The notes below the pieces were generated by a model that had not been told where the DNA came from, did no database searches, and worked only from the letters and a program-made list of their open reading frames with translations. This document shows, one piece after another, positions 1 to 64,000 of a stretch of 64,000 bases of DNA. The translations under genes were made by a program, and so were the position numbers. How positions within the stretch are numbered: the stretch's first letter is position 1; each line of letters starts with the position of its first letter. The DNA comes from Tritrichomonas foetus (Eukaryota > Parabasalia > Tritrichomonadida > Tritrichomonadidae): assembly GCA_001839685.1 (NCBI GenBank), contig MLAK01000698.1, forward strand, positions 1 through 64,000. Direction: 5' to 3'.

Positions 1-106
1 AAATATGACCGTTTAAGAACCGTTTATTTCTGCTCATATTTTCTCTCAATTTTCGAGGGAGGAAAACGCGCAGGTGAAAATTCTACGCCAAATTTTTATA
101 CCGACA

Positions 107-415
107 TTTTTTCCGTTTGTTTTTTCGCTTTGTTTTTAGTTTATTTTTCGAAATATTTTCAAAAATATTTTTCAGAAATTTTTAGGATAATTTTTTTAAA
201 ATCGTTTGGTGTCGATTGTTAAAATTTATCTACCATTATTTTTTCCGTTTGTTTTTTCGCTTTGTTTTTCATAAATTTTTCATAAATTTTTTCAAAAAAA
301 ATTTTCAGAAATTTTAGGATAATTTTTTTAAAATCGTTTGGTGTCGATTGTTAAAATTTATCTACCATTATTTTTTCCGTTTGTGTTTTTCGTTTTGTTT
401 TTCATAAATTTTTAA
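107..415. repeat. 132-bp tandem repeat, about 2.4 copies
   Basis: The string TTCCGTTTGT recurs at 111, 243 and 375, exactly 132 bp apart. Each is followed by similar T-rich sequence, a GGATAATTTTTTTAAAATCG block and a GTGTCGATTG block. The third copy is cut short near 415. The unit is very T-rich on the plus strand and has no long reading frame. It looks like a noncoding satellite or minisatellite unit and may continue upstream of the window in diverged form. No function is visible. Confidence 0.8.
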
Positions 416-438
416 ACGTTATTTATAAAATTATTTTG

Positions 439-480
439 TTTCGGGCAGTTGAGCAACTCAGTTGCGAATAATGCCCGAAA
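439..480. other. GC-rich nested hairpin
   Basis: TTTCGGGCA (439-447) and TGCCCGAAA (472-480) form a perfect 9-bp stem. Inside the loop, GCAAC (453-457) and GTTGC (461-465) form a second 5-bp stem around TCA. The local GC content stands out in very AT-rich DNA just after the 132-bp tandem repeat. It could be a transposon end, a structured RNA element or a terminator-like structure. Nothing in the sequence decides between these. Confidence 0.5.
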
Positions 481-1190
481 TTATATCTACTCATCTTATT
501 TTAATCATCTGCGAAAATTTCTATGATTCTTTTGAATCGATTCATTAAATCCTTGGAAATAATTTGTGTTGGGATTATATTAAGTTCAGGAAATTGTTTG
601 CACTTTGTCAAGTTCATTTTAGTGGTACCCTTATAAAATGAAATGTTGCAGAAAAAAAATTGAATTAAAATGGCGGTTGGCACTTCTCCCTTAATGATTA
701 AGGAAATAAATTGGTCTAAAAATTCTAATATATCTAAGATATTCAATGTGAATTATAAAGCATTTCATTTTTTGAAATAAAATTCAAATCAATTGATATA
801 AAATGAATTATTTTACAAAAATTATTTCCATTCTCTTTCTTTTTCTTTGAGTGATTATATATGTCAATACCAATTGTAAATTCCGATATGATTTTTTTCC
901 TATTGATGGAATCTTCATTTCGTATGATAATATGATTTAGCTGATAATTCAGATTTAGAAGCCATAATGCAGGTATTAAGCCTGATTTATGGCAGCAACC
1001 AAGATTTTGGTATTATCTTATTTGATGTAATTGGTATATTTGACCATATAAGGAGAAATTAAGGCCAAAATATAAGGATAAACATTTTTATCGAAATTAT
1101 GGTCTTAAATTACAATTCATTTCTGATATCATTCAGAATTTTGTGGGAGTGATGATGTAATTTCATTTTTTCTAATATATTTACACTTTG
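481..1190. other. intergenic, AT-rich, no supported gene
   Basis: The longest frame here is an 81-codon minus-strand stretch at 501-746 that begins with TTG, not ATG, and resembles no family I recognise. I see no tRNA, no clear repeat and no promoter signature beyond general AT-richness. Confidence 0.5.
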
Positions 1191-2705
1191 ATGCATTCAT
1201 TTGCTCGTCAGAGAATGGAAAAGCTCAAAGTAATTGTCAATGATCATATTTTTATAATTCTTAAAGATAAAGCAATTTCGTCGAGTTTAAAAATTCGTAA
1301 TTTCATCCAAAACAATCAAGAAAGCAACACGTTTTCAATCGTAATCCCACAAATAGATGTAAATGCCCAAGAGAATCTTGTTATTGAAATTTTAGAGGTG
1401 AAAGAAATTTTTATTACATTTGCTAACATTGATATAATTGAAATTATATTGAAGGAATTTGAAATTAATTACCTCCAGAGTAGAATTGAAGAATATAAGA
1501 AAATTAAGGAGATTGCATTGAACAATTATCAAAGTGACTATTGGATACAGTTATTAGAAAATCTTGAACTCTCTGTTTTAAATCATTTAGAAATTGACAA
1601 TAATAATACAATATTATCTGCTTTCCAAAAAATTAAGGAAAATCAATTTATTGACCTACTATATAATATTTTGGCATTAGGTTATGAAAATAATAACATA
1701 ATATTGATGAATATAATTTTACAACTTAACAAAAAATCATCAAACTTTCTTGAACATTTTAAAAATTTTGTGATAGAACGTTTTTTAAAAGAGGTATATA
1801 CTCCGAAATCAATATATATTAATTATGTTGGTTATTTAATTTATCTGCTTTTGGAAGATGAAATTATTGATAAAGATATGATTATAAATCACTGGAAATT
1901 TTATAAACTATTTGCGAGATTTCCCAAAATGCTCTCAAATTATTTCGATAAAAGGTATATAGAATATTCTAAATTTCAACCCAAAGATTCAGATCATAAA
2001 TATTTTTGTTCAAAAGAGTCCAGCATGCCTGAGGTGTTTGATTTCATTCGGAGAGATAATGTTCTTGAATTTCAAACTTTTTTGCAGACCAATAATATTG
2101 ATATTAATAGGAAATACTCAAAAAGTTACTATGAACGTCATCATTTATTAAATGAATATAAATATAGACTCGAACCAGGAAAACCATATAGTCAAAATGA
2201 ACAACTTGATAAAGTTTCATTTTTGCAATATTCGGCATTTTATGGATCTCTTTTTTGTTTCAAATATTTGTTAATTAATAATGCTGAGATAGAAAATGAA
2301 AACCTTGGTATATTTGCTATTTCTGGAAATAATTATGAAATTATTCATCTTTGTGATCAAAATGAGTGTAGCTTCCATAATTCTTTGCCTATGGCAATTC
2401 AATATCATTATCATTCATTAGCAGAGTGGTTGATTGAAAATCAAAAAGATATTATTACAGAAAATACCCTTTCACTTTGCATAAGGCACCATAATTATAT
2501 AACATTAAAGTATCTACTCTCGAAAGGAATTGAATTCAACAAAATGCTCATCTATTCGGTTTTATACAACAACTATCACCTTACAAAATATACTCTATCT
2601 TTTTTAAGTCATTATATTAATCAGAAATATGAAGTAAATGAGGCTCATTTCCTATTAAAAGGGCTAATAAAATCATTTTCATTGCGTTTTCCTATTAATT
2701 TATGA
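1191..2705 (+). CDS. DUF3447/ankyrin-type protein, probably truncated
   Basis: This 504-residue protein has the layout of the large trichomonad DUF3447/ankyrin family: an N-terminal beta-rich segment (about 15-110), a helical Asn/Ile/Leu-rich middle (about 120-300), then ankyrin-like helices (about 335-480) with motifs such as SFLQYSAFYGSLFCFKYLL. ATG 1191 is chosen because the codon before it is TTG. Family members normally continue into several canonical ankyrin repeats. Here a TGA stops the frame, and the next repeat (YDTVLHIACRENN) starts at 2701 in the +1 frame. That suggests a one-base frameshift has cut the gene. It would be a cytoplasmic protein-binding scaffold. No partner can be inferred. 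Confidence 0.7.
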   Translation: MHSFARQRMEKLKVIVNDHIFIILKDKAISSSLKIRNFIQNNQESNTFSIVIPQIDVNAQENLVIEILEVKEIFITFANIDIIEIILKEFEINYLQSRIEEYKKIKEIALNNYQSDYWIQLLENLELSVLNHLEIDNNNTILSAFQKIKENQFIDLLYNILALGYENNNIILMNIILQLNKKSSNFLEHFKNFVIERFLKEVYTPKSIYINYVGYLIYLLLEDEIIDKDMIINHWKFYKLFARFPKMLSNYFDKRYIEYSKFQPKDSDHKYFCSKESSMPEVFDFIRRDNVLEFQTFLQTNNIDINRKYSKSYYERHHLLNEYKYRLEPGKPYSQNEQLDKVSFLQYSAFYGSLFCFKYLLINNAEIENENLGIFAISGNNYEIIHLCDQNECSFHNSLPMAIQYHYHSLAEWLIENQKDIITENTLSLCIRHHNYITLKYLLSKGIEFNKMLIYSVLYNNYHLTKYTLSFLSHYINQKYEVNEAHFLLKGLIKSFSLRFPINL

Positions 2706-3391
2706 TACTGTTTTACATATAGCATGTCGTGAAAATAATATTGACATAATGAAATTGCTTCTTTCCATAGACTCTATTGATATTAATTCTTTGAACATTA
2801 TATATATAAGTTATGAAGTTTCATCAATTAATTCTAATGTTTCTATTTTATTAAGACAGTCTACACTAAGATTTCATTTTCATGTTTATTAGGTACTTAT
2901 AAAATCTCAATTATTACTAAGATAACACCATTGCATGTAGCTTGTGATACTAATAATATTGAAATTGTATCACTTCTCCTTTCTCATAATAAAATTAAAG
3001 TCAATGCAATCAGTGTTTTCATTTTTATAAATGAAGTTTAGAAACATATTAATCTAATTTCCCTCAGTAATTTTTGGAGTTTTCTCATTATTTATGATGT
3101 CCAGAATCAATATTTTCATCAAGTTTTCAATTTTTGTATATTTGGTATATTCATCAATTATTTTGTTTTTGTTACCAATTTTATGAAACTGCTTTACATA
3201 TCGCATGCAGAAAGAAAAACTCAAATATTGTCCAACTCCTTCTTGCTCACAAAGACATTGATATCACAATTAAAGATAAAATTTACTTTCAAAATTCAAG
3301 ATGGAATTCTGAGTTTATTTTCATAAAAGACCTTTCGATATTTGCCATGATGAAAAAATCAAAAAACTATTTCATTTTGCTTATTAAATAA
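2701..3391 (+). pseudogene. decayed ankyrin repeats of the preceding gene
   Basis: Three recognisable ankyrin repeat starts lie here: YDTVLHIACRENN (about 2701), TPLHVACDTNN (about 2929) and YETALHIACRKKN (about 3181). They are about 230-250 bp apart, not the 99 bp of an intact ankyrin unit, and are separated by AT-rich sequence with stops. Only the last sits in a frame of any length (85 codons, ending at 3391). This looks like the broken 3' half of the DUF3447/ankyrin gene that ends at 2705. Introns are unlikely, because no trichomonad-type splice signals are visible. Confidence 0.65.
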
Positions 3392-3536
3392 ATTTCAATC
3401 TTTAAATAAATTCTCCCAAAAATATTATATATTGTTTTGTTTTATAGATATAATTTTAGTTATATATATAAAATTACAGAATCACATAAAATAATCACAC
3501 AAGCAAAAATTATCAACAATAAAACAAAAAATCGAG

Positions 3537-4400
3537 TTATTTCTTAACTGGACTTTCTGGTGCATTTTTTTCTTGTTCTTCTATAGCTTCAATTATTTTC
3601 TTAGCTTGATCTTCAATAATCTTTTGTAGATATTGCTTTTTCTTTTCATCATTTTCAAGAATGACTTTAATTGCTTCTTCTTCCTCTTCTTTGTCTTTTG
3701 CCATTTCTTTTATACTTTCCTTTAATTTCTTTCGAAGTTTTGGATAGAGCTCATCATTTTGCTCCATCTGTTCAACTGCTGTGTTCGCAATAACTCGATA
3801 TTCACCTTGCAAATAAGCTACTAACTTATCTGCTAAAACGCTAATTTGAACTTGTAAATCATAGATTTCTCTTTCATGTTGTTGCTCATCCAAAACTTCT
3901 TGTTGAACGCGAGCAATTTCATCATTAATCACTCGTTCGCCTTCATGAACTGCAGCAACTTGATTTTTAAGTCTATCATTTTCATTATAATACTCTAGCA
4001 CTTCGACTTGAAGCTCGTCAGAAATCGCTAATTTATCGTTCTGTCTAAGCTTCTCAAGTTCTTTTTCTCGTGAAGCGAGCGTGTTTTTTAGTGATGAAAT
4101 ATTTTCTCTTAATTGAGCCAGAGTTGACATACTGGCTGTTTTAATTGCTTGTTGTTCGCTTGTTTGGCTTAACGCTTTGTTGATTTGGGATGTCCGGTCA
4201 TGAATAATCTGTTTCATTCGAGATATTTTCGACCTCAATTGCTTTGTCTCAAGGTCCATTTGGCTTGATTGGATTTTTAATTCGTTGATTTCATCCATAA
4301 CTGCTTTTGTATTCATTTGTGGCGATTTGGGTGGCTGTCCACTGAATTTTGATTCAATCCTAGAAACAGCAAGGGCTGAGCGTGGCGTTTTCCTACTCAT
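3537..4400 (-). CDS. conserved-looking coiled-coil protein, function unknown
   Basis: The frame extends back to 4451, but its first codon there is GTG. The first ATG is at 4400, giving 287 residues. Residues about 30-270 are almost continuous charged heptads (Leu, Glu, Lys, Gln), including an acidic KDKEEEEEAIK stretch, so a long coiled coil is expected. The tail is Lys/Glu/Pro-rich and ends PESPVKK. No catalytic motif, signal peptide or membrane segment is visible. It could be a cytoskeletal or flagellar structural protein, but the sequence alone does not show that. The DNA polymerase gene lies 211 bp away, diverging from it. Confidence 0.7.
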   Translation of the reverse strand: MSRKTPRSALAVSRIESKFSGQPPKSPQMNTKAVMDEINELKIQSSQMDLETKQLRSKISRMKQIIHDRTSQINKALSQTSEQQAIKTASMSTLAQLRENISSLKNTLASREKELEKLRQNDKLAISDELQVEVLEYYNENDRLKNQVAAVHEGERVINDEIARVQQEVLDEQQHEREIYDLQVQISVLADKLVAYLQGEYRVIANTAVEQMEQNDELYPKLRKKLKESIKEMAKDKEEEEEAIKVILENDEKKKQYLQKIIEDQAKKIIEAIEEQEKNAPESPVKK

Positions 4401-4611
4401 TCTTGATAAATCCGAATTACTTAACGTACAATTGGAACTCAAAAGTGCCACAATATCGTTATTTCTAACGATCAGTAATTGTGAACATATATGGTCGTTC
4501 TATTGTATTAAAATAAGAACATTTAAAATATGAAAAAGTTCATGAATAGATGATTGAAACATACATTGTCAATTTCTCACATCAAAAAAATGATATTGTT
4601 TTTCAAACAAA

Positions 4612-6831
4612 ATGACAGAAGAATTTCCTTACGAAGTTCTTTTCAGATTTGTCTTTCCAGATTGGAAAGGCCCAATTCCAGAACTCCCACAAACCGGAAA
4701 ACCAGTTTCCAGAAATTTTCAAAATGTTGACAATCAAACTGATAGCTCCCAATGTGGCAACATAACCAATGATGGGAAAAATGAAAAAATTATCGTTGAT
4801 GGATTGGTAATCTGGGAAATTCGATCAAAGAAATTATCTAATATTAATTTTAACAAGCAGAATAACTCACGCCAGAATTCTATATCAGAAGTGTTCATAC
4901 ATCTTGAAGACAGGAGATGCCTCCACGATTCAGATTCGATTGTATATTCTGACACTTGCGTTCACTTTCTCCCAAATTCCACTTGGGTTTTTCAGCTTGA
5001 TCCAACATTCCACGAAGAGATTCCGTTTTTCGATCCGATTATCGCAAAATGGTTATTAAATACAGAATCATTGGTTAGATCCGATATTTTGCAGCCAATG
5101 AACATATTTTTCGAATCATTTGATATTAATGGACAAAAAAGAAGTGCATTAAGTGACACCCAGGCTCGCAGTGTATATTGTCTTTTCAGACCATTTAGTG
5201 AACTTTTTGAAATACTCAGAAATAATGATTCACTTTTTCAATGGCATCATGATGTTGAGATTCCTCATTCTCGAATCTTAGGCCGAATGCATGAAAAAAC
5301 ACTTGCAATTGATAGAGAAAAAATGGAAGAAGAAAAATCCAGACTCACAAAAGTTCTCAATGATTTAGAAAAAGAAATTTATTCTCTAGCTGGTGTTGAA
5401 TTCAACATTCTCTCACCATTTGAAGTTAGTGATATTCTTTTTAATAAGATGCATTTATCAGATTCTCCTGACCAAAATCCTAATAATGTAAACTTTTCAA
5501 ATGTCAGACAAAACAACTCTAATCATGAGAATATGAACACAAATCGAGAGGAAAAGGATAATTTTTCTTTTGTTAAAAACGGTTTGGGGGCAGAAAGTTG
5601 CTTTTCAATTGATTCACGTCACAGATTAACTCGTCATCGTGATTTTGCTCCAGCGAATTCAAACGTTCTTGAACATATTAACCATCCAATAGCCAAAAAG
5701 ATTCTTAAATATCGAAAGATTCAAAAAGTTATTTCAAATTGGCTCTCATTCACTGAATTTTGCGACGAAAACGGCTCCCTTCATCCAGATTTTCTTGTTT
5801 GTTCAACAGCAACCGGAAGAATCTCAACAAAATGTCCAAACCTGCAAAACATTCCATCTATGAATGAAAACGACCAACTATTTGGCCTAAATATTCGCTC
5901 AATGTTTCTTCCCTACCCATCAAAACTCTATTGCACTAATCAAAAATGGCCAAAAATAAATCACAATAGTCAAAAACACAACCATGATAATCAAAATCCA
6001 AACAATGAGAATCAAACTTTCAAAAATGATATTCAAAATTATGAAAATAACAATTACAATTTCGATAATGAAAATGATGGAAATGTAAATCATCAAGATA
6101 TTGCACATGAAGATTTTGAAAATGAAAAATTTGTTCTTATTTCATTAGACTATTCACAGCTTGAACTCAGAATTTTGACACATTTTTCAAAAGACCCAAG
6201 TTTGTTTGAACTTTGCTGTCAAACAGGCATTGACATTCACACTCATATTGCTAAAATCATTTTTTCTTCAGGATCAACAATTTCAATATCTTCAAAACAA
6301 CGTGAAGAAGCAAAGCAAGCCGTTTATGCAACCATTTATGGAAAAGGATGGTCAAAAGATGGATTTGAGAAAGGGGAAAAGTTAGAAGCTGTTTTGAATT
6401 CATTTCCAGGAATTCGGGAATTCGCCCTACAAACAACCGCGCTTGCTACAAATGAAGGATTAGTGAAAACATTGAGTGGGAAAATTCGGAGGCTTCCAAA
6501 CATTAAAAGTCAAGTATCAATTGAACGAAAACGTGATCAAAGAATTGCATTGAATACAAAAATTCAAGGAAGTGCTGCTGATTTTGTCAAATTTGCTTTA
6601 CTTCGAATCATGGAGAAATGCGGCGACAGAGTTGAACCACTTCTTCAAATTCATGATGAGTGGCTTTTTAGGACAAAATTGATTCCAGAAACTCAAGAAT
6701 TTGTGGAACTTTGTTGGGATCTGAAAAATGCAGCAGAGTGTCACCACGAAATTGGAATATCAGTTCCTATCCCATGCAAGATATCTTATGGGCGTTCTTA
6801 CGGAGAACTAACAGAACTTCTACAAGAATAA
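4612..6831 (+). CDS. family A DNA polymerase (Pol theta/nu-like)
   Basis: This 739-residue protein carries the family A polymerase motifs. Motif A is DYSQLELRIL, with the metal-binding Asp near 513. Motif B runs from Arg about 564 and Lys about 568 to YATIYGKG. A QGSAADFVK block follows, and motif C is IHDEW, with the Asp near 682. The N-terminal part contains a WVFQLDPTF-type block like that in the Pol theta/nu group. No helicase domain is present, so the architecture is closer to Pol nu than to full Pol theta. I see no intact 3'-5' exonuclease signature. It should work in DNA repair or translesion synthesis in the nucleus. An Asn/His-rich insert (about 440-505) separates the fingers/thumb side from motif A. 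An AAAAAGTT block lies about 80 bp upstream of the ATG. Confidence 0.9.
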   Translation: MTEEFPYEVLFRFVFPDWKGPIPELPQTGKPVSRNFQNVDNQTDSSQCGNITNDGKNEKIIVDGLVIWEIRSKKLSNINFNKQNNSRQNSISEVFIHLEDRRCLHDSDSIVYSDTCVHFLPNSTWVFQLDPTFHEEIPFFDPIIAKWLLNTESLVRSDILQPMNIFFESFDINGQKRSALSDTQARSVYCLFRPFSELFEILRNNDSLFQWHHDVEIPHSRILGRMHEKTLAIDREKMEEEKSRLTKVLNDLEKEIYSLAGVEFNILSPFEVSDILFNKMHLSDSPDQNPNNVNFSNVRQNNSNHENMNTNREEKDNFSFVKNGLGAESCFSIDSRHRLTRHRDFAPANSNVLEHINHPIAKKILKYRKIQKVISNWLSFTEFCDENGSLHPDFLVCSTATGRISTKCPNLQNIPSMNENDQLFGLNIRSMFLPYPSKLYCTNQKWPKINHNSQKHNHDNQNPNNENQTFKNDIQNYENNNYNFDNENDGNVNHQDIAHEDFENEKFVLISLDYSQLELRILTHFSKDPSLFELCCQTGIDIHTHIAKIIFSSGSTISISSKQREEAKQAVYATIYGKGWSKDGFEKGEKLEAVLNSFPGIREFALQTTALATNEGLVKTLSGKIRRLPNIKSQVSIERKRDQRIALNTKIQGSAADFVKFALLRIMEKCGDRVEPLLQIHDEWLFRTKLIPETQEFVELCWDLKNAAECHHEIGISVPIPCKISYGRSYGELTELLQE

Positions 6832-6995
6832 AAAATTTGATTCAATTATTTTGGTGAAAAAATGTTTTTCTTGTAGAATTGAGATTTATGGAGATATCCT
6901 TATCCTGATAAATTTATTTATTTCATGAATCTGGAATGTGTGAAATTTATAGGTCAATTTTATAACGTATTTTTATATATTCTTTCGTCTAATTA

Positions 6996-8285
6996 ATGAC
7001 TTTATCACATGCGAAACCAGCATTGATTTCGCTGAACATACGCCGAACCGTTGACAGTTTACTAACGATGGACACTTCACCAGATACAATCAAAAATGAG
7101 ATGCCAAAAAAAATCATCCTCAAGCCAAAAGAAGAAACCGTTATCGATCATTCAGAAGAAATCTCCAAAATAAAGACTATGCTTGAGCAGCAATGCTTTG
7201 AAATTGTTGCTTGTAATAACAAAATTATTGACGCTAGAAAAGAACAAAAAGAACTGCTGTCACTTTTTCACACCCGTGCAGAAACTTTAGAAAATCGACT
7301 TACAACTCTTTCATCAATCCTCTTTCAAAAAGTGGAAGACCTCAATAGAAGGATAGATACTATCAATAAAACTCTTACACCGAAACCAATTTTGACCTCC
7401 TTTCTTCCTCCAAATGATTTTGGCCGAATTACTGGTCTTGATGCAAAAAATGAACTTTTGGCATATACAACAGTTCAAGGAAATTTAGTTGTTCTTGACA
7501 GAAATAGGGAATTCAAATTACTTTCAAGTAACCAGCCATTTCCACATGAATCACTCTTTTCACCAGTTTTAATTAATCGCCAGAATACAAACGGTATTTT
7601 TGCCATTACTTCTGCAAGAAAACTTCTTTTTGCTACGCCAGCACGATCACAACCGAAGCAATTGATTGAAGGAAGAGTTGAATCATATTCAGTAATTACT
7701 GATTCAATTCGACATGAAACTTATGATATTGTAACAGGCCATCAAGGCCAGATGAACTTTTTCACTTTTCAGGATAATTACAACAGTGTTAATTTGGTTG
7801 GATCAGTTAGGAAATTAAATGGTATTGTATCACATATTGTTACAGATTATGAAAATGAAGCAATTTACGCACTTACAAGCAGACGTTGGTATTATACAAT
7901 TTCTTCATCCACTTTTGGATTAGTTATTTCTCATCAATTTCAAAACACCCCTCTTCAAATTCAACTGTCCACTGTTTTCATAATAATCTCGTTCGCACCA
8001 AACGATATTGTAATTTTGGAGAGGAATCGTGAAAAAGTGAGCATTCTCACCAAATTTTCAATTGTTGGTGGTTTAAGGTCTTTTTATTGTGGGGAAAATC
8101 ATATTTTTGTGATTACGAAAAACCAACAAATTGAAAGAAGAGGACTTTGCAAGCCTGAAGAAAGCGAAATTATTTGTGAACCTGATGTTGCAGACTATGA
8201 TGAAAATGAATACATTGGTACTGTTTTTTCTGATGGAATGACAATTTATTTGTCACATAATAATCGAATCAGTGTGTGGGTTTAA
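6996..8285 (+). CDS. unknown protein: coiled coil plus beta-rich, propeller-like domain
   Basis: I do not recognise this 429-residue protein. Residues about 45-125 are a charged helical segment (for example RAETLENRLTTLSSIL) likely to form a coiled coil. From about 140 to the end the sequence is beta-rich with repeated short hydrophobic strands and turns (LLAYTTVQGNLVVLDRN, DIVTGHQGQMNFFTF, GMTIYLSHNNRISVWV), as in WD-like or other beta-propellers, and the last strand ends in VWV. No signal peptide or membrane helix is seen. A scaffold or trafficking role would fit the fold but is not shown. It follows the polymerase gene on the same strand after 164 bp. Confidence 0.7.
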   Translation: MTLSHAKPALISLNIRRTVDSLLTMDTSPDTIKNEMPKKIILKPKEETVIDHSEEISKIKTMLEQQCFEIVACNNKIIDARKEQKELLSLFHTRAETLENRLTTLSSILFQKVEDLNRRIDTINKTLTPKPILTSFLPPNDFGRITGLDAKNELLAYTTVQGNLVVLDRNREFKLLSSNQPFPHESLFSPVLINRQNTNGIFAITSARKLLFATPARSQPKQLIEGRVESYSVITDSIRHETYDIVTGHQGQMNFFTFQDNYNSVNLVGSVRKLNGIVSHIVTDYENEAIYALTSRRWYYTISSSTFGLVISHQFQNTPLQIQLSTVFIIISFAPNDIVILERNREKVSILTKFSIVGGLRSFYCGENHIFVITKNQQIERRGLCKPEESEIICEPDVADYDENEYIGTVFSDGMTIYLSHNNRISVWV

Positions 8286-9335
8286 AAGAAAATTTCTCTC
8301 AACAAAACAATAACTTAATTGTTTTTTGTTTTGTTGGTACTAAATTGTTTGTTAACACTAAATTGTTTGTTAACACTAAATTGTTTGTTTATAGTTTCAC
8401 ACCAAATATTATTACTATTATGATTATGGTTATCTTGATGTCTATCTCGGCAATATGGCAAGATTTTCATTTTCCATGAGGCATTTGGTCATAATGCATG
8501 TGCTATTCTGAATGGAGATACTACAGTATTTACTGATGTGATCGTTTTAAGAACATTTTTTATTTTATATTTATTTTATATATATATATAAAAGAGTATG
8601 AGGATCTAAGAAACCAGAATATATTTTATAATATGAGTATGACAATGAATAATCTTTCTTGATATTAAAAATATTTTCCGAATAAATTTGAAAGATAATT
8701 TTATGTCATATTAAAAGGTGATTTTGTTTTCCTAAACCAGGAAGAAAAGGTCTATGAAAAAATTCATTTAAGCTAATTCGTTAAATATTGGTTATCAATT
8801 TTTTGTCATTTGTGTATACCTAATCTGGATTGGAAATCTTATTGTACGTTATAGTAAGAACTATAAAAGAGAGATTCATGAACTGATTTATCATGATATT
8901 CGTAATGATTGCATTAGAAATTTCAATTATTTTTATATTTGCATTTACTCAATTTCTTAATTTATCTCTTTTTTTTCCCTAATATTTCCCAGATTCCTAA
9001 TCATATCCATTTCCATCGACTATTCTTAATATATCTTCATTACACTAATTATTACCTGGTAGAATATTTGATACATGCCGCTTTTGTGCCAGTTCATGAA
9101 TTCACTAAAGCCTCAAACAATACCATCGAAAAAAAACTTCCTGCAATGATCCTTATGATAATATTATCATGACATCTGCACTATCCATTAATTTATAACC
9201 TAACTGTAACCCAAAGCATAATAAAATGATCAGTTCATTGTGTTAACTGCTTTTTCCTCAAAGAAAAAAAATAAACTAAGTTATTAAGTTTTTCCCAAAA
9301 TTGTGTTTGTTAATAATCAAATATAATTGATTATT
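8286..9335. other. intergenic, 1.05 kb, possible gene remnant
   Basis: AT-rich spacer between two genes. It contains the 18-bp minisatellite at 8339-8391 and a short TA run near 8578. Around 8462-8550 one frame reads GKIFIFHEAFGHNACAIL and continues for roughly 30 plausible codons, which could be a gene relic. Other frames here, including 77 codons at 8939-9172, look like chance. Confidence 0.4.
8339..8391. repeat. 18-bp minisatellite, three copies
   Basis: The unit ACTAAATTGTTTGTTAAC is repeated head to tail at 8339 and 8357, with a partial copy at 8375. The first two copies are identical. It lies just after the stop codon of the gene ending at 8285, and probably arose by replication slippage. 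Confidence 0.85.
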
Positions 9336-12300
9336 TTATTTCTCAAACGTTTCTAGAACCATTTTATTGCATATTGTAAATGCCTTAGGATCTATAATAT
9401 ATGAATGAGAAATAAATTTTTCTATATTAGGACAATTTCCAAAGCAATTATTTTTTAGAATTATATCTGGATTGAAAACTGTAACTTTGATCAGATTAAC
9501 GCAAGAATAGAAACAATATTCTTGGATTTCTTGAACACTTTGTGGAATTTTGATCTCTTTCAAAGATTGACAGTTTTGAAAAGATGAGGGTGCCAGTATT
9601 TTAATAAATGGTAATTTAACAGTTTCTAATTGAGAGCAATCACGAAATGCATTACTTCCAATAGAAATCAAATCTGTTAAACCAGTGAAATCTAATGAAG
9701 TTAAACCACTATTGGAAAATAAAGATGCATCTATTATATTGAGATTAGTCGGGAAAGAAACTATTGATAAACTTGTGCATCCCTTGAAACAGTTAGATGA
9801 AATTGTTCTAACGTTTTCTGGGACATCAATTTTAGAAATACTAGTGCAATTCTTAAATGCTGATTTTTCAATTGCAATTGATCGAGGAAGTATAATATTT
9901 GTCAAGTTTGAACAATCCATAAATATATATTTACTTAAAGTTTCCAAAGAGTTTGATAGAATTACCTCAGTTAACGATGAGCACTTGCTGAAACAAGATT
10001 CTCCAATTATATGAACAGTGTCGGGAATTGTAATTGACGTTAAGGATTGACATCCTCTAAAGGCGCTGTTTTCGAATTCTTGAAGTATTAATAACTCGTT
10101 TTCAAAATCAATATTTGAAAGAGAAATGCAATTACAAAATGTAGAATTTTGAATAATCGATAGTGATGAAGGAATCAGAATAGATGTGATCATTTTACAT
10201 GAATCAAATGCATGCTCTTCAATATTAAAAATAGTTGGCTTGATGTCTAAATCTATTAAAGATTCACAATTCGAGAAAGCATATTTTCCAATAGACTTTA
10301 CAGACTGTGAAAACCGAATTTTTCTCAATTTTTTACAACCAAAAAATGTTCTTTCATCAACTTTCTCATTAATTATATAAAAAAGTTCGATATCTGAAGT
10401 TAATTCGTCAATCAAATCATTTTGGCAACTAGGTACTTTCTCACTTTTTTCTATATCTTTATTAGTATTTGGAATATGATTAGACCTTGTATCTAAATGA
10501 TAAAATTGACTGAGATTACCACAATTTTCAAATGCATGGTCCTGCACAATAGTATTTATTTTATCCAATACAATCATTTCTAAAGATACGCAATCTTTGA
10601 AAGCATGTGATGGAATCACAGAAATGGAAGGAGATAATACAACTTCTTCAAGTGATTTACATCCACAGAAAATATATTTGCCAATTATCTTGGTTGATTT
10701 AGGAAATATGATTCTTTTCAATTTCTCACATCCTGCAAACACCGAGTTTCCAAAAGATGTTATCCCTTCTTCAAATTCAATTTCTTCTAGATTGATGCAA
10801 TCTTTGAATACTTCGTCAGGAATTAATTTGACTCTTTTCGGTATTTTTATTTTCTTTAAACTGGAACAATTAATGAATGCACTTTTGCCAATGATAATAC
10901 CTTCATCACTTAAATTGCTGTCTAATTGTGAATTTGATTCAAAATTGACTTCGGTTAGATTTATACATGATGCGAACACTTGATTGTCAAGCTTAAAAAT
11001 TTTTGGAGGAATCCTTATATTTTTCAAATTTTTGCATCCATAAAACCCATAGGCATCAATCGATTGAACACTATTGGGAATTTCAATTTCTTCCAAGTTT
11101 TCACAATTTTTAAAGGTACTTGACAAAATATCTGTTACTGTATTTGGTATTGTGATAATTTTCAAATTTTTGCAATCCAAAAAACATCCAAGACCAATTT
11201 TATTCACACTTTGCGGTACAGATATTTTCACTATGTTTTCGCATGCATTAAATGCAAATTCACCAATTATTTGTGTACCTTCATCAATTATGACTTCAGT
11301 AAGGTTATGACAATTATCAAAGCAATTATATTCAATATTTTTAATTGATCCAGGTATTTTAATTTTCTGAAGGCCTAAGCAATATGAAAAAGCATGTGGT
11401 CCAAGTGATATCAATGTATTTGGTAATTCATCAAAAGTTAATTTGTAACAGTGATAAAAAGCATTTTTACCAATCTGAGAAATCATTTCTGGAATATTTA
11501 CAACCAATTCTCTGCAGTATTGAAATGCTTCTTCTCCAATAGCTTGAACATATTCGCCTAAATGAACTTTTTCCAATTTTTTACAACAATTACAAATGCC
11601 GTTTGGTATAATTGTGATACTATTTGGAAATGTAAGAGATTTAATGGTTTGATTACCTCTGAAAACACATGATTCAATTGATTCCACTCCTTCTTTAATG
11701 ATAACTTTTTCGAGATAATTTAATGGTTTGAACAAATATGATTGAATTGGATTTTCACTAGTTTCTATTACAATTGTTTTTAATTGATCACATCCATGAA
11801 AGGCGTCGCTCTCTATTGATGTAATTCCATTATACAAAATAATTTTTTCAAGATTTGCACAATTCGCAAATGATTGTTTTCCAATAGCTTTGACTGTATC
11901 CCTAATTTTTAAAACTGTAAATTGATGTTTTGCAAAGTATAAACCATCTTCAATTTTTTCATCAGGAATTTCTAAAAATCCTTTCAAATGGTTATTAAAT
12001 TGACTGAGTTGTAATTTAAGCAAACGAAGTTGGTTGAAAGAATTAACTTGAATTTTATTAATTTTTGGAACCAATGATAGGATGTGATTATAATAATGAT
12101 CAAATGATTCATTCAGATCCATAAGTCTTTCCAAATCTTGATTAGAAGCCAATGGAAGCAAAAATTTGAGATCAACTTTTTTATTGGTTTGATGATAAAT
12201 TTTGTTGATAATATCAAAAGGGAGAGAATTGAATCCACAAAATATTAAAGAAATGTACTTCTCATCTTTATGATGTATAAAATAGTCAATTAAAAAATTT

Positions 12301-12542
12301 ATCTCATCTTCAGTAGGTTCCCCATTTTCTCCATATTTCTTTTCAATCAATTTTATCATTTCTTCAATAGATAGAGACAAAGTATATGATTGAACAACTT
12401 CAGAAAAATCAATCAACATTTGTTTTTCATCATCGACAAGTCTTTCCTCGGTAGTTAGTAGTTTTGTTTTCATGCCTTTATTTTCATTTTCCAAGTGTCT
12501 TTTTCCTTCTTTATCAAATTGAATTTGCTGTTCTTCAATCAT
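9336..12542 (-). CDS. BspA-type leucine-rich repeat protein
   Basis: The protein has 1068 residues from ATG 12542; the frame runs two codons further back with TTG codons only. From about residue 200 to 1050 it is an almost unbroken ladder of LRR_5/BspA repeats of about 23 residues, with the pattern IGxxAFxxCxxLxxIxIPxxV. Examples are IGKQSFANCANLEKIIL and IGESCFSKCSSLTEVIL. The first about 200 residues are helical and charged. In trichomonads BspA-like proteins form a very large family, with members at the cell surface thought to bind host or bacterial ligands. This one shows neither a signal peptide nor a C-terminal membrane helix, so it may be cytosolic or exported unconventionally. Confidence 0.9.
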   Translation of the reverse strand: MIEEQQIQFDKEGKRHLENENKGMKTKLLTTEERLVDDEKQMLIDFSEVVQSYTLSLSIEEMIKLIEKKYGENGEPTEDEINFLIDYFIHHKDEKYISLIFCGFNSLPFDIINKIYHQTNKKVDLKFLLPLASNQDLERLMDLNESFDHYYNHILSLVPKINKIQVNSFNQLRLLKLQLSQFNNHLKGFLEIPDEKIEDGLYFAKHQFTVLKIRDTVKAIGKQSFANCANLEKIILYNGITSIESDAFHGCDQLKTIVIETSENPIQSYLFKPLNYLEKVIIKEGVESIESCVFRGNQTIKSLTFPNSITIIPNGICNCCKKLEKVHLGEYVQAIGEEAFQYCRELVVNIPEMISQIGKNAFYHCYKLTFDELPNTLISLGPHAFSYCLGLQKIKIPGSIKNIEYNCFDNCHNLTEVIIDEGTQIIGEFAFNACENIVKISVPQSVNKIGLGCFLDCKNLKIITIPNTVTDILSSTFKNCENLEEIEIPNSVQSIDAYGFYGCKNLKNIRIPPKIFKLDNQVFASCINLTEVNFESNSQLDSNLSDEGIIIGKSAFINCSSLKKIKIPKRVKLIPDEVFKDCINLEEIEFEEGITSFGNSVFAGCEKLKRIIFPKSTKIIGKYIFCGCKSLEEVVLSPSISVIPSHAFKDCVSLEMIVLDKINTIVQDHAFENCGNLSQFYHLDTRSNHIPNTNKDIEKSEKVPSCQNDLIDELTSDIELFYIINEKVDERTFFGCKKLRKIRFSQSVKSIGKYAFSNCESLIDLDIKPTIFNIEEHAFDSCKMITSILIPSSLSIIQNSTFCNCISLSNIDFENELLILQEFENSAFRGCQSLTSITIPDTVHIIGESCFSKCSSLTEVILSNSLETLSKYIFMDCSNLTNIILPRSIAIEKSAFKNCTSISKIDVPENVRTISSNCFKGCTSLSIVSFPTNLNIIDASLFSNSGLTSLDFTGLTDLISIGSNAFRDCSQLETVKLPFIKILAPSSFQNCQSLKEIKIPQSVQEIQEYCFYSCVNLIKVTVFNPDIILKNNCFGNCPNIEKFISHSYIIDPKAFTICNKMVLETFEK

Positions 12543-13488
12543 CAACAAAGAAATAATAAAGATGCCAGATGGTTTTGAATAAAAATGATCAACTAAAATA
12601 TGGTTATATATCTTCCATGGTTTTCATAACAGGTGAGATTCATTACTTCTAAAAGTAACTCTAATTATACAAAAGAAGTATTTTATATATGTACTGATTA
12701 AGTTTGCGATGATAGTGGTTTTTTAAGAAGATATTTTGTAATTGTTATTTAATGTTTGCTGATGAACAACTTTTTCTATGTGAATATGGTGCCATATGAA
12801 ATAAAAGGTTCCGAAATAAATTTATTTCGAACAATCAACCAAAGAGATTCTATCATAGAATTTCTATGTGAATAGGAATTGGAAACGAAACTTTAAAATC
12901 AGCCAGTTCTAAAAGTACTGTCTCTTGTGTCTCAAAAAAGATATCTTACTGAAAATGAATCATTAGCCGATAATCAACTTTGTGAACCAGTCATGATTGG
13001 CAATGTTTTTTTCACTGTTAACTTTATTGAGATATGATCATGCTTTTTAATCCTTAAAAATATTAAAAAATCTGTTCATATTTTCAAAGGAAATTTCTTG
13101 ACATTTGGCACTTTTTCAACTGACTTCGTTTGTTGGTATTACTGTTTAAAATAAAGTACTATTCCCTCTGGAGTCTCGAAAAATACGCATAAAACTTGGA
13201 ATCTAAACTATATGAATCTGATTTTGTTTGATTAAAACTATGAAGTAAATATTCCAGATCAGAGCTTAATTATATGATAATATTATAATATTATAATATT
13301 TTTATTTGTTGATATTTTTTTTATTAAAACATATGAGAAAATATGCATTTGTTAGAAAATAAACAATATTCATTTTTCTTTGAAAAACCAATAAAATCAA
13401 CTAACAGTTCCATTCGAATGAGAATAATAAAGCAATTAGATTGTATATCATAGAATAATACTTTATGATGATCATTTTATAATATTCA
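12543..13488. other. intergenic, AT-rich, no gene seen
   Basis: No reading frame of note. An 18-bp perfect palindrome, CGAAATAAATTTATTTCG, sits at 12812-12829. Near 13275 there is a run of ATTATAAT units. The right end abuts the TA target of the transposon-like element that starts at 13491. Confidence 0.5.
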
Positions 13489-13580
13489 TACAGTCGGTCC
13501 AAAAATGTTTCTTGTTTGTCCATCTATTAATATGAATTATTTGAGTAGGTTACATCATTTCCATTTTTAATTTAAAGGTA

Positions 13581-13802
13581 GTCCAAGACATTTTAAAAAT
13601 TGTCTATGAATGAAAATTTTAGTCCATTGAATATTTAACAATGTCCATAAATTACTTTTTTTGTCCAAGACATTTTCCAAAATGTCCAAAAATAACTTTA
13701 TTTGTCCAATATACTTTCTAAAACGTCCAGAAATAAAAATTTTTGTCTATNGCACATTGAAAAATGTCCACTTATAAAAATATTTGTCCATCACAAAAGT
13801 TG
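13581..13802 (+). repeat. left-arm 41-bp repeat array of the transposon
   Basis: Units begin near 13599, 13640, 13681, 13722 and 13763, a 41-bp period (one 42). A typical unit starts AATGTCCA and has a second TTTGTCCA about 20 bp later. Copies are diverged but the GTCCA cores are mostly kept. Isolated GTCCA motifs continue toward the centre (near 14000-14065). Confidence 0.75.
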
Positions 13803-14650
13803 CTATATCCAGAAAATAAAAGACCTTTTTTCTATGGTTTATGAAAAATTCTGAAATTAAATGATAAGTATCCATTATTAGAGAATTGATGTCCAATATC
13901 TCATTATCCTTTGAAAATTTAAGATGAAATTATGGTTAAATTTTCCTGATAATAAAACCGATTTGTCAAATTATCAAAAAAAGTGGTAAAAAAGTAGTCC
14001 ATTTATTAAAAATATATGTCCATTTCAAAATAGCATTTTCCATAGTTGCTTAACATTTTGTCCAATCATTAAAAAATTTATTCCTAAAATAATTATAATA
14101 GCAAAAGACAACATGCAAATAATATTCATTTCGANTTATATATTTCATTCTTCATTGTGAATATTATATAGTTAAACAAAAATTAGAACGAAATATNTTT
14201 TNGTATTTCGACNTTATTCCTGTTAAATTGTTTTGAGCTATCATATTTTTCATTTGATATAAGAATTTTAGGCTAATTTTCCCCTATTTCACCAGATCGC
14301 GCCACTTTTATTTTTCCTTCTATTCCAAGATATAATCATATTTTGAGAAATATTGTAGGACCAGTTTTCTAGATCGAATCCTATCTGTATACTTTTTCAT
14401 NAAACNNCCATTCTNNTGCTGAATTCATCAACTTCATTGGTATATCTTCCTTTTTTATCTTCTATATAGCAAAAAAATGTCTAACAAAAAAAAGGAATGC
14501 AATCACAAAACCAAAACCTAGATTGTGAGAATTTGGCGGTTGACACTTCATTAAAATCGCAATTAATGAATATTTATTAAATGGAAAAAAATAATTATAT
14601 TTTGTACATTTTACTATTTATTTATGGATTAATGTTATTTTTTGAATTTA

Positions 14651-14882
14651 AAAGTGGACATTTGAAATCATTTATGGACAAAAGTAAATTTGAACTGGTC
14701 ATGAACCAATTTATTATGGACAAATACTAAGTGAACTGGACATGAATCTAACTATTATGGACAAAAACTAAGTGAATAGAACATAAAGAAATATTTCTGG
14801 ACTTATATAAATTAAATAATGGACATTTACTCATATTCTATTTTAAAAATGGACAAAGAGGAAAGGATATTTGGACCGACTG
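14651..14882 (-). repeat. right-arm 41-bp repeat array, inverted relative to the left arm
   Basis: Units begin at 14651, 14692, 14733, 14774 and 14815, exactly 41 bp apart. The copies at 14692 and 14733 are nearly identical (GAACTGG, TATTATGGAC, ACTAAGT blocks). TGGAC motifs recur about 20 bp apart, which is the left-arm GTCCA pattern read on the other strand. The final copy merges into the terminal inverted repeat. Confidence 0.8.
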
Positions 14883-14884
14883 TA

Positions 14885-15228
14885 CATTTCCATTCTCTGT
14901 TTATGTTTTTCAATGGTCAAAAATAGCTGTTAATTAACAAAAAACCGATTGAGTTATTAAAATGAAATATTTCGTTATCGAAAAAATGGTTAACCGAAAA
15001 AAGGGCTTAATCCATACATAAAAAAAATATTTGAAGAATCAAAATATGAAAAGAGAGCTAATATTGACAAAAAATTAGAAAAGAGTCAAGTTTTTGGAGA
15101 TAGAACAAATCGGATAAAAATTTCCATATGAACCAAATAAATATAAACAACTATTAAAGAAAATAGATAAGATAGTTTTTAAGCTTTTTATTTCAATGAA
15201 AATATATATATTTTTTTGTCATAAAAAA
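14885..15228. other. intergenic between transposon and Atg8
   Basis: AT-rich, without reading frames or repeats I can support. It serves as the 3' flank of the minus-strand Atg8 gene. Confidence 0.5.
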
Positions 15229-15585
15229 TCAAGCACCATATGCTGTATCTGAGCTATAAGTACAATACATAAAGCCATCGTCGTCTTTGCTATCACTGTA
15301 AAGCTGTCCCATTGTTGCATTCTGTGAAGGAAGCTTCTTATTGACAAATAAGAAAATAGCGTCAGCTGCCTGAAGGTTAATGCGCTTTCGGACGACATAA
15401 ACGAAGTGCCCAATTGTTAGATCTGATGGGACGAGGAATTTTTGCCTTTCGATGTCTGGAAGTTGGCATTTTGGATCTTTATCGACAATAACAGGAATGT
15501 GTCCTGCGTACTTCTTGAGGATGTTTGCAGATTCTTCTTTTCTTTCATCAAGCGTTTTTTCTTTCTTATATCTTGATTGAGCCAT
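15229..15585 (-). CDS. ATG8: Atg8/LC3-type ubiquitin-like autophagy protein
   Basis: This 118-residue protein is the normal length for Atg8. It carries the family blocks KKYAGHIPVIVDKD, DIERQKFLVPSDLTIGHFV and IFLFVNKKLPSQNATMGQLY. It ends DTAYGA, so Atg4-type cleavage after Gly117 would expose the glycine that is joined to phosphatidylethanolamine on autophagosomal membranes. The aromatic residue before the glycine (Tyr) and the single extra residue after it are typical of unprocessed Atg8. The start is fixed by the only N-terminal ATG. A TCATTA initiator-like site lies about 25 bp upstream, consistent with the short 5' leaders of trichomonad genes. Confidence 0.97.
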   Translation of the reverse strand: MAQSRYKKEKTLDERKEESANILKKYAGHIPVIVDKDPKCQLPDIERQKFLVPSDLTIGHFVYVVRKRINLQAADAIFLFVNKKLPSQNATMGQLYSDSKDDDGFMYCTYSSDTAYGA

Positions 15586-15606
15586 GATTTACTTCTCGAA
15601 AAAAAA

Positions 15607-15612
15607 TAATGA
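15607..15612 (-). promoter_or_regulatory. initiator-like element of the Atg8 gene
   Basis: The minus strand reads TCATTA, which fits the trichomonad initiator TCA+1Py(T/A). If transcription starts at its A (15610), the leader is about 24 nt. An AAAAAGTTT block lies about 40 bp further upstream (about 15655-15672), inside a short palindrome. The match is by motif only. Confidence 0.4.
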
Positions 15613-16086
15613 GCTGACGATTTAGAAAATTTTGCTGACACTTTTTTATATCATTTTTCGAAACTTTTTAAAAAGTTTACAAAAATTTTGAGATAATCTA
15701 TCTTGAATTTTATCTCTCAATTATTGTAAATTATTTGAATGAAACTTAATTTTAGGGATAAAATTCACTATGGAATGATCGTAGATATACAACTTTTTGA
15801 CAGAAGTATGATCGAATGGGAATTCAATTTATTTCGGTAAACATTTTATTATTCAATTTTTTCAATTATCTTATATACAGTTTTTCAACCGATAAATTGA
15901 TTCAACCGTTTTCTTTTTGAAGAATAATGGTGAAATTTGGTATTGAGCTTTATTTTCCTCTCTCATCATTTTTAAAAACTTTTTCATATTTTAAATGGCT
16001 TCATCAAGGTTTATTATTATTGCCCATTTTACCTCACAAAAAGTACAAATTTTTGCCTCGAGAAGTGACTTGGATAAACTCAGCAA
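15613..16086. other. divergent promoter region between Atg8 and kinase genes
   Basis: An AT-rich spacer of about 0.5 kb containing the upstream sequences of two divergent genes. AACTTTTT-type blocks occur on the Atg8 side (about 15659) and on the kinase side (about 15977). No gene is seen. Confidence 0.45.
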
Positions 16087-18309
16087 ATGTATGAGCCCTC
16101 TTACGATTCAGTTTACGATAGTAACGCGCTCAATTTAGACCTCAATATGGTCTGTTTCAATAATCGTCCGTTGAAAGATTTTATCATTAAGCTCACCGAT
16201 TACGAACAGATCCGCTCTATTGGTAAAGGCGGCTTCGGTAAAGCGTCTCTTATCCGCCAGAAATCGACCGGCCACGAGTACGCAATCAAATATGTTGAAA
16301 ATGAGCATTCTCTTGAATCCAATGTCGCCTCCTTCAATAGTGAAGTAAAAATTCTCGCTGCAATCGATTACAACTCGCTTTTAGGTTTTAACGGCTTCAT
16401 TCCCTTTAATTATGATCCAAATCCCAAAATATCATCCGACGATAGCCCGCCCGCCATTGTCACAGAGTTTTGCGAAAATGGATCACTTGCCGATCTTGTT
16501 CAAGCCGAATGCCGATCAGGGGCGGATCAACGTTATGATGATACCCAAAAATATTTAATTCTTTATGGAGTTGCTAAAGGCATGAAGTCTTTGCATGAGA
16601 ACAATATCATTCATCGCGATTTGAAAGCTGAAAATGTTTTTATTGATTCAGAATTCAATCCGAAAATAGCGGACTTTGGACTGTCCACATTTTTAGAAAA
16701 TGAGTTCACGCAATTTAAATCTAACTGCCAAGGAACCCCCATTTATATGGCGCCTGAGCTTTTTAAAAATGGTACATACGGAATCAAAGTTGACGTTTAT
16801 GCATTTGCTATTTTATGCTACTATGTTGTAACTACAATGATTCCATGGGAAGGGAAAAATTCAAATCAAATTATGTATGCAGTTTGTGAAAAAGAGCGTC
16901 CAGACTTTCCAATATATGTGACAGATAATTACATCAGTCTCATTAAACGCTGTTGGGACGATGATCCATCGAAAAGACCGACATTTCAACAAATTGTAGA
17001 AGAATTAGAAGGTGAAGAGTTTTTGAATGATGATATTGAGATTGACCGTTTTATTGATTATCAAGACCAATTCACACCTCCAAGTATTCATGTGTCACTT
17101 TCACAGAAGCCAAAGAAATCACAAGAAACAAAATGCAACAAAGATAAATTGAAAGATATTGCAACAAAGAAAGCTAAAAGCGAACCGAGAAGAAGATTGA
17201 CTGCAATTGAAAAATTACATTTAGCTGCAGATGAAGGAGACTTACTTTCTCAATACCATTATGCCATTCGTCTTCGTGATGGTGAAGGTGTCAAATCTGA
17301 CCAAGAAAAATCCGCTCATTATTTCGCATTGGCTGCAAAATCAGGTCATACTGATGCAATGATCCAATATGCACGTGCTTTGCAATCTGGAAAAGGAATA
17401 AAACAAGATATCAATGAGGCAGCAAATTGGTATAAAAGAGCAATTGATGCAGGTGATGGAAATGCTTATTATTATTATGCTGAAATGTTAATTAATGGAG
17501 AAATAACTGATATCATTAATAGTGGTCAATCGAAAGTTGTTGAATATGTTGCAAAGAAGGATATTGAAACTGGTGCTAAATATATGAAAATGGCAGCTGA
17601 TAGTGGTAATCCTGAAGCACAAACAAAATATGGTTTAATGCTTGAATATGGAAATGGTGTAACAAAAGATGAAAAAGAAGCCCTTAAATATTATAAACTT
17701 TCTTCTGACCAAGGAAATCCAAATGGGATGTATAATTATGCAGATATGCTTGAGAAAGGTCGCGGTACTGACAATTATCAACCTGACTATAAAGCTGCTG
17801 CTAATATTTATCGTTTAGCCGCTAAAAAAGGTTACAATCCAGCTTTATGTCGTTATGGCGAACTTTTAATGGAAGGAAAAGGTGTGAAAAAGAATCCAAC
17901 TGAAGCTAAACGTTTGTTAACTCTTGCTATGTGCAATGGTTATGATTCTGCTTTGGTTTCACTTGGATTTATGTATCTGAATGGAATTGGATGCGATAAA
18001 AATCCTAATGAGGCAGCTCGTTTATTTAAGAAAGCTGCTGATAAAAACAATGTGCGTGGAATGACACAATATGCAGCAGTCCTTGAAGAAGGAATTGGTG
18101 TAACTAAGGATGCGATGTTAGCTTTGGAATATTACAAACGTGCAGCTGATCTTGGTTCATATACAGCTATGGCACGTGCTGCAAGACTACTTTTAACAGG
18201 AGAAGATGGAATTGAAGAGGATTTGGATTTGGCAGTTGAATATCTTACTGTTGCTGCTGATAATGGAAATGAAGAAGCTCAAGACATCCTTGATAGTTTA
18301 GATATGTAA
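16087..18309 (+). CDS. protein kinase fused to Sel1-like repeats
   Basis: This 740-residue protein has an N-terminal kinase domain (about 38-310): glycine loop GKGGFGKASL, Lys in YAIKYV, catalytic loop HRDLKAEN near 178, DFG near 196 and an APE-type block MAPELF. All catalytic residues are present, so an active Ser/Thr (tyrosine-kinase-like) enzyme is expected. After a basic linker (about 345-380), Sel1-like/TPR repeats fill about 380-735, each with the AMIQYARALQSGKGIKQD-type pattern. Such kinase-Sel1 fusions are common in trichomonads and amoebae. The repeats probably bind other proteins. No membrane segment is visible. The codon-rich start (GC-richer first 300 bp) suggests a well-expressed gene. 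Confidence 0.93.
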   Translation: MYEPSYDSVYDSNALNLDLNMVCFNNRPLKDFIIKLTDYEQIRSIGKGGFGKASLIRQKSTGHEYAIKYVENEHSLESNVASFNSEVKILAAIDYNSLLGFNGFIPFNYDPNPKISSDDSPPAIVTEFCENGSLADLVQAECRSGADQRYDDTQKYLILYGVAKGMKSLHENNIIHRDLKAENVFIDSEFNPKIADFGLSTFLENEFTQFKSNCQGTPIYMAPELFKNGTYGIKVDVYAFAILCYYVVTTMIPWEGKNSNQIMYAVCEKERPDFPIYVTDNYISLIKRCWDDDPSKRPTFQQIVEELEGEEFLNDDIEIDRFIDYQDQFTPPSIHVSLSQKPKKSQETKCNKDKLKDIATKKAKSEPRRRLTAIEKLHLAADEGDLLSQYHYAIRLRDGEGVKSDQEKSAHYFALAAKSGHTDAMIQYARALQSGKGIKQDINEAANWYKRAIDAGDGNAYYYYAEMLINGEITDIINSGQSKVVEYVAKKDIETGAKYMKMAADSGNPEAQTKYGLMLEYGNGVTKDEKEALKYYKLSSDQGNPNGMYNYADMLEKGRGTDNYQPDYKAAANIYRLAAKKGYNPALCRYGELLMEGKGVKKNPTEAKRLLTLAMCNGYDSALVSLGFMYLNGIGCDKNPNEAARLFKKAADKNNVRGMTQYAAVLEEGIGVTKDAMLALEYYKRAADLGSYTAMARAARLLLTGEDGIEEDLDLAVEYLTVAADNGNEEAQDILDSLDM

Positions 18310-19350
18310 GTATCAAACATGTATAATTTTTGAAAATAAGAATTCTTATTTCAGAGATGATCACCGTTAATAATAAATGTTTTTCATATTATTTTTACTA
18401 TGAAAATGAGTGATTTGATGAATTAAAAAATTGATTGATTTGAACTTTTGAGAATCTCAGTTATATGATGGTTCTTTTTCTGAAATTATTTGGTGTGATC
18501 ATTTTTATAAAAGCATTAGAAATTGTTTCGAATTTTGAGAATATGTTGATATGCTAATACAAAAATAGAAACATTACAGTAAAATACTAAATAAGTTCAC
18601 GATTTTTTCTTTTTTTTGATGAAGCTTCCATTGAAACAAACTTTACAGTTTACGAAGGAGTACTCTTCACATTATTCAACATTTCTATTATTATTGAGGT
18701 CTAATTTAATGATAAATACAAAGAAAGACAGTAACAACTTCATAATAAATGGGGAAATAATGAATTTGATAATCAATGAACTTCTAATATTCATCATATA
18801 AATAGAAATAATCGTCAAACCAACAGTTCTCAATCAATTTTTTGAAACATTTTAGACGATTTCTTCTAGAAGAATGGAAAACATTCTTTAACTATTCTAC
18901 ATAAAATCGCAATTTTAATATATTTAATAAATCTATTTAAATGAGAGAAAATCATTAGTTTTTCTAGTTTTCATAAAAGATTCGCCTAATTTTAAATGTC
19001 AAACAAATGTCAGCAACTCAAAAATTTTTCCACTTTTATTTTTCCCATGTGATTAAACAAGAATCTCTATGCACGGCAGAAATTCATCGTCACCTACAAA
19101 ATTGGCCAAAGCTTCCTACCAAATTTGATCAATTAATAAAGTGAATATGAATTTCTGACTTAAGTTTTGGTCATAATGCAGAGTATATTTCATTTTATTA
19201 AATCATTCCCAAAAAACATTTTTTCTAAATGAAATCATTTTCCACAAAAGCATAAAAACATAAACGAAAAATCATTTTTTGAAAATATAATCAAAATATT
19301 CTCTATTTTTCCTTTATTTATAAAAACATTTCCATATTTGCTATTATTTG
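18310..19350. other. intergenic, 1.04 kb
   Basis: AT-rich. The only plausible coding stretch is a 45-codon ATG frame at 19007-19144 (listed separately). The 61-codon frame at 18616 looks like chance. A CCACTTTTATTTTTCC string near 19026 also occurs at about 14302 inside the transposon, which may be coincidence in such AT-rich DNA. Confidence 0.4.
19007..19144 (+). CDS. possible small ORF, 45 codons, unknown
   Basis: An ATG frame of 45 codons, starting MSATQKFFHFYFS and containing IHRHLQNWPKLPTKF, is GC-richer than the DNA around it and uses varied codons. I recognise no family. It may be a micro-protein gene, a relic exon or chance. Confidence 0.25.
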   Translation: MSATQKFFHFYFSHVIKQESLCTAEIHRHLQNWPKLPTKFDQLIK

Positions 19351-20628
19351 CTACATTAATGAGATTCGTGTTCCTCTTCCACCTAATGAATTTCGGGCGA
19401 TATTTCCAACGTTTGAACTTCTTCTTCTTGGTGTTGGAGCTGGGGGTGCAAATGTTGATAAAGGTGCTCCAAGAGAAGCCGACAATGAAGGTCCTTTTGG
19501 GGGGCAGCTTCCAACAGATGAATTTGATTTCGAAATATTTCCAGGGACGGAATTCGAACCAAAATTACTATTCGAACTATTTGGAGATGGATTTGGCTGA
19601 GGTACAACAGGTGCATTGACAGCTTGTGAACTTGATCTCCTTTTTCGTTCAGCTGGACTTGGAAGAGTAGCTCTTCTTCCATTGCTTGCTCTCGATCTTG
19701 GTTTAGGAACAATTGGAAGTTGATTAATAGGCGGTGATTCTTTCAAAGGTGTCATTACTTTAATTTCGTATTTTCCAGCTTGATCAATTTTCATGAAAGC
19801 TGCTTTATTATTTAAGTCAGGGGAGTAATTAGAGGCAGTAAACACAGTCACTGTGCACTTTTCCGGCAAAAATGGAAAATCATAGCCGTTTTCGGCAACC
19901 TGATGGCCTCTTATTAAAAATTTCAAGTTATTATTTTGAAGAAACCGTTTTATTGGCGCAAGCCCATAAGTGCAAGTTTCACCTCTCTCGCTATCGCCGT
20001 ATTCAGAGATATTCGGGTTTGGATCCGACCAAAGAAGGTCGGTTATCATTCCAGTTGGCGGAATTGTTAGTGGACGTTTAATATTTCTTATTTGTTGAAC
20101 TTTTTCAAGTTTTGGCGAAATTCCGCCATGAATGCAAAAATACTTGGAATTAACAATTGCTGCCATCGGAAGGTACTCAAAAGTATCACAAAACAATGAC
20201 CATGTCTGGACGGTTAATTTTCGAGAGCACTCCTGAGCAAAGCCAAAAACTTCGGTCATTTCACTTGTTTCGTGATTTCCGCGAATGAGGAAAATTTGGG
20301 TGGGGTACCTAATTTTCAATGCAAAGAGCAAGCACATCACTTCAACGCTATTTGGTCCCCTGTCAACGTAATCGCCGAGAAAGAGCCATTTTGAAAATGG
20401 CGGCAATCCCCCGATTTGGAGGCATCGAACTAAATCCGTAAATTGACCATGAACATCGCCTACAACATTTATCGGTCCGGTCAAGTCTAAAACTGTTGGT
20501 TCGCTCTGGAGTATCGGTTTGACGGTTCTGCAAAGCCACTGGGCGTCTGCGGTTTTATAGTGGTATGTCTGATTACTCGTGCCCATTCCAGATGATATCA
20601 TTGCATCTAGAGTTTGCTTCACGTTCAT
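19351..20628 (-). CDS. PP1-like serine/threonine phosphatase with Ser/Pro-rich tail
   Basis: This 425-residue protein has a complete PPP catalytic domain (about 1-310): GDVHGQ, GDYVDRG, RGNHET, FCIHGG and the DLLWSDP block, so all metal-binding and catalytic residues are present. The sequence is closest in style to PP1 (DLLWSDPN, FTASNYSP). It should remove phosphate from Ser/Thr in cytosolic or nuclear targets chosen by partner subunits. The C-terminal about 110 residues are low-complexity Ser/Pro/Asn with basic patches (KPRSRASNGRRATLPS, PAPTPRRRSSN), probably disordered and themselves phosphorylated. PP1 itself normally ends soon after the catalytic core, so this tail is an addition. Confidence 0.95.
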   Translation of the reverse strand: MNVKQTLDAMISSGMGTSNQTYHYKTADAQWLCRTVKPILQSEPTVLDLTGPINVVGDVHGQFTDLVRCLQIGGLPPFSKWLFLGDYVDRGPNSVEVMCLLFALKIRYPTQIFLIRGNHETSEMTEVFGFAQECSRKLTVQTWSLFCDTFEYLPMAAIVNSKYFCIHGGISPKLEKVQQIRNIKRPLTIPPTGMITDLLWSDPNPNISEYGDSERGETCTYGLAPIKRFLQNNNLKFLIRGHQVAENGYDFPFLPEKCTVTVFTASNYSPDLNNKAAFMKIDQAGKYEIKVMTPLKESPPINQLPIVPKPRSRASNGRRATLPSPAERKRRSSSQAVNAPVVPQPNPSPNSSNSNFGSNSVPGNISKSNSSVGSCPPKGPSLSASLGAPLSTFAPPAPTPRRRSSNVGNIARNSLGGRGTRISLM

Positions 20629-20674
20629 GCTGATGTTTCCTTTTTTTCAAATTGAGGAGATTATATTTCGAGCG

Positions 20675-20687
20675 TAGTGAACTTTTT
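20675..20687 (-). promoter_or_regulatory. AAAAAGTT block joined to an initiator-like TCACTA
   Basis: The minus strand reads AAAAAGTTCACTA, combining the recurrent AAAAAGTT block with a TCA-Py-T/A initiator match, about 47-60 bp upstream of the phosphatase ATG. This is a motif match only. Confidence 0.4.
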
Positions 20688-21167
20688 GAATCATCTCATA
20701 TGAAATTTTCTAAAGTTCTATTGAAAAACTCATATTTCTCTCAAAAAATTTTGTGTTTCATAGAGATTGAATAAAATATTTTATGGAAGTGGAAAAAAAG
20801 TGGTTATTACAATCATCGATAAAGATCATGCATGAATTGATCTGAAATGAAAAAGATAGAGAAATTTTGAGATTTGATATGCCGTTTATGCGTGATTTTA
20901 TCAAAATAATCGTTTTACATTTTGAGATTTGATCCACCGAGATTAGATATTTTTTTACGACAAGGTGAAAAATGGTCAAATTATTATATGTATTTTTCTT
21001 ACAAAAGTGATTTGAGAAAACACAAATAATGTATTCAATTATTCTCAAGTTTGAAAAGTAAATCTTCCCACTCAGACCAATTATCATATATAAAAAGTTT
21101 CATTAGATTTTATGACTTTTTTCAGTTGATATATGATCAGGAAATGTAAACTATTGAAAGTGATAAG
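20688..21167. other. intergenic, AT-rich
   Basis: Divergent spacer between the phosphatase and the next plus-strand gene. No supported frame, repeat or RNA gene is seen. Confidence 0.45.
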
Positions 21168-22055
21168 ATGTATTTTGTAACTCTTTTTTTTTTCAGGCAC
21201 TTTTTAATTCAACCACTATACATATCTAATGAAAGTACAATTAAAGTTATATGTCGTGGTTGGACTTGTGGGAATTCAAAAAATAATTTGACACAAAATG
21301 ATAATTTCATTCAAATAATTCGTGATTATAAAGAAAACATTTTAAATATGTCTTTATCAACAGCTTTGGATAAATTTTTATTGGATGGATTTATTCCTGC
21401 AATTTCAGCGGCTGGCTTGTTCCATCTATTCGAAATTGATGATTTTAGCTACAATCCACAAAAATCACTTGAACTTCTTAAAAAATGTGCCAGTGATGGT
21501 TATTGGGCATGTCATGAACATCTTGCCTTCCACCCATTAATAACTAACCCTTCTGAACAAGACTTTCATCTTCATGAAGGTGCAAAATTAGGTTCAGTAA
21601 GTTCTATGTATACAATTGCATTAAATTGCATTGAAAATGAAAAATATGAAGAAGCAAATAATTATTTGTTTCATTTACTTTATGCAATTTCAGGAAACTG
21701 GTTCCAGAAAAGAAGAGCCGGTTTGGAGTATGCAGATGATGTAAAATCAATCCTGTTAAATAACAATAAATCATTACATTCTTGGCGTGACTTGAAAAAG
21801 AAAGCAAAAAGTGGTCACCTTCCTGCAGCGCTTTGGATTTTTGATGGATTACGAACAGGAAGATTCAACGAAATTTCAGCAAAAGAAATGGCTTTTCTTG
21901 CATCAAATTATGTTGAAAATGGTCTTTTAAAAACTGATGCTCTTTCTGCTCTTAATTCTAAAGATAGATTCAACAAAAAAGAAGTAATGAAATATTTGGT
22001 AAGAATGGGCGATAAAGTTGCAGAAGCTTTTCTTTCTTATCCAGATTTTTTCTAA
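21168..22055 (+). CDS. Sel1-like repeat protein, N-terminus uncertain
   Basis: The 295-residue frame contains helical Sel1-like pairs, for example PQKSLELLKKCASDGYWACH and HEGAKLGSVSSMYTIALN. Repeat proteins of this kind act as adaptors, as in the ER-associated degradation factor SEL1L/Hrd3, but no specific assignment is justified. The first residues (MYFVTLFFFRHFL) come from a T-run and look unlike the rest. A second in-frame ATG lies at 21348 (MSLSTALDKF). The T-run ends in CAG at about 21195-21197 like a 3' splice site, but the trichomonad branch/acceptor signal is absent, so an intron is doubtful. Confidence 0.6.
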   Translation: MYFVTLFFFRHFLIQPLYISNESTIKVICRGWTCGNSKNNLTQNDNFIQIIRDYKENILNMSLSTALDKFLLDGFIPAISAAGLFHLFEIDDFSYNPQKSLELLKKCASDGYWACHEHLAFHPLITNPSEQDFHLHEGAKLGSVSSMYTIALNCIENEKYEEANNYLFHLLYAISGNWFQKRRAGLEYADDVKSILLNNNKSLHSWRDLKKKAKSGHLPAALWIFDGLRTGRFNEISAKEMAFLASNYVENGLLKTDALSALNSKDRFNKKEVMKYLVRMGDKVAEAFLSYPDFF

Positions 22056-22207
22056 ATTTGTAATTAATAAAATGTTCATTAATCTTTCCTTGTCACTTAT
22101 TTATTTGAATATTTTTATGAATAAATAGTTACATATCACCAAAGATCAGTTTTCAAGACAAAAATACAAATAAAAATGCCGCATGAAAAAGTTTAATTTA
22201 AAGATTA

Positions 22208-23269
22208 TTACCAATTTGAAATATGAATAATACTATTCACCATTTTACAAAAAGCAATATGCATTATCGAACTTCTCCAAAGTTCAACAGATTGTTGACT
22301 TTTTGCATAAAAAATATGTTGAGACTTGTCTAAGGGAATCAATTTATTCTTTTCGATTCGAAATCCAATTGGTTCATCAGTTTCACTCGATATCATAAAC
22401 GAATATGGTTTATCTTTTTCAACTGGTGATGAAAATATGATATTAACTAAAGGAATTCCACCAAGTAGTTTTTGTTTATTGCTTCGGGTATAATACATCA
22501 AAGAATCATTTTCAATTACAACAAAAACATCTTTTAATGTTTTCATTACTCCAGCTCTTGTTGAAAGAGTACCAGACATTCCATATCTAGGTGGAAATCT
22601 TGGATCGCTAAAAGAATAACTGAGTATTAGTGGTTCTTCAGTAAGCTGTTTATATAAATAGGAAATTGCAGAAACTCCTAAATTTTTCACTTCACAATTG
22701 GAATTACAATAATCAAGAAAAGTGTTGACAGCAAGTGGCTGTTCCATTAAGAAATTTAAAGAGTGAGAAATTGCACATAATATTAAATGACAAAGTGAAC
22801 CAAATGAAAGTCCTTCCAAAAAATTTTGTTCATATAAAGTTTCTCCAATTGTTTTAATAAATGAAATAAAAATCGATCTTGTGTATGGAAGTGCCACTCT
22901 TGGACATAAAACATGAAGTGCATCAACAAATGGAAGAAGATCAATCACTGGTGATCGATAAAATAAATTTGGAAAAAGTGGAGCAAAAAGATTGGAATTA
23001 AAAAAAAGTTGAGATAAAGCATGTGGTGATGCTTTTGAAAAGAAAAGATGTTTGGCAATTTCATCAGGAGAAGCATCATCACCTAATACAGAAATAATTT
23101 TGTCATATTGCTCAATAGGATTTAAATTAAAAGCATCGATTTCTTCTTCAGAATTTTCTTTCATTTTATAAGTGATTGGAATGTAACATGGCTTTATCTT
23201 TGGGGCATCAGGCGATATATAAGGCTTGTCTCCTGAGGTAGGGCATAAAAACAACCCATCTCGAGACAT
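22208..23269 (-). CDS. PH-like domain protein
   Basis: In this 353-residue protein the last about 120 residues read like a pleckstrin-homology domain: a first strand around MSGTLSTRAGVMKTLKDVFV, a core strand DSLMYYTRSNKQ, and a final helix with the invariant-type Trp in VELWRSSIMHIAF. Residues about 45-215 are helical (PHALSQLFFNSN and DEIAKHLFF segments) and could be a divergent Sec7-type exchange-factor domain, since Sec7-PH pairs are common. I cannot confirm the Sec7 catalytic Glu. PH domains bind phosphoinositides or proteins, so a membrane-traffic role is likely. Confidence 0.55.
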   Translation of the reverse strand: MSRDGLFLCPTSGDKPYISPDAPKIKPCYIPITYKMKENSEEEIDAFNLNPIEQYDKIISVLGDDASPDEIAKHLFFSKASPHALSQLFFNSNLFAPLFPNLFYRSPVIDLLPFVDALHVLCPRVALPYTRSIFISFIKTIGETLYEQNFLEGLSFGSLCHLILCAISHSLNFLMEQPLAVNTFLDYCNSNCEVKNLGVSAISYLYKQLTEEPLILSYSFSDPRFPPRYGMSGTLSTRAGVMKTLKDVFVVIENDSLMYYTRSNKQKLLGGIPLVNIIFSSPVEKDKPYSFMISSETDEPIGFRIEKNKLIPLDKSQHIFYAKSQQSVELWRSSIMHIAFCKMVNSIIHISNW

Positions 23270-23713
23270 TCACGTTGATAATATTTGGTTAACTAAATTT
23301 TTGTTAACAAAAATATCAATGGAAATAAAGTGTGACCACTTTTCATAAATTTGACTTTTTATTTGACCTTTTATGTTCACAGTATTTAAATACTTATTCA
23401 TAATTTTTTGTTTTATTAAGTTTATTCAGTGTTTTCTATAAACTTTTTATTTCTTAGCATGTTTTAAAAGTCCAAATCAAATATCTAAATTCATTCCAAC
23501 TCTAATATTTCTAACAAATAGGTAAGATATAATATGATATCATTGCTTCAAGTTAAAAAATTAAATTTTCTGATTCTCATGTATGATGGCTATCGAATTA
23601 TTATTTGAGAGTTAAAAAAAAGCGAAAAAGAAAAAATAATAGAATAGAAATATACCCACATACACCTTTTATAAAAATATGCAATATACAATAGTTAATA
23701 TATAAAATGTAAA
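23270..23713. other. intergenic, AT-rich
   Basis: Upstream side of the PH-like gene and downstream side of the deubiquitinase, both on the minus strand. No gene or repeat is supported. Confidence 0.45.
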
Positions 23714-26141
23714 TTACATTCGAATGGGACTAGGAGATGATAAAGCTGGCTTTTCATCATTAATTCGATGATAAAAAAGTACATAAGCCGTCTCAGAATC
23801 AGTCACCTTTTGTGTTGTTTGATAAACAGCATCATCATTGTAAGTGTACCATTGTTTTTCAGTATCTGAATATGAGGTTGCCGTATAATGACCACCACTC
23901 ATTGTGCCAATGTGGTTGACAACAGAATAAAGCTTATAAGTCAAATTCTCTTTATTCTGAGGTCCAATTACATATGGTGCCATGTCTATTGTTTCAGGGA
24001 AATCTATTTTCGCAAATATTTTCTTAAAAGATCCATCTTTAACAATGAATCTTTTAATATGAAGAATAAGAATATCAGGAACACTCCAAATATTCAATCT
24101 AGCAATTGCGGGAACCAATGTTCGACATTTTGGACAGAACCATTCATTTAGCTCATCTAATTTATCTGGAAATGAAAAGCATTCAAAGCATTTTGCTAAA
24201 GTCATTTCAATTTCATTAGCAATTTTTGAAGCATCACATGATTTATCAGTTGGCATTACAGCTGGCCAATTAAAACCTTCACTTGTTTTCGATTTAAGTG
24301 GATTTAATGTAACTTTTATTGAATTTGTTGAAAGTTGTGGGATTTCAGAAACATCAAATGTTCTCATTTCAGGATGTAAAGGTTCAGCATATAAAAGTTG
24401 ATTTTGATCTTTAAGATGTTCTGCCAAATTTTCTGAAATTTCATTTGCAATTCTTTTATCTAACATTCTACATGCATCATTGATCGGATATTTTGTTTCT
24501 TCCCAATAAAAAGATAATCTTTTTTCTATATGTTTTTGAATATTTCGGATAGTTCGTGGAACTTCTATTAAGAAAGGTCCATCTATTAAATTATTTGTGT
24601 TCTTTTTGTTTTCAAATTCAACAAAAACATTAATAAATGAATAAACTTTAGTCATATCAGGAATTTCAAAGACAAAGTATTCAATTTTCCTTAATGCAGG
24701 CATTAATCGTAGGCCATGGTCACCAACAAGGTCGTCTCTATAAATAACAACACATTCTTTAATTTTGAATCTATCAATTGCATCATTTTTTATATTTTCA
24801 AGTTCTGTTGTTGAAATCGCATGAATTTTGATGAAATGTCGTTCTTGCTTTAAATCCCATGGTACAAAGAAATATCTTAAAGTGCACATACGCTCAGTAG
24901 GAAGAGGTAAAGTTACGCATAAATAAGGATCAAACACGAAATTTTGTGTATTACATTTAGGACATCTTAATTCTGATCTTAATTGTCCATGAAACAAATC
25001 AACAATGATTGAATCATTTTACAATTTATGTCGTTTCCAAGAAGCTTCAGCTGCTGTTTCTTGACATGAAGCATCATCACCTTCAATACCTTCAATATAT
25101 TCTTTTTTATTGGCACGATTCAAATCTTCATGTAAACCATCTAATAAAAACATCATCAATTCTTGAGCATCATGCTGCATGTGATCTCCAAATCTTGGGG
25201 CAAATTGAACAACTGTATCCAGCAATCTTTTAAGAGAAAGTGTTTTCACATCTTTAGTCCAAATATCATTCACTAATTGTGCAAACGAATTGGACAATTG
25301 TCCATCAGTAGATAAATGGTTTATATGGTTAATATTTTCTCGCCAATTTGCATTCATGAAAAAAGATGCAAATAAATGTGTGTGAGATAAAGATTGAACA
25401 GCACTATTGAAGAAACAAGTATTACCTAAATTAGATAAACCAACAAGTCCTTTAGTTGTTGCATTAAAAACACCAAAAGGACGGATTCCAATTGACATTG
25501 ATGAATTTGTTCGAGATGCTAATCTACCACGTGAACGAGATCGAGTAATGAATTGACCGTTTTCATTTCTGACCTGTAATAAAAGTTCTTGAGTATCAAC
25601 AAGATGGAGATTATAAATATATGAATTATCAGATATAGGAGGAAGAATATTATGATTCCAAAAATCACAAATTCTTGAATTATTTGGATTGACATTAAAT
25701 TTTTCACATGCTCTCTTTTTGATATCTAAAACTTGTTCATATTTATGTGCTTTAATTTCAACTGATTCATTTTGATAGAAAACGGAAAATGTTAACTCTA
25801 TTAAAATAGGGACAGGTGTATGTTTTTCTGGATGGTCAATTATTTTGACCTTGATTTCAGGTCCACCTGGATACCATTCGTTCAAAATATTCCACAGGGG
25901 AGGCGAAAGTAAAACAAAATCGTATTTTTCGGTTAGTGTTGGCTTGAGTTTGTCTTTGAGAAGCAAATTTCGATTGTCAATTGAGTCTAATTTGATCGAA
26001 TCATCTGGCTTCGAGACGTCAATTCCGACGCTCTTTTTCCACTTATTGAACCATGCAGCGGAGATTAAAAATGCGTTTGACTTGGATTTGATTGAGTTTT
26101 TCGATTTAAGTGTAAGAAATTTATTTCCGATCAAAAAGCAT
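23714..26141 (-). pseudogene. USP-type deubiquitinase (USP4/15-like) with premature in-frame stop
   Basis: The frame from about 26140 to 23714 encodes one USP-family cysteine protease in two pieces. Piece 1 (to 25019) has a DUSP-like domain (FLISAAWFNKWKK, LSPPLWNILNEWYPGG), a ubiquitin-like segment and the Cys box GLSNLGNTCFFNSAVQSLS. Piece 2 has two Zn-binding CxxC pairs (CPKCNTQN, CPKCRT) and the His box HIGTMSGGHYTATSYSD. Between them a TAA at 25019-25021 sits in frame: HKL, stop, NDSIIVDLFHGQ. That matches the HLxRNDSIIVD block of USP4/15, so nothing is missing except one codon. The frame also lacks an in-frame ATG. An ATG at 26139-26141 would open it if one T of the following T5 run were removed. 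Either the copy is a young pseudogene, or there are two sequencing errors, or the stop is read through. Confidence 0.85.
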
Positions 26142-26609
26142 TGAATTCACATCAAAAACCGTTTACATTCAATATTTGAATAAAACATTTGAATAATCAA
26201 GCAATGAATTTTTGAATAAGATTTTAATTGTATCATTTTTAGATTGTCACATCAAATTTATAATTATTGATTAGATGGTAACTCTTTTTAACAATCAAAT
26301 TTCGTGATATGAAATGTTTATTCGTCAAGAAATCCTTCTGCCTAGATATGAAATAACTATAATACATTTGTTGATAGATGCATTTTTTGCATGAAGCATT
26401 TATTAATGAGGATTGAAGAACAAAATGAAAGATAACCTATACTGCATTTACTTTTATTAGAATTTTTAATACTTATGATTATATTCATAATTAACATTTT
26501 TATATTAAAAACTATGATACTGAAAGAGATTGATAAAGATATTTGGAAATATTTCCATATGTTAATTAACATAATAACAAAGATACAATTGATTCAAAAT
26601 ACATAACAT
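26142..26609. other. intergenic, AT-rich
   Basis: A 71-codon minus-strand frame at 26357-26572 is Ile/Ser-rich and looks like chance. No repeat or RNA gene is recognised. Confidence 0.45.
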
Positions 26610-27398
26610 TTAATGTAGAAGAGATTTCGAAGTTTTGAAGAGTTCATAATTCTGACTTGTTTTCATAAACTCGTCAATATGAAACCCAAACAAATACCCA
26701 GAGATTGAAATTCTGTATCTTGTTCCACCAGATGACTCAAATTCCGAAAAATTATAGTTGAATGGAGTAACAACTGAATAGTAAAATTGTTCAGTTGAAT
26801 AAATACATAATTTTTCACTTGATTGATTGCTGTCAATCAAATCGATTGCTCGATTATAATCAAAGCTTGGCAATTTTTGTGAACTTTCTTCAAGTTTCTT
26901 TTGAGCAGTTCCAGTGAAAGCCTTTGCCAGTACTTTTCCTTCTTTAAAAATGAAGGCATATGTTGCACAAGATACCACACCACATTTTATAGATTTGGAA
27001 ATGCTCTTGAAGCTCTCCCATGCCTCTGTCTGATTTTCTGGCCCTTTGTACACAAATGTCACTAAATTATGAAATTCAGGAGAAAGTTTAAATTTCTTTT
27101 CTGTTGTAATAGAAAATCGTGAAAAAAGAAGTTCTAAATTTTCTTCTTCCTTTCTTGGTGTCGATGTTGCGGATGGTGATTGGATCATTGATGGCGGACA
27201 GAATAGTTTTTTCTGAGGTGTAGATGGCTTTGATGATTCCAACATATTTAGTATATTAATCGCTTCCTTTTCACTTTCCCTATGTGATTTCATTGGAGAT
27301 GATGATTGTGCCCAAAGAAGAGAGAGATCGCTCTTCCCTCCTGATGTAGAAGTCTTCTTAATCGGACTGTCAAATGTGCGCAAAAAGTGAAGAGACAT
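26610..27398 (-). CDS. unknown protein with Ser/Pro-rich N-terminus
   Basis: I do not recognise this 262-residue protein. Residues 1-95 are Ser/Pro/Lys-rich and likely disordered, with several SP/TP sites (STPQKK, SPSATSTPRK) suitable for proline-directed kinases. Residues about 105-250 look folded, alternating beta strands and helices (LVTFVYKGPENQTEAWESF, GVVSCATYAFIF). No signal peptide or membrane helix is seen. A nuclear or cell-cycle-regulated role would fit the SP/TP cluster but is only an inference. Confidence 0.6.
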   Translation of the reverse strand: MSLHFLRTFDSPIKKTSTSGGKSDLSLLWAQSSSPMKSHRESEKEAINILNMLESSKPSTPQKKLFCPPSMIQSPSATSTPRKEEENLELLFSRFSITTEKKFKLSPEFHNLVTFVYKGPENQTEAWESFKSISKSIKCGVVSCATYAFIFKEGKVLAKAFTGTAQKKLEESSQKLPSFDYNRAIDLIDSNQSSEKLCIYSTEQFYYSVVTPFNYNFSEFESSGGTRYRISISGYLFGFHIDEFMKTSQNYELFKTSKSLLH

Positions 27399-27736
27399 TT
27401 CCTAACTAAAATCGAAGAAAATGGAAGAAAGGATGTGAGATTTTCCCGCACATGAAAAATACCGCCTTTTTTGAAACTCAATATAACTTTTTAAATGCAT
27501 ATATGTTCACCGATAAAAATAATCAACCGATTTTTCAATTAAAATGGCGCAAAAAGCATTCACAGTTTTTTCTGAATTTATATAGCCAGTAATCATTCAA
27601 AATTCAATAAAAAACGATACAATTCATATGAATTCCAAAAAGAAAATATATTTTAAACATAATGAGCAATGTATATATATATAGCACGCTTGTGCATGGA
27701 CTAAAAAGAAATATGCACACAAACATATTTTCCATT
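27399..27736. other. intergenic, AT-rich
   Basis: Short spacer between two minus-strand genes. It has a short TA microsatellite near 27669-27681. No gene is seen. Confidence 0.45.
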
Positions 27737-28399
27737 TCATTCAGTCGAACGAAGTTCAGAAACCGCATTCGCCAAACATTCAAATAATTGCGCAAGTTTT
27801 TCATAGTCCTGCTTCATCGTGTAAGCATATGCAGCCCACGCGTGAACCTGCCTTCCAATTTTGAATGCATTATATTTCTCTTGTACTTCAATCAAACGAA
27901 TCGTTTTTTCTTTCGCCAATTGGAGACAGCTCCTTTTCAGTTCTCTGGCCGCATCAATGTTTTGCTTGAGCTTAATTGACTTTTCTGCGTAATTTATTTC
28001 CGTCAAATTTTGTTTTGCTTCGGCATCTTTTAGTTCGGCATCGACCAACTTCTTTGTGGCCTCATCCACGCTCCGCATGGCGGCAAACTGGTCTCTGGAC
28101 GTGGCCTTGACAACTTTGAATCTGGCGATGACATCTTTGAGGTCTTCCGAGCAGCGGATCTCGGAATTTGCAATTCGCGTATTTATATTGATGATGGCGG
28201 TCAAAACATTCATTATGTCGTGCATGGCTGATCCGTAGTGAAGTGTGTCAGAAAGGACCATTGCTTCGAGATTCTGTGCGAAAGTTGTAAGCTGTTGTGA
28301 TAAAAGGAGCCTTTTGTTGCCTGTTGCTTCTATAACTGAATAGATTCGCTTGTAAGCGCCCGCTGTGTCGATTTCGTGATGAAGGTTTGAAGAAAACAT
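27737..28399 (-). CDS. BAR-like helical protein (sorting-nexin/arfaptin type)
   Basis: This 220-residue protein is almost entirely helical, with the spacing and charge pattern of a BAR domain. There is an N-terminal helix (AGAYKRIYSVIEATGNKRLLL), a long central helix rich in Ala/Lys/Glu (VDEATKKLVDAELKDAEAKQ) and a last helix (WAAYAYTMKQDYEKLAQL). It resembles the C-terminal BAR region of Vps5/SNX-type sorting nexins but has no PX domain. BAR dimers bind and curve membranes, so a role in endosomal sorting or tubulation is likely. The gene is GC-richer than its surroundings. Confidence 0.5.
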   Translation of the reverse strand: MFSSNLHHEIDTAGAYKRIYSVIEATGNKRLLLSQQLTTFAQNLEAMVLSDTLHYGSAMHDIMNVLTAIININTRIANSEIRCSEDLKDVIARFKVVKATSRDQFAAMRSVDEATKKLVDAELKDAEAKQNLTEINYAEKSIKLKQNIDAARELKRSCLQLAKEKTIRLIEVQEKYNAFKIGRQVHAWAAYAYTMKQDYEKLAQLFECLANAVSELRSTE

Positions 28400-28769
28400 G
28401 CTTTCGAGAGTGAAAGAGAAAAACTTGTTAAAAAAAAGGCTAATTTATCAGGGTCAACGATAGGACGATTGACCATTGAATTTTTTTTCTAAAAGAAAGA
28501 CGATCATTTACAATTTGATTCTGTGAAATGAGGTAATTGAATTTGTTACAATTTTAAATAAATCAAAAACGTTTTTGATTGAAATATTTTCATAACTTTG
28601 AATTAAAGTTAAAACTTTTTCTGTTTCGATAGACGAAGTAATTTTGATGATTATCAAGCATTTGATTATTTGAAAAGTCTATCAATTCTTTCATTTCTGG
28701 TTCAATTTTGTACTTTCATTCATTTTTGTTTTTTTTTTCAATTCAATTTTCGATTGAAAAATAATTAAT
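28400..28769. other. divergent promoter region
   Basis: About 370 bp between the BAR-like gene (minus) and the cyclase-like gene (plus). AACTTTTT-type blocks occur near 28425 (as AAACTTG) and at about 28612. No gene is seen. Confidence 0.4.
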
Positions 28770-31700
28770 ATGAAAGAAGGTGTGAATTATGACCCTGGAT
28801 CCTCAGTTATGCCCTTTGATGAATCATCCAGGGCCTCTAGACGTACCATTTCCGTCGCTTACACCTCCAAGACAACCATCGATTCATCATCAACAGTTTT
28901 TGACGTCTTATTTCCAATAATCGACGAATTATCTCGCTGCTCGCCACCAAATTCGATTCTTATATTCATCGAAGCATACCTCGCATGCATTCAGTCGTTT
29001 ATCACAGCTTACTTCCCGTTTCTTTTCGGCACATGGGATTTTTCCAAATATCCAGATAAAATTTTACGTTACTTGGCCTATACTATAGATTTTGGCTGTG
29101 GTGATCCAGAAATCTTCAAAACTCGAATTCCCTCCTCTCTAATTATCGTTATCGACGCGCTAATATTAGTATGGACATCAATCGTAGTTCTTTACTATCA
29201 ATGGAACAAAACATTCCTAAGATACAGTATTCACATTACCCGCTTTTTATTTTCATTTTTGGTTCCATTATTATTATTTCCATCATGTTTTAATATTGGA
29301 TTTTCATTTAATAATATTTTTGATGATCCACTTAATAGTAGCATTCATATTGTCACCACTGTTTTTGGGTTTTTCTTTTTTATTGTCATTCTTTTCCTGT
29401 TTTATATCGACTTAATATTTCGCTCGGCAACTCCGTATTTAGAAGATACAATTTTAGCCATGTGGGATGGACTTCCTATTTTCTATTTCATGTTAGGTAA
29501 TTCAATTGCAATTCTTTCATCAAGATTAATTGAAGGTTTTCCTACATGGTCGAGATATTTCCTACTTTGTTGTTTTATCGCATATGTAATTTATGTTGTC
29601 AATATAATGACATATATGCCAATGATAAAACATTTGATTAATGTTAGTTTCATTAATATTTCAACTTCAGGTCTGTTTGCTGCTTTATTCCAAATGTTAC
29701 CAATTCCATCGATTTATCGGCTAGTTTTGCCTATTGTTATTCTTGTTATTTCATTTCCAATAGAGTTAGTATTCTTTAAAATCTATCGAAGGAAAATTGC
29801 CGAGCATCCTGACATTAGTACACAAAACAAATGTTTAAGAACAATTCGAATTTTTATTGCTGATCGTTGTGAAGAATTCGTTTCATGGAAATTGATTCGA
29901 AATATTACTGCACAATGTCCAACAACCACGGTATTAGCACGAATTGCCCAAGTTTTATCCTTTTTCCCTTCAGAATCCCAACTTTTGAATTTATATGTGT
30001 CGCTTTTATCAAAACGAAACGATTTATTATTCCATGAACGATTCATGTTTTATCAAATTCGCCGTGTTCACGTTTTAAGACAATCTTCTACATCAAAGCA
30101 ATTAAATGAAGATTTAGCTGAAGTTAGTAAAGCGACAGGAAAAGCTATTGCTGCATTTTCACAATTTTTAACACGAACAGTTGAAGACAGACAGTCTTTA
30201 TCAATTGATAGTTTAAGTGGATTATCAAATTTGAATCGAGTAACAAATTCTGCCTGTAGAGAAGCTTTAGAAAAGTATCCAAATAGCTCACGCTTAGTTT
30301 TTGTATATTCCAGATATTTAATTGAATGTTTTGCTGATTTCAGAGAAGGTGTGAAATTACATCAAAAAGCAATTTTAATTGAGCGTGGAAGGAGAGCTGC
30401 AGTTGATTATGCATTTCGTGCAATGGCAAATTTATTTCCAACCTACTTAACAAAACGCATTCTTGATTCCAAAGGAAAAAATATATTGAATCGACGAAGA
30501 GGTGAAAAATCAGGTAGTTCTATTTCAGGTGGTTCTCGTTCAATGTGTGATATGGATTTTGAGCCAGCTGATGACATAGAGTCACGCGTTCTGGATAAAC
30601 CTAGACTAAGATTCGCACTTCGAAAAGCTGTAAATAATATAAAATGTGACGGAATTAAAATTTTGACAGCTTCAGCAGTAGCCAGATTTTGTTTAACTAT
30701 TTTATTTAGTATAATTATTTTATTGGTTGCAACTTCATTTTTCACAATCAGAAAAGATAACTTTAAAATGATTAGTCAAATTGGTGTTGTACGTCACACT
30801 TTGGATTTGACAATTTTAAGACTGGCACATTTTTGGGCGACTGAACTTAAAATGATTCCATCATCACAAGAAGTGTTGAATGCTTTAGGAATATCAACCA
30901 TTTGTGAACAATATATTAACTTAACACATGAACCCATTTCATCAATTCATAAAGAAGTGTTAAATCTAATGAATGAAAAAGAGCTTCTTGGATGTTATAT
31001 TTCATTAGTTTCAATTGATAAAACTGATAGTATCATTTCTGAAGTTGCTTCAACCTATCTTGAAGATCAACCAATATATTTCTGCACCAAAAATGGATCG
31101 AATATTGTTGAATCTCAGGGAAGTCATAGATATATGTCTTTTTACTTGGCCTCACGATTCATTAAGAGCACAGAATACATAAAAAGAGGAATTCCACCAA
31201 CAAATTGGTTATTTACTGACAGTATTTGCGAAATTGTTGGAAATACGTTTAATATTGCCGAATCACTCCAGAATCAAAGTGATAGGTTCATAATACGAGA
31301 AGAAGAAGCTTCTTTAAATATGGAAAAAAATATTTTGATCGAATATTGTACCATTATTCCTTTAATTATCCTACTATTTTTAATTCCATTTAGTATTGGA
31401 TTCCATCAAATGAACAAAGAATTCCAGCATATTTTTGATGTACTTAATTTGATGCCAATTGAAGTTTATAAAGAAGCGTCACGACCTATAGCACCATTAC
31501 CACCAAATGGTTCAGATATTTCACAAGAAACATCATCCCCTGTTGAACCAAGAATGATAAATCGAGTATTAATCCCAATATTTGCATTTTTATCAACATT
31601 TCTCACGGTTTTAATGATTTTCACAATGATTTATCAAATGCAACAATTTAATCATCGATTACTGCATTTAAATCAATGGCTTGCTCTCGGATCACAGAGA

Positions 31701-33416
31701 ACACCACTTCTTCTTGAATCTATGATTCATACGTATTATGCTGCAATATTTGGATACCTTGGAGATACCAATTATACAACATATTCATATCATTGGCAAA
31801 TGTTTATAGAAAAGGCTAATGAGTTAATGGCAAAGCATCATCTTCTAATTTGGGGAGATAATACTTTTACATCCTGTAATAATTTTGATTCACGATTAGA
31901 TGAAATTCATTACACAGATCTTTGTTCAATTGATCCCAAAACTCTTGGATTACATCAAGGTTACATTTGCTTATCAACTGATCAACTTTTAATGGTGTTT
32001 TTAAAATTTGCATCAGATTTAAACATTCAAATGAGACTTGCTAATGATTTTAAAGATATTTTAAGGCATCCATTATTCATTCATTTCCAACATATTGGAA
32101 TATCACATTTATTAAATAAGCTTGCCGAAGCACAAAGTATTTTAAACGATGGAATGAATATTCAAATAGAAGCACTGTCTGGGACAACTTTAATTGTAAC
32201 AGCAGTTACAATGGTTGTTGCATTAGTTCTATTTATAATAGAAATGGTTCTGATTAATCAAATGAAAGAAAGCTTTCAAATTTTATTAATTCTTATTGCT
32301 AGACTTCCGCCACTAGCTGTCGTTCAAAGTCACTCCCTTGTTGAATTAATAACTGGACATAATGATTCAGAAGAAAACCGAAACGTAAATCCATCACATG
32401 CTAAAATTAAAAATAGTACAGATGCTTATATTGTAATCAACGATCAATGCATTATTAAGGATATGAATAATGTAACATCTAACATATTTGGTTACACCCG
32501 TGAGCAAATGCTTAATTGTCAAATCCACAAACTGGTCTCACCAGAAAGTGCTGTAAAAATCGTAGAAGCAATAGAAAAGAGAAGTTTAGAACCACAGCAT
32601 TTTATAATAATCGGAATTAAAGATGATACAAATGAAATCGTTTTGAAAACCATAGTTTTTTACATTCCAAACGATAATGTTTTTGTTTTATCTTTAACTG
32701 ATCAAACTTTAATGTACATCAATCGAGAGAAAATTGAAGAAGAGTGTAAAAAAACTGAAATTTTATTAAATCAAGTCATTCCATCTCAAATTATAGAACG
32801 TGTTCGAAATCAAGAAAAGAATATTAGCTTTTCTGCTAAAATAGTCACATGTCTAAGTTTGAAAATTGTCAATTTTGATGAATATATACCATCTCTATCT
32901 GGAAAGCAAATTGTTGCTAATCTTTCAGCAGTATTTAATGCTTTTGATTCACTTCGAAAAGATTTTAATACACTCACAAAAATAAAAGTCATGAATAATT
33001 GTTACCAAGTTGTCGCAGGAGTCTTTCATCAAGAGCTTGACCCAAGTGTTCCAGCCCATGAAATCATTTCTTACACAATCGAATGTTTAAGAGCTTTGGA
33101 AGAAATCAATCATACAATTGAGAGTAATTTAATGCTTGCAATTGGAATTCATACTGGTGGACCAATGACAGTTGGAATCATGGGAAAAGAAATGCTTCTT
33201 TTTGAAGTGTTAGGCGAATGTCTGAAATGGGCAGTTTATGTTGGTGAAGTGGCAGAAAACAATGTTGTTACAATAACTACAGAAACAAATGAGTATATAA
33301 AAGAATCACAGGATTTTGTCATCACAGAGAATAAAAAAATTACACTTATTAGTGGAAAAGAAAAAATGATATACACAGTAACTCCAAATGAGCAGCATCT
33401 TGAAGCACACGTTTAA
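28770..33416 (+). CDS. multi-spanning membrane protein with PAS and degenerate class III cyclase domain
   Basis: The 1548-residue protein begins with a cluster of hydrophobic helices (about 70-370). A helical soluble part follows, then further membrane spans (about 625-655, 850-875, 925-955 and 1125-1170). A PAS-like domain (about 1210-1310: DAYIVINDQCIIKDMNN, IFGYTREQML) precedes a C-terminal class III nucleotide cyclase fold (about 1345-1535). The layout matches trichomonad membrane adenylyl cyclases. The catalytic core is unusual: the first metal-site block FADIVGF reads SLKIVNF, the second (GDAY) reads NNCY, and the ASR transition-state Arg motif is missing (LKWAVYV). I infer a catalytically dead receptor-like subunit, or one needing a partner. 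Confidence 0.88.
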   Translation: MKEGVNYDPGSSVMPFDESSRASRRTISVAYTSKTTIDSSSTVFDVLFPIIDELSRCSPPNSILIFIEAYLACIQSFITAYFPFLFGTWDFSKYPDKILRYLAYTIDFGCGDPEIFKTRIPSSLIIVIDALILVWTSIVVLYYQWNKTFLRYSIHITRFLFSFLVPLLLFPSCFNIGFSFNNIFDDPLNSSIHIVTTVFGFFFFIVILFLFYIDLIFRSATPYLEDTILAMWDGLPIFYFMLGNSIAILSSRLIEGFPTWSRYFLLCCFIAYVIYVVNIMTYMPMIKHLINVSFINISTSGLFAALFQMLPIPSIYRLVLPIVILVISFPIELVFFKIYRRKIAEHPDISTQNKCLRTIRIFIADRCEEFVSWKLIRNITAQCPTTTVLARIAQVLSFFPSESQLLNLYVSLLSKRNDLLFHERFMFYQIRRVHVLRQSSTSKQLNEDLAEVSKATGKAIAAFSQFLTRTVEDRQSLSIDSLSGLSNLNRVTNSACREALEKYPNSSRLVFVYSRYLIECFADFREGVKLHQKAILIERGRRAAVDYAFRAMANLFPTYLTKRILDSKGKNILNRRRGEKSGSSISGGSRSMCDMDFEPADDIESRVLDKPRLRFALRKAVNNIKCDGIKILTASAVARFCLTILFSIIILLVATSFFTIRKDNFKMISQIGVVRHTLDLTILRLAHFWATELKMIPSSQEVLNALGISTICEQYINLTHEPISSIHKEVLNLMNEKELLGCYISLVSIDKTDSIISEVASTYLEDQPIYFCTKNGSNIVESQGSHRYMSFYLASRFIKSTEYIKRGIPPTNWLFTDSICEIVGNTFNIAESLQNQSDRFIIREEEASLNMEKNILIEYCTIIPLIILLFLIPFSIGFHQMNKEFQHIFDVLNLMPIEVYKEASRPIAPLPPNGSDISQETSSPVEPRMINRVLIPIFAFLSTFLTVLMIFTMIYQMQQFNHRLLHLNQWLALGSQRTPLLLESMIHTYYAAIFGYLGDTNYTTYSYHWQMFIEKANELMAKHHLLIWGDNTFTSCNNFDSRLDEIHYTDLCSIDPKTLGLHQGYICLSTDQLLMVFLKFASDLNIQMRLANDFKDILRHPLFIHFQHIGISHLLNKLAEAQSILNDGMNIQIEALSGTTLIVTAVTMVVALVLFIIEMVLINQMKESFQILLILIARLPPLAVVQSHSLVELITGHNDSEENRNVNPSHAKIKNSTDAYIVINDQCIIKDMNNVTSNIFGYTREQMLNCQIHKLVSPESAVKIVEAIEKRSLEPQHFIIIGIKDDTNEIVLKTIVFYIPNDNVFVLSLTDQTLMYINREKIEEECKKTEILLNQVIPSQIIERVRNQEKNISFSAKIVTCLSLKIVNFDEYIPSLSGKQIVANLSAVFNAFDSLRKDFNTLTKIKVMNNCYQVVAGVFHQELDPSVPAHEIISYTIECLRALEEINHTIESNLMLAIGIHTGGPMTVGIMGKEMLLFEVLGECLKWAVYVGEVAENNVVTITTETNEYIKESQDFVITENKKITLISGKEKMIYTVTPNEQHLEAHV

Positions 33417-33709
33417 TTTGCATTAGTTGTAATATATTTTTATCAACTTGATGATAATTTGTTTGTAAAATAAACCTATATATATCATGCTATGTTATCC
33501 TTCTTGCTTTATCATTATATATATTTGGTAAAATCGAATTTTCGTTGGGTTCGAGTGATGAAGATATTTAGATATTGAATTTTCACTAATAATGAATATT
33601 TTCATAATGATGAATTATTTTGATTATCAATATTATGAATTATCAATCAATACTTATTAACAACTGTGGAAAAAAAAGGGAAAGTGAAAAACAGAAGGAT
33701 AAGGAAAAA
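33417..33709. other. intergenic between cyclase-like gene and retrotransposon
   Basis: AT-rich 3' flank of the cyclase-like gene. Its right part (A/G-rich on the plus strand, about 33669-33709) is the original downstream flank of the tRNA-Glu gene before the insertion. Confidence 0.5.
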
Positions 33710-33734
33710 GAAAAAATTCTCCGACGCGGGGAGT
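33710..33734 (-). repeat. target-site duplication, 3' copy (tRNA-Glu tail)
   Basis: On the minus strand the sequence runs ACTCCCCGCGTCGGAGAA, then six T and C. The first 15 bases are the T-loop to acceptor end of the tRNA-Glu gene at 40287-40357. The rest is its downstream flank with the poly-T terminator. The 5' copy at 40276-40301 is the same except for one extra A. Confidence 0.9.
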
Positions 33735-33849
33735 TTACTAATATCATAAGAGTAGGAGAAGGTAGAGGGCGTCATCATCATAAATCCACCTACCCGGAGA
33801 CGACTAAAAGTCAAAAAGAATAAAGTATTGTTATTTGATGTGTTTCACA
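33735..33849 (-). other. 3' UTR of the retrotransposon
   Basis: 115 nt between the ORF stop and the 3' target duplication. It contains no poly-A or short tandem tail. In R2-type elements the 3' UTR RNA is bound by the reverse transcriptase to start target-primed synthesis, so this segment is the likely recognition RNA. Confidence 0.6.
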
Positions 33850-36800
33850 TCACATGTCGTTTAGACCATCATATTCAGAAGCAGATGTCGAGAAATGAAT
33901 AAGTCCCTCCCCCAAGGGACTGACATCACCAACGACATCATGATTGGTCTGGTCTGTCGCAAACTGCGAGTCGGTAAAGAGAGTGTCATCCGGGTCAATC
34001 ACCTGGTCATCACTGGAGTTCACTTCATTATCACCCAAGTTTGCTGAGCCATTGGCATCAATTTCACCTGCATTCATCCGAATATTCCAATATATTAAAG
34101 CACTTCCTCGGATTGCAGCAAGTGAAATCTTCCTTGCAGTGGCCTCAGCAAGTCTTTTATTATTAAACAGCAATTTTCTGAGCGAAACGAGAGTTGAGGA
34201 AGGGACTGCGCCAAGTGAACTGACAACAATGACATAGAGATTGACTTTGATGTTAATAGCATCTTCAACAGCTTTTACTAAAGGTAAGTATTTTTGCAGC
34301 TTTTCCTCCATACGCAGCTTTAAAGTCGATTGGGGATCACAATCTGTTCTGTCATCCATCTGTCCATAAGGAACAGTGACCTCCACAATGTTCAACACGC
34401 CATTAGCAGGATTAACAAACCAAAGGTCTGGTCTGAGGTTTCGAACGCTAGGAGGAAGCTGTGGAGCACCCCTGAGTGAGATCGTAGTATTTTCATGAAA
34501 TACAAACTGAATTCGAGAAGCCTTCTTTAGAGATGCCATAACTTCTTGCACTACCTTGTTGTGTCGAATTGTATACTTCGATTTCTTTGGGTCACAATTA
34601 TTAAGTCTGTGAGCAAGAGTATCTTTAAGTTGTTTGTTGCATAGTCTGCACTCGGGAGTTTCATTATTATGTGAGATTACCTCACCAGTGGGGAGATTGT
34701 TACATCTGGCAGCAATAGTAAAAGATAACAAGTTGTCATTAACATTCGGAGGGCTCGGAGAGAAGTAAAAATTGCTAATCTTGTTGTTGTAGAGTGTAGT
34801 GAATGTATGGCCTTTCATCTTCATTGACACCAGCTTGGAGTGCCAGCGTTTGTAAAGGATCTGCACAATTTTTCGCATCACACATTTTGAATGTACAGTA
34901 AATTTCTCTTTGTTATCCGCGTTGGAAATAATTATATCTCCATCTTCACTAATATGCAGCTCTAAGCGAAGTTTTCGTGTTGCCTTAAAAGCTCTGATGA
35001 AAATACAATCTGTTCCGTTATGGGATTGATCCAGCGAGCCATCCGATTTAACCTTCCAGTCAAGGAACGTGGAAACATCGTCATCATCTGCCTTGGCAAT
35101 GTTGCGAAGCCTCTCCTCCTCTTCCAACCATATTGAGAAAAGTTGTTTTGTATGGTTATCAGTGGACGTTAAGACTTCACCGCACTGCTTAAGCCGAAAT
35201 GCGTAGAGACGTTCATGTAGAGATTGAATGCCAAGTCCCCCATCCCTCCAAGAAGTGTGAAAGAAGGGTATAGGAGTGGATAACTGTTTGATATGTTTGT
35301 TTACCAGAGAACGAATGAGTTTATCGAGTTTGATCATGTCATTCGCTCTAAATGAATTTGTCAGCATCTCGAAGTCCATAGAAGGAATGACAAATCTTTT
35401 CAGAGCGTCAACCTTTTGATTTATTCGAAGAGGCGACTTAAAAATTAAGTTGATCTTGTTGGTCAACTCCTCGACCAACCTGTCAGTATGTAAGAGGTTA
35501 ACGACATGTGATCTCGCAATCGGAGCGCCAAGGTATTCCTTGAACTCATTTATGTCAATGTGAGGAATCTCCTCATCATGAATTGAGAAAGGGAAAGCAG
35601 AACGTACTCTGCTCCGATTCTGTCGAATATAAGAAGTAATAGCGCATTTACTTGGATTAACACCAATACAAGAGAAGCCTGAGAACTCTGAAACAACATC
35701 CAGCAAGCGTTGTAATCCCTCTTCCGAATTACTGAGCAATACAATATCGTCTGCGTAAGCTTGGATGGCGGAATGGATTGTAGTAGTCGAGTTTGAGGTA
35801 ATAATTCCATATCTAATTGATTTCTTCTTAACATATCTGACCAATGGCTCAATTGCGATATCAAACAAGATCGGCGACAACGGACAACCTTGCTTGACAC
35901 CTCGCCGTATCCTGATAGGTTTTGTACGACCACGATGTGTAGAAATCACCGAATCCGTGCCCTTATAGAAATCCTTAATGATTGTAACAATCGCATTGTC
36001 GAATCCCATCTGTTGCATCGTCGAAAAGATTAGACGATGGTTGATTGAGCCGAAAGCATTTGAAAGATCAAGTGTAGCTGCAAGGAAATCTTGCCCTGAA
36101 CGATAACAATGCCTCATTAGTTCATTAACTGCAGCAGTGTGATTAAAGCATCCATTGACAAGATGCCTGAACCCTTTTTGCTCAGGTGAAATATATGTAC
36201 AGCGATCATTGAGCTTCTGGAAACATTGTGCGATATGGGACATGACAGTCCTGTAAATCACCGATGTGACAGTAATCGGTCTCCAATTATTAATCTTTGA
36301 AGAATCATTCTTCTTGAACAAGAGAATGGTCTTATTGTGCTTCCAGTTATCTGGTGTTCTCTTTGTACATTTAATTGCTTTCAACAAGATAAGTATGAAT
36401 TTCACAGCGTGTTTTGGTTCCAGAGAAAGAACAGCATTTGAAAGAGCATCCGATCCATGTGACGAGGCTGGATTTCTATCTTGAACAATCTTCATGATCT
36501 CCTTCTCATCAATAAAGTCGATCCAGAATTGTTTCATATCCTCCTCATCGATGATGCGATCCAGATGCCATACTGAGTCATGATCAGCTTCTTGAAATTG
36601 TGGAGAAAATGACCAATCGTTAGTGAAATGTTCTTCAACATTGCGAATGTCAATATCGCAAAATGGATATGCATCTGGCCAAACGTATCTTTGCATAGCT
36701 TTACGGGGACTATCATCGTAAAGCTCTTGACATCTTTTAATTTCATGCTTTGTGATCTTCTCACTTTTGAGGTTCATGAGGTGGTTAGCATAATCTGTGA

Positions 36801-39800
36801 GCCATTCAAGGGCCTTGGACCTCCACTCCTCCGATTGACTGACGAAACCTCTTAGTGTGTCAGGTGAATCACCGACTCCAAAGTGCCTCAAGATTTCATC
36901 ATTGCAACTGCCAGCAACATGAATGATAATGTCCTCAAGTCGACCGAGTGAATTTCGAGTAGTCTCATTATCGGTGTTAGCCTTCAACAAGGAATCGTAT
37001 TCCCGAATGAACTTAGTCAGTTTCACAGCTGAGTTGATGTCTTTGTTATGTTGTGCAGCGGTATTGAGAATCTTAATGTAGTCTTTAACAAGTCGTGGTT
37101 TCTTAGAAAGTGCTTCTTTCGGTTTGCCAATTGAATGTAAGGTATGTTTCGCTAAAATGTGTGTGGCTTTGAAGAGAGCACCTTCAAATTGGAACCAGCA
37201 ATCTTCCGTTTCATTGGAAGGAAAGTAACTTTCCAACAGCGGAATAATCTTGTTCTTGTACAAATCGCTTAACCCTTTCTTCACACGTGATCTAAACGCT
37301 TTGTTGAGATATGGAGTACTGATACCACTCTCTTCTAATATTTTATATTTCATCCTCCAACGAAGTGCCTTATTCCTTCTCTGTACCGCATCCCCAAGAC
37401 GCGATGAAGCATCCGGACCAGCGTCATTAGTCCTAAGCACATCGGATTCATCTTCATCAAAAGATGGAGCGATCCCAGTTACATTTGATGATCTAGCTGA
37501 ATCCGAGCGAAGGGAGACGTTATGAGTTCCTTCATTGTGATCTTCTTCACTACATATAGCTTCGTCATGTAACCTTTCACCATCATCCGATACATCAGTA
37601 CCCGGAGCGGAACGATGTTCTATCTCGCTTGCTTCTTGAGTTGCATCAATATCTTCATTGGTCACAATAAGATTCGATTGTATGACATAGGAGCCGAAGC
37701 CAGCCACCCTAGCATTGGAGTGGTCTGGGCGCGTGGACTGAGCGATATGAGAGGAAATTGCAGCCCTCGATGTCCGAAAGCAGTCGTTCTGTTTGCAACA
37801 GTATAATAATCTTTCTGCAGTAAAATTATGAATTCCAGGTGCATAATTATTGCTCCTGGCAATACCGATCAACTGCCCCCAAAACCATCCAAATTTGGTA
37901 GTCAGGGATGAGTTGCTGCGATGGACGTTGGTAATGTGGTTGCGTAAGCTCTCTCCGTCTTCGAACAATGCACCACAATCTCTCTCCATGCAAAAGAATG
38001 GGATGAGTTTGATGTTATTACATTTAAACACTAATTTCGTCTCAAGAATAGCGTTTAGAATGCTGATTTGTGGGTTGATGTTCCTATTGTCATGCTTCTC
38101 CAAAATATGTGTCTTCCTTTTAGCGGCAGTATTGACAGAGCAAAAGCAGTTTGCATGCGGACATGCAAATTTACCTCCAAAAACATAGTTTCTTGTTTTA
38201 TACATCCCCATAAGAAGGTCATCATCTTCATTGAGAGATGTGTCAATTATATCTTCTTCGATCCAAGTGTGAATTAGGCTGTTAAGCTCTTCAACAGAAT
38301 TCACAGAGCTGAGCTGTGAATAAATCTTCTGTTTGAGTTGGGTCTGGTTATCCTCTTGGGAGGGCTCACTATCATCAGGGGGTAAAGGATTAGGAGGAGA
38401 TCCATCCTCGCTTGACCCTGACGGGGAGTTGGGATTGGAACGAAATGAATTGTCATCTGAACCATGCACATTGTGGGAGACGATGATACCATCAGAAGTT
38501 TGTGTGGAATGCTGTTCATTATGTGAACAAATAGGAACTTGCGGATTAGACACATTAGTGACACAGGAACAGAGCATGTTCTCCTGGGGGGCATAGCTCA
38601 GCATGCAGTTGCTGTCACAGTTCACTTTGTTATTAAGATGTGGAGTAGATATTGGATGTTGAGATTGATTTAGAAGAGTCTGGACTGTTTGTGAAAGAGT
38701 AAAGAAACAGTTCTCAATAACACGATTTTGAAAGTTTAATTGGTTGAGGATGATGTCGTTAAACTCTGATCGTAGTCGAGTGCTTACATCATCCATAGCT
38801 TTATTACATGTTAGCCGATGATCTAGAACACTGTTGCACCCGACATGAGCAATATGGTTCTGCTGAGTAACCAAATGATTAAGATTGTGTTCCATCACCT
38901 GGGAAAACATATAATGCATTGATTGGATTTGTGCGTTTTGGTTGTCAATTATTGACAACATATGATTTATCTGTTGATTAAGTTCACATTTATTGCTTTC
39001 ATTCATTTGCTGATTTTGGTAAAGAAGTAAAAGCATTAACATGTTCTGTTGATCATAACATTGTAGTTTCTGTTGAAATTCATCATGAATCTTTTGAAGA
39101 GCACTGTTTGCAGAAGTATTTCGATTATGTGGAAAAGGATTGAGTGAATCATCCTCATCAAGAGGAAACTCGACTATAGGTAATGTTCCAGAAGTTGGGT
39201 GAATATCCTCATTCTTAATCTCCGGAGAATCGTCAACTGGAGTATTTGAACTAGTCACTGAACTGATATTGTTCGAAGTAGTATTGACTGGAACGATATC
39301 ATCATTCGAATTATCATTAGTCTCTTCAATGATTTTAGATGTAACAGTTTGTGATGAATTAGTAAAATCTATTGATAAAATTTGTTTATCTTTACAAAAT
39401 GAATTTGAATTATTAATATTATTATTGATTTCAGAATTTTCAATATCATTTGTATTAAAATCTGTAACATAAATAGACCTACTTGGATTACAGTTCTCTA
39501 TGGGGGGAAGAGAAGTAGAATTTGTAGGTGGTAAAAAAACATTAAATGAAATATCTTTCTGGTTGTCACTATTCTCTAAGTCATCATGTGTAGCATCATT
39601 TGAGATATTAAGGAGTCGAGAAGTAATGTCTAGTGAGCATAGACCAGAGGAACAGGAATCATCATTCGTGAATATCATATCATTAGGGAGATCTGAGTCA
39701 AATTGAGAGACAAAACTATCCGTAATATTGAATGCAATTATGGCCGCACCGCTATCTGATTCAGCTTCATCAGTACTATCTAAACCCATATCTTTTTCGT

Positions 39801-40251
39801 CCAAAAATAAGAGACCATCGTAATTAATATCATCGATATCGCAGTCTCTTAAGAAAAGCCCAGTATCTCTGTTAATTTTAAAGTTCCCGGCCCAATGTTG
39901 AATCTCGAGATATATATCAGTGGGTGAAAGTCGCGGATTTTCGATGATATTGTACTCCATGTTGTTGAAAATTCGGTCTTGGAAGTAATTTGGCGGACTT
40001 AGAAGGCTGTCGGACGATTGCGAATCTGCATCAACTGAAAAACTGGGAAGCGAATGTAGTTTAGTTTGAACGCTCGGTGTAATAGATAGATTAGGTGACA
40101 GCGAGTCTGAGAATAGTTGTATTTGTTCTGAAGTGTGAGATGTCTCGTATGATATTGGAGATTCGATTGAAAAAATATCACGAAATTCGGTGAGAATAGC
40201 ATCATTAGAAAGCTTGTCTGGAGTAGATTCAGAATATGTAGGTATATCCAT
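33850..40251 (-). CDS. retrotransposon polyprotein: C2H2 fingers, reverse transcriptase, RLE endonuclease
   Basis: The first ATG is at 40251 (2133 residues); the frame extends six codons upstream, from a TTG. Residues 1 to about 640 are Asn/Ser/Asp-rich with a Cys-rich patch near 560-600 and no domain I recognise. Three zinc fingers follow: CPHANC (about 695), CMERDC (about 755) and CCKQNDC (about 820). The reverse transcriptase spans about 1230-1560, with GVKQGCPLSP and the catalytic YADD near 1500. Near 1867 comes the CCHC motif CRLCNKQLKDTLAHRLNNC, then the endonuclease core RPDLWFV (about 1940) and EVTVPY (about 1958). R2 proteins are usually about half this length. No ULP1-type protease, as in NeSL, was seen. 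The protein should nick the tRNA gene and prime reverse transcription there. Confidence 0.93.
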   Translation of the reverse strand: MDIPTYSESTPDKLSNDAILTEFRDIFSIESPISYETSHTSEQIQLFSDSLSPNLSITPSVQTKLHSLPSFSVDADSQSSDSLLSPPNYFQDRIFNNMEYNIIENPRLSPTDIYLEIQHWAGNFKINRDTGLFLRDCDIDDINYDGLLFLDEKDMGLDSTDEAESDSGAAIIAFNITDSFVSQFDSDLPNDMIFTNDDSCSSGLCSLDITSRLLNISNDATHDDLENSDNQKDISFNVFLPPTNSTSLPPIENCNPSRSIYVTDFNTNDIENSEINNNINNSNSFCKDKQILSIDFTNSSQTVTSKIIEETNDNSNDDIVPVNTTSNNISSVTSSNTPVDDSPEIKNEDIHPTSGTLPIVEFPLDEDDSLNPFPHNRNTSANSALQKIHDEFQQKLQCYDQQNMLMLLLLYQNQQMNESNKCELNQQINHMLSIIDNQNAQIQSMHYMFSQVMEHNLNHLVTQQNHIAHVGCNSVLDHRLTCNKAMDDVSTRLRSEFNDIILNQLNFQNRVIENCFFTLSQTVQTLLNQSQHPISTPHLNNKVNCDSNCMLSYAPQENMLCSCVTNVSNPQVPICSHNEQHSTQTSDGIIVSHNVHGSDDNSFRSNPNSPSGSSEDGSPPNPLPPDDSEPSQEDNQTQLKQKIYSQLSSVNSVEELNSLIHTWIEEDIIDTSLNEDDDLLMGMYKTRNYVFGGKFACPHANCFCSVNTAAKRKTHILEKHDNRNINPQISILNAILETKLVFKCNNIKLIPFFCMERDCGALFEDGESLRNHITNVHRSNSSLTTKFGWFWGQLIGIARSNNYAPGIHNFTAERLLYCCKQNDCFRTSRAAISSHIAQSTRPDHSNARVAGFGSYVIQSNLIVTNEDIDATQEASEIEHRSAPGTDVSDDGERLHDEAICSEEDHNEGTHNVSLRSDSARSSNVTGIAPSFDEDESDVLRTNDAGPDASSRLGDAVQRRNKALRWRMKYKILEESGISTPYLNKAFRSRVKKGLSDLYKNKIIPLLESYFPSNETEDCWFQFEGALFKATHILAKHTLHSIGKPKEALSKKPRLVKDYIKILNTAAQHNKDINSAVKLTKFIREYDSLLKANTDNETTRNSLGRLEDIIIHVAGSCNDEILRHFGVGDSPDTLRGFVSQSEEWRSKALEWLTDYANHLMNLKSEKITKHEIKRCQELYDDSPRKAMQRYVWPDAYPFCDIDIRNVEEHFTNDWSFSPQFQEADHDSVWHLDRIIDEEDMKQFWIDFIDEKEIMKIVQDRNPASSHGSDALSNAVLSLEPKHAVKFILILLKAIKCTKRTPDNWKHNKTILLFKKNDSSKINNWRPITVTSVIYRTVMSHIAQCFQKLNDRCTYISPEQKGFRHLVNGCFNHTAAVNELMRHCYRSGQDFLAATLDLSNAFGSINHRLIFSTMQQMGFDNAIVTIIKDFYKGTDSVISTHRGRTKPIRIRRGVKQGCPLSPILFDIAIEPLVRYVKKKSIRYGIITSNSTTTIHSAIQAYADDIVLLSNSEEGLQRLLDVVSEFSGFSCIGVNPSKCAITSYIRQNRSRVRSAFPFSIHDEEIPHIDINEFKEYLGAPIARSHVVNLLHTDRLVEELTNKINLIFKSPLRINQKVDALKRFVIPSMDFEMLTNSFRANDMIKLDKLIRSLVNKHIKQLSTPIPFFHTSWRDGGLGIQSLHERLYAFRLKQCGEVLTSTDNHTKQLFSIWLEEEERLRNIAKADDDDVSTFLDWKVKSDGSLDQSHNGTDCIFIRAFKATRKLRLELHISEDGDIIISNADNKEKFTVHSKCVMRKIVQILYKRWHSKLVSMKMKGHTFTTLYNNKISNFYFSPSPPNVNDNLLSFTIAARCNNLPTGEVISHNNETPECRLCNKQLKDTLAHRLNNCDPKKSKYTIRHNKVVQEVMASLKKASRIQFVFHENTTISLRGAPQLPPSVRNLRPDLWFVNPANGVLNIVEVTVPYGQMDDRTDCDPQSTLKLRMEEKLQKYLPLVKAVEDAINIKVNLYVIVVSSLGAVPSSTLVSLRKLLFNNKRLAEATARKISLAAIRGSALIYWNIRMNAGEIDANGSANLGDNEVNSSDDQVIDPDDTLFTDSQFATDQTNHDVVGDVSPLGEGLIHFSTSASEYDGLNDM

Positions 40252-40275
40252 GTAAAAAGGCTCCTGCAAAAAAAC

Positions 40276-40301
40276 GAAAAAATTTCTCCGACGCGGGGAG
40301 T
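40276..40301 (-). repeat. target-site duplication, 5' copy (overlaps tRNA 3' end)
   Basis: The minus strand reads ACTCCCCGCGTCGGAGAAA, then six T and C. It overlaps the last 15 bases of the tRNA gene and supplies its poly-T terminator. Compared with the 33710-33734 copy it has one additional A before the T-run. It marks the junction with the 5' end of the retrotransposon. Confidence 0.88.
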
Positions 40302-40357
40302 CGAACCCCGCTCCCGTGGATGAAAACCACGTATCCTAACCGATGAACGACGTCGGA
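40287..40357 (-). tRNA. tRNA-Glu (anticodon UUC)
   Basis: The minus strand from 40357 folds as a 71-nt tRNA. The acceptor stem TCCGACG pairs with CGTCGGA. The D-arm contains ATCGGTTAGGAT, and the anticodon stem CGTGG/CCACG encloses the loop TTTTCAT, giving anticodon TTC. The T-arm is CGGGG-TTCGACT-CCCCG. There is no intron and no encoded CCA. The B box GGTTCGACTCC and A box are intact for RNA polymerase III. A six-T terminator follows within 10 bp. The gene is the target of the retrotransposon directly downstream, and its last 15 bases are repeated at 33720-33734. Confidence 0.96.
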
Positions 40358-40568
40358 TTTCGAAAGGTTAAACATTTGTTATAACCTGAGACAAAGATAA
40401 ATTGGTTGTCTGGTTACTTGGTCAAAGACAAAATCATCATTCAAATTTTAGAACTCAATTATTAATTCAAATATTTTCTGCACATCAAATGACTTATTTG
40501 AAAAGTTTATTTCTTAATTGAATGTATATCAATTTTCTGAACAAAATTTGATTCTTTTAATCATTCAT

Positions 40569-41579
40569 ATGCCACGACAGTCTATTTTTACTATCACAGA
40601 AACACCCCAGTACTGGGATTTCTTAAGTGCAGAAGACCAAAATAAGTACCACCATTTGAAGAAACAATTCACTCATCCAAAATATAAAAATCGAAGAAAC
40701 AAAAGCAATGATGTTTTTAAGGACATAATCAAAAATATCAAACGCTTTGTGATGAGAAATGATGAAAATGACGTTATTCGATCTTTGGTATGTGGAATTA
40801 TTTGGATTGATGATGTCATTGTGATAAACACACATCAGCTTCGAATTTTGATTGATAAATGCAAATCTTCCATTAATGGATCTTTTCAAGCAATTGGATA
40901 TGAAGCAATTCCGCCTGCTTCTGATTCAGCATGCGAACTTGTAAGCATGTATCCTTTCATGAAAAATAACTATGGCGAACTTCGACAGTGGACATCAAGA
41001 CAACTCATTCGTGAAAGCAAAAATCCACAAATTTCCAATGTGAATGACAAAAATAGTTCAACTACTGAGGGAAATGTAGAAGGTAATTCTAACAACAGCA
41101 TAAATGGAACCAATACTGATAATGTCACTAAAATCATTTTAAATGATGGTGAGATCATTCCTCCTCAGAGAAATGATCAAAATATAAATGTTATTCAGGA
41201 CAATTCAAAGAAAACATTAAAATCTAATGGAAATAATGAAATATCAATTGTTAGACAAGAATCTTCAATTCCAAGAAAACATGATAATGGGCGAGAAACT
41301 ATCTTATTGGCGACACTAATTGATTCACATGAAGAAACCATCATTACTTCACCACCTTTTATTGATGATTTTATCAATACTGGATTTTCAACAAGAGAAA
41401 ATGAGGATTATAAATTTATAAACACTCTAAACATGGATGATTTGGTATCAATATCATCACTAAATGTCGACAAAGATCCTCTGTCTCTATTCCCGCGGCA
41501 TGAATTGAATATTCCTTCGTATTTCTCTGAATTTCGTGGTGATATTTTGTTTATTGATGATATATTTTGGAAAGAGTGA
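40569..41579 (+). CDS. IBP39-type initiator-binding transcription factor
   Basis: From ATG 40569 (MPRQSIFTIT) the protein has 336 residues; the frame extends 17 codons back from a TTG. Residues about 10-125 match the initiator-binding domain of IBP39, including YWDFLSAEDQNKYHHLKK and INTHQLRILIDKCKSSINGS. IBP39 binds the initiator TCA+1Py(T/A) at transcription starts in trichomonads and contacts the RNA polymerase II C-terminal domain through a separate C-terminal domain. Here the remaining about 200 residues are Asn/Ser-rich and end in a short acidic, hydrophobic segment (SEFRGDILFIDDIFW), so the effector part differs and the protein may be a specialised paralogue. Confidence 0.88.
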   Translation: MPRQSIFTITETPQYWDFLSAEDQNKYHHLKKQFTHPKYKNRRNKSNDVFKDIIKNIKRFVMRNDENDVIRSLVCGIIWIDDVIVINTHQLRILIDKCKSSINGSFQAIGYEAIPPASDSACELVSMYPFMKNNYGELRQWTSRQLIRESKNPQISNVNDKNSSTTEGNVEGNSNNSINGTNTDNVTKIILNDGEIIPPQRNDQNINVIQDNSKKTLKSNGNNEISIVRQESSIPRKHDNGRETILLATLIDSHEETIITSPPFIDDFINTGFSTRENEDYKFINTLNMDDLVSISSLNVDKDPLSLFPRHELNIPSYFSEFRGDILFIDDIFWKE

Positions 41580-41843
41580 AATGTTATGTATATGTGAATT
41601 TTATTAATCTTTTATAAAAATTATGATAATATTCAACTATATTGAGTTATAAATGATTTTTATTTCCAAATAATCTTTATTTATCATCTTTATTTAAAAA
41701 TAATATAATCATAATTCAATAATATATAAAAAAAGCAAACAAAAAATATAAAAAGCGAATAAAAACTAAAAGATAGAAAACACTATATTTACAAACAAAA
41801 AAATAACAAAAGAAAAAAAATGAAATCCATTATCTCAAAGATC
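41580..41843. other. AT-rich convergent spacer
   Basis: Sits between the IBP39-type gene and the convergent cyclase-like gene. It is very A-rich on the plus strand near 41720-41820. No gene is seen. Confidence 0.4.
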
Positions 41844-44800
41844 TTATTGTCGTTGAACCATGTGAATTGGCATTAATGTACCATTATTCACTTCGATTTC
41901 ATTTTCAAATGTAATAATAAAACCTTGCTTGAAAACTAATTCATATACATCTCTTGTGATATTTACTTTATTTGGAACACCTTTTAGTGCAATTGATTCA
42001 CAAATCGTCATAGAGAATCCAAACGCATCATAAACAGGAGGTGATGTTTCAATTGCATCCGCATAGAAAGGCCCAGAAAGGTGCATTCCACAGTGAACAT
42101 CGATGTTTTTGCCAATTGCTTTCGAGATATTTCCAATAATTTCAATCAAATTAAGAGAAAAGTGTATTGACTGTACACCTTGATCAATCATTGGCATATT
42201 AGGTGAAGAAATTCCAGAAATTATTCTAAATATTTGAAGTGAACGACCGAAAAATGATAAGAAATCACATTGATTCATTAATTCACGAAGAGAGTTTTGA
42301 ATCATCAAAATATCACTTTGTATTAAGGGATCACTTGCTTTAAGAATGAAACAAGCAGAAATAATTTTCGGCAAAATAATTGGTTGGACAACAACACCAT
42401 TAAGTAAACGTTCAGCAACTCTCCATGGAACAAGTTGTGTTGCAAGCATTCGAACTTTATTTGCTTCAATATTTAGCTGAATGATTAAATTCTCTCTCTG
42501 TGAAACATCAACCATAGTAACTGCATAACTTACTTGTCTACCATTTACTTCAGTTTTCTTAATTGGGGTGAATGTTGTTTTGAGGAACATTGGTGGTATT
42601 TCGGAATTTCGGACATCAATATGGATTTCATCAGGTTTATCCGGTGGAAGTTCAATTTTTGGTTGAAATCCAGATAGTTTTGTAAGAAAATCATTCATGT
42701 TTGTTCCATCTTCAACCATAAGTTTAGACTGTGCATTAGGTGTCGATAAAATGATTTTATTTTCACTATCACACAAAATAATCATTTCAACAATGTATTG
42801 AATAACATTTTCATTTTCAAACATTGCCATGATTATTTCGCCTGAGCTTTCACCTGTTTCTGAACCAGAATTATATTTCGACATTAATGAAAAGTTGGCG
42901 AGAACTTGAACTGGAATTGACGTTAAGAAAGATAAAGTAAAATCAGGATCATTCAATTGCCTACGAAAGACTTGACGTGCTAATTCTAGATATAAAAAGA
43001 GAATTAATAAATATGCAAGAAAGATAACAATTATACCAGTCATATAAGAAATGTATAAATTATCGAATTGCATAAAGAGATCATTATTTACAATTGGAAC
43101 CATGTGACAAAAGATTCCGAAAATTGAACCAATTATTGTTTCAATAGTTTTATCATCAATTGTTTTCTTTTCTTTCACTAAAGAATTAAAATGAAACATT
43201 TGAGATGCAAAGAAAAGAGAGGAAACAGCAATCGAACGACAAGTAATTGGTGATTTTGATATAACATCACATTCATTTGTATTAATAAAAACGTTGGCAT
43301 TATGAATTGGTGGTAAATATGTAGTATCTGAAATATAAATCAAGAAATCATTATAAAGAATAGAAGTTAAATTCATGTGACTATTAATAAGTTCTTCACG
43401 ATAATTATTTGGAGGTGTAATACCCATTTTATCGATAAATATTAATTCAAATGTGTGATGTGCAATAACAATTAAATAAAATGGAATTCGAAGTTCAGGA
43501 GAAGCCATATTCAAATTATTGAGGACTTTGGAAATATAATTCTTTTGTAAAAATGTGCATGGAAGATATAACAAGCGAAATGCAATAGTAACTAATAAAT
43601 AAAAAAATATTGAAAAAATAAATGCTCGTTTTGATGTTGTAAATGATTGTGGCGCTTCTTGATACGATAATTGAGTTAAATTATATTTAACATTGTTTCC
43701 ATAATCATCTTTTGACGAAAACTTAGCAGAAATTCTACTGCCTAGTTTATCAATTAATTGTGAAATAGTAATTTTAGGAAGTACGAAAAGTGTCATGAAG
43801 AAATCGTTATATAAATTATAAAGAAGAACAGTGCTTATAGTTTGAAGAATAAATGAAACTACTAATAAAATTGTTGCTGTTGTTTCATAAGCGAATATTT
43901 TCCTTGAAAATTCAAATGTGAAATAATCACTAACAATGTCTGGATAATCTTTAAAAAACGAAATGATATGAGATAATGGTCCAAGCATGTTTTTCGAAGA
44001 AATATGAGAAATATTCGAGCCATAAAATTCAAAAATATAGTTAGCATCATCAAAATTATCCAATCTATCCAATGCTCTTACAGTATATGCATTCACATAA
44101 GAAGAAAACATTAATTCTTTCGTCTCATTATTTTCAGATATAAAGAAATATATTGGATAAGTTCTAAAGAGGAAATCAATCTCACAAAAGTAGGCTAATT
44201 GTTCGGATAAACGGTAAACCTTTTGTGATTCAGATAATGCTTTCATTAATAACCCAATACTGTCTGATTTTGGGTCTTCTAAATAAGAGGGAAACCATTG
44301 ATTATTTTTAATATTATATGAAAAAGTTTCTTTCGACACTATTCCTAATTCTTGTAATGCAATCACAGTTTCAGTCATATATGGAGTATATAATGGATAA
44401 GTTGTATCACATACTTTTCGAAGGAAGTCCCAAACATTTCGAACTTGATCAATGTGAAAAAAGAAAGAGAATGCAATAAGAACAGAGGTAATTAAAGCCG
44501 CATAAAATGGAATATAAATAATTAGATGTCTAAAAATTAACAACTTTTTGTGCATTTCCAAAGCTGCTTGTTGAATATTTAAATTTCTCATAACAACTGT
44601 ATCAGAATCATCTAAGGTTGGTGGTGGATTATTTAAATCGATAGAAGTTATAACTTTTGCAGAATCCTCCATAACTGTCTTTAAAATTCCGTAGTTTTTA
44701 TGATGGTTTAATTTAGCAAACTGTAAAGCAGAAATTGACCGAAAACGAGTATAATGTTTGAGTGGAATTGAAGCAAGACCAAGATGATCGAAAAATGCAC

Positions 44801-46259
44801 GACATGCATTATATTTTTGATTAACAGAATTAGAAAGTGACATTAATCGATTTGATCTTCCTAATAAAATTTCTGTCCAAAACAAATGAAGAGATAATAA
44901 ATAATCATCAACAACTTGACAACTTGAAGTTAATGCAGTATCATTTTTTAAAGTTGGACCACTTTGAACATAAATCATTTCAAAGTAAGTTGCAGCGATT
45001 AAATCAGTTAAAGATAAACGACAAGAAGTAAATAATAAATTAATGATGTTTTTTAATCGGTCGATTTCATCTGGATAGAAAATGACAAATTTTGCATAGA
45101 CTATTAAAACATTGAAGTTATTATGAGTACTTTCAAGTAAATACTCAAAAATTGACCAATCCTTCCGAAACGAAAGACAGGCTATATGAATTTCTGTTGA
45201 AATATTATATTTTTTAAGAATAGAAAAGTCTTTTTCTTCAAAACATTTATCCGCAACTCTAAGAAAAGCTTCATACCGAATCCGCATGAGAAATTTGATA
45301 AAATAAAAAACAAAAGGTAAAGAAAATATTTGAATTGAAAAAAGAAGACCAACATCCCAGTGATATTTCATTCCAAAAGCCGATAAAAAGCTTTCGATAA
45401 ATGCAAAAGCATAAGTTGATGAAATATAAACATTTGATGATTGTATTGTTAAAGGGAGAACCAAAATTATGGAAATAGAAAAGGCTAAAGTTAAAACAGA
45501 AAAAATGATTAACATTGCAAATCTTCCATTAATGTTTCCAATTTGTGGAGCCATTTCACACAAACAAATTGAAATTATTTTGAAAATAACATAAATTTTG
45601 GTAGGAGGAGGATTCCATGAATTGTCAAAAAAGTCACCAAGTGTTGGATAACATGTTCTTAATGTTTCTTCAAAAAAGTAGCCAACTGTGGCAATAATTA
45701 CTGAGAAAATTGATAATATCAATGCTTTTGTTCCTTCAGAATAGTTTGTCATAAAATTGGACGCAAAAAAAAGTGAGCAAGAAGGGAAAAATAAAACACG
45801 ATATACATTAAATGTTACAGCAGGAGTCCATCCAACCGCTGACGATGTGTATGCGTTAGCGGGCTTATATGTGAAATATATGAGAAGCAATTGGAACATT
45901 AAAATGATGTGGATGAAGAATAAAGCAATGCAGGTGTAAAAGTGAGTCTCGACACCAGAATCGAATGGAATGATTCTCACGAAAAAGGAGATTATATGCG
46001 TGAAATACCTGAATCGTGTTGTTCCCATCCATTCCGGGTTACTGTTAGCGCAAAATCCGAGACAAATAAACTGAATTTGACAGATGATTGAAGAAATTAA
46101 GTTGATGATTCGGAAATGTTGTGTGAATGATCTGATTTCGCCAAAAATCGAGCAAATCCAATACGCAAAATTAGCGGAGGACGAATAAGAAGAGTATGAT
46201 GTGGCTGATTCCTCTTCTGAAAAAACGCTGAGATGACTGATTTGTGGTGGGGATAACAT
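41844..46259 (-). CDS. second membrane cyclase-like receptor, degenerate cyclase domain
   Basis: The 1471-residue protein resembles the one at 28770-33416 in layout. It has N-terminal membrane helices (about 35-340), a soluble helical part, more membrane spans (about 580-605, 800-825, 880-910 and 1070-1095), a PAS-like segment (about 1140-1255, VEMIILCDSENKIILS) and a class III cyclase fold (about 1285-1465). The C-terminal match is clear at KGVPNKVNITRDVYELVF. The first metal block reads CFILKAS instead of FADI, the second region reads FFGRSLQIF without the GD pair, and the ASR Arg position reads ICESIAL. A catalytically inactive partner or sensor is the simplest reading. It shares its overall architecture with the other copy but is strongly diverged. 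Confidence 0.85.
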   Translation of the reverse strand: MLSPPQISHLSVFSEEESATSYSSYSSSANFAYWICSIFGEIRSFTQHFRIINLISSIICQIQFICLGFCANSNPEWMGTTRFRYFTHIISFFVRIIPFDSGVETHFYTCIALFFIHIILMFQLLLIYFTYKPANAYTSSAVGWTPAVTFNVYRVLFFPSCSLFFASNFMTNYSEGTKALILSIFSVIIATVGYFFEETLRTCYPTLGDFFDNSWNPPPTKIYVIFKIISICLCEMAPQIGNINGRFAMLIIFSVLTLAFSISIILVLPLTIQSSNVYISSTYAFAFIESFLSAFGMKYHWDVGLLFSIQIFSLPFVFYFIKFLMRIRYEAFLRVADKCFEEKDFSILKKYNISTEIHIACLSFRKDWSIFEYLLESTHNNFNVLIVYAKFVIFYPDEIDRLKNIINLLFTSCRLSLTDLIAATYFEMIYVQSGPTLKNDTALTSSCQVVDDYLLSLHLFWTEILLGRSNRLMSLSNSVNQKYNACRAFFDHLGLASIPLKHYTRFRSISALQFAKLNHHKNYGILKTVMEDSAKVITSIDLNNPPPTLDDSDTVVMRNLNIQQAALEMHKKLLIFRHLIIYIPFYAALITSVLIAFSFFFHIDQVRNVWDFLRKVCDTTYPLYTPYMTETVIALQELGIVSKETFSYNIKNNQWFPSYLEDPKSDSIGLLMKALSESQKVYRLSEQLAYFCEIDFLFRTYPIYFFISENNETKELMFSSYVNAYTVRALDRLDNFDDANYIFEFYGSNISHISSKNMLGPLSHIISFFKDYPDIVSDYFTFEFSRKIFAYETTATILLVVSFILQTISTVLLYNLYNDFFMTLFVLPKITISQLIDKLGSRISAKFSSKDDYGNNVKYNLTQLSYQEAPQSFTTSKRAFIFSIFFYLLVTIAFRLLYLPCTFLQKNYISKVLNNLNMASPELRIPFYLIVIAHHTFELIFIDKMGITPPNNYREELINSHMNLTSILYNDFLIYISDTTYLPPIHNANVFINTNECDVISKSPITCRSIAVSSLFFASQMFHFNSLVKEKKTIDDKTIETIIGSIFGIFCHMVPIVNNDLFMQFDNLYISYMTGIIVIFLAYLLILFLYLELARQVFRRQLNDPDFTLSFLTSIPVQVLANFSLMSKYNSGSETGESSGEIIMAMFENENVIQYIVEMIILCDSENKIILSTPNAQSKLMVEDGTNMNDFLTKLSGFQPKIELPPDKPDEIHIDVRNSEIPPMFLKTTFTPIKKTEVNGRQVSYAVTMVDVSQRENLIIQLNIEANKVRMLATQLVPWRVAERLLNGVVVQPIILPKIISACFILKASDPLIQSDILMIQNSLRELMNQCDFLSFFGRSLQIFRIISGISSPNMPMIDQGVQSIHFSLNLIEIIGNISKAIGKNIDVHCGMHLSGPFYADAIETSPPVYDAFGFSMTICESIALKGVPNKVNITRDVYELVFKQGFIITFENEIEVNNGTLMPIHMVQRQ

Positions 46260-46800
46260 TTCCTTTTTGAAACTTTTTCCCTTGTTTGAATGAGTTTTTA
46301 TCGTACTTTTAATCTATTTAATTCAATTGAATTAATGAATTTAAAATTGTATTATTTTCAATAATTGAGTGGATTTTATAAATAATTCTTAGTTTTTCAA
46401 TGTTGTTATCTTTGTGTTATGAACTTTTTCCATAATATTTAGACCACATAATCACTGAAAAATTCAAATGAACAGCTAATTAACTTTTTGTATTCATATT
46501 TTTCGTTATATAAAACCCCGATTATTCTTTTATTGGATCAGTATTTAGCTTTTATTTTAGAAGATCTGTGAAATCATTAATATATTAAACATTGTTGAAA
46601 GTTTGGCAGAATGAACAGTTTGCTAGATATTGATTTTCGAATTGTGACATTACTTGGCCAAGTTTAAGGAGGTATACCGATGCCGTTTATTATTACTATT
46701 TTGGATCAAATCCTTATTCTGAATGTTCACTTTTGAATTGCATCCTTCAGAAAGTAATCGACTTTTTGTTAACCAACCGTTTTAGGGCAATTTAATTTCA
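46260..46800. other. divergent promoter region, 540 bp
   Basis: AT-rich spacer between the cyclase-like gene (minus) and the saposin gene (plus). AAAAAGTT-type blocks lie close to both starts (about 46264-46281 and 46757). The stretch 46610-46690 is less AT-rich but holds no frame or RNA I recognise. Confidence 0.4.
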
Positions 46801-47094
46801 ATGTTTCTTCTTCTTCTTTTTGGAGGCGTGCTCTGCGAACAGAAAAGCTCCATATGCGATATTTGCGTTAACCTTATTGGAATGGCAGCAAACCACACTC
46901 GAAGTGGAATGTCACTCAAAAAATTAAATCAGACGCTTCTCGCCGAATGCGACAAGCTTTCGTTCTTCATGAAAGTTGGATGCAAAACTTACGTTAAAAA
47001 TAACGTTGCAGAAGTTTACAAGAAAGCAAACACAACCAAACAAACTCCATTAGATATTTGCACTGAAAAGGGTGCATGTAAGTCTGAACTTTAA
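46801..47094 (+). CDS. secreted saposin-like (SapB) protein
   Basis: This 97-residue protein starts with a hydrophobic signal peptide (MFLLLLFGGVLC), followed by a single saposin B domain. The six conserved cysteines have the family spacing (CDIC, then AEC, VGC, DIC and GAC), which would form three disulfides around a helical bundle. Asn-linked glycosylation sites (NHT, NQT, NTT) are present. Saposin-like proteins bind or disturb lipids; small single-domain ones in protists include pore-forming amoebapores that act on engulfed bacteria. Whether this one forms pores is not visible from sequence. The gene has its own short upstream region and no related neighbour. Confidence 0.88.
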   Translation: MFLLLLFGGVLCEQKSSICDICVNLIGMAANHTRSGMSLKKLNQTLLAECDKLSFFMKVGCKTYVKNNVAEVYKKANTTKQTPLDICTEKGACKSEL

Positions 47095-47829
47095 AATGGC
47101 ATATAAGGGTTTCATTATAAATATTCTTTCGTCGACTGCAACTATTTTTTTTTTTAATATTTCTTTATTCTACAATAAAAAATCGATTTTTTAAAAAAAT
47201 ATTAATCTTGATCAGTTTTATCGTGAATATGAAAGGTCAAATGACAAGTCAAATTAACGAAAAGTGTTCACGGCAACAAAGAGTATCATTTTTTATAAAA
47301 CAATCCATATCAATTCACTGTTTTTGAAAAAAATGAATTAAAAATAATTCTTGGGAATAGATATATGATAGATCTTCGACCGTGATCCAAATTAATGTTT
47401 AACAATTTTGAAGAATGAAAAAAATTCGCGAAAGATCAGATAATTTATATTAAATATATTTTTAATCAACAAAGAAGTATATATCAAAAAAAAATATCGC
47501 CAACTAAATATTCCACAACTTCTAATCAAATAAAAAAATCCGCAAAAGAAAAATCATTATATTGATTTTCCCAAAAATCGATTTTTCTTCCTATAGAATT
47601 CTATAGGATATATTTTCCAGAAAATAAGAAAATCGTCATTTTCATTTGTAAACAATGAAGAATAAATGTAAAACTCACATTTCAATGTAATTATATTAAT
47701 GAGAATTACTTCTTGAATTAATTTGCCATTTAATAAGGTCAATTAACAAGAAATTTTGAAATTTATCATTCAATACAAAGTTTTGTTTGTAAAACAATGT
47801 CTAAAAACAAGAATCGCAAATATATAAGA
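47095..47829. other. intergenic, 735 bp, AT-rich
   Basis: Convergent spacer between the saposin and phosphatase-like genes. It contains long A and T runs. A 61-codon minus-strand frame at 47557-47742 looks like chance. No RNA gene is recognised. Confidence 0.45.
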
Positions 47830-49659
47830 TTATGATTGAGCTTTCTTCAAGTTGCTTTTTGATAACCAACATCGCATTAAAGGGCGTGAAGAAGGTGCTT
47901 CCAAATGAAAAACAGGAGAGGTTTTTGTCATTCTGGAATTTTCTGTATTCAATCGAGTTATTTTCCTAATTTTTTGGAAAGAATGCATTTTAGCATGAAT
48001 TGGATGATTCAAAGGAATGATTGGATTTGCATTCACAAAAATAGACTTGAAAACTTGCGACATTGGTGATACAAGTGGTGGTAATTTTTGTTTGCGTGGT
48101 TTCTGCTTCATTGTAAAAGGTAAAAAGAAACATACATTTTCACGTCGAATAATTGGAGTCTGATCAACTTCACAAACTTCGAGTGCTTCTCCATTATTTG
48201 CCATTAAAACAGCCGATGGCTCATCATTTTGATTTATTCCTGAATAAACCGAATTTATTCTTCCATCCAAATAAGAACAAACACTTCCATCTTCTTCATT
48301 ACAACTTCGAATGATCATTGTTATGTAATTATCATCAAAAAACTTATCAACAAACTCAGATGAGCTAATTAATTTGTCATTTGCATCAAAGAAAAGTTCT
48401 TGTGCAATTTTATCGTCATAAGAAACTAAAGAAAATCTGTCAACATTTTCCAGAGATTCCATAGATGATGGAATTGAATGACTAATACAAAAAAAACATG
48501 ATGCAATTTTGGCGGCAAGCGGAATCGATGAAAATAAACAAGAAAAAAAAGGATCAAGTGTTTCACAACTGTCTGGGTGGCAAATGAGACATGTGTTTTC
48601 GACATTGACGCTTGCAGATTCATTAAGTGGTCGCATGATTGGCTGACTGCTATTATTTCCAGCGTGGTTGATTCTCATGTAAAAATTACAATTATTGTTA
48701 TTCAGACTTGAGTAATTTCTGCTGTTTAAATTAATTTTATCATCATTTTTCGTTTCGTTTTTGATTGGATTATTATTCATATTTCTATTCACATTTGGGT
48801 TTTCATTTAAGCTTAAATTATTATTGTTATTTTTATTGTCAGTTTGAGAATTATCAGGAAAAATAAAACCATTATTGTTTTGAGCATTTGCATTAACATT
48901 ATATAAATTATTATTCAAATTATGATTTAGGTTACTATTTAAATCATTATTTAAATTATTATTCAAATTTTGATTTAAATCATTATTTAAATTATTATTT
49001 AGGTTACTATTTAAATTATTGTTTAAATTATGATTTAAATCATTATTTAAATTACTATTTAGGTTACTATTTAAATTATTGTTTAAATCATTATTTAAAT
49101 TATTCAAATTATTATTTAGGTTATTATTCAAATTATTATTTAAATTAATATTCTTATTATTTTGGTTGGATTGGAAAGAATAATTATCTGGATTCATATA
49201 TCGGGAATTTTCTTTTTCTGAAAGCGAGTTTGATGGGGAAAAATAATTTCGTAATTTTGAATATGCAAAACTGCAAGAAAATTCGTTTCTTCCCCGAATG
49301 AGAAAAATATGGCGAGGAAAAATGACCTTCATTGTGAGAATCAGCATCAGGCATTCGAGAGAAAAATCATCTGAGCCAATGACATTTCCGAGAAAAAGGT
49401 AAGATGTGGCCGGCGGTAATCCAAACTCATCAAATATCTTGTAAATGCGGAAAATGGAGCCCCCAACATTACCGACAATGCAGAGGGGACAAATAAGGTC
49501 GAGGATGTTTGGTTCGGACTGAAATGTTTGAATGCTTGATAATAGAATATGTCGTAATCGTTCATTCTCGAGAACAGGAAGGCGAACGTTTGAAGGAGAA
49601 GAAAGGGATGCGTGCATCATCTGGACGTGGGTATAAAGAACTTCCTCGAATTCGTCCAT
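47830..49659 (-). CDS. PPP-family pseudophosphatase with Asn-repeat insert
   Basis: In this 609-residue protein residues about 35-150 follow the PPP phosphatase fold, but the signature residues are changed. GDVHG reads GNVGG, GDYVDRG reads GNVIGSD and RGNHE reads RGRNE. These Asp, His and Asn residues bind the two metal ions, so activity should be lost. Residues about 165-345 are an Asn-rich insert, largely tetrapeptide LNNN/LNND units. After it the phosphatase-like fold seems to resume (SIPLAAKIASCFFCISHS, matching the HGG region without the His-Gly-Gly). The C-terminus is basic and Ser/Pro-rich. A regulatory decoy or scaffold for phosphatase partners is a reasonable inference. Confidence 0.8.
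   Translation of the reverse strand: MDEFEEVLYTHVQMMHASLSSPSNVRLPVLENERLRHILLSSIQTFQSEPNILDLICPLCIVGNVGGSIFRIYKIFDEFGLPPATSYLFLGNVIGSDDFSLECLMLILTMKVIFPRHIFLIRGRNEFSCSFAYSKLRNYFSPSNSLSEKENSRYMNPDNYSFQSNQNNKNINLNNNLNNNLNNNLNNLNNDLNNNLNSNLNSNLNNDLNHNLNNNLNSNLNNNLNNDLNQNLNNNLNNDLNSNLNHNLNNNLYNVNANAQNNNGFIFPDNSQTDNKNNNNNLSLNENPNVNRNMNNNPIKNETKNDDKINLNSRNYSSLNNNNCNFYMRINHAGNNSSQPIMRPLNESASVNVENTCLICHPDSCETLDPFFSCLFSSIPLAAKIASCFFCISHSIPSSMESLENVDRFSLVSYDDKIAQELFFDANDKLISSSEFVDKFFDDNYITMIIRSCNEEDGSVCSYLDGRINSVYSGINQNDEPSAVLMANNGEALEVCEVDQTPIIRRENVCFFLPFTMKQKPRKQKLPPLVSPMSQVFKSIFVNANPIIPLNHPIHAKMHSFQKIRKITRLNTENSRMTKTSPVFHLEAPSSRPLMRCWLSKSNLKKAQS
48900..49150. repeat. 12-bp coding microsatellite (LNNN repeats)
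   Basis: About twenty imperfect 12-bp units, based on TTATTTAAATTA with related forms, encode Leu-Asn-Asn-Asn/Asp/Ser/His tetrapeptides in the phosphatase-like protein. The reading frame is kept throughout, so copy-number change in whole units would lengthen or shorten the insert without a frameshift. Confidence 0.85.
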
Positions 49660-50104
49660 TTTTGATGATGACTTTCTGATAACTCAGGTTGAAAAACTTT
49701 TTGATAATTTTTATATAATTGTCATATTAACTTTTTATTTTATTATTTCGATGGCAGATTTTTATCACAACAATTCTGAAGAATATATTGGATCCGAAAT
49801 TGATGTGAAATATCTTGATACCAAAATTGATTTTTGCAATTTTTCAATATTTTTTAAATACTATTAATATTAATTGTTATTAATTAGTTAATATTATCCA
49901 TGAAAATTTTCAAAATGATAGGATATCTGTAGAATTCATTAAAATCAATGAAAACCGTAACCATATTCTTTCCCAATTTTTAAATGATGCTATTTCTAAG
50001 TATTAGACCATATATACACAGAAAAAAGTTATGGAAGTATGGAAATATTTCATCTGGCAAATTTCTTCATATGTGGTGAAATCATGGTGAAATGATTTCA
50101 TTGA
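49660..50104. other. divergent promoter region
   Basis: 445 bp of AT-rich spacer. AAAAAGTT-type blocks occur near the phosphatase-like start (about 49693) and the Rab start (about 50022). No gene is seen. Confidence 0.4.
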
Positions 50105-50692
50105 ATGACAACTCGAGCAAAAATTGTCTTCATTGGAAATACAGAAGTTGGCAAAACTTCATTAATCCAACAATATATTGATAAAAATGTGGATGATATC
50201 CAATCCACAGTTTCTGCAGCATATTCACAAGTTGAAATCGAATGTGATTCAGCAGTTGTCACTCTTGATGTCTGGGATACAGCCGGACAAGAAAAATTCA
50301 GATCTATGGGAACAATGTATTACCATAATGCAGATATTGCTGTTGCTGTTTTTGATGTCACTTCACCACAATCTTTTGATGATCTTGAAAAATGGATTCA
50401 ATCGTTTAAAGAACATTCAAAAAGTGACTATGTAGTTATTGTTGGAAATAAAATTGATTTACCGAATGAACTTCATAAAGTTACTCAAGAAGATGCCGAA
50501 AATTGGGCAGCAGAGCAAAATTGTGAATGCTTCTTCACTTCTGCCACTACGGGCGAAAATGTAAATGAGCTGTTTGAAAACATTGGCAAAAAAGTCGCTG
50601 AAGGAAATTATATTGTGCATAGTTATGAAAGAGAAGAGGCTCAAAAACTAGATGATGAAAAAAGTGGAAATGAGTCTTTGCCATGCTGTTGA
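50105..50692 (+). CDS. Rab-family small GTPase
   Basis: This 195-residue protein has all GTPase motifs: P-loop GNTEVGKTS, switch II WDTAGQEKFRSM, NKID (GNKIDLP) and the SAT loop (TSATTGENV). The switch I region (STVSAAYSQ) lacks the usual Thr-Ile-Gly wording but keeps a Thr/Ser suitable for magnesium. It ends in CC, a double-geranylgeranylation site, so it should cycle on and off a membrane and direct vesicle traffic. The sequence is nearest Rab5/Rab22-like proteins in style (YYHNADIAVAVFDVT), but I do not assign a subgroup. Confidence 0.93.
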   Translation: MTTRAKIVFIGNTEVGKTSLIQQYIDKNVDDIQSTVSAAYSQVEIECDSAVVTLDVWDTAGQEKFRSMGTMYYHNADIAVAVFDVTSPQSFDDLEKWIQSFKEHSKSDYVVIVGNKIDLPNELHKVTQEDAENWAAEQNCECFFTSATTGENVNELFENIGKKVAEGNYIVHSYEREEAQKLDDEKSGNESLPCC

Positions 50693-50996
50693 GGAAATCA
50701 ATTTAAATTTCAATTTCTTTGTGAAATAAATTGAAGGTAAAAATAGGATTTGTTTAAATATATGAAACTCAGAGTGATGTTATTACAATTGATTTCCACT
50801 TTGATGTTAAAGATCTTTTCGAATACTTAATTTCTTTTGATATTATATTAATCTCTGTTTTCATTCCGATAGTCCTAAAATTCGTATAAAATAGTAAATT
50901 ATTTTTTAATAATTTTAGTTTATTCGAAAATCTTAAAAAAACAATAATAAGTGAACATTCTATTAAATAAAGTTATTATCTTCATTAAAAAATATA
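50693..50996. other. AT-rich convergent spacer
   Basis: About 300 bp between the convergent Rab and TOR genes. No gene or repeat is seen. Confidence 0.4.
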
Positions 50997-53900
50997 TTAC
51001 CAGAATGGGAACCATCCATTATATAGTTTTGCAAGATTAAAAATATTTGTCGCACTTTCTATAAGTCTATCAGCCTGTTCTTCAACACCTAAAGTTACAC
51101 CTTCTTCGAAATCCCTTCCCATAAGTTTCTTCTTCACTCTGTCTCTAACTTCAGCATTAGACACTTCATCACCAAAGTAGTCATCCCATTCACCCCTTTC
51201 AACCTCAAATGTCGATTTTGATGTACTTCTGTAAAGTGTTCCCATGCTAACATTCTTGATACTGTGAATGACTGAATTGCTTCGTTTCATTGAAAATCCA
51301 AATTGTGAATTTTCATCTTCGACTTGATTCACACGCGCCTCTTCAATTAAATTATCTGGATCAACAAGCGGTTCTTGAACGAAAATGGCCAAAACCATTA
51401 AAAGCACACGTCTGTTATCTCTTAGCATTTGTGACATTGTTATAAAAGTATTTCTAAATGGTCCATCAACTCCAGTAATTCCCATAGCCCGAACCATCAT
51501 TCTTGTAAGCCTAAATGGTACTATTTCTGGCTTATATGGACGAGTTGCAGCACGTTCGAAGGAATCACCAAAATCAATATGAACAACTTTTCCAGTGAAT
51601 CTGTCCATAAGTAAGTTTGATGGATGTCGATCACCAAGACCAATTATGTATCCAACTATAGACATAACAGCATTTGAAATTGCAAATGTATTTGTTTGTT
51701 TCATCCAAATTTCAGCATTCTCTGCTTTAAGCCACATAAAGTTTGATATTTCAGTATCTGGAACCATTTTACAGATTTTTAGAATTACCTGCATTCTTTG
51801 AACAGGAAGTAAATCATCAATTCTGGGTGTTGAAAGCTTTTCAATTAATTCAAATTCACCCATAGGCTGCCTTCCATGAAGTTTCCGCATTTGTTCAACG
51901 ATTGCTTTAAGTGTATCTGTACCTTTAACCCATTGAACAAGACCATGGAAAAGTGAAAGTGGAATAACTGACATTGTCTGAATGAGTTGCGCATTATTTA
52001 CAGTTTCTTTCTTGACAAGAGAATTAATAAGTTTAAAGAATTGCATTAGACGTTCATCCAAACGAAGGTCTTCATGACCCTTAAGCAAATATTGATAGAA
52101 GTTTCCATCATCACCTTTAATACAAACATTTTTAGGTTGTTGCCTTGTTGCATAAACGCCAAGCTGACCAACAAAGTAATGAATTTTGATTAAATTTTTA
52201 TTCGGTTTATAAGTTCCAGGAACAGCAATATTAAATGATGATTTATTAACAAGCTCTTCAGAGATACTACTTAATTGAATGAATTCTTTACTACTTGTGT
52301 CTCGTTCAAGATCATTCATCATTTGATAACTTATTTGTGTCAGTGTTCCCCATGTTATGTTTGATGGCCGATCATTATACTTAGCTAAAGCTTGTTGCAA
52401 TGTTTGTAAATATTCGCCATACTCAAAAAGATATTGTTGATGCATAACACATTTTGGATTTTTATCATCTCCTCCTGTAAATATAGATGAAATTATTTTA
52501 AGAGCTTCTTCACGATCGTTTCTATCAATGAAATTGACAGCATCTTGTAATTTCGCTAATGTTTTCTCATACCAGGTGACAGCAGCACGCAATAAAACAT
52601 CTCGAATGAGTTTAACCTCATTTGCGATTTCAGGCTCCTTTTGTCTGAAATCTTGAAGGAGCTCTGATGCTTTATGTGCTCGACTTTTAACTTTACTGTG
52701 TTCAACAACATGAATAGAAAAGATAATGGCATGATAATGCTTCTCAAGTAAATTCAAAATTAAATCATATACAAATTTGGCAACATTTTCAGAGGGATGT
52801 GAAATTTGAATCAGAATTTGTGGAAATGCTTGCAATAAAAGTGCAGGTGGTAAATTAGAAATGAATTTATTGGTACTTTCAAATACTGCACCGCGATTAG
52901 CATGTTCAAAGAAGAGGTTAAGAAGTTGTGCAACATCTGGAAATTCAGGAGATAAGCGAATACATTCATTTAATGCAGTAATTGAGTTGTTAATATATTT
53001 TTCTGCATTTCTTTTATCAAGAGGAATCAATGCAGAATTAACTGAAGCCCATTTACGAAGAATATTAACACGAACAACATCAGAGATTAAGTTTTTCATG
53101 ATATGATTTGAAAATAATAATCCCGAACGCCATGATGTTGTCTTATTGAAACTTTTATTCGAAGTTAATGGATCAAATGGTAAGCAATTATATGAGGCTT
53201 GCATTTTTGGTGATGAAACTGCGGAATGACCAGTTTTAATGAGTTTAACAGTTCGTTTAAGGATTTTATAAGCTTTAGTCAACATATTCATTGTATCATC
53301 AGATTCAAGAAGCCATTGCGCATAGAAGAAATTGGCCCTTGTCTTTAAATCAGGTCCAATGTTTTCAACAAGTTCCTCAATTTCTTCTAATGCTTTTGCT
53401 TTTTCTCCAATATTCCATTTTGCAACAACATTACAAAGTCTATCAAGATCAGGTGAACTATTAGGATCATAGTTCGGAAAGATCATATCAAAGGCATTTG
53501 TATGGATTTTTGTACCAAGTGAAACAGATTTTAATTGGAAAAATTGGATCAAAGATTTTGTTCTTTTCCCAGTGACAAGCAAACGATTACCAATTAATTC
53601 AAACCATAATTCGAAATCTTTTGGCGCAGTTTTAAGACGTTCATCCCACAAGTTTTCAATTTTAGTTCGTTGGTCAGTATAAGATAACCAGTTTTTCATT
53701 TCAACAATTTCTATTAATTGTTGAGAAACTAACATCATTTCTCGATGTATTCTATGTTTATCTTCCCAGAATGTGAAAGGCTGAGAAGCAAGTAAAGAAA
53801 ATCCGTGATCAACACATTGATCAACTTTATCCCAGTCACCATTATGAAGGGAATTAAGTGCATTTAAAAGATTACAGTCAATTGATCCAATCGGTGAATA

Positions 53901-56900
53901 ATCAAGGACACGATTCAATTCGTCCCATTTCCCTAAATGAATTGCAGCCTCAGCAAAATATTGTGATACTTTTTGCTTTTGATGTTTTTTCTGGATATCA
54001 AAAATAGGTAAGAATCCAATTAAATCATTCCATTTAGCAAGTTTTGATAATGTTTCTAAAAGACCTACAAAATAATTTGGATCTTTCGTTTTTGTATAAA
54101 GTTCTTTAAATGGAGCTTCAGCACGATCCCACATTCTTAATTTTGTAAAAAGCTTTGTTTCATTGAGTCCTTTCATATTCATAAAGAACTTTTGCCAAAC
54201 TGCAACAGCGCTTGTCCAATCACTAAGTTGAAGATAAACTTCAATCATTTTTAGGACATCTTCAGGTTGAGGTTTCTTTACTCTTTCAAATAATTTCAAT
54301 GCAAATGTATAGCATCCGTATCGAATGCATGCGTTAATTACATCTCGCATTGGTATTTCTAGTGGATGTTCAATTTTATCCATAAATACAAGCAAGTCAA
54401 GTACATCACGAACAACTGTATCATAACGTTCATCAGCTAGCAAAAGTTGATGAATAGAATTAGTTACAAGTTGACGACTGCTTTCACTCATCTTTTGCCA
54501 GCATGAGAAGAAAGCAGGCCTGAACAGTCTTTTTGCAAGAGCTGGAGAAACATTAGCAATTGTTTGACAAGCTCGAATTGGTGATGATGGACTACTTGAA
54601 ATAACAGTAAGAATGAGTGAATTCATCCAACTCTCAAGATGCCTAACAAGACCAAGATTTGGTGTTACAGCTCTTGAAATAACAGATTCTTCACTGAAAA
54701 TGTGTGATTTTTCAGGTGTTGATGTAGCTTTCTTTTTCAAAAAGTGTGGTGCTGGTGGGGTAACACGTTTTGTTGCTTCTTCAACTGACAAAGAAAATTC
54801 TGGAATTAAATGTTCTTCAAATAGCATCTTTGTTGTTGATTCACCACCTCGAATAATTAAAGCATAAGCTAATTGGAGTGCAGCTTCGCGGCTATTTGTT
54901 GAAATTCCATATTTAAGTGCACGAAAAACAGGACCAATGCAAAAGAAAACATCAACTTTATCAACAAGAACACGGAGTGTTTCAAGAGCCATTGTTCGAA
55001 TAACATTCAAAGTTTGTTCACATACAACAGCATCACATACTTGGAGAACAATCATTGAACGAAAATCTGTTGCGAATTGTCCTAAAATAGAAAATGCTTC
55101 CAAAACTCTTCTACAAACATCCTTTTTACGAGTTTTGGCATCATCTAAACAACGTACAAGTAAAGAAACTGTATCTGATGTGTATGGGGAAAATCCATTT
55201 CCAAGTGCTTCAAGAAAAGCTAAAACTAAATCAAGTGAATAAAGTGTGAATTCGTCATTAAAATGATCTTTAGTTATTTCAAGAGCTCTTGAAACAAATG
55301 GAGAAATATTAAGAGTTGAAGTTTTTACAAGTTTCGTAAAAAGTGAAATAAAATCTTTTTTCTGTTCGCTTTGAGATGTTTCAATTACTTCTAATAAACG
55401 TGTAGCAAGTGAATCAAAGAAAACTAAATAAGACATTCTAGGATTGGACAGTATTTCGACCAAAGCTGCTGCTGTATCATAATATAATTCTCTTTGCGAT
55501 TCATCTTGGAATATTTCAAGAAGTGAAGATGAAACAAAAGATAAATTATATTGTTCAATAGTAGATGAGTTAAGTAATAAAGAATCATCAACAAATCCTT
55601 CAATATCTCTTCCAGGTTGGAAAAATTGTCTCGCCAAGTTATCATCTACATTTTTCGGTGATTCACATGATTTTAGTGGTGGTTTTTGATGAACATCAAG
55701 AACACCAATCGTACCAACAACCTTAAAAATAGCAATTCTGATTTTTCTTGATCGAGTTTCAGCAAGTAATGTTGTACAGGCTCCTAAAATTTCTGTTGAT
55801 TCTGTTCTAATTTCCACTGTTGATGCTTGTGGTGATAAAAGTACTTGAAATGTATGTAAAATGGATAATACTAAGTTACGATGACTTTGTGTATGCAAAT
55901 GTGAACATAACAGATGAATAATAACTTGAGCATATTGACTCACAGAATCTTGATCATATGGTGCAATTATTGCTAAAGAATTAATGACACCAATTTGAAT
56001 ATCAATTACAGAATTTTGTTCAATGAAATTTTGATAAGTTTTTAGATTATATTCCGGCGATAAAACATTTTCTAATGTCAGAATTAAAGACTTAGAAAAT
56101 GTTTTAACAATATTTAAGGAGGCTTTTACTAAATATGGAAGTAATTTTGCGGATTTCGCTTGTTGTCTAATTGATGGAATTTTCTGAAAGACAAAGAAAT
56201 AATCCAGTAGTTCAACTCTAGTTATTGAAGTAACAGCTATTGGATTAAAATTTGCTAATTTAGCTAAAATTTTCAAAGTAATTTTTCGAACTTTATTTGA
56301 ATCATCATTTAAAAAGATTTTATAATAATTCAAAAAACAAGTTGATGCAAATTCTTTTGTACAATTATTTTCTATTACTTTTAGAAATGAGTGTCTGACA
56401 ATTGTACTTTGATCTAAAGTAGCTTTGGCCAATAATTTTCGAATAAGCGAAGTTTTATCAAGTTCTGGAAGTGATTTGGACAAATTAAAAATGGCTGCAG
56501 CTGAAGCACAACGAACTCGAAGATTTTGGCTGTTTGTTTGTTCAATTACTAACTTAAAAAGAGCTAAATGATCTAAAAATATGGATGGATCCATTTCAGA
56601 AATTAAATGTAAAGAAGTAATTGGATCAATTGTTAATTTCGATTCAATTAATTGACTTAAATCACGCTTTTTATCATCTGAAAAAATATCAGGTATTGAA
56701 GATATTTTTACAAAAAACAATTTGAAATTATTTGTAATCGGTGCTGATACCAAAATATTAAAATTAGTCTGGAAAAATTCATTTAATTGTTCATAAAAAG
56801 TTGGTAAAAATTGCTCCAACAGGCGAAAAGCAGCATCATAAAATTTCATTCGAATTAAAGTATTTGAAATCATCTTAATATTATTTAATTCAGGCTCCAT

Positions 56901-57986
56901 TAAATTTGGAACAGCTTTACATAAATCACAAAGACCGTTAACTGTTTCTAAAGGATCATATAATAAGGTTTGTTTGGCACGATCCATTATTGTTAATGCA
57001 AAAATTTCAGAAAATTGCTTTGGATCAGCTTTTGCAAGTGAAACGGCACACTTGAAAGCAGCAATTCTGACATATTCCGGACAATCTTGACTTGATGTTG
57101 ATTGTCTTATCAAATCACTAATTTCGAGAAAATCTTTAATGAAATAATCAGGACATAATTGAGTTATTTCAGTCAAAATTAATAAACCTGCACAATATTT
57201 TAATGAATTTCCAAAATTTAGAAGTCTCATCGAAAGCTCACTTAAGAAATCTAAATAACTTTCCAGTTCGCCTCTTCCATATCTTAAAATTGATCTTGTT
57301 GTTAAAGATATTGCTTTTGCAGTTGATTTTAAAACAGAAAGTTTTGGGAAAGGCAAACTAATCAAATGCCAAATTGATGTTTTTATCGTCGGAATAAAAA
57401 AAATGATGGAGTTTCCGGCGTTTTCTGAAAGAGAACATAAAAGTGATGAAGCAGCAAGAAGACGCTGTCTTCGTCCTTTGACAGTTATCCAACCAACTAT
57501 TCGCTTGAAAAGATGAGACACATAATGTGTCTGATCTGTATCAGGGTGGTGAACGAGTCGTCCGGCTATATAACTAGTGAATTTTACATATTCGTCTTCT
57601 TTTTGTGGAATCAATTTATCGAAAATATGAGTGAGCTGATCAAACTTGCGATAACCGAGTCTGTGAAGCGACAAAACACCGATTGCTGCTCGCATGTCAC
57701 TTTGCGGTGTTGAAACAATAATAAGATCTTCGAGCATTTGTAAATATTTGTCGAAATAATCATTAATCGTGATGTTGCTCATTCGAATGACTTCTCGAAA
57801 AAATTCATGGTAGTAAACATCGAGTTCTTGAATCATTTCGCTGCATGTCGATCCAATTTCGATTGTAGATAAATTCATTTTGGCGAATATAAATTTTTTT
57901 TGAATTATTTTATCAGTTTTTGGGTTAACTTTTTGATGATAGATTGTGATGGCACTTATAATTTTTGATATATTTTGATTTGACAT
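50997..57986 (-). CDS. TOR: TOR protein kinase (PIKK family)
   Basis: This 2329-residue protein has the full TOR layout. Helical HEAT-type repeats run from about 30 to 1150, a FAT region from about 1180 to 1820, an FRB-like segment from about 1850 to 1950 (TWYEKTLAKLQDAV to NITWGTLTQISYQMM), a kinase domain from about 2020 to 2270, and a C-terminal FATC ending GWFPFW. The catalytic loop GLGDRHPSNLLMD and HIDFGDSFE are intact and match TOR better than ATM, ATR or DNA-PK. TOR controls growth and represses autophagy; Atg8 is in the same window. The longest frame starts at 57986, but a second ATG at 57878 is likely, because the first 36 residues are AT-driven and an AAAAAGTT block lies between. 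The FRB position of human Ser2035 does not appear to be Ser. Confidence 0.95.
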   Translation of the reverse strand: MSNQNISKIISAITIYHQKVNPKTDKIIQKKFIFAKMNLSTIEIGSTCSEMIQELDVYYHEFFREVIRMSNITINDYFDKYLQMLEDLIIVSTPQSDMRAAIGVLSLHRLGYRKFDQLTHIFDKLIPQKEDEYVKFTSYIAGRLVHHPDTDQTHYVSHLFKRIVGWITVKGRRQRLLAASSLLCSLSENAGNSIIFFIPTIKTSIWHLISLPFPKLSVLKSTAKAISLTTRSILRYGRGELESYLDFLSELSMRLLNFGNSLKYCAGLLILTEITQLCPDYFIKDFLEISDLIRQSTSSQDCPEYVRIAAFKCAVSLAKADPKQFSEIFALTIMDRAKQTLLYDPLETVNGLCDLCKAVPNLMEPELNNIKMISNTLIRMKFYDAAFRLLEQFLPTFYEQLNEFFQTNFNILVSAPITNNFKLFFVKISSIPDIFSDDKKRDLSQLIESKLTIDPITSLHLISEMDPSIFLDHLALFKLVIEQTNSQNLRVRCASAAAIFNLSKSLPELDKTSLIRKLLAKATLDQSTIVRHSFLKVIENNCTKEFASTCFLNYYKIFLNDDSNKVRKITLKILAKLANFNPIAVTSITRVELLDYFFVFQKIPSIRQQAKSAKLLPYLVKASLNIVKTFSKSLILTLENVLSPEYNLKTYQNFIEQNSVIDIQIGVINSLAIIAPYDQDSVSQYAQVIIHLLCSHLHTQSHRNLVLSILHTFQVLLSPQASTVEIRTESTEILGACTTLLAETRSRKIRIAIFKVVGTIGVLDVHQKPPLKSCESPKNVDDNLARQFFQPGRDIEGFVDDSLLLNSSTIEQYNLSFVSSSLLEIFQDESQRELYYDTAAALVEILSNPRMSYLVFFDSLATRLLEVIETSQSEQKKDFISLFTKLVKTSTLNISPFVSRALEITKDHFNDEFTLYSLDLVLAFLEALGNGFSPYTSDTVSLLVRCLDDAKTRKKDVCRRVLEAFSILGQFATDFRSMIVLQVCDAVVCEQTLNVIRTMALETLRVLVDKVDVFFCIGPVFRALKYGISTNSREAALQLAYALIIRGGESTTKMLFEEHLIPEFSLSVEEATKRVTPPAPHFLKKKATSTPEKSHIFSEESVISRAVTPNLGLVRHLESWMNSLILTVISSSPSSPIRACQTIANVSPALAKRLFRPAFFSCWQKMSESSRQLVTNSIHQLLLADERYDTVVRDVLDLLVFMDKIEHPLEIPMRDVINACIRYGCYTFALKLFERVKKPQPEDVLKMIEVYLQLSDWTSAVAVWQKFFMNMKGLNETKLFTKLRMWDRAEAPFKELYTKTKDPNYFVGLLETLSKLAKWNDLIGFLPIFDIQKKHQKQKVSQYFAEAAIHLGKWDELNRVLDYSPIGSIDCNLLNALNSLHNGDWDKVDQCVDHGFSLLASQPFTFWEDKHRIHREMMLVSQQLIEIVEMKNWLSYTDQRTKIENLWDERLKTAPKDFELWFELIGNRLLVTGKRTKSLIQFFQLKSVSLGTKIHTNAFDMIFPNYDPNSSPDLDRLCNVVAKWNIGEKAKALEEIEELVENIGPDLKTRANFFYAQWLLESDDTMNMLTKAYKILKRTVKLIKTGHSAVSSPKMQASYNCLPFDPLTSNKSFNKTTSWRSGLLFSNHIMKNLISDVVRVNILRKWASVNSALIPLDKRNAEKYINNSITALNECIRLSPEFPDVAQLLNLFFEHANRGAVFESTNKFISNLPPALLLQAFPQILIQISHPSENVAKFVYDLILNLLEKHYHAIIFSIHVVEHSKVKSRAHKASELLQDFRQKEPEIANEVKLIRDVLLRAAVTWYEKTLAKLQDAVNFIDRNDREEALKIISSIFTGGDDKNPKCVMHQQYLFEYGEYLQTLQQALAKYNDRPSNITWGTLTQISYQMMNDLERDTSSKEFIQLSSISEELVNKSSFNIAVPGTYKPNKNLIKIHYFVGQLGVYATRQQPKNVCIKGDDGNFYQYLLKGHEDLRLDERLMQFFKLINSLVKKETVNNAQLIQTMSVIPLSLFHGLVQWVKGTDTLKAIVEQMRKLHGRQPMGEFELIEKLSTPRIDDLLPVQRMQVILKICKMVPDTEISNFMWLKAENAEIWMKQTNTFAISNAVMSIVGYIIGLGDRHPSNLLMDRFTGKVVHIDFGDSFERAATRPYKPEIVPFRLTRMMVRAMGITGVDGPFRNTFITMSQMLRDNRRVLLMVLAIFVQEPLVDPDNLIEEARVNQVEDENSQFGFSMKRSNSVIHSIKNVSMGTLYRSTSKSTFEVERGEWDDYFGDEVSNAEVRDRVKKKLMGRDFEEGVTLGVEEQADRLIESATNIFNLAKLYNGWFPFW

Positions 57987-58009
57987 TCTGAAATTACTAG
58001 TTTTCCTCA

Positions 58010-58042
58010 GTCACTTTTTGAGACGAAGTCTCAAAAAGTGAC
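58010..58042. other. perfect 15-bp inverted repeat
   Basis: GTCACTTTTTGAGAC (58010-58024) and its exact complement (58028-58042) are separated by GAA. Outside, GTTTTCC and GGAAAAC extend the pairing after a small bulge. It lies 12 bp from the inverted-repeat element that starts at 58054, and shares the CACTTTTT core with that element's ends. It could be a nested transposon end, a cruciform, or the structured upstream region of the TOR gene. Confidence 0.75.
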
Positions 58043-58053
58043 CGGAAAACTAA

Positions 58054-58630
58054 AATTCTCACGGACACTTTTTCAATATCCATTCAAAAACTTGGTCCAT
58101 AAAAATCCAACCAGTTTACGGAAGCTATTTTCTGGTCTCTTGTTCAACCAAACAACGGCAAAATCAAAGGTTGCAAAGAAAAGGTGTTTAGGAATTCGCA
58201 GTTCCTCACTTCATTCTTTCCGCTTTGATCCACAATCTCGCTCATCAGGGCCTACATATCAGCCACAATTCTCTCACTCTACCCTCAAGGAAGACTTATG
58301 AAGATGGACTGAATCAATACAAGAACCTTATGCGGCAACCAGCACATCTAAACCCATTCCCCGTGACTGTTCACTACATGATCGCCTTCATCGTTAATCA
58401 GAAAAACTTTGGACGAACTCTTCATGTTTTGTTAAACTATCTCTCGGTTGACATTCACCCTACTTCTGCCGAAGTAGGGAATGCGATTTACTAAACACTT
58501 TTTCTTTTAATTTTTGATTTTTTCGTATTTTGTTTGAAAAGAGTTCAGAAAAAGTGATTGCACAAAACTTGTTGGGTTTTTTGGACTAAGTTTTTGAATG
58601 AGATCTTGAAAAAGTGGCCTGGTGAGAATT
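58054..58630. mobile_element. small element with imperfect 65-bp terminal inverted repeats
   Basis: The segment 58054-58117 (AATTCTCAC, CACTTTTTCAA, CATTCAAAAACTT, GTCCA, CCAAC, AGTTT blocks) is matched in reverse complement by 58564-58630, at about 80% identity with small indels. Between them, 58192-58494 encodes a recombinase-like fragment. No clear target duplication is visible. The arrangement suggests an internally deleted, non-autonomous DNA element. Confidence 0.65.
58192..58497 (+). pseudogene. fragment resembling the N-terminal core-binding domain of a tyrosine recombinase
   Basis: The frame has no ATG start (it opens after a TAG at 58189-58191). It encodes about 101 residues containing LTLPSRKTYEDGLNQYKNLM, PFPVTVHYMIAFI and TLHVLLNYLSVDIH. 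The order (S/T-x-K-T-Y helix, then FP...FI, then TL..YLS) is that of the SAM-like DNA-binding domain of phage-integrase-type recombinases. The catalytic domain with the Arg, His and Tyr residues is absent before the right inverted repeat. The assignment rests on pattern only. Confidence 0.45.
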
Positions 58631-58925
58631 ATAATTTTTTTTTTGAATATCTGTGATAACTTTTTATGTTGTTATATGGTTATATCACATTATGTGAAAT
58701 ATTGTGAAATGATCAAATAATAATTTAAAAAGTTTCAAAATAATCTGAGATTCGAAACATCGAAAATACTTCTCACATTTTAAATTTCCACTTTTATTAT
58801 GAGTAAATCATAAAGAAAAAATTGTCTTAATTATTTTTATATTGATTATGATAACAAACTCGAGAAGAATAATATTAATCACATTTTATTAAAGCAGGAA
58901 ATAATATTTAATGTTGTTGAAGTGC
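58631..58925. other. intergenic, AT-rich
   Basis: Spacer between the inverted-repeat element and the ankyrin gene. No gene or repeat is supported. Confidence 0.4.
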
Positions 58926-60117
58926 CTACACAGCACCATGTTCAATTAGCCAATTAATTAAATCCTGATATTTTCTTTTCTTTATTGAACTTTGAAATTC
59001 ATTTAAAATTGATATTTTTTGACCTGGAAGGAGTCTATCTATCACAAGACCATGTGCAAATAACATCGTAACAATCTGGAAAACAATTGATGGATCTTTA
59101 TCGACTAAGTAATGTGGTCCAATCCATCCTCTGTTGTTTACTCGATTCACATCAATTCCTTTTTCTAGCAGTATTTTGCATATTTCTAAATCACAAGATT
59201 GGCAAATCCAATGAACAGCATAACCATCATAAATAACACCATCTGCTGGAAGATCTACTTCTTTTACATGTTTAGATAAATATTTCACAACACTTGTCGC
59301 ATTATTGAAGCAGGCGAATGAAATTGCAGTTTTCCCATTAATTATATGATTTGGATTCATTCCTGCTTCAACCAAAATCGGAACAGCATCGAAATGTAAC
59401 TGAATAATAGCTTGCATTATAACAGAATAATACCTGTCTTCAGGTTTGGAGATGTATTGTAGAAATAGTTTTAAACATTCAACTGCATTTGCCTCAATTG
59501 CAGCTTTTACAATGTCATGAGTTTGATTCGAGGTTGAATTAACTTGAGCACCATATCGAATTAAGATTTCAACAAGTTCAATATTGCCATTCAATGTTGC
59601 ATTATATAATGGTGAATAATGAAATAAATAATAAACCAAATTTATAAAAAATAGAAAAAAATTCAAAATGAAAAAAAGAAAAAGAAATTTCATAATTCGC
59701 TTGATCTGGGCTTTTGGTTAGAATATAAAGTAAAACTTCCTTGGATCCAAATAATGCACTATAATGAATAGGAAGATATGAATTTGCACTTCTAATCGAA
59801 ATGTCAGCACCAAAATTTTCAACAAGAATAAAAAAACATTCTAAAGAATCGAAGATCGCTGCAATATGAAGTAATGGTAATTGATGAAGTGGAAGATGAT
59901 TGAGATAACGGGCATTACTCAATCCTAAATCATTAAATTTATGTGAACTAATATAAAAAGAGGATATATTAATATATTGTGATAGATTTGGAAATGAAAG
60001 AAGTAATTCAAATTCATTTCTTGAAATAACATCGATCAGTCGTTTTTTCTCCTGATCATTAAAATTGCTTTTCTGTCGACCACCAAGATTGATTTTGCCT
60101 AAAAAATTGGGTTTCAT
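58926..60117 (-). pseudogene. ankyrin repeat protein broken by a T-rich insertion and frameshift
   Basis: Two overlapping frames form one gene. The 5' part (60117 to about 59690) has the N-terminal region and ankyrin units HQLPLLHIAAIFDSLECFFIL and SYLPIHYSALFGSKEVLLYIL. The 3' part (about 59620 to 58926) continues with SPLYNATLNGNIELVEILI, AVHWICQSCDLEICKILLEKG and others, ending EHGAV. Between DQAN and YSPLYN lies about 75 bp of almost pure T/C/A on the coding strand, which breaks the repeat register and shifts the frame by one. No GT...AG intron or trichomonad acceptor signal is present. A recent low-complexity insertion, or an assembly error in a T-run, would explain it. Otherwise the gene would encode an ankyrin scaffold of about 370 residues. 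Confidence 0.7.
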
Positions 60118-60330
60118 GAATAGTATTCGTAGTATGAATATTATGGCTATTGAATGGTGAATTAATGGTTAATTAAACCGAAATTAAATTATCTCAAAAA
60201 CAAATAGTCAGAAAAGAATCAATCAAGCAGAAAATACTTTTTAAATGAAGAAAACAAATAAAAATAGAGGACACAGGAAAAAAAAATAGTGAATTGTTTG
60301 GGTTTATTTTAACTTAATGAATATACCTTT
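60118..60330. other. AT-rich spacer
   Basis: Short region upstream of the ankyrin gene and downstream of the surface protein gene, with an ATACTTTTTAAA block near 60225-60240. No gene is seen. Confidence 0.35.
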
Positions 60331-63300
60331 TTAAAAGCTTTCTTCGAAATCACCTCCGCTCATCATCAATTCATCATCATCATAATCATTATCATTTACA
60401 TCTGGTGATGTGTATAATGGGTTTTCTTGCGACATGTATTTCGCTCCATCATCCCAAATTCCATCATCGTTAGTTATTTCTGTGCTGGGTTCAAAAGTGT
60501 CACCTTCATAATTCATTTCTTGAGATTTTGTTGTATATGAATTATCGTTATAGTTGTAATCATTGTTTCCTCGACCATGGAAAATGAACAACCATAAAAT
60601 AATTACAACAACTGCAATGATAACAAGGACAGCAATAACAATTCCTGCGATCAATCCAATTTTCCTGCTGTTGTTATTATCACCTGATTCAGTAGAATCG
60701 TCTTTAGAAGAAGATTCGGAATCGATGTCTGTTGAATTTTCATCAATTGTTGGAGTAATTGTAGCTATTTGTGATAATGTTGGAGTAGGTGTCTTAGGTT
60801 CATCAGATGTAAGTGTTGGTTTAGGTGTTGGATCTGGTAAATCACCAGTTGGTAATGGCGTCATTTCTGGCGTTGGTGCTGGTGACGCTGTTGGAATATT
60901 TGTTGTTGGTAATGGTGTAATATCTGGAACTTGGCATGAAGTGCAATTGAAAATTGATTCAGAAGCAACAAACAACTCTGTTGTATTTGCAACAGAAATA
61001 GCTAAATCCTTTCTTATGTTGAAGCAGTTTCCTGTTTCAAGTTTGATTTCACCACCGACTTGAATTACATTCATGTGAGTGGATGAAGTTTCAATTGCAT
61101 CACCTGAATGTGTGAAGCAACAATCTGTAAATACTATTGAATTATTAGACATTCCTTGGATTTGAATTTGTGTCTGTCCAATAACACGATTGAAGTCAAA
61201 CTTACAATATGATATTGAAAAGTTTTCAGCGCCATTATTTATGATTAATAATGATGGAGCTTTCACAGTGGCTTCGTTTTCTGAAAAGATATTGTTACTC
61301 CATGAATTAGAAACTCCACCTGCAGCATAAATTGCACCTGCTTCATCAGCAAAGTTTCGTGCAAATTTGCAGTCTTCAATTACAATATTTCCAATCATCT
61401 TATCATAATGAATTGCACCACCTTGTCTGGCGGCTTGATTGTTATCAAAGAAGCAATCACGAAGAACAAATGTTTTATTTGTAACTATGTACAAGGCACC
61501 ACCACAATCTTTCTTCGCGCTATTATTTATGAAGTTACATTCTGTAAATTCAAGATCCATTACTTTAATTGTAGGGCTAGTACCATAAGCAAATGCTCCA
61601 CCATATGTTTCCGCAGTATTGTTATTCCATGTACACCCAACAAATGTAAGTTTGTTTAAGTCTGTATCTGGAACCTTAATTGTTTTAGCATGAGCAATCC
61701 AAATTCCACTACCACCACAATCAGCGCCAGAAGAGAAGAAGTTATGTTCAAAGTAGCAATCTTCGACTACTGTTTCATTGACATATGAGTGATAGAAAAC
61801 TGAAACTATGAAGTTTCCTTTAGAATGATGCCAAACTAGGTTATTACGTAACTGAATTGGGGTGTTTAGGTTTGCTAAAATTGCACAGCCATTGTTGCTC
61901 TCGCAGGAGTTAAATAAGCAACCTTCAAGAATCAATGATCCTTCTTTTGCGGATTCTTGAACTAAAAGACCACCACCTTGACCAGTTGTCTTACAATTAA
62001 CTAAATGTGTATCTTTGATATATGCATCGCATTTTGATGTGAATATTATACCTCTGCATGCTTTGTTTTTATTTGAAAATTGAATATAACATGTGTCAAG
62101 TAGAATATTGCGAGATTCAATATTCAAAACACTGCCATATGTACCGCAGTTGTCGAATGAACATTCAGTAATATTCAGATCATTTGTTGGACTCTTTACA
62201 TAAATTCCATTTCCTTCTTTAGCAGAGTTAGAATTGAAATTACATCTCAGAACATTAATGTGAGAGGATGTTGATCTTATAACTAAGGATCCACCAATTG
62301 ATGAAGTTCCAATAGCGCGATTGTTCTTAAATGTGCAGTCTTTGATCATAATTGATTCATTAACTGCTAACCATAAGCCACCACCTTCTTTTCCACGAGC
62401 AAAGTTATCATGAATTAAGCAATCATCAAAAGTAATTGCGGTTTTAACAAGAGTTGGCGAATCACCATAAGCCAAAGCACCACCAAATCCCGTTGCAGAA
62501 TTTTCTGACCAAATACATGATTTGAATGTAAGAGTGTTAAAGCTACCTTGTGGAATCTTTTCCTTATCGTTTTCAGCCCAAATTCCACATCCTCCACCAT
62601 CTTCCGAAGGTCTCTGTTTACGATCAAACATATTGCGATAAAAAGTACATTCTTCAAAGTAAAATTCATCGACATATTCTTGAGTTATGATTGAAAGGAT
62701 AAAGTTACCTGAACGACAATGAGAGATTGTGTTATTATTAAATACAACAGCAGTTGTTGTTCTCAACATAAGAGCGCAGCCATTTGTTCCATTACACTTC
62801 GAAAATATTGAATCTTCGATGGTAATATTTTCAACATTATTATTTTGTTCACCAATTGAATACAAAATACCACCACCTTCCCCTTTGGCATGTTCAGCTG
62901 GAGCTTTACAGTTTTCAAATCTACAATGAAGAATTGTCACTTTGGCTTTTCTTGTGATATATAAACCTCTGTTTGATAATGAATATGCATCAAATCCGAT
63001 AAATGTATTGTAAATAGATATTTCCGAGCAAGAAGATGTAATAGTAGATCCTAAATTACCATTATTGATAATGTTGCAGTTGTTTATATAGACAGAACTT
63101 AAGTTGCTTGTTAAATGTAAAGCATTTGAATCTATACCTGAGTTCTTGGTGAAAAGTGTATTTTCGAATTCTACTACAGCTGTAGATTCTTCATTAAAGT
63201 ATATAGCGCCACCATAAGATCGAGTTCCCAAGGCTTTATTGTTAGTAAAGTTGCAATTGTTAAATGTAACTTTATTGTTGTTGTTAATCCATAATGCTCC

Positions 63301-64000
63301 ACCGATCTCTGCTTTGCACTTATTATTCTCAAATAAACAGCTTTCAAATATTAATCCAATGTTGGTTAACTTTGAAGATCTTCCATATGATAAAGCTCCA
63401 CCTGCATATGGAGCAACATTATCGATCCATTTACAATTTCTAAATGTCATGTTATATGAAGTAATCATATTTTCAATCCAAATTCCAGATCCACCGCCAT
63501 CTTCTTGGTTTGCATCATTCGATGCATAATTTTTCTCGAAGGTCCAACCATCGATAATAATGTCGCTATATTTTTGGAGGAAATAAACTGAAACAACTCT
63601 TGTTCCATTTCTATTTTTGACAAAGTTATTATTTTCAATACTAGGATATGCCTTTACCTTTAAGTACATTGCACATCCTTCATTAGCATTACATCCTTCA
63701 AATGTATTTTCTATGATACTTATAACTTCTGAGGTGGTTCCTTCCTTCTGATTTGTGTAAATAAGACCTCCTCCATTATTGGCACTGCAATGAACAAATT
63801 TATTTCCCTTGATTTCATAAGTTCCAGCTTGCATTATATTCAAACCACGGCATGATTCATCAGTTGTTGTAAACTCAAAGACATTTGAGTCAATTCCTGC
63901 AATAAGTGATTCTATTGTCACAACAGAATTTTCTGTGCCACAATCAGTGAAATTATTGCCTGACAAAATGACTCGTGCTGATTGCTCAGTTGAATAAATT
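60331..64000 (-). CDS. Pmp-like beta-helix surface protein, 5' end outside the window
   Basis: The frame is open to the window edge (no stop between 63966 and 64000), so at least 1222 residues of the 3' part are present. Most of it is a right-handed beta-helix with Pmp-type GG(A/S)I/FxxN repeats (GGALSYG, GGAIYFNEES, GGALYIVTN). Three large modules of about 300 residues recur, marked by NEGCAMYL/NGCALML/NNGCAIL and GGGSGIW/GGGCGIW/CGGSGIW. Then come a Pro/Thr stalk (PTPEMTPLPTGDLPDPTP), one membrane helix (GIVIAVLVIIAVVVIILWLF) and an acidic cytoplasmic tail of about 80 residues rich in Asn, Asp and Tyr. It should be a type I surface protein, probably an adhesin-like Pmp homologue as known in trichomonads. 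Confidence 0.9.
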   Translation of the reverse strand, partial: IYSTEQSARVILSGNNFTDCGTENSVVTIESLIAGIDSNVFEFTTTDESCRGLNIMQAGTYEIKGNKFVHCSANNGGGLIYTNQKEGTTSEVISIIENTFEGCNANEGCAMYLKVKAYPSIENNNFVKNRNGTRVVSVYFLQKYSDIIIDGWTFEKNYASNDANQEDGGGSGIWIENMITSYNMTFRNCKWIDNVAPYAGGALSYGRSSKLTNIGLIFESCLFENNKCKAEIGGALWINNNNKVTFNNCNFTNNKALGTRSYGGAIYFNEESTAVVEFENTLFTKNSGIDSNALHLTSNLSSVYINNCNIINNGNLGSTITSSCSEISIYNTFIGFDAYSLSNRGLYITRKAKVTILHCRFENCKAPAEHAKGEGGGILYSIGEQNNNVENITIEDSIFSKCNGTNGCALMLRTTTAVVFNNNTISHCRSGNFILSIITQEYVDEFYFEECTFYRNMFDRKQRPSEDGGGCGIWAENDKEKIPQGSFNTLTFKSCIWSENSATGFGGALAYGDSPTLVKTAITFDDCLIHDNFARGKEGGGLWLAVNESIMIKDCTFKNNRAIGTSSIGGSLVIRSTSSHINVLRCNFNSNSAKEGNGIYVKSPTNDLNITECSFDNCGTYGSVLNIESRNILLDTCYIQFSNKNKACRGIIFTSKCDAYIKDTHLVNCKTTGQGGGLLVQESAKEGSLILEGCLFNSCESNNGCAILANLNTPIQLRNNLVWHHSKGNFIVSVFYHSYVNETVVEDCYFEHNFFSSGADCGGSGIWIAHAKTIKVPDTDLNKLTFVGCTWNNNTAETYGGAFAYGTSPTIKVMDLEFTECNFINNSAKKDCGGALYIVTNKTFVLRDCFFDNNQAARQGGAIHYDKMIGNIVIEDCKFARNFADEAGAIYAAGGVSNSWSNNIFSENEATVKAPSLLIINNGAENFSISYCKFDFNRVIGQTQIQIQGMSNNSIVFTDCCFTHSGDAIETSSTHMNVIQVGGEIKLETGNCFNIRKDLAISVANTTELFVASESIFNCTSCQVPDITPLPTTNIPTASPAPTPEMTPLPTGDLPDPTPKPTLTSDEPKTPTPTLSQIATITPTIDENSTDIDSESSSKDDSTESGDNNNSRKIGLIAGIVIAVLVIIAVVVIILWLFIFHGRGNNDYNYNDNSYTTKSQEMNYEGDTFEPSTEITNDDGIWDDGAKYMSQENPLYTSPDVNDNDYDDDELMMSGGDFEESF

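Follow-up and report, generated by a model that had tools for sequence, protein, structure and literature searches.

Dictyostelium TRE elements, which carry an apurinic-type endonuclease, insert at a distance from tRNA genes. Another element, NeSL-1_TV, is presumably from Trichomonas vaginalis, judging by its Repbase-style name. Kojima and Jurka (2015) reported that it is specific to tRNA-Pro, and that LIN15_SM and the planarian element LIN25_SM are specific to tRNA-Arg and tRNA-Glu, respectively (PMC4640811; this and the other papers given by PMC number are cited for their accessible portions). For R2, a ribozyme and a 28S co-transcript have been described (PMC3414825). The initial annotation of the locus studied here had confined the known sites of such elements to rDNA, spliced-leader and snRNA genes. 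This was too narrow; since NeSL-1_TV, LIN15_SM and LIN25_SM were reported as tRNA-specific in 2015 (PMC4640811), the kind of element was already known.

Here we describe a non-LTR retrotransposon that lies directly behind an intact tRNA-Glu(UUC) gene in a stretch of Tritrichomonas foetus DNA (64,000 nucleotides, the whole stretch analysed, hereafter the window). With a probability of about 0.65, we regard it as a non-LTR retrotransposon that was active recently, is target-specific and has a restriction-like endonuclease, belonging to a clade that uses tRNA genes, in which the tail of the tRNA is duplicated and the terminator is brought by the element. If selfish DNA cuts an internal promoter that is essential and highly conserved, yet leaves the gene whole, this would be a clear case of low-harm targeting.

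The element and its protein

The window has a G+C content of 31.7% and contains long ORFs. Its sole tRNA gene, tRNA-Glu(ttc), is complete according to ARAGORN and Rfam and stands before the element (Table 1), so the host tRNA sequence is left whole, as the initial annotation had stated. The sequence ACTCCCCGCGTCGGAG is present at both junctions. The neighbouring gene (40518-41579) encodes an IBD domain (PF10416, E = 4.4e-44), a domain known from the Trichomonas initiator-binding protein; together with the G+C content and the long ORFs, it makes a parabasalid host most likely.

Table 1. Positions of the element, its target gene and their parts in the window
Feature	Position	Strand	Basis
Target gene, intact tRNA-Glu(UUC)	40286..40357	-	ARAGORN; Rfam RF00005, 49.5 bits
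tRNA nt 58-73, stretch probably duplicated at insertion	40286..40301	-	exact copy at 33719-33734; 8/8 element 3′ ends join here
Putative first nick	between 40301 and 40302	strand opposite the tRNA sequence	8/8 3′ junctions
Whole element, 6,551 bp	33735..40285	-	six two-ended copies compared
Element head / 5′ UTR with T6 and T7 tracts, putative replacement terminator	40252..40285	-	identical behind 7/7 occupied tRNA-Glu genes, trailers differing
CCTTTTT, tentative m5-like core promoter (Trichomonas vaginalis)	40254..40260	-	motif from PMC7370421
2,133-aa ORF	33850..40251	-	ORF call, copy comparison
Three finger-like Cys/His motifs	37720..38163	-	11-protein alignment; none called by Pfam
Reverse transcriptase (RVT_1, YADD)	35632..36315	-	Pfam E = 6.9e-32; PDB R2 proteins E = 6.7e-46
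CCHC knuckle and restriction-like endonuclease (RPD...E...K)	34288..34650	-	invariant columns; second stretch aligned to R2Tg
3′ UTR, ending ...ATTAGTAA, without poly(A) run	33735..33849	-	8 genomic copies
Duplicated tRNA tail behind the element	33719..33734	-	exact match to 40286-40301
Original trailer of the tRNA locus (AATTTTTTCTTTTTCC...)	33700..33718	-	unlike the element head

The frame is open from 33850 to 40269 (minus strand), with 2,139 codons from the first TTG and 2,133 amino acids from the ATG at 40251, and the intact 2133-codon ORF of the initial annotation is thus confirmed. RVT_1 (residues 1319-1546, E = 6.9e-32) is the sole Pfam match of the protein; Pfam gave none for the fingers or the restriction-like endonuclease, and none to the Ulp1-type protease PF02902 or the apurinic-type endonuclease PF03372. 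The nearest solved structures are R2 retrotransposon proteins (PDB search with the single protein, E = 6.7e-46). A profile of 11 proteins, the element protein and 10 of its 44 database relatives, matched the R2 structures at E = 2e-102, and the CCHC and endonuclease region aligned weakly with R2Tg as a second stretch (i-Evalue 0.039). In the alignment of these 11 proteins, YADD, the CCHC knuckle and the endonuclease PD and E are invariant or nearly so; C1874, C1877, H1887, C1892, P1947, D1948 and E1963, invariant throughout, make up the CCHC knuckle and a PD-(D/E)xK-type endonuclease. Three finger-like Cys/His motifs precede the reverse transcriptase (RT), at residues about 703-726, 760-783 and 825-850. 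The columns of two are invariant or nearly so, and the third is weakly conserved; none of these motifs, termed zinc fingers in the initial annotation, has a Pfam match. The RT, the CCHC knuckle with the endonuclease and the fixed 3′ junction place the element among the non-LTR retrotransposons with a restriction-like endonuclease (CRE/R2/R4/NeSL/HERO group), in agreement with the R2/NeSL-like affinity first suggested. An LTR retrotransposon or a DNA transposon is ruled out by the domains (RVT_1, R2 structure matches). Viral contigs gave no relatives in the single-protein search, and the alignment-based search of them gave 57 pattern stretches, none of which was confirmed.

Copies of the element and related families in the genome

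The window's own genome (63.7 Mb, 1,064 contigs; that of a protist, as had been supposed) was searched with the 3′ end of the element, and eight copies were found. All eight end in ...ATTAGTAA, continue with ACTCCCCGCGTCGGAG and then with DNA that differs by locus. They join tRNA-Glu in the T-loop at G57/A58 (standard tRNA numbering). The initial annotation had named tRNA-Glu(UUC) as the target, with a 3′ junction at TTCG/ACTCC in the T-loop, and both proposals hold for 8/8 copies, each with the tRNA-Glu tail as its 3′ flank. The 16-nucleotide tail has 21 exact occurrences in the genome, all of them explained, 13 as tRNA-Glu(UUC) genes (13/13 called by ARAGORN) and eight as element 3′ junctions; the reversed 16-mer, used as control, has none in the 63.7 Mb. 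Seven of the 13 genes are followed by an element, four are empty (C39, C292, C928 and C71) and two lie at contig ends (C504 and C156). Behind the occupied genes there are six copies with both element ends, and C16 is cut by a contig end. The six copies are 99.95-100% identical (0-3 substitutions over 6,052-6,551 compared positions). Three copies keep the frame open to residue 2133 (C308, and C170 and C681 with a few N). C756 has an N gap, and the frame is broken by a deletion of 124 bp in C314 and by a tandem duplication of 482 bp in C315. Such near-identity suggests that the family moved very recently or that the assembly made the copies alike, and it could be partly the assembler's work.

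We compared the 1.4-kb flanks of 17 tRNA-Glu genes and the eight element 3′ sides. Upstream, C504 and C156 are 99.85% alike over 1,341 bp, and each stops immediately after the tRNA; two empty tRNA-Glu loci share one 39-bp match. Beyond these no likeness was found among the flanks, so the occupied loci are independent insertions. Empty tRNA-Glu loci, foreseen in the initial annotation, do exist (four), but no empty allele of the window locus or of any other occupied locus was found in this set of flanks. Eleven of the 13 tRNA-Glu(UUC) genes equal the window copy, and the two others, C756 with one substitution and C170 with two, are both occupied (2/7 occupied genes are substituted vs 0/6 others). 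Four tRNA-Glu(CUC) genes share the T-arm GGGGTTCGACTCCCC and none of them is occupied. When the two undecided genes are left out, occupancy is 7/11 for UUC vs 0/4 for CUC (P = 0.077), a hint of a preference for UUC and no more. The T-arm had been proposed as the recognition site; all eight 3′ ends do join the T-loop, but recognition of the T-arm alone is doubtful, with GGGGTTCGACTCCCC also in the four unoccupied genes.

The element or a relative was found on at least 18 contigs by protein search, a lower bound since 22 of 131 candidates were scored. A second family with 39-44% identity, on five contigs, has tRNA-Ile(GAU) as its target tail. Four 3′ ends of this family read ...AATAAACAA and then TCCCTGCGGGACCA; four 5′ sides stand behind a whole tRNA-Ile with one head, TGTTTTTTTC (T8 in C74), and the 3′ trailers differ (four heads and four trailers compared). 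Further 3′ ends lie in the tails of tRNA-Tyr (C508, C857), tRNA-Asp (C284), tRNA-Thr (C121) and tRNA-Cys (C582). For these isotypes the tails were read first and the genome was then searched for the T-arm plus tail, which gave 8 Tyr, 16 Asp, 6 Thr and 4 Cys genes, of which 5, 2, 2 and 3 were fetched. ARAGORN named all fetched Asp, Thr and Cys genes; among the five Tyr-type genes it named one as Tyr and gave four with an intron-like insert as tRNA-???. Altogether, 17 of the 18 independently found 3′ ends (8 Glu, 4 Ile, 2 Tyr, 1 Asp, 1 Thr and 1 Cys) join a tail identical to a verified tRNA gene elsewhere in the genome. The one miss is C751, whose tail has no hit among the tRNA genes searched for. 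An Ile-type 3′ end at C581:109580 is uncounted because it was found via the tail pattern, and C74 ends before its 3′ end. The shared tail starts at A58 in Glu, Tyr, Asp, Thr and Cys, and two bases later, at T60, in Ile. Among the copies read, a single isotype is used within each family. A tRNA-like tail is also found at the end of a relative (L072) on a mis-binned MAG contig; this tail has no hit at up to 2 mismatches in the tRNA gene search here.

A tRNA gene precedes all 14 5′ sides (7 Glu, 4 Ile, 2 Tyr and 1 Cys), but the search for these sides went through the tRNA, so that the whole tRNA upstream does not count as independent evidence. C581 and C751 gave no such 5′ side, and those of C1029, C965, C284 and C121 are apparently cut by contig ends. 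A SINE-like element with a tRNA-derived head is ruled out, as the tRNA 5′ flanks are locus-specific and the tRNA-Tyr introns differ between loci. Elements are also found stacked. In C582, the tail after the element leads into 297 bp that match the same element's 5′ end exactly; in C508, it leads into 68 bp at 88% to the element 5′ end; and at C581:109570, into 445 bp with 88.5% identity to the 5′ end of the Ile element. These tandem elements indicate that the whole tRNA is evidently open to repeat insertion.

An RT tree was built by a quick method from 56 rows, namely the element, 6 further genome copies, 44 database relatives, 2 MAG loci and 3 R2 proteins. It includes the Glu, Ile, two Tyr, Asp and Cys elements and C751; the Thr element (C121), with too little RT, was left out. 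The included elements of this genome group together in a single 22-row clade (SH-aLRT 100), separate from R2 and from the group with an Ulp1-bearing NeSL-like protein (P0037, on a long branch). The tree thus sets the element in a clade of its own, apart from R2, with the NeSL side represented by that one NeSL-like protein.

Target duplication, the T-tract and rival explanations

It is evident that all seven readable 5′ sides of the Glu family carry the identical AAATTTTTTCGTTTTTTT whatever the locus's own trailer. The sequence after tRNA nt 73 is AAATTTTTTCGTTTTTTTGCAGGAGCC at all seven, whereas the trailers behind the elements vary by locus, such as GATTTTTT in C681, AATTCTTT in C315 and AATCTTTT in C170 (seven heads and eight trailers compared). 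Identical heads with differing trailers show that the T-tract belongs to the element; on this comparison, the T6 and T7 tracts are the element's own first bases. From their likeness to Pol III terminators, they would end the tRNA transcript, and the tRNA in front of the element may still work. In the initial annotation, by contrast, a staggered cut beyond the terminator gave a 25/26-bp duplication that rebuilt the T-tract. The 25/26-bp repeat is literally present in the window, and in C314 and C756 the match between the sides runs on for 8 and 9 nt past nt 73. However, the agreement past nt 73 is 2 nt in the window and 0, 2, 2, 2, 8 and 9 nt across the six two-ended copies, that is, 0-2 nt in C681, C315, C170 and C308. 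Such short agreement suggests that the duplication is confined to about 16 bases of the tRNA. With heads common to 7/7 loci while trailers vary, and the tRNA-Ile family likewise having one head and differing trailers, duplication of the terminator was rejected as highly improbable.

The insertion could proceed as follows. The element protein would bind one tRNA gene and nick its T-loop at G57/A58, on the strand complementary to the tRNA sequence, and the 3′ end of the element RNA would be reverse-transcribed from the nick (target-primed reverse transcription). The other strand would be cut some 16 bp beyond this nick, close to or at the tRNA 3′ end, and fill-in would duplicate the tRNA tail only, giving a complete tRNA sequence before the element. 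The element's first bases, the T-tracts, would then act as the tRNA terminator, and the displaced tail with the original T-tract would stay behind the element. The whole tRNA could be targeted again, which would yield tandem elements.

CCTTT sits 9 nt before the element ATG and is found within 20 nt of the start in 0/18 other window ORFs with an assignable start ATG (starts guessed). It resembles the m5 core promoter motif of Trichomonas vaginalis (PMC7370421). A start at this m5-like motif would leave the head uncopied, so the template must begin further up. The 3′ UTR folds no better than shuffled sequences (z = 0.33; 123/200 shuffles fold at least as well).

The upstream tRNA tail might instead come from element RNA. 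A read-through template of tRNA plus element would be used, its tRNA part annealing to the upstream half of the target, as proposed for R2 28S co-transcripts. RNase Z cuts tRNA precursors after nt 73, and in one version of this proposal it would trim the read-through RNA there, setting the element 5′ end and replacing the ribozyme of R2. The head must be copied from RNA, which implies a template starting at or upstream of nt 74, and nt 74 is where the head starts in the Glu and Ile families. Upstream, the loci share no sequence other than the tRNA, no ribozyme was found near the element 5′ ends at E ≤ 5 in the stretches searched, and R2, with its ribozyme and 28S co-transcript, provides a precedent (PMC3414825). 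On the other hand, the introns vary between the two occupied tRNA-Tyr genes just as they do among unoccupied ones, which assigns the anticodon half, at the least, to the host, and the T-tract should stop Pol III, so that read-through would need Pol II. Taken together, we consider an RNA-derived tail possible but unlikely. We give very little credence to an assembly artefact in which collapsed repeats produced the identical-looking copies and 5′ heads. The N runs, the deletion and the tandem duplication in the copies would fit it, as would the several contigs that end at elements, but the flanks are unrelated at each locus, tRNA substitutions peculiar to one locus persist at about 70 nt or less from the head, and diverged families show the same layout. 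Landing merely near tRNA genes via Pol III factors, as in Dictyostelium TRE, would account for all targets being tRNA genes. It is hardly tenable when the junctions are exact and inside the gene, the endonuclease is restriction-like and not of the apurinic type, and the copies read show one isotype per family; insertion at random near tRNA genes is ruled out by the exact junctions.

Our preferred reading remains duplication of the tRNA tail with an element-borne terminator. A wider proposal, which we advance tentatively, is that the clade cuts the Pol III B box in six or more tRNA isotypes, at almost the same point of the structure, and repairs each gene, the tail by duplication or from RNA and the terminator by the head, that host tRNA 3′ processing at nt 73 sets the 5′ end of the element RNA, with a tRNA taking the role of the R2 ribozyme, and that the tRNA stays a target on which elements stack.

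Significance and comparison with known systems

The element-borne terminator would be a simple adaptation and one amenable to bench tests. With six or more natural tRNA specificities at a single homologous site, the clade could provide material for learning how such proteins recognize their targets, a question relevant to gene insertion with R2-type proteins. We found no account of the T-loop position, an element-borne terminator or several tRNA specificities per lineage in the accessible portions of the literature searched (supplements and most subscription papers lay outside it).

Dictyostelium TRE elements are likewise non-LTR retrotransposons with tRNA genes as a low-harm niche, but here PF03372 is absent and the junction is inside the tRNA. 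Dada elements also insert inside specific tRNA genes; they differ in being DNA transposons, with sites around the anticodon and the A box (PMC8869645). R2 is similar in its RT and endonuclease (PDB, E = 6.7e-46), its precise 3′ junction and its single ORF. It differs in its 28S rDNA target, compared with tRNA-Glu in 8/8 3′ ends here, and the element has its own RT clade and no ribozyme match at its 5′ end. NeSL of nematodes has an Ulp1-type protease, which is absent from some members, and the element protein is without PF02902. NeSL-1_TV, LIN25_SM and LIN15_SM, compared by their published description only, are likewise non-LTR elements with a restriction-like endonuclease, each using one tRNA gene. 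Utopia, which inserts in U2 snRNA genes, shares with the element a downstream target fragment, tandem insertions, and N-terminal zinc fingers with a restriction-like endonuclease (PMC4640811). Its target is U2, its authors explain a missing 5′ fragment by deletion, and the accessible portion of PMC4640811 describes no element-borne terminator such as the one proposed here. In Phytophthora, intact U2 genes lie upstream of Utopia, as the whole tRNA does here (PMC4640811).

Ile-type elements and unusual tRNA-Ile genes

In the T. foetus assembly, Ile-type elements are arranged in an array on contig C581 (loci L082 and L087), where further element heads directly follow element tails, and one head is preceded by a degenerate tRNA-like fragment, GAGTTCGAATCTCTGTGAGAACATG. 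On contig C235 (L088 and L117), the sequence following tRNA-Ile is a relic of an element head that has diverged to 79.6% identity across 54 bp. The tRNA-Ile gene on contig C778 (L095) lacks its middle part, the anticodon arm, and retains an intact T-arm, acceptor tail and T-run; ARAGORN made no call for this shortened gene.

Contig ends behind tRNA-Glu(UUC)

Contigs C504 and C156 are 99.85% alike over 1,341 bp, and each breaks off immediately after the tRNA-Glu(UUC) gene, at a point that could be the start of an element.

Gene neighborhood and database relatives

The gene listed below fits a parabasalid, pointing to such a host.

Gene near the window element
Feature	Position	Strand	E-value
IBD initiator-binding domain (PF10416) gene	40518-41579	+	4.4e-44

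Retrotransposon relatives were also found on contigs binned as bacterial, in MAGs labelled Lachnospiraceae (L072-L074) and Rickettsiales (L075), which are probably contaminated with protist sequence. Two relatives belonging to the same RT clade, P0005 and P0008, carry a ubiquitin hydrolase domain (PF00443) within the same protein.
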